Assembly (NCBI GenBank): GCA_016938015.1
Contig: JAFGVL010000089.1
Coordinates: 1 to 34,951 of the forward strand
DNA length: 34,951 nucleotides
Source: Paludibacteraceae bacterium
GTDB taxonomy: Bacteria > Bacteroidota > Bacteroidia > Bacteroidales > Paludibacteraceae
Reading direction: 5' to 3'
Shown here: in pieces, positions 1-34,951 of the stretch
How positions within the stretch are numbered: position 1 is the first letter of the stretch
How the letters are laid out: each line of letters begins with the position of its first letter
Program-made: the position numbers and the translations under genes
Notes under the pieces: generated by a model
Seen by the model: the letters and a program-made list of their open reading frames with translations, nothing else
The model's database searches: none
What the model was told of the DNA's origin: nothing

Positions 1-57
1 GCTTCCGAAGAAAAATTACAAGAAGCCTTAGCGAGAATTAGCCAATTAGTTAATTAG
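1..57 (+). CDS. C-terminal end of a probable aminotransferase (partial)
   Basis: The first 18 codons are open in frame 1 and stop with TAG at 55-57. The encoded tail is ASEEKLQEALARISQLVN, an amphipathic helix like the C-terminus of class I/II (PLP fold type I) aminotransferases. In Bacteroidales an aromatic or LL-DAP-type aminotransferase commonly lies directly upstream of the DAHP synthase-chorismate mutase and prephenate dehydrogenase genes, which is what follows here. The family call rests mainly on that context, because almost all of the protein is outside the window. Confidence 0.5.
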   Translation, partial: ASEEKLQEALARISQLVN

Positions 58-74
58 TCCATGTGAAAATGAAC

Positions 75-148
75 TATTTTTTGCGCTCATTGCGGTTAGA
101 ACATTTTACCGTAAAGTACGCAAAGGAGTAGCAAGGTTCGCAAATGTA
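75..148. repeat. TTTGCG-type degenerate intergenic repeat, copy 1
   Basis: The spacer before aroF holds a run of short words built on TTTGCG/CGCAAA: TTTTTTGCGCTCATTGCGG, then ACCGTAAAGTACGCAAAGGA and GCAAGGTTCGCAAATG. The words recur, with ACCG(C/T)AA and GCAAGGTTCGCAAA almost intact, in the element at 2794-2893. The two halves are partly complementary. It has no coding potential. Confidence 0.55.
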
Positions 149-179
149 AAAAGTAAGATTGTAAATTATAAATAAATAT

Positions 180-1241
180 ATGAAACTAGAAAAATTAAAC
201 CTAGAAGGAGTTGAAGACAAGCGCCCCATATTAATTGCAGGGCCTTGTAGTGCCGAAACAGAAGAACAAACCTTACAAACGGCACGCGAGCTGGCTGCTC
301 AAGGCGTGCAGATTTTTAGAGCCGGAATTTGGAAACCTCGCACTAAACCCGGTGGGTTTGAAGGTGTAGGTACCGAAGGATTGGTTTGGTTGAAAAAAGT
401 GAAAAAAGAAACAGGCATGTATACCTCTACCGAGGTTGCCACTGCAAAGCATGTGTACGAAGCACTCAAATATGGGGTAGATGTACTGTGGATTGGAGCT
501 CGTACTACTGCCAATCCTTTTGCAGTACAAGAAATTGCCGATGCATTACAAGGAGTGGATATTCCGGTGCTGATAAAAAACCCCGTAAATCCTGATTTGG
601 AACTGTGGATTGGTGCCGTTGAACGTATTTATAATGCGGGCTTGCGTCGTATAGGAGCTATACATAGAGGGTTTAGTTCGTACGATAAAAAAGTATACCG
701 TAATCAGCCACAATGGCATTTACCTATCGAGCTTAAAAGAAGAATTCCTGCTATTCAACTTTTGTGCGACCCTAGTCATATTGGCGGAAAACGAGATTTG
801 ATTTTACCGCTCTCGCAACAAGCTATGGATTTGCAGTTTGACGGATTAATTATTGAAACTCATTGTAAGCCCGACGAAGCATGGAGTGACAAAGATCAGC
901 AAGTTACACCACATCAGTTAAACGAAATTTTAAATAAACTGGTATTACGCGATATGGCTCAATCTACCGAAAGTTTAACTGATTTGCGTAAGTTGATTGA
1001 TGAAATTGATAAAGAGATACTGGAAGCCTTAGCTCGTAGAATGCGTGTTTCTGAAGAAATAGGTATGTACAAAAAAGAACACAATATTTCCATTTTACAA
1101 TCTACCCGTTACGACGAAATTTTAGCTAAACGAGTTGCTATGGGCGAAAGTTTGGGCATGAGTACCGAGTTTATGCGTGTAATGGTAGCGGCTATTCACG
1201 AAGAATCTATACGTAAACAAATGGATGTGATGAATAAATAA
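180..1241 (+). CDS. aroF: Bifunctional DAHP synthase / chorismate mutase
   Basis: The enzyme condenses phosphoenolpyruvate and erythrose 4-phosphate to DAHP (first shikimate step) and isomerises chorismate to prephenate. Residues 1 to about 255 are a DAHP synthase of the KDSA-like (AroA I-beta) family: GPCSAE at 21-26, then KPRTKPGGFEG, GARTTANP, IHRGFSSYDKKVYRN, CDPSHIGGKRD and IETHCKPDEAWSD, which carry the metal and phosphate ligands. Residues about 262-350 are an AroQ-type chorismate mutase helical domain beginning LTDLRKLIDEIDKEI. A C-terminal mutase is the known Bacteroidales arrangement (Porphyromonas type); in Bacillus it is N-terminal. In that family the mutase also serves as an allosteric module sensing prephenate, so feedback control is inferred here. 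tyrA follows after 46 bp. Confidence 0.96.
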   Translation: MKLEKLNLEGVEDKRPILIAGPCSAETEEQTLQTARELAAQGVQIFRAGIWKPRTKPGGFEGVGTEGLVWLKKVKKETGMYTSTEVATAKHVYEALKYGVDVLWIGARTTANPFAVQEIADALQGVDIPVLIKNPVNPDLELWIGAVERIYNAGLRRIGAIHRGFSSYDKKVYRNQPQWHLPIELKRRIPAIQLLCDPSHIGGKRDLILPLSQQAMDLQFDGLIIETHCKPDEAWSDKDQQVTPHQLNEILNKLVLRDMAQSTESLTDLRKLIDEIDKEILEALARRMRVSEEIGMYKKEHNISILQSTRYDEILAKRVAMGESLGMSTEFMRVMVAAIHEESIRKQMDVMNK

Positions 1242-1287
1242 TAACATAAGTTACTTAACAAACAGTAATAATTTAAATTAACTATTT

Positions 1288-2046
1288 ATGAAAGTTATAA
1301 TTTTAGGAGGAGGAAAAATGGGTTCGTTTTTTCGGGATACGATGGCGTTGAATCACGATGTGTTGTTGCTTCCTTCTAACCCCAAAAAATTAGAGTCTTT
1401 ACCCAATGTATACGATGAGATACTTGAGTTTGAACCTGAATTACTAATTAATTGTTCTACCTTGAAATTTACGGTGGAGGTGTTTGAGAGGGTGATACCT
1501 TATCTGCCCAAAACCTGTATTCTTTCAGATATTGCTTCGGTAAAAACAGAATTACCGGCGTATTATAAGTCGGTAGGTATGCGTTATGTATCAACACACC
1601 CAATGTTTGGACCCACCTTTGCCAACTTAAATGATTTAAGTTCTCATAACGCAATTATAATAACTGAATCGGACGAAGAAGGAAAAGATTTTTTTCGCCA
1701 ATACTATGCTTCATTAAAACTTAATATTTTTGAATACAGTTTTTTGGAGCACGATGAAACCATTGCCTACTCTTTGTCTATTCCGTTTGCATCAACCTTG
1801 GTTTTTGCTTCGGTAATGAAAAAGCAAGAAGCACCCGGTACTACTTTTAGAAAACACATGGAAATAGCCAAAGGCTTATTATCGGAAGACGATTATTTAT
1901 TGTCCGAAATTTTATTCAATCCTTTTACCTCCCAACAAGTAACTAAAATTCGCGAACAATTAGCTGAACTGTTGGTAATTATCGAATCGAAAGATTCAGT
2001 AAAAATGGAAGCCTTTTTAAAAATGGTCAGAAAAAATATTGAGTAG
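1288..2046 (+). CDS. tyrA: Prephenate dehydrogenase
   Basis: It oxidises and decarboxylates prephenate to 4-hydroxyphenylpyruvate, the tyrosine branch. The N-terminus is a Rossmann fold with GGGKMG at residues 7-12. The substrate region is typical of the family: SDIASVKTELPAYY followed by THPMFGPTFANL, where the histidine of the HPMFG segment is a known active-site residue. The C-terminal part is helical. At 252 residues it is short and has no ACT domain. It lies 46 bp after aroF-CM and would use the prephenate made by that enzyme, so one transcript is likely. A long hairpin follows the stop codon. Confidence 0.93.
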   Translation: MKVIILGGGKMGSFFRDTMALNHDVLLLPSNPKKLESLPNVYDEILEFEPELLINCSTLKFTVEVFERVIPYLPKTCILSDIASVKTELPAYYKSVGMRYVSTHPMFGPTFANLNDLSSHNAIIITESDEEGKDFFRQYYASLKLNIFEYSFLEHDETIAYSLSIPFASTLVFASVMKKQEAPGTTFRKHMEIAKGLLSEDDYLLSEILFNPFTSQQVTKIREQLAELLVIIESKDSVKMEAFLKMVRKNIE

Positions 2047-2047
2047 C

Positions 2048-2097
2048 AAGTTTTTTAGTTACACAGATTGTTGTATCAATCTGTGTAACCAAAACTT
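2048..2097. terminator. Bidirectional hairpin between convergent tyrA and DUF2007 gene
   Basis: A perfect 13-bp stem, GTTACACAGATTG (2058-2070) with CAATCTGTGTAAC (2077-2089), has a 6-nt loop and outer AAGTTTT/AAAACTT pairing. It sits exactly between two convergent stop codons. Only short T runs flank it, so terminator strength is uncertain. Confidence 0.75.
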
Positions 2098-2328
2098 TTA
2101 GTCATTCTTTAAATAACCACTTTTTTTAAGCAGTTCTTTTGCTTTATCAGCTTTGTTCGTTGGTACCAACATCTTTACACCACCTAAAGCATTGGAGTAA
2201 AAGTTGAATACTTGTATGGTCATTTCATCTTGTAGAAACACTTCTATGTCTTCAGATTCTAATAAAGCTTTTGCCAAATAGGCATCTTGCGGATATACAA
2301 AAACCTGTATTTCTTGCCAATCATTCAT
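2098..2328 (-). CDS. DUF2007 domain protein (putative signal-transducing protein family)
   Basis: This small 76-residue protein begins MNDWQEIQVFVYPQDAYLAK. It resembles DUF2007 proteins: a beta-alpha-beta fold in which VFVYPQDAYLAKALLESEDIE is followed by a VxxxD segment and the C-terminal pattern KMLVPTNKADKAKELL. No catalytic motif is visible and the molecular role is unknown. I chose the ATG at 2326-2328; a longer reading would overlap the end of the upstream gene, whose stop is at 2331-2333. The 2-bp gap suggests translational coupling with the repeat protein gene. Confidence 0.8.
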   Translation of the reverse strand: MNDWQEIQVFVYPQDAYLAKALLESEDIEVFLQDEMTIQVFNFYSNALGGVKMLVPTNKADKAKELLKKSGYLKND

Positions 2329-2330
2329 GC

Positions 2331-2750
2331 TTATTCTTGTAATAATTGGTTTAAAAAGAAAAATTGTACCGCAGCCCACTTCGTATCTACATTTTTTGCA
2401 TAGCCAATAGTACTGTGATGCTTGTTTTCTACCGCTCCATTATTTTTTATGTACCCTATAGTGCTATGGTGTTTGTCTTCTACTGTTCCGTTTTCTTTTA
2501 TGTATCCAACGGTTGAATGGTGTTTGTTTTCTATAGTTCCGTTCGATTTGATGTAACCGATGGTGCTGTGATGCGCATTTTCAATAGTTCCATTATCTTT
2601 TAAATAAGCTATTGTAGAGTGATGGCTGTTTTCAATGGTTCCAGTACTTTTTACATAAGCTTCCGTAGAGTGATTTCTGTTTTCTATTGTTTGTGCAGAT
2701 AGATTATAAACAATTATCAAAAGTGAAATGAGTAAAATGATTTTTTTCAT
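2331..2750 (-). CDS. Secreted 17-residue tandem-repeat protein (5-fold beta-flower-like)
   Basis: The protein has 139 residues from the ATG at 2748-2750, chosen because it starts a clear signal peptide (MKKIILLISLLIIVYNLSAQ). Six tandem 17-residue units follow with consensus (T/A)(I/V)ENKHHST(I/V)GYIKxNG, the first and last more diverged, and then a 19-residue tail rich in aromatics (KWAAVQFFFLNQLLQE at the end). Units of the form TIxxSxxxTIGYIxxxG are typical of small Bacteroidota proteins named 5-fold beta-flower proteins; I recognise the pattern but have no alignment. Each unit has an HH pair, which could bind metal (inference). The DUF2007 gene follows immediately. The product is probably periplasmic or extracellular. 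Confidence 0.75.
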   Translation of the reverse strand: MKKIILLISLLIIVYNLSAQTIENRNHSTEAYVKSTGTIENSHHSTIAYLKDNGTIENAHHSTIGYIKSNGTIENKHHSTVGYIKENGTVEDKHHSTIGYIKNNGAVENKHHSTIGYAKNVDTKWAAVQFFFLNQLLQE

Positions 2751-2793
2751 GTTTATAAAACTACTAAATATCCGATATATTTTAAACTTATTT

Positions 2794-2893
2794 TTTACCG
2801 CAAGGAGCGCAATGGAAACGCAAGGTTCGCAAAGCATTTGTTATTATTTTTTTTAGTGTACTTTGCGAAAATCTTTGCGTGCTTTGCGGTAAA
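2794..2893. repeat. TTTGCG-type intergenic inverted repeat, copy 2
   Basis: The left arm starts TTTACCGCAAGGAGCGCAA and the right arm ends CTTTGCGTGCTTTGCGGTAAA. The arms are imperfect reverse complements around an AT-rich centre near 2840-2855. It lies between glgB (ends 2948 on the minus strand) and the repeat-protein gene, and its words match those at 75-148. Confidence 0.65.
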
Positions 2894-2947
2894 TATTTAT
2901 AATCCATTAACAACTCTTCTAACTCCATCTTTTTTCGGTTAATTATT

Positions 2948-4951
2948 TTATTTCTGTTTACGCAATACTACTGCTGATCGAGCCGGTAAATACAAATACA
3001 ACCAATCTTTTGTTTTTTCGTGGCTTTTTTGGCTAAAATGCACGATACTGTCGTCAGCTAATCCAAAACCACCAAAGTCTTTAGAATCGGTATTTAAAAC
3101 CGCTTTATAAGCTCCTTTTGGAACTAACACACCATAGTCGGTAAATGATTGAGTTGGATTAAAATTGAATATAAACAACAAATCTTTTCGCTGATATGCC
3201 AGAACTTGGTCGTCTTGTTTATCCCACAAATGCACAATGTCCGCATTTTCTATTCCTTTTACGTCTTTTATCAATTCTATCATTTCTCTATCAAAATCGC
3301 CTAACCAATGATATTTTAAGTCGTGGTCGTCAACCAAATGCCACTGACGGCGTGCGTGTTTGTAACTCCATCCATTTCCTTCGCGCGGAAAATCAATCCA
3401 TTCAGGATGTCCGAATTCATTTCCCATAAAGTTGAGGTAACCTCCATTAATCGTTGAGGCTGTAATTAAACGAATCATTTTGTGTAAAGCTAATCCTCTA
3501 TCAACAGCATAGGTTGTTCCTCCTTCAATTTTGGACATATGCCAATACATGTCTTTATCAATTAAACGGAAAATGATAGTTTTATCGCCTACCAATGCTT
3601 GGTCGTGACTTTCGGCGTAACTTATCATCTTTTCTTCTCTACGTCGATTCGTGAGTTCATATAAAATATGACCTACTTGCCAGTGTTGGTCTTCTTGTTC
3701 TTTAATTGTTTTAATCCAAAAATCGGGTATCCCCATGGCTAGGCGATAATCAAAACCAACGCCTCCATCTTCAAATTTTGCAGCTATGCCCGGCATACCA
3801 CTCATTTCTTCGGCAATGGTAATGGCACTTGGGTTCACTTGATGAATCAGTTTATTGGCTAAGGTAAGGTAACAAATAGCATCGCCATCCTGATTACCGT
3901 TGTAATATGAATCGTATCCGTTAAAATCTTCATTCAGTCCGTGACTGTTATAAAGCATTGAGGTAACACCATCAAAGCGGAACCCATCAAACTTATATTC
4001 GTCTAACCAAAATTTGCAGTTGGATAATAAAAAATGTAGCACATTATCTTTGTTGTAATCAAAACAAAGAGAATCCCATGCAACGTGTTCTCTGCGTGCT
4101 CCTTCGTGAAAATACAGATGTTTGCTCCCGTCAAATAGGCCTAAGCCTTCTTTGGTGTTTTTTACTGCATGCGAGTGAACTAAGTCCATAATAACAGCAA
4201 TACCTAAACCGTGGGCTTCGTCGATGAGCTCTTTTAATTCTTCGGGAGTACCAAAGCGGGAGGATGCCGCAAAAAAGTTAGATACATGGTAACCAAACGA
4301 TCCATAATAAGGATGTTCTTGTATTGCCATAATTTGAATACAGTTGTATCCGGCTTTAGCAATGCGTGGTAAAATTTGTTGCTTAAATTCGATATAGGTG
4401 GATACCTTTTCTTCTTCGCCCGACATGCCGATATGGCATTCGTAGATGAGTAGAGGAGATTTGTTGGGTTTAAATTTTGTATTTTTAAATACAAATTCTT
4501 TTTCGGGAGCCCAAGCTTGAGCGCTGAATATTTTCGTAAAATCATCTTGTACTACACGGCGGGTCCATGCAGGTATTCTTTCGGCAAAGTTACCATGCCA
4601 GTGCATCATTAGCTTGTATAAATCGCCATGTCGAATAGCTTTAAGAGGGAGTTTAATTTCCCATACGCCATTTCCTGTGTTTTGCAGTTGGTATTCAGGC
4701 CCTTGTTGCCAGTTATTAAAGTCGCCAATTAAGTAAATTTCCGTTGCATTAGGCGCATATTCTCTAAAAACCCAGCCTTTATCTGTTCGGTGTAAGCCGA
4801 AATAAAGGTAGCCGGTAGCAAAATCGGCCAAGCTTTTTGCTGAACCAATAAGCTCTTTTTCTCTCTGTACGGCATAGTTGTAACGCCCTTCAATCGCAGC
4901 CTCAAAAGGCTTTAAATACGCATCATTTTCTACAATGTTTAATTTTCCCAT
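2948..4951 (-). CDS. glgB: 1,4-alpha-glucan branching enzyme (GH13)
   Basis: It transfers short alpha-1,4 chains to make alpha-1,6 branches in glycogen. The 667-residue protein starts at the ATG at 4949-4951 (MGKLNIVENDAYL); a further 28 upstream codons are open but look non-coding. An N-terminal CBM48 domain (YLIGDFNNW) precedes the GH13 barrel: DLVHSH (region I), GFRFDGVTSML with probable nucleophile Asp327 (region II), AEEMSG with probable acid/base Glu381 (region III) and ESHDQ with Asp450 (region IV). The GFRFDGVTSM signature is that of the eukaryote-like GH13_8 branch, which Bacteroidales commonly have. No other glycogen gene is in the window. An A/C-rich spacer and the terminator of the next gene lie upstream. 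Confidence 0.95.
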   Translation of the reverse strand: MGKLNIVENDAYLKPFEAAIEGRYNYAVQREKELIGSAKSLADFATGYLYFGLHRTDKGWVFREYAPNATEIYLIGDFNNWQQGPEYQLQNTGNGVWEIKLPLKAIRHGDLYKLMMHWHGNFAERIPAWTRRVVQDDFTKIFSAQAWAPEKEFVFKNTKFKPNKSPLLIYECHIGMSGEEEKVSTYIEFKQQILPRIAKAGYNCIQIMAIQEHPYYGSFGYHVSNFFAASSRFGTPEELKELIDEAHGLGIAVIMDLVHSHAVKNTKEGLGLFDGSKHLYFHEGARREHVAWDSLCFDYNKDNVLHFLLSNCKFWLDEYKFDGFRFDGVTSMLYNSHGLNEDFNGYDSYYNGNQDGDAICYLTLANKLIHQVNPSAITIAEEMSGMPGIAAKFEDGGVGFDYRLAMGIPDFWIKTIKEQEDQHWQVGHILYELTNRRREEKMISYAESHDQALVGDKTIIFRLIDKDMYWHMSKIEGGTTYAVDRGLALHKMIRLITASTINGGYLNFMGNEFGHPEWIDFPREGNGWSYKHARRQWHLVDDHDLKYHWLGDFDREMIELIKDVKGIENADIVHLWDKQDDQVLAYQRKDLLFIFNFNPTQSFTDYGVLVPKGAYKAVLNTDSKDFGGFGLADDSIVHFSQKSHEKTKDWLYLYLPARSAVVLRKQK

Positions 4952-5051
4952 GGTGGAGCTTTTTTGGTTTATAAATGAAAGTGTAAGATAATGGGAATTT
5001 TTAAGAATAGAACACAAATTACACAAAAAACACAAATGAACACAAACAAAA

Positions 5052-5077
5052 AAACGGACAAAATTGAATGTCCGTTT
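5052..5077 (-). terminator. Rho-independent terminator of the YhcH-family gene
   Basis: Read on the minus strand, a 9-bp stem AAACGGACA/TGTCCGTTT with an 8-nt loop is followed by a T run (plus-strand A run at 5048-5054). It lies just after the stop at 5112, behind a heptamer array. Confidence 0.8.
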
Positions 5078-5110
5078 AATTGTTAATTGTTAATCATTAA
5101 TTATCAATTG
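5076..5110. repeat. Heptamer tandem array, five 7-bp units
   Basis: Five consecutive 7-mers read TTAATTG, TTAATTG, TTAATCA, TTAATTA, TCAATTG. The array sits between the stop codon of the YhcH-family gene and its terminator hairpin. A similar TTAATTG/TTAATTA array lies at 32322-32350 in the same relation to a gene end and a hairpin. Confidence 0.7.
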
Positions 5111-5111
5111 A

Positions 5112-5558
5112 TTACACTTTTACCTTTACAATTATTTTTCTAAAAGGACCATCGCCTATTGCAGGTTGATGACCGTCTTCGGGAAAGAATATGGCAAACT
5201 GTCCGGGATGTACAGTAATAAATGCTGTGGCTTTATCAGAAAAGAAAGCAATATCTTTTTCAGCATTGTATGCCACGGTTGGATTTTTTAAATCAACAGT
5301 GGGAATATAGCCCATTGTTTCTACAGATGTGTATGGCACTTGGATGTCGATGTATTGCTCATGTGTTTCCATTTTGGCTTCATCCATTGTTTTTCCTATT
5401 CCTTCGGCAAAAATTACAATTAAATTTTTTCCATCGAGTTCTACTTTACCAATTTCTTGTTTCGAAAAATCGGTTGTTTTAATATAATCAAAGGCTTGTT
5501 TGAATTTTGGATGTAAGCCTTCGTACATCTTCGAATTTTGTAATGAATCTAAAATCAT
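5112..5558 (-). CDS. YhcH/YjgK/YiaL (DUF386) family protein
   Basis: This 148-residue cupin-like beta-sandwich protein is close to the family's usual length. It shows the family pattern METHEQYIDIQVPYTSVETMGY in the middle and VHPGQFAIFFPEDGHQPAI near the end; the His and Glu residues in these segments are the likely metal ligands. Relatives take part in sialic-acid or other sugar handling or are annotated as beta-galactosidase beta subunit, but the substrate cannot be told here. It starts 18 bp after the stop of the DUF2461 gene on the same strand, so the two are probably co-transcribed. A strong terminator follows. Confidence 0.9.
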   Translation of the reverse strand: MILDSLQNSKMYEGLHPKFKQAFDYIKTTDFSKQEIGKVELDGKNLIVIFAEGIGKTMDEAKMETHEQYIDIQVPYTSVETMGYIPTVDLKNPTVAYNAEKDIAFFSDKATAFITVHPGQFAIFFPEDGHQPAIGDGPFRKIIVKVKV

Positions 5559-5576
5559 GCGGTTGTATTTAATTTA

Positions 5577-6245
5577 TTAATCGTTTAAAACTTCGTCTAC
5601 CGTATAGTTTAAAAATTGGTTAATAGGGTGCAGTTGTTTAAATAGGGCAATAGTTTTGTTCATACAATCGTCCGATTCAAAAAATATATCGTTTACCCTA
5701 TGCGTAAATGCATAATGTTTGTTTTTCAGATAATCTCCTTCAGGAAAATCTGATGGAAATCCTCGAGGTATAGTTTTTAATTTTTCTTCTACTTCGCAAA
5801 AAATACTTTTAAAAGAGGGTTTTTCAACGATTGCTTTGTATTCGTCTATATTGTCATATACTGCTTTTCGTAAAGCTTTCAGAATATCCGGTTGAGGGCA
5901 ATATATACCACCACTTAATAAGCATCCTCCCGGCTCAAAATGAATATAGTAGCCCGCACGAAGGCTTTTTCTGCCTCCAACAGATATGTATGCCCCAAGG
6001 TGATTTTTGTATGGAGATTTATCGTGCGAAAACCGCACATCGCGGTAAATACGAAATATACAATCTTTGGCTTGTAGTCCCGAAATTTCTTGGTCGAATG
6101 CTGCGGTGTGAACAATTAAATAATTGACTATTTCTTCAAAATCAGTTAATGCTTGTTGATACGCATTTTTATTTTGTGCAAACCAATCCCGATTATTGTT
6201 GTTGGTTAGTTCCGATAAAAAATGCAAACAGTTTTTCCCATTCAT
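5577..6245 (-). CDS. DUF2461 / TIGR02453 family protein
   Basis: A 222-residue protein of unknown biochemical function. The family is recognisable from LxxNNNRDWFAQNKNAYQ near the N-terminus, FRIYRDVRFSHDKSPYKNH in the middle and YYIHFEPGGCLLSGGIY. I chose the ATG at 6243-6245: eight codons further upstream are open, but a promoter -7 element (6267-6274) would then lie on the start codon itself. The protein has no signal peptide, so it is probably cytosolic. The YhcH-family gene follows after 18 bp. Confidence 0.88.
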   Translation of the reverse strand: MNGKNCLHFLSELTNNNNRDWFAQNKNAYQQALTDFEEIVNYLIVHTAAFDQEISGLQAKDCIFRIYRDVRFSHDKSPYKNHLGAYISVGGRKSLRAGYYIHFEPGGCLLSGGIYCPQPDILKALRKAVYDNIDEYKAIVEKPSFKSIFCEVEEKLKTIPRGFPSDFPEGDYLKNKHYAFTHRVNDIFFESDDCMNKTIALFKQLHPINQFLNYTVDEVLND

Positions 6246-6266
6246 AAAAGTTGCCTTACAAAGTTG

Positions 6267-6274
6267 CAAAGTTA
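6267..6274 (-). promoter_or_regulatory. Promoter -7 element for the DUF2461 gene
   Basis: The minus strand reads TAACTTTG, a match to the Bacteroidota TAnnTTTG element, 21 bp upstream of the chosen ATG. No clear -33 TTTG is visible. Confidence 0.5.
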
Positions 6275-6381
6275 TGTTTTTCTTTGTTTAGTTGTTTTGA
6301 AGGGCTTTTTATTTTGCAGATTTAGTAATAATTATTTCTTTAATAGAAAAATCATTTTTTACTAGGAGCTGTCTTTTACCG

Positions 6382-6398
6382 TATTTTTGTTATTTTTG
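6382..6398 (+). promoter_or_regulatory. Two tandem -7 elements upstream of pheS
   Basis: TATTTTTG occurs twice, at 6382-6389 and 6391-6398. Both fit TAnnTTTG, and the second would give a leader of about 20 nt before the pheS ATG. The -33 region is not well conserved. Confidence 0.5.
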
Positions 6399-6422
6399 TG
6401 CTCTTATTATAGATAGATAAAA

Positions 6423-7442
6423 ATGCAAGACAAAATTAAGTTTCTTAGCCAAAAAATAGATACGTTTACTGCAAACGGATCGGATGAATTAGAGGCGCTT
6501 CGTATCCAATACCTAAGTAAAAAAGGCGAAATAACTGCTCTTTTCAACGATTTTAGAAATGTACCAAACGAGCAAAAACGAGAAATAGGTCAGTTGTTAA
6601 ATGTATTGCGCGATAAAGCACAAAATAAAATCAACGATTTAAAGGAAGCTTTAGAAAGTGCTCAAGTTGTGGAGAAAGGGATGGATCTTACTCGAACTGC
6701 CGACCCCATAGCTTTAGGAACAAGACATCCCTTGTCTATTGTAAAAAATGAAATAATCGATATTTTTTCTCGTATAGGCTTTACTATTGCCGAAGGACCC
6801 GAAATTGAAGATGATTGGCATGTGTTTGGTGCGTTAAATTTTGCACCGGAGCATCCTGCTCGCGATATGCAAGATACTTTTTTTATAGAACAACATCCTG
6901 ATGTGTTGCTACGTACACACACTTCGTCCGTACAATCGCGGGTAATGACTTCGCAAAAACCGCCTATACGTGTGCTTTGTCCGGGTCGTGTGTATCGTAA
7001 CGAGGCTATTTCGTATCGTGCACACTGTTTTTTTCACCAAGTAGAGGGTTTGTATATTGATAAGCAGGTTTCTTTTGCCGATTTAAAACAAGCCTTGTTG
7101 TATTTTGCCAAAGAAATGTTTGGCGAACATACGCAAATACGTTTACGTCCTTCCTATTTCCCTTTTACAGAACCATCTGCCGAGATGGATATTTCGTGTA
7201 ATTTATGTGGCGGTAAAGGTTGTCCGTTTTGTAAACATACCGGTTGGGTAGAAATTTTGGGTTGCGGTATGGTTGACCCCAATGTGTTAAACGAATGTGG
7301 TATTGATAGTTCAGAATACACAGGTTATGCCTTTGGGATGGGCGTTGAACGTATTACTAATTTAAAATATCAGGTAAAAGATTTACGTATGTTTTCAGAG
7401 AACGATGTGCGTTTTTTACAACAATTTAAGGCGGCATATTAG
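6423..7442 (+). CDS. pheS: Phenylalanyl-tRNA synthetase alpha subunit
   Basis: This is the catalytic subunit of the cytosolic alpha2-beta2 enzyme that charges tRNA-Phe. An N-terminal coiled coil (to about residue 90) precedes the class II core. Motif 2 is in the RVYRNEAISYRAHCFFHQVEG segment, PFTEPSAEMDI is at 247-257 and motif 3 is GYAFGMGVERI near the end. A four-cysteine cluster, C259, C262, C267 and C270 (CNLCGGKGCPFC), looks like a zinc ribbon insert, which I recall from Bacteroidota and some other bacterial PheS. The length of 339 is normal. pheT is not adjacent, so the subunit genes are split, unlike in Escherichia coli. A clear terminator follows. Confidence 0.97.
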   Translation: MQDKIKFLSQKIDTFTANGSDELEALRIQYLSKKGEITALFNDFRNVPNEQKREIGQLLNVLRDKAQNKINDLKEALESAQVVEKGMDLTRTADPIALGTRHPLSIVKNEIIDIFSRIGFTIAEGPEIEDDWHVFGALNFAPEHPARDMQDTFFIEQHPDVLLRTHTSSVQSRVMTSQKPPIRVLCPGRVYRNEAISYRAHCFFHQVEGLYIDKQVSFADLKQALLYFAKEMFGEHTQIRLRPSYFPFTEPSAEMDISCNLCGGKGCPFCKHTGWVEILGCGMVDPNVLNECGIDSSEYTGYAFGMGVERITNLKYQVKDLRMFSENDVRFLQQFKAAY

Positions 7443-7484
7443 TTGTTCATAACTTTTTTTAATATCTAAATTACCTATAAATAG

Positions 7485-7516
7485 CAACTTTCATTCAATT
7501 GAGAGTTGTTTTTTTT
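7485..7516 (+). terminator. Rho-independent terminator of pheS
   Basis: CAACTTTC (7485-7492) pairs with GAGAGTTG (7501-7508) with one G-U wobble and an 8-nt loop, followed by eight Ts. Confidence 0.85.
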
Positions 7517-7550
7517 ATATTTTAAGTAAAAAACATGTTATAAAATTATG

Positions 7551-7577
7551 TTGTAAAACATATTTATTGTATCTTTG
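7551..7577 (+). promoter_or_regulatory. Promoter ahead of the small membrane ORF and the FGE-like gene
   Basis: TATCTTTG at 7570-7577 matches the Bacteroidota -7 element exactly, with TTG at 7551-7553 as a possible but short-spaced (16 bp) -33. It predicts a leader of about 65 nt to the small ORF at 7649. Confidence 0.55.
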
Positions 7578-7648
7578 TACAAGATTTAAAACTATAAAAA
7601 GTTAAACTTTTGTTGTTTTGAACAAGTAAAAATTAAAAAATTACAGGT

Positions 7649-7750
7649 ATGAAAACAAGTAAAAAAAATTTATTTAGCACCACAATGGCAGTTATACTGT
7701 TGTTTGTGATTACTAACATGATTTTAATATACGCCTCTTTAAATTGGTAG
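7649..7750 (+). CDS. Small single-pass membrane peptide (33 aa), candidate
   Basis: ATG at 7649 opens 33 codons ending TAG at 7748-7750. The peptide starts MKTSKKNLFSTT, then has a hydrophobic stretch of about 18 residues (MAVILLFVITNMILIYA) and ends SLNW. This positive N-terminus plus one membrane helix is typical of genuine small membrane proteins. A promoter lies upstream and the FGE-like gene starts 80 bp downstream, behind a hairpin at 7774-7798. I do not recognise a family. It could be a leader peptide rather than a functional protein, or a chance ORF. Confidence 0.45.
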   Translation: MKTSKKNLFSTTMAVILLFVITNMILIYASLNW

Positions 7751-7773
7751 TATATTTTTATTGCTCTCTTTTA

Positions 7774-7798
7774 AAAATTATCTCTATTAGATAATTTT
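7774..7798 (+). other. Hairpin between the small ORF and the FGE-like gene
   Basis: AAAATTATCT (7774-7783) and AGATAATTTT (7789-7798) form a perfect 10-bp stem with a 5-nt loop. The Ts are within the stem, so it may be a weak terminator, an attenuator or an mRNA-stabilising structure. It begins 24 bp after the small ORF stop. Confidence 0.5.
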
Positions 7799-7830
7799 AG
7801 TGTTTAATCATTTATAAAAATCTATATCAT

Positions 7831-8694
7831 ATGAAAAAGAACGTAAATTTATTGATTTTCAAGGCTTGGAGATTAACTAATTTAAAACAAGTTCTTGCCG
7901 CAATTTTATCTGTGTTTGTGCTTTTACCCGTTTCAGCAGGAGGTGATAATATAATTACTACCAGTGCTAACATGGAGTTTGTTTTAGTTACGGGAGGTAC
8001 TTTTAAAATGGGAAATACCTTTGAACAAGATGGCTTTGAAGATGAACTTCCGGTACACCAAGTTACATTAAGCGATTTTTATATAAGTACTTTTGAAGTA
8101 ACTCAAGCAGAATGGAAAGCTGTAATGGGATCTAACCCGAGCACTTTTAAAGGTGATATGAAACCGGTTGAAAATATAAGTTGGTTTGATGCCATAGAGT
8201 TTTGTAATAAACTTTCTGAAAAAGAAGGTTTAAAACCTGCTTATACAATTGGAAGAAACAATAGAGCAACATGCGATTGGAGTGCAAATGGATACAGACT
8301 TCCAACCGAAGCCGAATGGGAATATGCCTCTAGAGGAGGAAAAGAATCAAAAGGATATATTTATTCCGGTAGCAATGCTATTGATGAAGTAGGTTTCTAC
8401 AAAGAAAATAGTATGAGTATGTCGCATCCAACCGGATTGAAAGTTCCTAACGAATTGGGAATTTATGATATGAGTGGAAATGTATGGGAATGGTGTTGGG
8501 ATTGGTATTCAAATTCTTACAGTCCCGAAGCTGTTACAAACCCTCATGGAGTTGAACAAGGTATAGAGCGTTGTCGTAGAGGAGGAAGTTGGGCGCAAAT
8601 TTCAAAATCAGCTCGTTCTTCTAATCGATTAGGTACGCCACCGGAATTAAAGTTTAATTATGTAGGTATACGTTTAGTGAAAAATGCCAAATAA
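7831..8694 (+). CDS. SUMF1/FGE-sulfatase domain protein, exported, lacking catalytic cysteines
   Basis: The 287-residue protein has a long N-terminal leader (positive to about residue 19, hydrophobic at 20-37, VSAG cleavage-like end), so it is likely exported. Residues about 48-285 form a formylglycine-generating-enzyme-like (C-type-lectin-like) domain: FVLVTGGTFKMGN, HQVTLSDFYISTFEVTQAEW, PVENISWFDAIEFCNKLSE, YRLPTEAEWEYASRGG, GIYDMSGNVWEWCWDWY, RRGGSW and NYVGIRLVKNAK. Active FGEs carry a cysteine pair shortly after RGGS; here that segment is SWAQISKSARSSNR with no cysteine. Formylglycine formation is therefore unlikely, and a binding or structural role is more probable (inference). No sulfatase gene is near. 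A strong terminator follows. Confidence 0.85.
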   Translation: MKKNVNLLIFKAWRLTNLKQVLAAILSVFVLLPVSAGGDNIITTSANMEFVLVTGGTFKMGNTFEQDGFEDELPVHQVTLSDFYISTFEVTQAEWKAVMGSNPSTFKGDMKPVENISWFDAIEFCNKLSEKEGLKPAYTIGRNNRATCDWSANGYRLPTEAEWEYASRGGKESKGYIYSGSNAIDEVGFYKENSMSMSHPTGLKVPNELGIYDMSGNVWEWCWDWYSNSYSPEAVTNPHGVEQGIERCRRGGSWAQISKSARSSNRLGTPPELKFNYVGIRLVKNAK

Positions 8695-8720
8695 CCAATA
8701 ATTACTTTTTATTATCTTTT

Positions 8721-8754
8721 CCGCCTTTTATTGATTAAAAGGCGGATTTTTTTT
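8721..8754 (+). terminator. Rho-independent terminator of the FGE-like gene
   Basis: CCGCCTTTT (8721-8729) pairs with AAAAGGCGG (8737-8745) over a 7-nt loop, followed by a T run. Confidence 0.9.
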
Positions 8755-8945
8755 GGCATATCTATTGATTACAATAGTCACCTTTATTTTTATAAATCCA
8801 TTATTTAATCTATGTGGCTAATAGATAGAATGTTGTGAATTATGTGTTTTTTTAGTTTATCTAATTAAGCAGCTTATTCGCTGACATTTTGTCTTTTATT
8901 CCTATATTTAAACAGATTTGTCATACTACTTATATATAACAGGAC

Positions 8946-11363
8946 ATGAATATAAAAATTGAACAATTATTTTCGGAGGATAATGAATTAGAACAATCGG
9001 AATTTATACCCTTAATTTCAGATGGAGAAGAAATATTCAATTTCGAGGGAAAAGAAGGAGATTCGTTACCAATACTTCCACTCAGAAATATGGTTTTGTT
9101 TCCGGGTGTTGTGATGCCTGTTAGTGTTGCTCGCAATAAATCATTGCGTTTAGTGCGTGAGGTTTATAATCAGAATGGTGTGCTTGGGGTTTGTACCCAG
9201 AAAGATATGAAAGTTGATAATCCTGCTTACAAGGATTTATATTCAAATGGAACAGTTGCTAAAATTGTTAGAATTTTAGAAATGCCCGATGGCTCAACAA
9301 CTGTTATATTAGAAGGTAAAAAACGATTGTTGTTAAAAGAGTTAGTCGAGTCGGAACCATATATTAGAGGGAAGGTAATTTTAGAGAATGAAATTGTTCC
9401 TCCTGAAGATGATCGTGTTTTTGTTGCGTTAATTGAGGCTATAAAAGAGTTAGCCATTAAGATAATTAAAAACTCAGGTTCTATTCCTCAAGAAATATCT
9501 TTTGCTATTAAAAATATAGAAAATCCGGTTAGTTTGATAAACTACATTTGTGGAAATTTTGGTTTGAAAGTATTGGATAAACAACACTTGTTAGAAATTG
9601 ATGATTTGCAGGAAAGAGGCTACCAATTATTGGAACTTTTAAATAAAGAATCTCAATTGCTTGAAATAAAAGTATCTATTCAGGCAAAAGCCCGCGAGGA
9701 TATAGAACAACAGCAACGGGAGTATTTTTTGCACCAACAAATGAAAACTATTCAAGATGAATTAGGAGGAGACTCTAAACAGCAAGAAATAGTTGAGTTG
9801 CAAGAACGAGCCAAGAAAAAGAAATGGAACGATACTGTAAAAAAAATATTCGAGAAAGAATTATCAAAATTAGAAAGAATGCATTCGCACTCTCCCGATT
9901 ATGGATTACAAAGTAATTATGTAGATACCATACTTAATATACCATGGGGAGAGTTTACGAAAGATAATTTTAATTTAGTACGTGCGCAAAAAGTCTTAGA
10001 TAAAGACCATTTTGGTATGGAAAAAGTGAAAGAACGTATTCTTGAGCATTTAGCGGTGTTAAAACTCAAAGGCGATATGAAATCGCCCATAATTTGTTTG
10101 TATGGCCCTCCGGGTGTTGGTAAAACTTCGTTGGGGAGATCTATTGCCGACACATTAAATAGAAAGTATATTAGAATGTCGTTGGGTGGTTTGCATGATG
10201 AGGCTGAAATTAGAGGACATAGACGTACCTATATTGGAGCAATGCCCGGACGTATTGTGCAAAACATTATTAAGTCAGGTTCGTCAAACCCTGTATTTAT
10301 TTTAGATGAAATAGACAAAGTAAATTCAGATTACAAAGGAGACCCTTCATCAGCATTATTGGAAGTATTAGACCCCGAACAAAACAGCAATTTCCACGAT
10401 AATTTTTTAGATATCGATTTTGATTTATCTAACGTACTATTTATTGCTACAGCAAATAACCTTAATACAATACCACCACCTTTATTAGATAGAATGGAAT
10501 TAATTGAGGTAAGCGGCTATATTTTAGAAGAAAAGGTGGAAATTGCAATGCGCCATTTATGGCCTAAACAGTTAGATAATCATGGTGTTAAAAAGGATCA
10601 TGTTACTATTTCTAAATCAACCATGAAAGAAATAGTTAGTTCTTATACAAGAGAATCGGGTGTTCGTGAATTGGATAGAAAGATTGCAAAAATTTTACGT
10701 AAAGTTGCTCGTAAAATTGCTATTGATGAACACTTTATATCTGAAATTACCGGCGATAACTTACAGGAGTACTTAGGAGCTGTAGAATATAACAGTGAGA
10801 AATATCAAGGCAACGATTATTATGGCGTTGTTACCGGATTAGCATGGACTGCTGTTGGTGGAGAGATTTTATATATTGAATCTAGTTTAAGTAAAGGGAA
10901 AGGAGAGAAATTAACACTAACAGGTAATTTGGGCGATGTGATGAAAGAGTCGGCTATGTTGGCCTTAGAATACTTAAAATCGCATGCTTCGCTTTTAAAA
11001 ATTGACGATAGTGTTTTTGAAAATTGGAATGTGCATGTGCATGTACCCGAAGGTGCAATACCTAAAGACGGACCATCGGCCGGTGTTGCAATGGTAACTT
11101 CATTGGCTTCGAGTTTTGCTAAACGAAAAGTGAAAAAGGAATTAGCTATGACAGGCGAAATTACCTTGCGTGGAAAAGTGTTGCCGGTAGGAGGAATTAA
11201 AGAAAAAATCCTTGCTGCAAAAAGAGCAGGGATTAAAGAAATTATTCTTTGCAAAGAAAATAAAAAGAACATTGAAGAAATAAAAGACAGTTATATTAAA
11301 GGTTTACAATTTCATTATGTATCCGATATTAAAGAGGTGTTGGATATTGCTTTGTTGAAATAA
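8946..11363 (+). CDS. lon: ATP-dependent protease Lon (LonA)
   Basis: A cytosolic AAA+ serine protease that degrades misfolded and regulatory proteins. The 805 residues show the three LonA parts: an N-terminal substrate-binding domain (LPILPLRNMVLFPGVVMPV at the start), an AAA+ module with Walker A GPPGVGKT at 387-394 and Walker B FILDEIDK, and a C-terminal protease domain with PKDGPSAG (nucleophile Ser711) and GGIKEK (dyad Lys754). The MTGEITLRGKVLPVGG strand between them is canonical. The extra acidic N-terminal 35 residues are common in Bacteroidota Lon. It appears to be a single-gene unit with its own terminator. No heat-shock promoter motif was recognised upstream. Confidence 0.97.
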   Translation: MNIKIEQLFSEDNELEQSEFIPLISDGEEIFNFEGKEGDSLPILPLRNMVLFPGVVMPVSVARNKSLRLVREVYNQNGVLGVCTQKDMKVDNPAYKDLYSNGTVAKIVRILEMPDGSTTVILEGKKRLLLKELVESEPYIRGKVILENEIVPPEDDRVFVALIEAIKELAIKIIKNSGSIPQEISFAIKNIENPVSLINYICGNFGLKVLDKQHLLEIDDLQERGYQLLELLNKESQLLEIKVSIQAKAREDIEQQQREYFLHQQMKTIQDELGGDSKQQEIVELQERAKKKKWNDTVKKIFEKELSKLERMHSHSPDYGLQSNYVDTILNIPWGEFTKDNFNLVRAQKVLDKDHFGMEKVKERILEHLAVLKLKGDMKSPIICLYGPPGVGKTSLGRSIADTLNRKYIRMSLGGLHDEAEIRGHRRTYIGAMPGRIVQNIIKSGSSNPVFILDEIDKVNSDYKGDPSSALLEVLDPEQNSNFHDNFLDIDFDLSNVLFIATANNLNTIPPPLLDRMELIEVSGYILEEKVEIAMRHLWPKQLDNHGVKKDHVTISKSTMKEIVSSYTRESGVRELDRKIAKILRKVARKIAIDEHFISEITGDNLQEYLGAVEYNSEKYQGNDYYGVVTGLAWTAVGGEILYIESSLSKGKGEKLTLTGNLGDVMKESAMLALEYLKSHASLLKIDDSVFENWNVHVHVPEGAIPKDGPSAGVAMVTSLASSFAKRKVKKELAMTGEITLRGKVLPVGGIKEKILAAKRAGIKEIILCKENKKNIEEIKDSYIKGLQFHYVSDIKEVLDIALLK

Positions 11364-11392
11364 AGGCTAACAATAAGCCCTAAAGGGAATTG

Positions 11393-11420
11393 GAGAGAGA
11401 GGTTTTTGCCTCTCTCTTTT
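11393..11420 (+). terminator. Rho-independent terminator of lon
   Basis: GAGAGAGG (11395-11402) pairs with CCTCTCTC (11409-11416) around TTTTTG, followed by TTTT. Confidence 0.88.
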
Positions 11421-11433
11421 ATATATCAGATAG

Positions 11434-11443
11434 TTATAGCTCA
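11434..11443 (+). repeat. Left copy of a 10-bp inverted repeat flanking the Fic gene
   Basis: GTTATAGCTC here is the exact reverse complement of GAGCTATAAC at 12572-12581, about 10 bp past the Fic stop codon. The two copies bracket the gene. It also overlaps the first GAGCT-type site described next. Confidence 0.6.
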
Positions 11444-11508
11444 TTTTAAAAAACCTTTCGGCTCATTTATATTATTTTTTGAGCTTTATTTTATATCTTT
11501 ATGAGCTT
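11438..11508 (+). promoter_or_regulatory. Four GAGCT/AGCTC sites in two 22-bp-spaced pairs (candidate operator)
   Basis: AGCTCAT at 11438 and GGCTCAT at 11460 are direct copies 22 bp apart. Their inverted form follows as TTGAGCTT at 11479 and ATGAGCTT at 11501, again 22 bp apart. About two helical turns per step and the overall symmetry suit a dimeric DNA-binding protein. The next gene carries an N-terminal winged helix, so autoregulation is plausible (inference). Confidence 0.45.
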
Positions 11509-11521
11509 AAAGAAATGAAAT

Positions 11522-12562
11522 ATGATTGAAAAAAGAGAATCTGAGATAATTGAATTCATCAAAAATAAAGGAGAAAGTTCTTCTAAAGAAATTTTTGACG
11601 GAATATCAATCTCAATAAGCTATGCCACAATTAAAAGAATATTACTACAATTAATTGCGGAAAATCTAATTGAAACAAAAGGAAAAGGGAAAAGCACAAA
11701 ATATGTAATTTCTTCTGCTTACGAATTAGTAGAGCCTATTGATATTGAGAGATATTATGAAAAAGAAATTGATGAAAGAAAAATTAAAGAGGATTTCAAT
11801 TTCAATATAATTCGTGAAGTTCTAAACAAACATACAGTTTTCACAAATATAGAACTAGAAAAACTAACTGAACTTCAAAACACATATAAAAAAAACATTT
11901 CACAACTCTCTGACTCAGAATACAAAAAAGAACTTGAACGTCTTGCCATTGATTTAAGTTGGAAATCTTCTCAAATAGAAGGAAATACATATTCTCTTCT
12001 AGAAACAGAAAGATTACTTAAAGATATGGAAACTGCTTCAGGAAAAACCAAAGAAGAAGCTATTATGCTTCTAAATCATAAAGATGCCTTAAACTTCATA
12101 ATAGAGAATCCTGATTATTTACATTCACTTTCTGTTTCAAAAATAGAAGATATTCATAGCATACTAATAAAAGAATTGGCTGTAGAAAGAAATCTCAGAA
12201 AGAAACGTGTTGGTATTTCCGGAACAAACTACAAACCACTTGATAATGAATTCCAAATCTTAGAAGCTTTAACAGATACTTGTGAATTGATTAACAAAAA
12301 AGTAAATGTATTCGAAAAAGCTTTGTTAGCATTGGTTCTTATTTTATATATACAACCATTCATGGATGGAAATAAAAGAACTGCAAGGATAGTTAGTAAT
12401 GCTATCTTAATGAATAACAATTATTGTCCTATTTCTTTTAGAACTGTTGACTCAATTGAATATAAAAAAGCAATGTTGCTATTTTACGAACAAAACAACA
12501 TCTCCAGTTTTAAAGAGATTTTCATCAATCAGTTCGAGTTTGCAGTAAAAACATATTTCTGA
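11522..12562 (+). CDS. Fic-family protein with N-terminal winged helix; Fic histidine replaced by Gln
   Basis: Fic enzymes usually transfer AMP or another nucleotide moiety to a protein hydroxyl group. The 346-residue protein has an N-terminal winged helix (about 1-70: IIEFIKNKGESSSKEIF, then ATIKRILLQLIAENLIETKG with a KGKSTKY wing). A helical Fic domain follows with an inhibitory-type motif SSQIEGN at 149-155 (fits [S/T]xxxE[G/N]). The core motif normally reads HPFxDGNxR; here it is QPFMDGNKR at 278-286, so the catalytic histidine position is Gln278. The DGNKR part is intact. Loss of the histidine argues against ordinary AMPylation; it may be regulatory, de-AMPylating or a Fic-type toxin relative. 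The gene stands alone, is visibly A-rich on its coding strand, and is bracketed by inverted repeats, which suggests acquisition. Confidence 0.9.
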   Translation: MIEKRESEIIEFIKNKGESSSKEIFDGISISISYATIKRILLQLIAENLIETKGKGKSTKYVISSAYELVEPIDIERYYEKEIDERKIKEDFNFNIIREVLNKHTVFTNIELEKLTELQNTYKKNISQLSDSEYKKELERLAIDLSWKSSQIEGNTYSLLETERLLKDMETASGKTKEEAIMLLNHKDALNFIIENPDYLHSLSVSKIEDIHSILIKELAVERNLRKKRVGISGTNYKPLDNEFQILEALTDTCELINKKVNVFEKALLALVLILYIQPFMDGNKRTARIVSNAILMNNNYCPISFRTVDSIEYKKAMLLFYEQNNISSFKEIFINQFEFAVKTYF

Positions 12563-12571
12563 TAAAAAAAC

Positions 12572-12581
12572 GAGCTATAAC
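12572..12581 (-). repeat. Right copy of the 10-bp inverted repeat flanking the Fic gene
   Basis: GAGCTATAAC is the exact reverse complement of GTTATAGCTC at 11434-11443. A GC-rich stretch begins directly after it. Confidence 0.6.
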
Positions 12582-12671
12582 AACCGCATAGCACATCGGA
12601 GTGCAGGGCAGTTTTTAGTTGAGCGCATCCTCATCGGTTGCGCCCCACGATGCCATAGTGGCAACCGTTAG
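12582..12671. other. GC-rich structured non-coding stretch behind the Fic gene
   Basis: By hand count about 50 of 90 bases are G or C, far above the surrounding AT-rich DNA. It contains CGGTTGC (12635-12641) pairing with GCAACCG (12661-12667), with CAC/GTG continuing the stem inside after a bulge. It ends CGTTAG. It codes for nothing obvious. It could be the end of a mobile cassette, a recombination site or a small RNA. It does not fit the integron attC consensus well. Confidence 0.5.
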
Positions 12672-12677
12672 AATTAG

Positions 12678-12717
12678 AAAGAGATAGTCTCACTTTAAGT
12701 GAGACTATCTCTTTTTT
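12678..12717. terminator. Long bidirectional terminator between the Fic and OmpA genes
   Basis: A perfect 16-nt inverted repeat has arms 12680-12695 (AGAGATAGTCTCACTT) and 12697-12712, with flanking A and T runs that make it usable in both directions. Confidence 0.88.
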
Positions 12718-12746
12718 AATCTACGAGGTAAACAATTGAACTATAC

Positions 12747-12776
12747 AAAAAAAGGACTACTGAAGTAGTCCTTTTT
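12747..12776. terminator. Bidirectional terminator of the OmpA-family gene
   Basis: AAAAAGGACTAC (12749-12760) pairs with GTAGTCCTTTTT (12765-12776) around TGAA. On the minus strand it lies 20 bp after the OmpA stop and ends in a T run. Confidence 0.88.
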
Positions 12777-12795
12777 CAATATTGAAATAAATCTT

Positions 12796-14034
12796 TTATT
12801 TGTTTACGATAATTTCAACACGACGGTTTTTAGCTCTACTTGCTTCGTCATCGTTACATACGATAGGTTTAGTAGCAGCTAATCCTTCAGTAGAAATTCT
12901 TTTTGCTTCGATTGATTTTTTAACCAAATAAGTTTTAACTGCCTCAGCTCTTTTTAAAGAAAGACGTTGGTTAATAGCATCTGAACCTACATTATCGGTA
13001 TGACCTTTAATTTTTACAGTCCAAGCAGTATTTTCTTTTAATTGAGATGCAATGGTGTCAAGAATAATATGTGCTTTTGGAGTTAATACGTAAGAACCTG
13101 TTTTGAAACCATCGCAAGTAGTCAAGTCATATTGAGTACTGTCGCCGGTTAAGTAGTTAGGATCTGTAGCGTTAAGGTGTCTGTAAAGATCTTTACGAGT
13201 TTTTGTAAGTTGTTTTGTAAGTTGATCCATTTGGTATTGTTGACCCATGATGATATCTTTAATAGCAACACCATCAATGCTGTCAGAGCTTTCTCTAGCT
13301 TCTAGTTTTTTGATAGATTCAGCTTGACGAGCTAATTCATATTGAAGTCTGTCAATAGCTTCTTGAGTTCCTTCTCTACGAGAGTTCATTTTTTCGAAAT
13401 CGGTTAAGCTGATGTTTCTTGTATTGCTAACGCCTTTAAATTTATAGCGTAAGTTAAGGTCAACTACATAGAAATCTTTTGAACCTAGGTTTAAGCTTTG
13501 AGCTTCTGAATGCCATTGGTATTTTGTTTCTAAACCTAATTCAAGACTTTTAGAAACATTGTATGTGAAATTAACACCAAAGCTAGAAGCTAATGTGATT
13601 TCAGAACCACTAGGTTTTACATTACCTGTCCAGATGCCTGTTCCAATTCCATAAACGAAATAAGTATTGAATTTTTGTTTTTTGATGCTTCTATATTTAG
13701 CTACTAAATTTGAAAGGTTGATAGAGGTTGTTGCTTGAATGTCATGAATAGTTGAAGATTGAGCAACTGTAAATCCGGTTACTCCATCAATGTTATTACC
13801 CATGTACATATAATCTAAACCTAATCCAAAAAAAGGATTAATGCTTCTTTCTACAAACAGACCTGCAGCTAAGTTAAATGGTCTATCAAATGGAGAGCTT
13901 GAATATTGAGCTCCTCTAACAGAATTTAAGCCACCTTTTAAGCCTACTGACCATTTTGCAAGCTCAGATGTTTGTGCAAAAGAGCTGCTAATCAATGTTG
14001 CAGCAGCAACTACTAACAAAAGTTTTCTTTTCAT
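12796..14034 (-). CDS. OmpA-family outer membrane protein
   Basis: A 412-residue envelope protein likely anchoring the outer membrane to peptidoglycan. A signal peptide (MKRKLLLVVAAATLISSSFA) precedes an N-terminal beta-barrel-like domain (about 25-205) rich in alternating aromatic and glycine segments such as WSVGLKGGLNS and ending NLRYKFKG. A helical linker (about 215-290, EKMNSRREGTQEAIDRLQYELARQ) may form a coiled coil. The C-terminal 110 residues are an OmpA/MotB domain with IKGHTDNVGSDAINQRLSLKRAEAV and a terminal NRRVEIIVNK; Asp and Arg in these motifs bind diaminopimelate in the family. It has its own strong promoter and terminator and is probably abundant. Confidence 0.92.
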   Translation of the reverse strand: MKRKLLLVVAAATLISSSFAQTSELAKWSVGLKGGLNSVRGAQYSSSPFDRPFNLAAGLFVERSINPFFGLGLDYMYMGNNIDGVTGFTVAQSSTIHDIQATTSINLSNLVAKYRSIKKQKFNTYFVYGIGTGIWTGNVKPSGSEITLASSFGVNFTYNVSKSLELGLETKYQWHSEAQSLNLGSKDFYVVDLNLRYKFKGVSNTRNISLTDFEKMNSRREGTQEAIDRLQYELARQAESIKKLEARESSDSIDGVAIKDIIMGQQYQMDQLTKQLTKTRKDLYRHLNATDPNYLTGDSTQYDLTTCDGFKTGSYVLTPKAHIILDTIASQLKENTAWTVKIKGHTDNVGSDAINQRLSLKRAEAVKTYLVKKSIEAKRISTEGLAATKPIVCNDDEASRAKNRRVEIIVNK

Positions 14035-14093
14035 AATTGTTTTTTTTTTATAATTTTAAATGTTAAAAAGCATATTTTTTTATTAAAACATTG

Positions 14094-14125
14094 CAAACAT
14101 ATAGAAAAAAAAGGATTTTTACAAA
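14094..14125 (-). promoter_or_regulatory. Strong Bacteroidota-type promoter of the OmpA-family gene
   Basis: On the minus strand TTTG (14122-14125) is followed after exactly 20 bp by TATGTTTG (14094-14101), which matches TTTG-N19-21-TAnnTTTG. It predicts a leader of about 55 nt. The -33 element abuts the terminator of rpsA. Confidence 0.75.
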
Positions 14126-14153
14126 TAAAAATAGCAGCTTTTTTGCTACTATT
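14125..14153 (-). terminator. Rho-independent terminator of rpsA
   Basis: On the minus strand AATAGTAGC pairs with GCTGCTATT (one wobble) around AAAAAA, then a T-rich run. It sits 33 bp after the rpsA stop. Confidence 0.75.
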
Positions 14154-14185
14154 TTTATTACTGTTGTTAACAAATTAAGTCTTTG

Positions 14186-16345
14186 TTATTCCTTTGTTTC
14201 TTTTTTTTCGGCAGCTTTTTTCGAAGTTTTTGCAGGTTTTTCTGTTTTTTCTTCAGTGTCAGCTTCTTTTTCTACTGCTTTTTTCGAAGTTTTTTCCTTT
14301 TTAGGTTTAGCTTCTTCAGTTACAGCTTCAGCTTCTTTTTTGCTTGCTTTTTTTGCTTTTTCAGCAGCATTATTCATTTGGTCTTTTAAATCAACAAGCG
14401 ATTGTAAGTCTCCTAATGTTGTTTTTTCCATTGTTGACGTACTTTCTTCTTTTTTTGCTTTTTTAGCAGTCGATTTTTTTACCGGTTCATCCGTGTTTTC
14501 ACCTTTTTCTGCTTTTTGAGCATCTTCATGAATGCGGCTGTGAGATAAGATAATGCGTTTTGCATCTTTATTAAACTCTATTACTTTAAATTGTAATTTT
14601 TCGTCTAATTTAGCTTGCGAACCGTCTTCTTTTACCAAATGTTTAGGGGTAGCAAAACCATCTACACCGTAAGGTAAAGAAATAACGGCTCCTCTGTCTT
14701 GCATTTCTACAATGGTGCCGTCATGAATAGAATTAACTGTGAATAGGGTTTCAAAAACATCCCAAGGGTTTTCTTCCAATTGTTTGTGACCAAGGCTTAA
14801 ACGACGGTTGTCTTTATCAATTTCCAATACAGTTACATCGATATCGGCACCAATTTGAGTAAATTCAGAAGGGTGTTTTACTTTTTTAGTCCATGATAAA
14901 TCGCTGATATGGATTAACCCGTCTACACCTTCTTCTATTTCAACAAAAACACCAAAGTTGGTAAAGTTACGTACTTTAGCGCTGTGTTTAGAACCGATAG
15001 CATATTTTGCTTCAATTCCTTCCCAAGGATCAGATTTTAATTGTTTGATACCAAGAGACATTTTGCGTTCGTTACGGTCGAGTGTTAGAATTACAGCTTC
15101 CACTTCGTCGCCTACTTTCATAAAGTCTTGAGCTGAACGTAAGTGTTGCGACCACGACATTTCAGATACGTGTATAAGTCCTTCAACGGCAGGAGCAATT
15201 TCAACAAATGCACCATAGTCCGCCATAACAACCACTTTACCTTTTACTTTGTCGCCTACGTTAAGGTTTGCATCCAATGCATCCCAAGGGTGAGCTGAAA
15301 GTTGTTTTAAACCTAATGCAATACGTTTTTTCTCGTCGTCAAAATCAAGAATAACTACATTTAATTTTTGGTCTAAAGTTACAATTTCTTCCGGGTGAGT
15401 TACTCGTCCCCATGAAAGGTCGGTAATGTGGATAAGTCCATCAACACCACCAAGGTCGATAAATACTCCGTAAGAGGTAATATTTTTAACAGTACCTTCA
15501 AGTACTTGTCCTTTTTCTAATTTAGAAATGATGTCTTTCTTTTGAGCTTCCAATTCTGCTTCGATAAGTGCTTTGTGAGAAACTACTACGTTTTTGAATT
15601 CGTGGTTAATTTTTACCACTTTAAATTCCATTGTTTTGTTTACAAAAATGTCGTAGTCACGAATTGGTTTAACATCAATTTGAGAGCCCGGAAGGAATGC
15701 TTCAATACCAAATACATCTACAATCATACCACCTTTAGTGCGGCATTTAATAAATCCTTTGATAATTTCGTCGTTTTCAAGTGCAGCATTTACACGGTCC
15801 CATGAACGGGTTGCGCGAGCTTGTTTGTGTGAAAGGATAAGTTGCCCCTTTTTATCTTCTTGGCTTTCAATAAATACTTCTACTTTATCGCCAACTTTAA
15901 TGTCGGGGTTGTAGCGAAATTCGCTCATTGGTATTACACCGTCAGATTTGAAGCCGATATTTACAACTACTTCTCTTTTGTTCATTGTAATAACTGTACC
16001 TTCAACTACCTCACGGTCTTTTACGAAGTTGAGCGTTTCGTCGTACGTTTGAATTAATTTTTCTCTGTCAATGCCTTTGTTAAGTCCTTTTTCATAGGCA
16101 TCCCAGTCAAATTCTTCTTGAACAGCAGGAGCTGCCGGTTCTTTTTTCTCAGATTTCTTTTTTGTTTCTTTTTCGGCAGAAGGAGCTTCTTCAATAACCT
16201 CCATTGTTTCTTCTGCTACAGGTGCGTCTGAAGTTTCGTTGTTTTCTTCGACTGTTTTTTTTGCCGGAGCTTTTTTTGCAGCCGCTTTTTCAGCTGTTTC
16301 CTCCATGGTTACATCTTGGTTGATGTCTTCGTTTTTGTTTGTCAT
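14186..16345 (-). CDS. rpsA: 30S ribosomal protein S1 with long charged N- and C-terminal extensions
   Basis: S1 binds mRNA on the small ribosomal subunit and helps start translation, especially where Shine-Dalgarno sequences are weak, as in Bacteroidota. The 719 residues contain about six S1 OB-fold repeats between roughly 110 and 615, seen as recurring G.V.....G.FV......GLIH.S...W units (for example VKNITSYGVFIDLGGVDGLI). Residues 1-75 and about 620-719 are low-complexity Lys/Glu/Ala-rich extensions (AEKAAAKKAPAKK, TSKKAVEKEADTEEKTEK). E. coli S1 is 557 residues, so the tails add more than 150. The start at 16345 has a promoter element 62 bp upstream. The gene is divergent from the B12 operon. 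Confidence 0.96.
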   Translation of the reverse strand: MTNKNEDINQDVTMEETAEKAAAKKAPAKKTVEENNETSDAPVAEETMEVIEEAPSAEKETKKKSEKKEPAAPAVQEEFDWDAYEKGLNKGIDREKLIQTYDETLNFVKDREVVEGTVITMNKREVVVNIGFKSDGVIPMSEFRYNPDIKVGDKVEVFIESQEDKKGQLILSHKQARATRSWDRVNAALENDEIIKGFIKCRTKGGMIVDVFGIEAFLPGSQIDVKPIRDYDIFVNKTMEFKVVKINHEFKNVVVSHKALIEAELEAQKKDIISKLEKGQVLEGTVKNITSYGVFIDLGGVDGLIHITDLSWGRVTHPEEIVTLDQKLNVVILDFDDEKKRIALGLKQLSAHPWDALDANLNVGDKVKGKVVVMADYGAFVEIAPAVEGLIHVSEMSWSQHLRSAQDFMKVGDEVEAVILTLDRNERKMSLGIKQLKSDPWEGIEAKYAIGSKHSAKVRNFTNFGVFVEIEEGVDGLIHISDLSWTKKVKHPSEFTQIGADIDVTVLEIDKDNRRLSLGHKQLEENPWDVFETLFTVNSIHDGTIVEMQDRGAVISLPYGVDGFATPKHLVKEDGSQAKLDEKLQFKVIEFNKDAKRIILSHSRIHEDAQKAEKGENTDEPVKKSTAKKAKKEESTSTMEKTTLGDLQSLVDLKDQMNNAAEKAKKASKKEAEAVTEEAKPKKEKTSKKAVEKEADTEEKTEKPAKTSKKAAEKKETKE

Positions 16346-16406
16346 TTTTTAAAATTTCACTAATCACTTAGTAGGTTAGACATTATATTGTTTTTAAATA
16401 GGGGTG

Positions 16407-16414
16407 CAAAGATA
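16407..16414 (-). promoter_or_regulatory. Promoter -7 element of rpsA
   Basis: The minus strand reads TATCTTTG, an exact TAnnTTTG match, giving a leader of about 57 nt. No convincing TTTG lies 19-21 bp upstream. Confidence 0.55.
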
Positions 16415-16497
16415 ATTATTATTTATGATTTTATAGTGCTGAGGGTTAACTTTTTGTGTTAAAATATGCAGAAGTGAAGTTTTAACCAAAAAAACTG

Positions 16498-16505
16498 TAT
16501 ATTTG
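16498..16505 (+). promoter_or_regulatory. Promoter -7 element of the cobalamin operon
   Basis: TATATTTG matches TAnnTTTG and would start transcription near 16510, exactly ahead of the riboswitch aptamer. The -33 region is weak. Confidence 0.6.
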
Positions 16506-16509
16506 TGCT

Positions 16510-16690
16510 GTGTTTTTACGGATAAGGGAACCTCGTTAAAATCGAGGACAGTACCCGCTGCTGTAAATCTTTTCCTTTTTTTAAAAGGTTTTTTGTTATA
16601 AACCACTGTTCCGATAGTATTTGGGATGGGAAGGATGCAAAAGTAAAAGATAAGTCAGAAAACCTGCCGAATCAATACCCTATTTACCTA
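16510..16690 (+). ncRNA. Cobalamin (AdoCbl-type) riboswitch
   Basis: The leader carries the conserved cobalamin aptamer blocks in order: AAGGGAA with CCTCG...CGAGG (near 16524-16547), ACAGTACCCGCTGCTGTAA (16548-16566), CCACTG (16603-16608), GATGGGAAGG (16625-16634) and the B12 box AAGTCAG...ACCTGCC (16652-16668). The aptamer would bind a cobalamin and reduce expression of the receptor operon when B12 is plentiful. An A-rich hairpin at 16691-16712 just before the ATG probably belongs to the expression platform. Confidence 0.95.
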
Positions 16691-16712
16691 AAACTTTCGG
16701 GAGAAAAAGTTT
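16691..16712 (+). promoter_or_regulatory. Expression-platform hairpin next to the btuB start codon
   Basis: AAACTTT (16691-16697) pairs with AAAGTTT (16706-16712), leaving CGGGAGAA in the loop, 1 nt before the ATG at 16714. GGGAG is purine-rich and could be the ribosome site; CCC at 16678-16680 could pair with it. There is no T run, so control at translation is more likely than termination (inference). Confidence 0.5.
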
Positions 16713-16713
16713 A

Positions 16714-18678
16714 ATGGAAAAGTTCCGTTATGTATATTTATTTTTTGAAAAAAAACAGGCTGCTTTTTTTAAGGAGTATGCTTTTTTATTGTGTGCATTT
16801 ATCTTTATAAATCAGGTTTGTTTTTCGCAAACAGATCGTATAAAAAACATCCAACTAAAAGACTTTCAGTTGATTGATAAAAAAGTAGATCAAACTTTTT
16901 CACAATCGCTATTTAGTGTTGGTACAGCTATTCAGATAGCCGATAGTTCTGTTTTATCGCAACTGCAACATAGCAATCTTTCAGACTACTTGCTTCAAAA
17001 CAGCGCAGTTTTTATCAAAGAAAGCGGTAACGGCATGTTATCTACTATCTCAATTAGGGGAACAGCTTCTTCGCACACTACAGTAAGTTGGAATGGGTTG
17101 ACAATTAATCCGCTTACAATGGGGCAGGTTGATTTTTCGCAATTGCCGTTGTTCTTTTTTGATAAAGTTGCCTTGCACCCCGGAGGCGAAAGTTCGTTAT
17201 ATGGCAATGGAGCTATTGGCGGTTCTATAATACTTGGTACCGAACACGATTACAAAAAATCTTTTCATGGCGAGATACAGCAGACTGTAGGTAGTTACGA
17301 CTATACTTTTTCGGGAATAAAATTACACGGAGGAACCGAAAAAATTCAGTCGAAAACGATGCTCATGTATAATCAATGTGCCAATGATTTTACTATTAAA
17401 CAGGCTAGTTTTTCGGGTATCAGTACTCAACAACAACAAAATGCCTCTTTTTATCGTTACGGTTTTTTGCAGGATTTTGCTGTAAAGCTATCGCCAAAAA
17501 ATGAGTTGACCTTTAGTGCTTGGCATACCTATTTTTATAGGGAAATTCAACCCTCTATTCAAAATAATTTGGATACCGCCTTGTATGATAATATAAGTAA
17601 TAGAAATACCCTTCTGTTAGTAAAATTTACCCGAAAATCGAGCTTTAATTGGGAGTCTTCTTTAGCTTATATAAAAGATTATCAGCTTAATATAGAGGAT
17701 GTAATTGCATCGCAACAGCTGTTTGTTTCGGCCGATGGCAGTAAAAATTGGCGCAACTATTCTTTAAAAACAGGGTTTTCAGGTCAATATATTGTGCCTC
17801 AGGTGTATTCGTTCAACAAAGGTATTAAGGAGTTTAGAGGCGATGTGTATGCGCTTTCTCGTTGGCAACCGAACTCGGCATGGAAAATTACCTGTAATTT
17901 GCGTCAGGCTTTGGTTACTGATATTGCGGTGCCATTTACTCCTTCGGCGGGTGTAGAAGCACGTCTTTTACAACTTGAAAATAGCAGGATGCATGTGCGT
18001 TATAATATTTCACGCAGTTATAAAGTGCCTACACTAAACGACCGTTATTGGGGTGGATTAGATAATCGTTATTTGCAGCCGGAAGATGGATTAAATAATG
18101 AACTAGGGCTAAATTATGGTTATACCAATAATGGTTATAATTTTCAAACAAACGTGTCGGTGTATTATAACCGTGTAAAAAATTGGATAATGTGGATGCC
18201 ACGAGGAGATATTTGGAAACCTCAAAATGTAGATGAGGTAGAAGCAAAAGGCTTGGATATCCATTTAAAACAAACTTATTCCTTACAAAGGTTTAAAATT
18301 AGTTTGTTAGTGAATTATGCGTTTACGCAAACATTTGTTTTAGAAGGATTTACTGAAATGACGCCATTTAAAGGAAGGCAGATGCCCCTTTTGCCCGAAC
18401 ATACGGCGATGGGGTTGTTTCAAGTTGATTACAACCGTTTTTTTGCTGCTGTAAACGCTCATTATGTAGGCGAAAGAACTACCTCTAATGTGTTTGAAAG
18501 TATGCATGCATATGTGTTGTTTAATTGTTCGGCGGGGTATAACTTGAAGCTTAAAAAAAATCAGTTATTAGCTTTTTCGGTTAAAGGGAATAACTTATTT
18601 GGAGTTACTTATCAAACTGTGCCTTACAAAGCAATGCCTTTGCAAAATTGGAGTGCCGGTTTACAGTATAAATTTTAA
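16714..18678 (+). CDS. btuB: TonB-dependent outer membrane cobalamin receptor, BtuB-like
   Basis: It takes up cobalamin across the outer membrane using TonB energy. The 654-residue protein has a leader whose hydrophobic core is near residues 22-39 (AFLLCAFIFINQVCFSQ). A plug domain follows (about 60-170: ISIRGTASSHTTVSWNGL, then LPLFFFDKVALHPGGESSLYGNGAIGG), and then a 22-strand-type beta-barrel ending with aromatic YKF. The substrate call rests on the cobalamin riboswitch directly in front; the sequence alone only proves a TonB-dependent receptor. The BtuG-like lipoprotein gene starts 11 bp after the stop, as in Bacteroides btuB-btuG loci. Confidence 0.9.
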   Translation: MEKFRYVYLFFEKKQAAFFKEYAFLLCAFIFINQVCFSQTDRIKNIQLKDFQLIDKKVDQTFSQSLFSVGTAIQIADSSVLSQLQHSNLSDYLLQNSAVFIKESGNGMLSTISIRGTASSHTTVSWNGLTINPLTMGQVDFSQLPLFFFDKVALHPGGESSLYGNGAIGGSIILGTEHDYKKSFHGEIQQTVGSYDYTFSGIKLHGGTEKIQSKTMLMYNQCANDFTIKQASFSGISTQQQQNASFYRYGFLQDFAVKLSPKNELTFSAWHTYFYREIQPSIQNNLDTALYDNISNRNTLLLVKFTRKSSFNWESSLAYIKDYQLNIEDVIASQQLFVSADGSKNWRNYSLKTGFSGQYIVPQVYSFNKGIKEFRGDVYALSRWQPNSAWKITCNLRQALVTDIAVPFTPSAGVEARLLQLENSRMHVRYNISRSYKVPTLNDRYWGGLDNRYLQPEDGLNNELGLNYGYTNNGYNFQTNVSVYYNRVKNWIMWMPRGDIWKPQNVDEVEAKGLDIHLKQTYSLQRFKISLLVNYAFTQTFVLEGFTEMTPFKGRQMPLLPEHTAMGLFQVDYNRFFAAVNAHYVGERTTSNVFESMHAYVLFNCSAGYNLKLKKNQLLAFSVKGNNLFGVTYQTVPYKAMPLQNWSAGLQYKF

Positions 18679-18689
18679 AAAAGAAGATA

Positions 18690-19781
18690 ATGCATCAAAA
18701 TACAATAAAAAAAATTAGTTTACTTGCTTTTTTAGTGTTTGCTTTAATAGCATGCGATACCGACGAACCAACACCTACAGATAAGAACTACGACTATACT
18801 TGTGTACTTGTTAATATGGGTAATTATTCAGAATCGAATGGGAGTATAGCGTTGTATAACGAAAATACAGGTGTTGTAGAACAAGAGGTATATACCAAAG
18901 CTAACGGACGAAAGTTAGGAGCCATTATAGAATCGGCTGTTTTGCACAATGATTTATTATTACTTATGTGTAATAACTCCGATAAGTTGGTTTTTTTACA
19001 TAGTACTACCCTAAAAGAAGTATGTGAGCCGATAAGTACAATTGGAGTTCCGCGTTATGCGGTAGTGAAAGGAAATTGTGCGTATGTTTCTTGTTGGAAT
19101 AAAACCAATAAACAAACAGGCGCAGTTATTTTACCTCAACATATATCTAAAATAGATATACCAACAAAAACGGTAGTGGCAAGTATGCCTACAAACGGGC
19201 AACCCGAAGGAATGCTTTTGTGTGGAGATACTCTTTTTGTAGCCTCGGGCAATGGGATAGATGTGTTTAATACTACAACAGATACTTTGATAAAACATAT
19301 TTCATCTTCGTTTATTGGGGCAGAAGCGCAACAATTGGTGTTGGATAAAAATAAGCAGGTGTGGGTTTCGTTGGGCTCATATACTAATACAGCCGGTTTT
19401 TTGATAGTGAATGCAGCTACGCTCGAAATTACCGCACAATTAACGGAACCTAAGTTGTCGTTTGAAGGAGATTTGGCTCTTTCGGCCGATAGAGGTACTG
19501 TTTATTTTATTCAGGCTGATGGCATAGTGGGCGGACAAACAGCCGAAGTGCCAACCTATATTTATGCTGTTAATGCAACTGATTTTCAAGTATCAACATC
19601 GCCTGTTTGTAGTGGAGTAGGGTTTTATGGTTTGGCGCTTCAACCATCAAGCGACAAGCTGTTTACTGCCAATGTAAATGGTTTTATTACTAATAGCATG
19701 ACGTATATATATACTGCTTCAGGTTCTAAAATAAATGAATTTATGACCGGAGTAGGAACGTGTAGGTTTGTGTTTAAATAA
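18690..19781 (+). CDS. btuG: Surface lipoprotein, YncE/DUF5074-like beta-propeller, probable BtuG
   Basis: The 363-residue protein starts with a lipoprotein signal (LLAFLVFALIAC, lipobox LIAC, lipidated Cys22) followed by an acidic DTDEP stretch, which resembles surface-export signals of Bacteroidota. The rest is a repeat protein of the YncE type: units such as GQPEGMLLCGDTLFVASGNGIDVFNTTTD and VYFIQADG...IYAVNAT suggest a seven-bladed propeller. In Bacteroides, BtuG is a cell-surface propeller lipoprotein that binds B12 with very high affinity and caps BtuB. The position 11 bp after the btuB-like gene under a cobalamin riboswitch supports that role. The symbol is inferred from context and fold. 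Confidence 0.8.
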   Translation: MHQNTIKKISLLAFLVFALIACDTDEPTPTDKNYDYTCVLVNMGNYSESNGSIALYNENTGVVEQEVYTKANGRKLGAIIESAVLHNDLLLLMCNNSDKLVFLHSTTLKEVCEPISTIGVPRYAVVKGNCAYVSCWNKTNKQTGAVILPQHISKIDIPTKTVVASMPTNGQPEGMLLCGDTLFVASGNGIDVFNTTTDTLIKHISSSFIGAEAQQLVLDKNKQVWVSLGSYTNTAGFLIVNAATLEITAQLTEPKLSFEGDLALSADRGTVYFIQADGIVGGQTAEVPTYIYAVNATDFQVSTSPVCSGVGFYGLALQPSSDKLFTANVNGFITNSMTYIYTASGSKINEFMTGVGTCRFVFK

Positions 19782-19827
19782 ATTTTTATTTCTTTGTTCT
19801 ATTATTAACTATAAAAACGTAAGAAAA

Positions 19828-20109
19828 ATGTTTACAACAAACGAATACTTTGACGGAAATGTACTATCTATCGCACTTGAAGCAGCCGAAGGGCGTGCTA
19901 CAGTAGGTGTAATGGCAGCAGGAGAGTATGAATTCGGTACATCAACAATAGAAGTGATGACCGTAATTTCGGGCAAATTAGTTATTCAATTGCCTGGAGA
20001 AACAGAATGGAAAGTGTATAAAAAGTTTGAATCGTTTGTGGTGGAAAAAGGGGTAAAGTTTAAAGTAAAAGCTAACGAAGATACTCCTTACCTTTGTGTG
20101 TATAAATAA
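19828..20109 (+). CDS. ppnP: Pyrimidine/purine nucleoside phosphorylase
   Basis: PpnP (YaiE, DUF1255) splits many nucleosides with phosphate into base and ribose 1-phosphate in the cytosol. The 93-residue cupin matches E. coli YaiE along its whole length: NEYFDGNVLSIA at the start, GRATVGVMAAGEYEFGT, the signature EVMTVISGKLVIQLPG, and the end YLCVYK. The ATG at 19828-19830 gives the family's usual N-terminus; an upstream in-frame start overlapping the btuG end would add an unrelated segment. It lies 46 bp after the btuG-like gene and may be read through from it, though function links them poorly. It converges on tRNA-Gln with 6 bp between. Confidence 0.93.
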   Translation: MFTTNEYFDGNVLSIALEAAEGRATVGVMAAGEYEFGTSTIEVMTVISGKLVIQLPGETEWKVYKKFESFVVEKGVKFKVKANEDTPYLCVYK

Positions 20110-20115
20110 AAAAAG

Positions 20116-20186
20116 TTGTCCCGCTAGGATTCGAACCCAGACGAACAGAACCAGAATCTGTGGTGCTACCATTACACAACGGGACA
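20116..20186 (-). tRNA. tRNA-Gln (anticodon CTG)
   Basis: The minus strand folds into a full cloverleaf: acceptor TGTCCCG/CGGGACA with U1-A72 as usual for tRNA-Gln, D arm GTG...CAC, anticodon arm ACAGA-TTCTGGT-TCTGT with CTG at 34-36, and T arm CTGGG-TTCGAAT-CCTAG. The discriminator is A. CCA is not encoded. Confidence 0.95.
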
Positions 20187-20269
20187 ATAAAATAAGAGTA
20201 ACAAAAATACAAAGATTTTTTTTTGAAAGGAAACAAGAGGCTGTTCAAAAAGTTAATAAGAACGCAAAT

Positions 20270-20371
20270 AACACAAATGACACAAAGAACGCAAATTAAT
20301 TCGGTTAGGAATAAGCACTGTTTTAGTTAAAAGAGTGTTTTTATTTGCGTGTTTTTTGCGTCATTTGTGTT
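20270..20371. repeat. TTTGCG-type intergenic inverted repeat, copy 3
   Basis: The left arm (20270-20296) starts AACACAAATGACACAAAGAA. The right arm (20343-20371) is its reverse complement apart from a few changes and a 2-nt insertion. About 46 nt separate the arms. It lies between yidC and tRNA-Gln and could act as the yidC 3' end, but it has no T run. Confidence 0.7.
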
Positions 20372-20405
20372 CAAATAATTTCTATTTGAATATCTCCTTG
20401 TTTAT

Positions 20406-22352
20406 TTATTTTCTTTTTTTCGCCGCTTGTTTTTGCATTTCGAGTTGTTTTTTTTGTGCTTCTTCCAGGCGAGCTAAAAATCCCGATTTTTTTTGTTTTT
20501 TAGGGTTTTTGGCATTTTCGTGTAGTTTTTGCAATATTTTTTCTTCATCAACAAAACCACGAATAGCATAGGTTTGAATAATGGTAATTAAGGTGGCTAT
20601 AAAGTAATAATAACTTAAGCCCGAAGCATAGTCGTTAAAAATAAATAAGAACATTACCGGCATAATGTACATCATTACTCTCATACCCGGTATTTGAGTA
20701 GAAGTATCCATGGTTGTTTGCATATTAATATGCGTGTATGCCAAGTTGGTAATAGTCATTAGCAAACAAAACAAGCTTAAGTGGTTTCCAAAATACTCCG
20801 ATAATAAAGGTATTTGGGCATTCCATGTAAGTATGGCATCGTATGAGGATAAATCGGCTGCCCACAAGAAACTTTCTTGACGTAACTCGATGGATGCAGG
20901 GAAGAAACTAAACATTGCAAAAAGGATAGGCATTTGCAATAGCATTGGCAAGCATCCGCCAAGTGGATTAACGCCTACTTTTTTATACAAAGCCATAGTT
21001 GCTTGTTGTCTTTCAGTAGCCTTTGCTGCCGGTATTTTTGCATGAATTTCGTCAATTTGAGGTTTGAGTACACGCATTTTAGCTGTAGAAAGATACGATT
21101 TGTAGGTAAGTGGAAATAAAATCATTTTAATAATAATGGTAAGCAGTAAAATGATAATTCCAAAGTTGCCAATATAAGAACTTAAAAAGTTAAATACGGG
21201 AATTACTATAAATTGGTTTATCCATCCAAAAATACCCCAACCCAAAGGAACTAGTTTTTGCAAGTTTAGTTCTTTGTCGTCATCCAGCCCTTTGTCGTAA
21301 TCGTTGAGTGTTTTATATTTGTTGGGACCAAAATAAAAGCGGAAACTTGTGGTATTTTTACCGGTTAAATCAAAAGGCACATGCATATCCGCTTTATAAG
21401 TTTTTAAGTAATTAGAGCTTTTATCTTCGTTGATTTGACTACTAATTTTTCCTGAATTAAATGCTTCATCGGCAATAAGAATGCTGCTGAAAAATTGGTC
21501 TTTAAAGGCTATCCATTTTACTTTGGTGGTTAATTCTTCGCTATCGTCTTTCGATTCGCTTAAATTATCCATGTCTTCGCCAATAAATTTATAATGGACA
21601 GCGGCATAGCGTGATTCGAATTTTTTGCTTCTTTCTTGTTGTTTAATTTTAGAATGCCATTGCATTTGCAAGGTATTTACACTCATAGGTATAACCTTTT
21701 CCATTTGGTTGGCTTTAATGGAGTAACCCACCATATAATCGTCGGCTTTGAGTGTATAAATGTAGTCGATATAAGCCTGCTCATTGGTTTTTAGTCGGAA
21801 GGTAAACGATTTTTCGCCGCTACTTACTTTGTTAACAGCATTTACACCTACTGCTTCAAAATACAAATCGGCAGTATTTACAATGCGGTTGTTATTGGTA
21901 ATAACGGTAAAGCCTAATGAGCTGCTGTCTTTTTTACTGTCGAACAACACTAATGGGTGTTTGTTTCCCTCTTTATCTTCAGAAGTTTTGTAATTCTTTA
22001 ATTCGACAGATATAATTTGTCCTCCTTTAGAACTGATAGTTGCTTTAATTAAATTGTTTTCGAGTACATATAATTTTTCTTGTCCGTTTACTGAAGCTGC
22101 AAAAGCACCAAACTCATTGATTGCTTGTTGTTTAACAGAAAGGGTGTCTGATTGAATAGTGTCAATTGCAGGGGTTCCATTTGTTGTAGTTGTATTAGTA
22201 ACTGAATTTACTGCAACAGGAGCCAGTGCGTTGATAGAATCTTGATAGTGTTTTTGTTGTGCTAATTCTGTTTCAGAAGGTTTATTTAGCCAAGCAAAGC
22301 CAAATAAAATTGCCCCTATGAGAAGAAATCCGGTAATTGTATTTTTATCCAT
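20406..22352 (-). CDS. yidC: Membrane protein insertase YidC
   Basis: YidC inserts and folds inner membrane proteins, alone or with SecYEG. The 648 residues begin with one membrane helix (TITGFLLIGAILFGFAWL), then a large periplasmic beta domain (about 60-350), then the conserved five-helix core: FIVIPVFNFLSSYIGNFGIIILLLT, MRVLKPQIDEIHAKIP in the cytosolic loop, and the LGGCLPMLLQMPILFAMF segment typical of YidC/Oxa1. The C-terminus is strongly basic (KKQKKSGFLARLEEAQKKQ), as in ribosome-binding tails. The start lies 65 bp after pyrG on the same strand; the pyrG-yidC order is common in Bacteroidales. Confidence 0.97.
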   Translation of the reverse strand: MDKNTITGFLLIGAILFGFAWLNKPSETELAQQKHYQDSINALAPVAVNSVTNTTTTNGTPAIDTIQSDTLSVKQQAINEFGAFAASVNGQEKLYVLENNLIKATISSKGGQIISVELKNYKTSEDKEGNKHPLVLFDSKKDSSSLGFTVITNNNRIVNTADLYFEAVGVNAVNKVSSGEKSFTFRLKTNEQAYIDYIYTLKADDYMVGYSIKANQMEKVIPMSVNTLQMQWHSKIKQQERSKKFESRYAAVHYKFIGEDMDNLSESKDDSEELTTKVKWIAFKDQFFSSILIADEAFNSGKISSQINEDKSSNYLKTYKADMHVPFDLTGKNTTSFRFYFGPNKYKTLNDYDKGLDDDKELNLQKLVPLGWGIFGWINQFIVIPVFNFLSSYIGNFGIIILLLTIIIKMILFPLTYKSYLSTAKMRVLKPQIDEIHAKIPAAKATERQQATMALYKKVGVNPLGGCLPMLLQMPILFAMFSFFPASIELRQESFLWAADLSSYDAILTWNAQIPLLSEYFGNHLSLFCLLMTITNLAYTHINMQTTMDTSTQIPGMRVMMYIMPVMFLFIFNDYASGLSYYYFIATLITIIQTYAIRGFVDEEKILQKLHENAKNPKKQKKSGFLARLEEAQKKQLEMQKQAAKKRK

Positions 22353-22417
22353 TAACTTATAGTGTTGAATTAGTTATTTATCAGTTAGTTGTTTTATAAT
22401 TATAGTGTATATTGAGT

Positions 22418-24028
<1,611 letters not shown>

Positions 24029-24091
24029 TTACTACAGTTACGCTGATTTAAGCAAAAATTGCTATTTTATGCTCTGTAGTTGAACAAGCTG

Positions 24092-24099
24092 CAAATGTA
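24092..24099 (-). promoter_or_regulatory. Promoter -7 element of pyrG-yidC
   Basis: The minus strand reads TACATTTG (TAnnTTTG), giving a leader of about 70 nt. A TTTG is present upstream but only 11 bp away, so the -33 is not standard. Confidence 0.5.
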
Positions 24100-24216
24100 A
24101 CTAAAAATTGCAAATTGAATCACTGTTTTTTCTGTAAAAAGAAATTAAAAATCGATGAACAAACTATAAAGATTGATGAATACAAGTTGTTTTAGTAGGT
24201 GAAGTCTGTATAAACT

Positions 24217-24250
24217 AATACGGGGTAACTTTTTTAAGCTACCCCGCATT
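24217..24250 (-). terminator. Hairpin after the YD-repeat T9SS cargo gene
   Basis: GGGGTA and TACCCC form the core of a stem of about 15 bp (with two wobbles) located 20 bp past the stop at 24271. There is only a weak T tract on the minus strand. Confidence 0.6.
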
Positions 24251-24270
24251 AATGAAAAATTATAATCCGA

Positions 24271-25701
24271 CTAATTCATTATTTTTATACTTTCTGTACC
24301 CACTCTTACTACATAAACCCCACGTGCAGGTAAGTTAACCGTTACTATTTCATTAGTGGCTGCTTGGTTGAAAATAGCAATACCTTGTATATTGTAAATA
24401 GCTACATTTTCTCCTGTAGTTATACCCGATATCACTGCTTTGCCGTTTTCTACAATTACCTTCATTTTGGTTAAGGTTGAATGAGGTAAACCAACGCCTG
24501 TAAAGTCGGAATAATATAAATCACTTAATTTGCTAAGTATCCATGTGCTTGAAGCAGTATCCCACGAATAATCAGTTACCTGAGTGAGTTTATAATAATA
24601 CCGTATTTCATTACCCCATGGATATATTAAATCTGTGTAATAAAAAGAGTTGTCGAAGAAATAATTTCTTTGTGTTTTAATTGTCCAAGTTTGATCGGTT
24701 GAATTCCATCTATAATAAATTTCTTGTGTTTTATTATTGTTTCCGTCGTAGATGTAGATATACTTATCGTAGTCTATATAAGCACTGCCATCCCAATTAG
24801 AACCAATACCTTGCGTGCAATTATTATTTACATCAAAAGTATATTCTCTTTTGTAAATGTTTTGAAAAATGGTGTCTGTTCCATTTGTCATGAAATAAAA
24901 TTCTTGTGTTTGATTGTTATTTGGATCGTAAGTATATTCGTACTTATTGGTGTTAAACCATTCAGAGGTATCATCATTCCAACTTTTAGTAACTTTCTTA
25001 ACACAGTTTCCATTTGCATCATAGTAGTAATTAACTAAATTAGCATTCTCCCAACCACTAGTATATGATGAATATCCATAATTAATAACTTGAGTAAAAT
25101 CATTGTTGATATTATATGAATAATCTACTTTCTCATACTCTAACCAATATGTTTCATCCCATACATACAACATGCGTTGGATACCATTACCATTAACATC
25201 ATACGTGTAGTTGTATTTTGAATAGTTTATCCAACAATTATCTGCACTAGACCACCTAGCAGTAATAGCTTGTGTTTGTTGGTTGTTGGCATTGTACGTT
25301 ATATCTTGTTTTGCATTACCTTCCCAAGTTTCAGTTGAACTACTCCAATTGTATATCACAGCTTGAGTCTTGTTATTATTCACATCATAAGAAAAGGTAT
25401 ATTTTGTTTTTTTTACCCAATTACTACTAACAGTAGATCTTGTAAAATACTCATCTATAAGTAAATTTCCCTTGGTATCGTAGGTGTAAATATCTTTACT
25501 AAGAGTTTGAACAAGACTATCATGTTTTTGTTTTACACCGGCAGAACGTAATTGTATGTTTGAACTTGAATGCTTATTAATATCCCATATTTGTTCAGCT
25601 TCAGAAATAGTGAACTTATCAGGAAGAGGTAATTTGTTAGTTTGTGCTGTTAATGTGAGAGTAAACATACACAACCATAAACCAAGCAAAGCTTTTTTCA
25701 T
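24271..25701 (-). CDS. Secreted repeat protein with T9SS C-terminal sorting domain
   Basis: The 476-residue protein has a signal peptide (MKKALLGLWLCMFTLTLTAQ) and then about nine units of 35-40 residues (about 70-390). Each unit has YxYTYDxNNNxTQ followed by a W-rich segment such as IYNWSSSTETWEG. These look like beta-hairpin repeats distantly similar to RHS/YD repeats; I do not recognise the exact family. The last 65 residues (KVIVENGKAVISGITTGENV to GVYVVRVGTESIKIMN) form a T9SS type A sorting domain, so the product is likely carried across the outer membrane. That tail is clearly homologous to the tail of the neighbouring LRR protein. The gene starts 35 bp after that gene, so co-transcription is likely. 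Confidence 0.8.
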   Translation of the reverse strand: MKKALLGLWLCMFTLTLTAQTNKLPLPDKFTISEAEQIWDINKHSSSNIQLRSAGVKQKHDSLVQTLSKDIYTYDTKGNLLIDEYFTRSTVSSNWVKKTKYTFSYDVNNNKTQAVIYNWSSSTETWEGNAKQDITYNANNQQTQAITARWSSADNCWINYSKYNYTYDVNGNGIQRMLYVWDETYWLEYEKVDYSYNINNDFTQVINYGYSSYTSGWENANLVNYYYDANGNCVKKVTKSWNDDTSEWFNTNKYEYTYDPNNNQTQEFYFMTNGTDTIFQNIYKREYTFDVNNNCTQGIGSNWDGSAYIDYDKYIYIYDGNNNKTQEIYYRWNSTDQTWTIKTQRNYFFDNSFYYTDLIYPWGNEIRYYYKLTQVTDYSWDTASSTWILSKLSDLYYSDFTGVGLPHSTLTKMKVIVENGKAVISGITTGENVAIYNIQGIAIFNQAATNEIVTVNLPARGVYVVRVGTESIKIMN

Positions 25702-25736
25702 AATAGTAAGTTATTTTAAATTAATAGTTAGCATTT

Positions 25737-27044
25737 CTAATACACCACCTTTATACTTTCACTACCCACCTTAACTACATACATATCATGTGTAGGTAAG
25801 CTTACGCGTACTGTTTCATAAGTGGCTGTTTGGTTGTAAATAGTGCTGCCTTGAAGGGTGTAAACGGTTATTGTTTCTCCTGTTGGTACACCTGAAAGTA
25901 TGGCTTGTCCGTTTTGAACTCCCACTTTGAAATTAGAATTAGTTGCATTGTTTACATCCGTTGGTAAATCTTCTACAATAGTTGTAAAATCTTTCCATTG
26001 ATCAGCAGCTTCATAGGCTGCTTTACTTCCAATAGGAACATGTAGCACACAAGTTGTTTTATTTACATTATAAAAAACATTTGTTGAAAAACTAAAATCA
26101 ATAGGAGTTGTAGCATAGGCATTGATAGCTGTTAAATTGGTGCAATTGGCAAAACCATAACTATCAATATAACCAACAGAAGCAGGAATAGAGATAGACG
26201 ATAAACCGGTACAACCATCAAAAGTGCTATTTAAAATTTGAAGAACACTTGAGGGAATAGTAATGGATGTTAAATTGATACAATTTCTAAAAGCCTCATT
26301 CGAAATTACAGTAACGGTTGACGGAATTGTGTAACTTCCGTTTTTGCTTGTTGGGCAGTGCAACAAAGCCCCAAATTTTGTAAATAAAACACCGTCGGCA
26401 CTATATAACTGAGTATTACTGGCATCTACGGTTATACTTGCTTTTGATCCACCAAAAACACTATTTCCCATATTAACAACACTTGCCGGAATATCTAACG
26501 AAGATAATGAGCTGCAATTTTTAAAGGCAACCCCTCCAATGCCTTCAACCGAAGTAGGGATATTGATGGATAATAAATTTTCGCAATTAATAAACGCACC
26601 CGGTCCAATTGCAGTAACATTAGCCGGAGTAGTAAAAGATGTTAGCCCTATACAATTTTCAAAAGCATAGTCTTTAATTTCAACGGTAGCTGTTGAAAGG
26701 GTTATTGAAAGCAAGTTTGTTTTTTGAGAAAAAGCCTCAAAAGGTATTGTATGTGCATTATATGTCATAGAAAATGATCCGAAAGTTCCTTCAGAACCCG
26801 TGTACTCTGCTATAGTAGTAGCACTTAAATCAATACTGGTTAATGCGGGCATTTCATCACGCATAGCTTTAAAATCTCGGGCATCAATAGTTCCTGTAAC
26901 TGTTAAAGAGGTAATTGTATCGATGGTTTGACCGGTTGTTGTAATTGCAGTTGTTAAACCTCCGGCAGTTGAATTTACGGTTATTGCATAAGAAACCAGT
27001 GAGATAAAAAAGCATAAGTTGAATAGTGCAAGTTTTTTGAACAT
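25737..27044 (-). CDS. BspA-type leucine-rich repeat protein with T9SS C-terminal sorting domain
   Basis: The 435-residue secreted protein has a signal peptide (MFKKLALFNLCFFISLVSYA). From about residue 105 to 320 it carries BspA-type LRR_5 repeats of about 23 residues, with consensus AFxNCxxLTSIxIPxSVxxIG (for example AFRNCINLTSITIPSSV). The segment TTCVLHVPIGSKAAYEAADQWKDFTTIVE is the usual end cap of such arrays. The last 65 residues (KVGVQNGQAILSGVPTGETI to MYVVKVGSESIKVVY) are a T9SS sorting domain. BspA relatives bind host or matrix proteins, but the ligand here is unknown. A good promoter lies at 27091-27120 and the YD-repeat gene follows after 35 bp. Confidence 0.88.
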   Translation of the reverse strand: MFKKLALFNLCFFISLVSYAITVNSTAGGLTTAITTTGQTIDTITSLTVTGTIDARDFKAMRDEMPALTSIDLSATTIAEYTGSEGTFGSFSMTYNAHTIPFEAFSQKTNLLSITLSTATVEIKDYAFENCIGLTSFTTPANVTAIGPGAFINCENLLSINIPTSVEGIGGVAFKNCSSLSSLDIPASVVNMGNSVFGGSKASITVDASNTQLYSADGVLFTKFGALLHCPTSKNGSYTIPSTVTVISNEAFRNCINLTSITIPSSVLQILNSTFDGCTGLSSISIPASVGYIDSYGFANCTNLTAINAYATTPIDFSFSTNVFYNVNKTTCVLHVPIGSKAAYEAADQWKDFTTIVEDLPTDVNNATNSNFKVGVQNGQAILSGVPTGETITVYTLQGSTIYNQTATYETVRVSLPTHDMYVVKVGSESIKVVY

Positions 27045-27090
27045 TTGTTTTTATTAAAAAGGTTAGATTTTTAATTTTATTGAAGAGCTA

Positions 27091-27120
27091 CAAATGTATG
27101 CAAAAATGTATATTCTACAA
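27091..27120 (-). promoter_or_regulatory. Promoter of the two T9SS cargo genes
   Basis: On the minus strand TTG (27118-27120) lies 19 bp before TACATTTG (27091-27098), close to the Bacteroidota consensus. The predicted leader is about 42 nt. Confidence 0.62.
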
Positions 27121-27171
27121 GTGTTTTTTGGGAGGGTAACATACAAAAAAGAAATTGTAACCAATAGTTTT

Positions 27172-29178
27172 TTAGAAATTATAACTGATTTTAAAAGTGA
27201 TAGTTCTTTGAGGCTGCCTGTATCGTCCTTCAAATAGATTGGCCGGATGATAATACTCTTGATTAAGTAGATTGCTCACTTTTAGTTGTAAATCGAACTT
27301 TTTTAAATCGAAGTAAGAAATACAGGTGTGAAAAAGTAGGGCATCATCTATAGTAGTATTGCCTGTATTAGGAATAATGTTAGGATTTTTTCTTTCGCCT
27401 ATATAGTTGGCTCGTAAGTTAAGTTTAAAATGCGAGTTAACAGCATATGTTAATCCTAAATTAGCTGTGTGCATAGATATTTCAGGGATGATAATACCAT
27501 CTTGCTCATATGAACTGGAGTAGGTGTAGTTGGCATAAATCTGTGTTTTTTTGAATGAATAGTTGCTGTAAACATCTATCCCGTAGGTGTTTAATTCATT
27601 TTTATTTATCCATCTGTTGCTATTGGTAGTGGTATCTTTTGTTAATTTGTTATCAATTAGGTTTTTATAAGCAGAAACTCCCAATAAAAGGTTGTTTTTA
27701 ATTACATAAGAACTGCTAAATTCCAACGAGTGCATTTTTTCGGGTTTTAAATTGCTATTGCCAATACCGTAATTGTAATCCCATGGTTTTGCGGCTCTAA
27801 AGGCATCGCCGTAAAGTAATTTTATGGTGAGTTGGTTGTTGTTAAATACCAATCCTGCTCGTGGTGTGAGTATTTGTTTGTAATAGCTGGAAAAATCATG
27901 ACGAAAGCCACCGGTAAAACAAAGTGATTTTAAAATTTTTACTTGTCCTTGCAGATAATAGCTAAATAGGTAATCTTTTATCATATTAGGGCTTTGAGGT
28001 CTTGGTGGTGGGGTGGTTTCCGAAACACTATTTGTTATCGAAAAACCATCTGATAATTGTTCAGCCTCTCCAACAATACCTCCTGTAATAATTAGATAAT
28101 CAGTAGCATAATAATTGAGCTGGTTTTCGAAGCCAATAAGTTGGTTTGGTCGGTAATATCCTACTTGAGTTCCCGAAGTTGTATCAGTAGCTTTTTCTAT
28201 ACTAAAAACAGTATTTGGTTGTACAGTTGCATTTCTATAATAAAGTGTTGCAAATTCTTTCCATTTTTCATGTTTGGTATTTGAATACTTTACAAAACCA
28301 TTTAGAAAAGCAATGTCCCATAAGGTGTTTTGGTCAAGATATTTTTCATCAATCGATTTATTGTAGGTGGTATTTGATGATTTTTTTTCTTGATATACAA
28401 TTCCGGCATCGAAATTTTTTATGTTAAGTTTCATGGATAATGATATGTCATTTTCAAAATTTTCCATGTCGTTGGTCCAATTATTATCTCCTTTTTCACC
28501 TCTTAAATCAGCTTTCTCAGAGGTTTTATACATACCGGAAATTGAATAACCGATATCTTTTTTCTCATGATAGTTGGTTAAGTTAAAATCGGCCATTGCA
28601 GTTTTAAAATTTCCGCCTAATATACTTACCTGATTTTTTTTGTTTTCTTTGGGATTTAGGGTAATAATATTGATAATGCCTGATAGTGCATTTGTGCCAT
28701 AAAGCGCAGATGCGGGTCCGTAAATAACTTCAATTCTATCAATAGTTGATAAGTTAAACTGACCGCCTGCATAAAAACCACCGGAATTTAATTCGTTAAT
28801 TTGAACGCCATCAACCAGCAGAAGTATTAAGTTGTTTTGATTTGGTGCCCCTCTCATAAATACATAACTGTTAAACCCAACGGTATTTCTGAATTGAAAT
28901 CCGGGTAAATCAGATAAGGCTTCTTCTAACGTAAAATAGCCGCGTTCTTTAATCTGTTCGGCAGTAATTACATGTACAGATGCCGCTGCGTCTTTAATCT
29001 GTTGTTGTGTTTTTGAGGCACTTACTATTTTTACATTTAGGAAATCATTTAATGGCATATTAAAAAGATCCTCAACTTTCAAGGAGTCTGAATCTTGAGA
29101 AAATAAGTTTGCACAATGCATTATCGCTACTAAGATTATTCCTAAATAGTGTAATTTTATTTTTTTTGTTAATAACAT
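27172..29178 (-). CDS. TonB-dependent outer membrane receptor
   Basis: The 668-residue protein has a leader (about 1-27, hydrophobic IILVAIMHCANLFSQ). An N-terminal segment SLKVEDLFNMPLNDFLNVKI precedes SASKTQQQIKDAAASVHVIT, and a plug domain follows (TLEEALSDLPGFQFR, FMRGAPNQNNLILLLVDGVQ, IDRIEVIYGPASALYGTNALSGIINIIT). A beta-barrel ends in FKISYNF with the terminal aromatic. The LFNMPL...V.SASK start is common in vitamin B12/siderophore/heme-type receptors, but no riboswitch or Fur-like box is visible, so the substrate is unknown. No SusD-like partner lies next to it and there is no SusC-type N-terminal extension. It stands alone between the T9SS genes and ribBA. Confidence 0.9.
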   Translation of the reverse strand: MLLTKKIKLHYLGIILVAIMHCANLFSQDSDSLKVEDLFNMPLNDFLNVKIVSASKTQQQIKDAAASVHVITAEQIKERGYFTLEEALSDLPGFQFRNTVGFNSYVFMRGAPNQNNLILLLVDGVQINELNSGGFYAGGQFNLSTIDRIEVIYGPASALYGTNALSGIINIITLNPKENKKNQVSILGGNFKTAMADFNLTNYHEKKDIGYSISGMYKTSEKADLRGEKGDNNWTNDMENFENDISLSMKLNIKNFDAGIVYQEKKSSNTTYNKSIDEKYLDQNTLWDIAFLNGFVKYSNTKHEKWKEFATLYYRNATVQPNTVFSIEKATDTTSGTQVGYYRPNQLIGFENQLNYYATDYLIITGGIVGEAEQLSDGFSITNSVSETTPPPRPQSPNMIKDYLFSYYLQGQVKILKSLCFTGGFRHDFSSYYKQILTPRAGLVFNNNQLTIKLLYGDAFRAAKPWDYNYGIGNSNLKPEKMHSLEFSSSYVIKNNLLLGVSAYKNLIDNKLTKDTTTNSNRWINKNELNTYGIDVYSNYSFKKTQIYANYTYSSSYEQDGIIIPEISMHTANLGLTYAVNSHFKLNLRANYIGERKNPNIIPNTGNTTIDDALLFHTCISYFDLKKFDLQLKVSNLLNQEYYHPANLFEGRYRQPQRTITFKISYNF

Positions 29179-29520
29179 GGGTTCAATAATTAGAATAAAA
29201 TTATCTTAGTAACAGACCAATTAAAGAAGCAAACATCAAACAGAAAGATTCATAAATTTTTCAGTAGATAAATATAGAATTTATTTTCCATTAAATTATA
29301 TTAAAATTAACACTTTTTTTAATGCACTATCTATTTTCTTCACAGATGTTTTAAAAGTAACTACTGCAGAAATTACTTTTCTGTTTGAACAGTAGCTGTA
29401 ATTATTTATAAATGGGATTGTTTATAGTGTTAACCTTTTTAGGGGGTAATCCATTATGTAAAAAGATGAAAAAAATCCTCCTTCTTTTAATTTGGAAGGA
29501 GGATTCATAAACACGTTTTA
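29179..29520. other. AT-rich intergenic region upstream of the TonB receptor gene
   Basis: These 342 bp carry no ORF I can support. The terminator of ribBA occupies 29470-29505. GATGTTTG on the minus strand at 29230-29237 is a one-mismatch -7 element that could serve the receptor gene. A CTACTG/CAGTAG pair near 29361-29395 could form a loose hairpin. I see no riboswitch motif. Confidence 0.4.
29470..29505 (-). terminator. Rho-independent terminator of ribBA
   Basis: On the minus strand AATCCTCCTTC pairs with GAAGGAGGATT (plus-strand arms 29474-29484 and 29495-29505) and is followed by Ts. It lies 15 bp past the stop. Confidence 0.88.
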
Positions 29521-30741
29521 TTATTTTGTATTTTTTAGATTATGACCCATTCGTTCTTTTTTAGTTTTCATGTAAAATTCGTTATAGGGATTGGTTGCAA
29601 TTTCGATTGGCACATTTTCTGAAACTTCCAGTCCGTAAGATTCCAAACCTATTCTTTTTATAGGATTGTTGGTCATTAAACGCATTTTACAAACTCCTAA
29701 TTCTCGCAGAATACTTGCTCCAACACCATAATCGCGTTCGTCGGCATTAAAGCCTAGGTGTATGTTGGCATCAACCGTATCCAAACCGTTTTCTTGTAGT
29801 TTATAAGCCGCAATTTTATTCATTAATCCAATACCTCTACCTTCTTGATTCATGTAAACCAGCACGCCTTTACCTTCTTTTTCAATCATTTGCATGGCTT
29901 TTTTTAGTTGTTCGCCACATTCGCAACGCATAGAATGAAAAATATCGCCGGTCATACACGAAGAGTGTACGCGAACAAGAATTGGTTCTCCTTTTTCCCA
30001 AGTACCTTTTATTAAGGCTACATGTTCCAGTCCGTTAGATAATTGTTTAAACGGAATTAAGTGAAACATGCCAAATTCTGTAGGCAAATTTACTTCTTCT
30101 CCTTTTTCAATGATAGATTCGTTTTTGAGTCGGTAAGCTATTAAATCTTTGATAGTAATTATTTTGATACTAAATTTTTCGGCAACTTTAATTAATTCGG
30201 GTAAGCGTGCCATTGTGCCGTCTTCGTTAATTATTTCAATCAGAGCTCCGGCCGGATACAGTCCGGATAATCGAGCCATATCTATTGTAGCTTCAGTATG
30301 TCCGGCACGTCGAAGCACACCTCTGGTTTTTGCTTTTAAAGGATTTACATGTCCCGGGCGTGCAAAATTTTCAGGTTTACTATTAGGGTCGGCTAATGCT
30401 TTAATAGTCATTGCTCTATCGTGCATTGAAACGCCTGTTGTGCAACCCAATCCTAATAAATCGATGGTTACGGTAAAAGGAGTTTCGTGTAATGATGTAT
30501 TGGCTGTGGTTTGCATCTCCAGTTCTAACTCATTGCATCGTTCTTCGCTAATAGGGGCGCATAATAAGCCACGTCCGTGGGTTATCATAAAATTGATTTT
30601 TTCCGGTGTAACTTTTTCTGCTGCGATGATAAAATCACCTTCATTTTCACGGTCTTCATCATCTACCACTATTAAGAATTTTCCTTCTTTGAAGTCAGCA
30701 ATACCCTCTTCTATGGTATTTATTTTAAAAGATGTATTCAT
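29521..30741 (-). CDS. ribBA: Bifunctional DHBP synthase / GTP cyclohydrolase II
   Basis: It supplies both precursors of riboflavin: 3,4-dihydroxy-2-butanone 4-phosphate from ribulose 5-phosphate, and the pyrimidine from GTP. The 406 residues hold RibB first ([16 protein letters not shown] near residue 25, [11 protein letters not shown], HEAxFTVT-like [25 protein letters not shown]), then RibA from about residue 205 ([20 protein letters not shown] with the zinc cysteines, [27 protein letters not shown]). All key motifs look intact. No FMN riboswitch is seen in front. The gene starts 5 bp after the lptF-like stop, so it is in that operon although the functions differ. Confidence 0.96.
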
Positions 30742-30746
30742 TTTTT

Positions 30747-32219
30747 TTAATTTAAATTATTTTTTTTGAAAATAAACAAGAACCATTTTTTTATGTTGGT
30801 AAAAACTTTCACATAAGCTTCAGGGGTAAAAAGTGGTGAATCCATAGCCGCTTTGTAGGTAAAAAATATACCTATTGGTAATAAGCAGAAAGAACTGAGC
30901 CAAATTCCTTCCCATGGTTCCCAAACTCCTTCTCGTGCAAGTTTGTAGCCCGAAAAATCGATAACATAGTAAATAATAAAAAGGATAACCGAAACCACTA
31001 CCGGCATACCTAATCCTCCTTTACGAATAATAGCTCCTAAAGGTGCTCCGATGAAAAAGAAAATTAAGCAAGCAAAAGCCAAGGTAAATTTTTTGTGCCA
31101 TTCTATTTTATGTCGTATAAGCAAATAGCTGTGGCTACCTAAAAAAGCTTGACAATTGATCATATCCGAATGGTATAAATTAGCTTGTTGAATAGAGTAT
31201 TTAATGGCTTTTTCCATATCTTTTTTACGCAATGTAAAAAACAAAGAGTCGGTGTTAAACTGTTTTTTGTAACTGTTTGTTTCACTAAATATTTTTGTTT
31301 TAAAAATTTCTCTGTCAAAAAAATAATTATTTATAAACCGATTAGCATATTCTCTGTTCATGCTATCTGCTTGAACGGATAAGGAGTCTATTGTGTTTTG
31401 AAGTTGGTGTAAGTTTTTACTCATGTATTGATCTTGCAGTACATTTTCGTCAATACGGGTAAAGTTGGTGTTGAAATCGATGATAACTTCTTTTTCTGTA
31501 AAATTTTCTCTTCGATAAGGAATATTTTTGTTGTTATGGTAGTTTTGTTGGTGGTTGAGGTTTTCAAACGATTCGCCCGAGTACAACGAAAGCAGTAAAA
31601 AGGTTTTGTCGGCAGAGAGTTTTATGCGCGCAGAGTCGGCTACAGTAACCGATGCGTTGTTAAAGCCTTTGGTAAAATCATAAATCATTATATTTTTTAA
31701 TAATTTACGAGAAGGGTCTTTTTCTCTCACATAAATATTGTATCCGGTAATGCCCGAATAAAATTCTCCTTGCGGTATGTCTAATTCAGGAGATGTTTGC
31801 CGTAAAGAAAATATAAGCGACCACAATTTTTTTTGTGTAACAGGCAATACATCGTTCGAAAAGAAAAAAGCTCCTATACTAATGAATGAAATAAAGATAA
31901 GTAGCGATAACATAATTCTAAAAAGCGAAATGCCGGCAGCTTTCATGGCTGTTAGCTCCATTTTTTCGCCTAAATTACCAAAACTCATCAATGAAGCTAA
32001 AAGAATGGCTAAAGGTAGAGCCATGGGAACAATAGACAAAACAGCGTAGTAGAAAAATTCTAACAACACTTTTGTTTCTAATCCTTTACCTACTAATTCG
32101 CCTATGTGTTTCCAAAGAAACTGCATTAAGAAAATAAAGGTGCAAATAAAGAATGTAGCAAATAATACTTCTAAGAAGCGAAGAAATACGTATTTGTCTA
32201 TTTGTTTTATTACGGGCAT
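30747..32219 (-). CDS. LptF/LptG-family permease (lipopolysaccharide export)
   Basis: This is an inner membrane subunit of the Lpt ABC transporter that lifts lipopolysaccharide toward the outer membrane. The 490-residue protein starts [21 protein letters not shown] and has three membrane helices in the first 130 residues, a conserved turn [25 protein letters not shown] (the coupling region), a large periplasmic domain (about 130-370), and three helices at the C-terminal end ([25 protein letters not shown]). That is the YjgP/YjgQ architecture; the periplasmic part is longer than in E. coli (about 360 residues in total), as usual in Bacteroidota. Whether it is LptF or LptG cannot be told. A promoter element lies at 32242-32249. 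Confidence 0.93.
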
Positions 32220-32241
32220 GTTTGTTTGTGAAATAAAACAA

Positions 32242-32249
32242 CAAAGTTA
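32242..32249 (-). promoter_or_regulatory. Promoter -7 element of lptF-ribBA
   Basis: The minus strand reads TAACTTTG (TAnnTTTG) 22 bp before the start codon at 32219. TTG at 32273-32275 is a possible -33 with slightly long spacing (23 bp). Confidence 0.55.
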
Positions 32250-32267
32250 AGGTAAAAATTTTTATGA

Positions 32268-32350
32268 ATGAACAATGAACAATGAAGAATGAAGAATGCC
32301 ATTCCGAAAAACGAAATGGCATTAATTGTTAACGCTTAATTATTAAACGC
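32268..32350. repeat. Two heptamer arrays around a 9-bp hairpin
   Basis: 32268-32298 consists of ATGAACA twice, ATGAAGA twice and a partial unit. A hairpin follows: AATGCCATT (32295-32303) with AATGGCATT (32315-32323). Then 32322-32350 has TTAATTG, TTAACGC, TTAATTA and TTAAACGC, reaching the stop codon of the START-like gene. The hairpin has no T run, so it is at most a weak terminator. Confidence 0.65.
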
Positions 32351-32734
32351 TTATAGTCCAATGTTTCTAAAAAGGTCTTTAATTTGTTTATCCCAAAGTA
32401 TTTTAACATCAGCTTGGTCTTCTTTATCGGCAAAATCGGTAATAATCAAAGCACCTTCGTCAGTAATTTCGTCTACTGTAATTTTAAATTCAAAATAACA
32501 TTTTTCGTTCAAGTCTTCTAACCATCGAAACCGTATAAAACTCCCCATTCGTATAGAGATAAGTTCTGCTTCTTGTGATGACTTTCCCCAAGTAAAAGTA
32601 TATATTTTGTCTTTAACTGTAACATTATCTGCAAACCAGTTTTCTAAACCGGTAGGAGTGCTTATAGTTTGCCACAATAAATTTAAAGAAGCCGTTTTGA
32701 TGTTGTATTCAATTTGAAATTTCTCTCTTGTCAT
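32351..32734 (-). CDS. START-like (SRPBCC superfamily) domain protein
   Basis: The 127-residue protein starts MTREKFQIEYNIKTASLNLLWQ. I chose the ATG at 32732-32734 because this N-terminus is the usual one; seven more codons are open upstream. It is a single helix-grip domain similar to AHSA1/START-like proteins of Bacteroidota: LxxWFADNVTVKDKIYTFTWG, then FRWLEDLNEKCYFEFKI and a C-terminal helix LWDKQIKDLFRNIG. Such proteins have a hydrophobic cavity, but the ligand and role are unknown. It lies 131 bp upstream of the lptF-like gene with hairpins and repeats between, so it is probably a separate unit. Confidence 0.82.
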   Translation of the reverse strand: MTREKFQIEYNIKTASLNLLWQTISTPTGLENWFADNVTVKDKIYTFTWGKSSQEAELISIRMGSFIRFRWLEDLNEKCYFEFKITVDEITDEGALIITDFADKEDQADVKILWDKQIKDLFRNIGL

Positions 32735-32841
32735 ATAAAAGTAAGTTTTTGGCAATATTACTATATTTTCTTATACAACAAGTGGTAATGTGAAAAAAAT
32801 TAACAAATAATTATTAACAATACCCTTATGGAGTACTGTAT

Positions 32842-32869
32842 TTATCATAAAATGAGTATTTTATGATAA
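32842..32869. other. Perfect 12-bp palindrome between cdd and the START-like gene
   Basis: TTATCATAAAAT (32842-32853) and ATTTTATGATAA (32858-32869) flank GAGT. No T run follows on either strand. It lies 8 bp past the cdd stop and about 110 bp upstream of the START-like start, so it may be a factor-dependent terminator or an operator. Confidence 0.5.
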
Positions 32870-32877
32870 GTTAAAAT

Positions 32878-33345
32878 TTATAAAGAAAAAGAGAGAGGAA
32901 GCAAATCTGATGCTTTTTTTAGCAGAAAAATTTCTTTTTTACCGTAAAGTAACAGTTCTATGTTTTGACCAAAACGAGTTTCGGTTTCTATCATAACTTG
33001 GCGGCATGCACCACAAGGCGAAATGGGTTTTGAGGTAAACTTTCCTTCTTGAAAAGCTGCAATAGCAATGGCTTTAACCGGGGTTTGAGGATATTGAGAA
33101 TTGGCATAAAATAGAGCAACCCGTTCGGCACAAAGTCCTGAAGGAAAGGCGCTGTTTTCTTGATTGTTACCTCCAATAATATTTCCATCGTTAAGTAAAA
33201 CGGCAGCACCTACCTGAAAATGAGAGTAAGGCGCATAAGCCAATTGAGTTTGTGCTTTGGCTGTTTGTATTAATTTTTGGTAACTGTCGGTTAACTTTTC
33301 ATAGTTAATTATGTGAATAATAAAGGTGTTTTTAATTTCGATCAT
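32878..33345 (-). CDS. cdd: Cytidine deaminase
   Basis: It deaminates cytidine and deoxycytidine to uridine and deoxyuridine in pyrimidine salvage. The 155-residue protein has the zinc deaminase motifs: NQENSAFPSGLCAERVAL with the zinc Cys and catalytic Glu in CAE, and SPCGACRQVM with two zinc Cys. Upstream, YAPYSHFQVGAAVLLNDG is the substrate-binding part. The length is typical of the tetrameric class with an extended N-terminus (about 20 residues before the usual start). The start at 33345 has a -7 element at 33396-33403. It is divergent from the glucosaminidase gene. Confidence 0.94.
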   Translation of the reverse strand: MIEIKNTFIIHIINYEKLTDSYQKLIQTAKAQTQLAYAPYSHFQVGAAVLLNDGNIIGGNNQENSAFPSGLCAERVALFYANSQYPQTPVKAIAIAAFQEGKFTSKPISPCGACRQVMIETETRFGQNIELLLYGKKEIFLLKKASDLLPLSFSL

Positions 33346-33395
33346 AGTTTATAAAAAGGTTTACTTATAGTGTAATTCATCTTAATTGTTGATAA

Positions 33396-33442
33396 CAAAG
33401 ATATAAAAGTATCCTATTCTTTTTAAAGAAATTTTATTTTTG
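33396..33442. promoter_or_regulatory. Divergent promoter region for cdd and the glucosaminidase gene
   Basis: On the minus strand TATCTTTG (33396-33403) serves cdd with a leader of about 46 nt. On the plus strand TATTTTTG (33435-33442) serves the glucosaminidase gene with a leader of about 87 nt. Neither has a good -33 TTTG. Confidence 0.5.
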
Positions 33443-33534
33443 CAGTATAAATGTAAGGTAAGATGTTTGCGTCTTTGTAATTACCTTACATAAATTTATA
33501 CAAACTCATTCAAGCTAAATTAAATGTTATTCGG

Positions 33535-34575
33535 ATGAAAAAATCACTTTTTTTAGGAGCTTTTTTATTGGTTTCAATGCTTAGTTTTTCTCAAAATAAA
33601 ACTTATTTAGAGTATATTGAAACGTATCAACAAATAGCAGTACGAGAAATGAATAGTTACAGAATACCTGCTAGTATTACCCTTGCTCAAGGCTTACTCG
33701 AATCTGCTGCCGGTAAAAGCCGTTTGGCTGTAGAAGCAAATAATCATTTTGGGGTAAAATGTCGTAAAGATTGGATAGGACCTGCTATATACCACGATGA
33801 TGACGCAAAGGGAGAGTGCTTTAGAAAATACAAAGATGCGCTGGAATCTTATGAAGACCATTCCAAATTTTTAGTAAATAGTCCTCGTTATGCTTTTTTG
33901 TTCGATTTTGAGGTAACCGACTATAAATCATGGGCTTTTGGACTTAAAAAAGCAGGCTATGCAACCGACCCAAATTACCCAACGAGATTGATAAAAATTA
34001 TCGAAGACTATAAATTATATACCTACGATTCAGCGGATAAAATACTTCCCAAAAAAGAACCACAAATAAAAGAGGATAGACAAACTACTACAGAAACACC
34101 CGCAGTTTCTAAATCTAAATCTAAAAAATCATTTTTTTCAAAATTAGTAAGTTCCGAAAAATCTACAACAGCGAAGGATGCAAATCAAGATAAAGTTTTT
34201 TCTGATGGAACATATATCGCCGATATTAGTCCGTTTAGAACTCACGAAGTTCAAAAAATAAATGGCGTTAAGTGTGTAATTGCGCAATATGGAGATACCT
34301 ATGCTTCTATAGCCGAAGAGTTTGGAATGTACGAAAAGGAATTACTCCGAGCTAACGAAGTAAAATATGGCACTGTTTTGAAAGCTGATGATATTGTTTT
34401 TTTAGCGAAAAAGAAAAAAAGTGCTAACTCGGAAACCTATCTATTTAGAGAAGGAGATACCATGTATAGTGTTTCTCAGTTGAAAGGAATTAAAGTAAGA
34501 TCATTGTATCGCATAAATGGTCTAATTTACGGTAAAGAGCCCCAAGTTGGTACGGTTATTAAACTAAAAAAATGA
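33535..34575 (+). CDS. Peptidoglycan N-acetylglucosaminidase (GH73) with LysM modules
   Basis: A secreted or periplasmic cell-wall hydrolase cutting the glycan strand. The 346-residue protein has a signal peptide (MKKSLFLGAFLLVSMLSFSQ). A glucosaminidase/GH73 domain spans about 25-165: IPASITLAQGLLESAAGKS with the likely catalytic Glu in LLES, NNHFGVKCR, FRKYKDALESYEDHSKFL, and the C-terminal AGYATDPNYPTRLIKIIEDY. A Ser/Lys/Thr-rich linker (about 175-225) leads to two LysM-like modules (about 245-295 YGDTYASIAEEFGMYEKELLRAN, and 303-346 REGDTMYSVSQLKGIKVRSLYRIN) that bind peptidoglycan. The DUF721 gene overlaps its stop by 4 bp, so they are translationally coupled. Confidence 0.93.
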   Translation: MKKSLFLGAFLLVSMLSFSQNKTYLEYIETYQQIAVREMNSYRIPASITLAQGLLESAAGKSRLAVEANNHFGVKCRKDWIGPAIYHDDDAKGECFRKYKDALESYEDHSKFLVNSPRYAFLFDFEVTDYKSWAFGLKKAGYATDPNYPTRLIKIIEDYKLYTYDSADKILPKKEPQIKEDRQTTTETPAVSKSKSKKSFFSKLVSSEKSTTAKDANQDKVFSDGTYIADISPFRTHEVQKINGVKCVIAQYGDTYASIAEEFGMYEKELLRANEVKYGTVLKADDIVFLAKKKKSANSETYLFREGDTMYSVSQLKGIKVRSLYRINGLIYGKEPQVGTVIKLKK

Positions 34576-34862
34576 GAAGAAGACAAACTCAATGTTTAGG
34601 TGAGGTAGTTAGTGAGTTGCTTAAGATACAGCATTTAGATAAAAAACTAAATGAAAAAAAACTACTCAACGCTTGGGTAGAAGTAGTTGGAGTTGCTATT
34701 GGTAAATACACTACCGAAAAATATTTGAAAAATAAGGTGTTGTATGTAAAACTTAGCTCGTCGGTATTGCGAAATGAACTCTTAATGTCGCGCGAGCAAC
34801 TTGTAAAGAGTCTTAATAAATACGTAGGAGCAGAGGTAATTTCCGATATCAGGTTTTGTTAA
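34572..34862 (+). CDS. DUF721 (DciA-like) domain protein
   Basis: The 96-residue protein starts MRRRQTQCLGEVVSELLK and shows the DUF721 pattern: LNEKKLLNAWVEVVGVAIGKYT, then LKNKVLYVKLSSSVLRNELLM and a short C-terminal strand VISDIRF. The family includes DciA, a loader of the replicative helicase in many bacteria, which fits a KH-like fold, but a replication role here is inference. It starts inside the last codons of the glucosaminidase gene (ATGA overlap), and another gene starts 13 bp after its stop, so this is an operon running out of the window. Confidence 0.9.
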   Translation: MRRRQTQCLGEVVSELLKIQHLDKKLNEKKLLNAWVEVVGVAIGKYTTEKYLKNKVLYVKLSSSVLRNELLMSREQLVKSLNKYVGAEVISDIRFC

Positions 34863-34874
34863 CTATCGAAAGAG

Positions 34875-34951
34875 ATGAACTGGGAAGAGCTTATATTAAA
34901 TCAGTTATCGCAAGAAATGGTAACCCATATGATTACTGAAATTGAGAAAAA
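34875..34951 (+). CDS. Start of an unidentified gene (partial)
   Basis: ATG at 34875 opens a frame reading MNWEELILNQLSQEMVTHMI and continuing to the window end without a stop. It starts 13 bp after the DUF721 stop in the same direction. Only 25 codons are visible, and I do not recognise a family. Confidence 0.55.
   Translation, partial: MNWEELILNQLSQEMVTHMITEIEK

Follow-up and report, generated by a model that had tools for sequence, protein, structure and literature searches.

A very probable 33-residue membrane microprotein encoded ahead of an FGE-fold protein devoid of catalytic cysteines in a Paludibacteraceae bacterium

Among solved structures, the closest relative of the FGE-fold protein described here, both by sequence and by fold, is TvpA (Treponema denticola variable protein 1, PDB 2y3c). 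TvpA is the target of a diversity-generating retroelement (DGR). Many bacterial proteins with an FGE domain do not possess the catalytic residues of the formylglycine-generating enzyme (SUMF1), according to PMC5915273, and in the type IX secretion system proteins PorK/GldK the fold is described in PMC12421860 as a non-catalytic docking hub. Single-span small membrane proteins are known as well: the smORF families covered in PMC11364881 comprise proteins of <50 aa with a basic N-terminus and one helix, conserved in frame. The locus reported here very probably holds one protein of each of these two known kinds. Among the paper titles listed in the literature searches, none dealt with a small ORF adjacent to a gene for an FGE/SUMF1-domain protein, which does not prove that such a report is absent.

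The window, that is, the whole stretch of 34,951 nt which was analysed, comes from a genome of 2.0 Mb that is 92% complete (G000). Between pheS and lon it contains a separate unit, consisting of a terminator, the promoter element TATCTTTG, a small ORF, the FGE gene and a second terminator (Table 1). All elements claimed for this place in a preliminary description, namely promoter, small ORF, hairpin and FGE-like gene, were found again. Each of the two bordering terminators has an 11-bp stem followed by a U-run, with a folding energy of -12.6 kcal/mol (z -5.85) behind pheS and of -16.7 kcal/mol (z -4.64) behind the FGE gene; in both cases 0 of 200 shuffles were equally stable. The borders of the unit are supported by these computations.

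Table 1. Position of the genes and sequence elements of the pheS-lon region within the window.
Feature	Position	Strand	Remark
pheS	6423-7442		first in the gene order pheS, small ORF, FGE, lon
Intrinsic terminator of pheS	7483-7516	+	left edge of the unit
Inverted repeat ATGTT-N4-AACAT	7548-7561	.	possible operator
Bacteroidota -7 promoter element TATCTTTG	7570-7577	+	exact TAnnTTTG
Small ORF, 33-aa single-span membrane protein (predicted)	7649-7750	+	ORF with counterpart in G002
10-bp hairpin, A/U only, 5-nt loop, no U-run	7774-7798	+	between small ORF and FGE
FGE/SUMF1-fold protein, 287 aa, predicted to be exported, no catalytic cysteine pair	7831-8694	+	PF03781
Intrinsic terminator after FGE	8720-8754	+	right edge of the unit
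lon	8946-11363		3' of the FGE gene

The promoter element ahead of the small ORF is exact, as had been claimed. TAnnTTTG is given as the Bacteroidota -7 consensus in PMC7366714, which also states that the -33 motif was absent from the findings in Flavobacterium johnsoniae. One would expect TAnnTTTG by chance in about 30% of such gaps (1507 of 5000 shuffled versions of it), therefore the octamer alone is weak promoter evidence. It is present in the pheS-FGE gap of all three genomes with the order pheS-FGE-lon, that is, G000 and two others of the same genus, G002 and G003. From the small ORF to FGE no TAnnTTTG was found in the window. In G002, TAAATTTG lies between the small ORF and FGE and could be a second promoter, which would count against a single unit. 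In the window, transcription would start just 3' of TATCTTTG, near position 7584 as judged from the -7 element, cover first the small ORF and afterwards the FGE gene, and end at the second terminator, ahead of lon.

G000, G002 and G003 all carry the inverted repeat ATGTT-N4-AACAT ahead of the unit, with differing spacers, and it is rare by chance (14, 24 and 1 per 5000 shuffles of the three gaps). A regulon defined by it within the own genus is not supported, as there are 6 sites against 11 sites of a control pattern in G000, and 9/6, 6/5 and 16/8 in G001, G002 and G003, respectively. A separate observation concerns the whole genomes of G018 and G371, where 21 and 19 such sites were counted and the reversed control pattern occurred once in each. 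In the related genus to which they belong, the palindrome may be a regulon motif, or else base composition or codon usage may account for the numbers.

In line with the preliminary description, the product of the small ORF has a basic N-terminus and one hydrophobic stretch (residues 13–31, mean KD 2.39) suited to a membrane helix. It is predicted to be oriented N-in with a very short periplasmic end, and it gave no match against Pfam or NCBIfam. An open run of 33 codons from a given ATG has a probability of ~0.045 at this composition. Therefore, the 33-codon frame alone is weak evidence for coding. However, G002 possesses a 33-codon ORF at the same place, with the order pheS – small ORF – FGE – lon in both genomes. 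The two proteins are identical in 14 of 33 residues (42%), and the common residues occur throughout the membrane helix. Identity at the first, second and third codon positions amounts to 19, 26 and 10 of 34 codons (position 2 versus 3, Fisher p 0.0002), and 9 of the 14 common residues have different codons. The ungapped alignment of both proteins has a score of 71, which was reached in 0 of 200000 shuffles, including those in which the N-terminal and membrane parts were shuffled separately, and in 0 of 100000 codon shuffles. The maximum was 46 across 3000 shuffled gaps and 49 among 283 N-termini of membrane or signal type taken from the loci analysed. When the DNA is aligned, the small ORF is free of gaps, the 5'UTR is identical at 25 of 68 positions and the stretch from the ORF to FGE contains 52 gap columns. 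Identity within the ORF (55/102) is not higher than in the aligned columns 3' of it (39/70); the conservation signal lies in the way the codons differ and in the gap-free alignment, not in raw DNA identity. Thus, the conservation, the bias towards synonymous changes and the common gene order that had been suggested as a check are all seen in G002, and the membrane helix is conserved in frame as in other small single-span membrane proteins, in two sequences only. Since the protein is kept at the same place in a related species, the small ORF looks real and is very probably a coding gene for a membrane microprotein. It would add a well-supported microprotein gene of a size which gene finders tend to miss.

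That the ORF exists by chance, its similarity to the G002 sequence being due to unspecific hydrophobicity or to an ORF on the opposite strand, appears very improbable. A+T-rich gaps do readily give rise to such ORFs, no more than two members are known, and the G002 gap includes a further hydrophobic ORF (35 aa) for which there is no counterpart in G000. Against this stand the score, well above both background maxima, and the equal length, common start and stop and codon-position signature of the two ORFs. With regard to the other strand, one antisense frame runs open over the small ORF in G000 as well as in G002, and its two translations agree in 11 of 33 residues. This frame uses the third positions of the sense strand, so the codon-position signature alone cannot decide between the strands. 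In favour of the sense strand are its score (71, versus 42 for the antisense frame), an ATG and a stop that match between the two genomes, and the promoter ahead of it. An antisense gene was rejected, as its frame contains none of the codons ATG, GTG and TTG in G002 and its ends do not match. We also considered an origin from a duplicated FGE signal peptide, an idea prompted by the position of the small ORF, which corresponds to the place of the FGE N-terminus in G003. Eight comparisons were made, and between 14 and 253 of the 283 background N-termini scored equally high or higher. The best one, small ORF of G000 against FGE N-terminus of G002 (14/283), is to be expected from eight tries and hence gives no support.

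A convincing copy of the small ORF was found in two of the four genomes of the genus (G000 and G002) and in none of the 354 other genomes of the family (358 searched). With the window peptide alone, G002 was the best match after the window itself, with E 0.0079 over the whole G002 genome; a single-sequence search of 61 genomes gave matches in eight at E up to 1. A two-row profile produced some match at E up to 0.5 in 118 of the 358 family genomes, the best one outside G000 and G002 (E 0.0016) being located within an open frame of 903 residues; all these further family matches were marginal. In a sample of 393 genomes of the order, 15, G000 among them, matched at E up to 0.02, with 8.1e-4 as the best other value, and besides G000 this sample yielded nothing beyond marginal matches. 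Matches other than G002 were judged from tables; many of them are part of longer open frames or are interrupted by stops. In this restriction to two species among the 358 family and 393 order-sample genomes the small protein differs from the smORF families of microbiome catalogues. The preliminary description named frameshifts or a missing start codon in close relatives as counter-evidence; this applies in part, as the close relative G003, unlike G002, has no such ORF. In G003 the order pheS-FGE-lon, the promoter element and the inverted repeat are all kept, the small ORF is absent, and the sole sense-strand ORF of at least 20 aa in the gap is an unrelated 24-aa frame. G001 has a different gene after pheS. 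FGE orthologues without small ORF, all in pheS-FGE order, are present in G003, G018, G369, G370 and G371, hence FGE does not need the small ORF there. As G003 has FGE and the promoter element without it, the small protein is lineage-specific and not an obligate partner of FGE everywhere.

Small hydrophobic ORFs before FGE-like genes were also searched for more widely. Among 110 loci scanned, 46 had a usable gap, and in these we found four such ORFs on the sense strand versus two on the control strand. The four are the G000/G002 pair, the extra 35-aa ORF of G002 and one in L106. A small hydrophobic ORF ahead of FGE-like genes is, then, no general arrangement. A scan of genome contigs for relatives of the locus returned no close relative among the best 80 of 583 loci (identity of the best segment at most 53%), therefore that scan is silent on the small ORF.

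Comparing the pheS-FGE gaps lets one picture how the microprotein gene may have been born. In G018, G369, G370 and G371 the gap measures 55–81 nt and contains neither TAnnTTTG nor a small ORF; in G003 it is 217 nt long and has the promoter element and the inverted repeat; in G000 and G002, with 388–427 nt, it holds promoter element, inverted repeat and small ORF. A plausible route would lead from a short gap to one with promoter and inverted repeat and finally to the small ORF. The order of these steps is inferred, because the genus tree is not resolved, and the PheS identities of 88.8, 88.2 and 86.1% do not separate a single gain from a loss in G003. The value of the locus lies in a possibly young microprotein gene inside a defined unit, and in the plausible steps it displays by which such a gene could arise.

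The downstream gene encodes a protein that shares the FGE-sulfatase domain with the formylglycine-generating enzyme over its full length (PF03781, E 7.6e-52, profile positions 3–255 of 255). The fold is supported by a structure model with a mean pLDDT of 89.3, and TvpA is nearest to it with TM 0.78 (phmmer E 3.2e-40). Unlike in the enzyme, both catalytic cysteines are replaced: RGGSW is followed by AQISKSAR, with Q256 and A261 at the catalytic positions, and the cysteine pair after RGGS(W/Y) is absent from the G002 and G003 proteins as well. The earlier statement that the RGGSW segment lacks the pair was right, though this is ordinary, as the first catalytic cysteine was found in 0 of 25 homologues with a readable motif, taken from the best 80 of 583 loci. 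For this count 32 of these best 80 loci were used, of which 26 were aligned (L080, L088, L090, L098, L100 and L118 were dropped) and 25 were readable, L070 giving no motif. At the second position, 21 of the 27 proteins aligned retain the cysteine, and those of the window, G002 and G003 have lost it. In its alignment TvpA resembles the window protein in having no cysteine at the first position, but differs from it by a cysteine at the second. The window protein was rejected as a DGR variable protein: in G000 (92% complete) there is no second copy of positions 8500–8694, only three 16-base matches (E 0.34). Its C-terminus is conserved among orthologues.

PorK/GldK likewise combine an FGE fold without catalytic cysteines with a place in the Bacteroidota envelope. 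Identity with GldK was rejected (NCBIfam TIGR03525, 97.2 against a cut-off of 350 bits), and the window protein is also shorter than PorK (491-aa chain). The N-terminal sequence, with a helix at residues 6–27 in the model and then VSA-GG, suggests export by Sec. There is no cysteine before residue 125, so it is not a lipoprotein, unlike PorK/GldK. Given the lost catalytic residues and the docking hub of PorK, the FGE-fold protein probably binds a ligand or partner, or acts as a scaffold, and does not oxidise cysteine.

The hairpin between the two genes was present as claimed, with perfect arms at 7774–7783 and 7789–7798. A perfect hairpin of such size is unusual (32 of 5000 shuffles), and alone it folds with -5.7 kcal/mol (1 of 200 shuffles equally stable). 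The whole 80-nt gap between small ORF and FGE has a fold z of -1.31, with 19 of 200 shuffles equally stable. This hairpin bears on the idea, raised in the preliminary description, of a cis-acting leader peptide, where translation of the small ORF would control FGE through stalling or the downstream hairpin. The small ORF does lie within the 5' region of FGE, Y28, A29 and W33 near its C-terminus are common to G000 and G002, and PMC7366714 mentions attenuation-like sORFs in long 5'UTRs of B. thetaiotaomicron. However, the common residues extend along the whole membrane helix and are not confined to the C-terminus. The hairpin ends 32 nt ahead of the FGE start, has no U-run, and folding of the G002 gap revealed no counterpart (z +1.05). 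A conserved terminator/antiterminator of an attenuation leader was not found, nor did Rfam match anywhere within window positions 6000–10000. With neither a U-run nor a G002 counterpart, leader-peptide attenuation is unlikely, and this idea has become weaker.

Of the two-component envelope unit proposed beforehand, the two-gene unit under its own promoter is backed by the terminators on both sides, whereas a joint action of the products is an inference. A bicistronic envelope unit, in which a small inner-membrane protein would be co-transcribed with a non-catalytic FGE-fold protein, has in our view about an even chance of being correct, and we would put the joint action of both products at much the same level. 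The most likely mechanism would be that the small protein, held in the inner membrane by its one helix, supports, anchors or regulates the exported, periplasmic FGE-fold protein or its partner. Alternatively, the small ORF may encode a real membrane protein with a function unrelated to FGE, with which it would share no more than the promoter after insertion between promoter and gene. This is possible, although we consider it less probable than the bicistronic unit. It would agree with the strong coding evidence together with a linkage known in two genomes only, and with the five other pheS-FGE genomes in which FGE occurs without the small ORF. On the other hand, the genes form a two-gene unit, the intergenic hairpin is not terminator-like, and the position is kept in two species so diverged that the small proteins share 42% identity. 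The bicistronic unit can be carried further, by analogy with the FGE fold of PorK, which docks PorN: the small protein might be a recently born, dedicated membrane partner of a non-catalytic FGE-fold scaffold, and both together a minimal envelope module and small-scale analogue of that pair. We regard this extension as speculative and rather doubtful. If the pair interacts, it would offer a small testable system for the role of non-catalytic FGE-fold proteins.

Two further observations were made in the window. Between the FGE terminator and lon, at 8755–8777, lies GGCATATCTATTGATTACAATAG, most of which is conserved in G002 and G003; within it, at 8762–8777, there is a perfect inverted repeat, CTATTG-ATTA-CAATAG. 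The spacing of GGCATATCTATTGATTACAATAG resembles that of a sigma-54 site. Such a site ahead of lon is not supported, as no Sigma54_DBD was detected in G000 (92% complete), in a search that was positive in 4 of 14 control genomes. Finally, positions 2331–2837 on the - strand encode an exported-looking protein of 168 aa, which is made up of repeats of ~15 residues (variants of ENxHHSTxxYIKxNGT).
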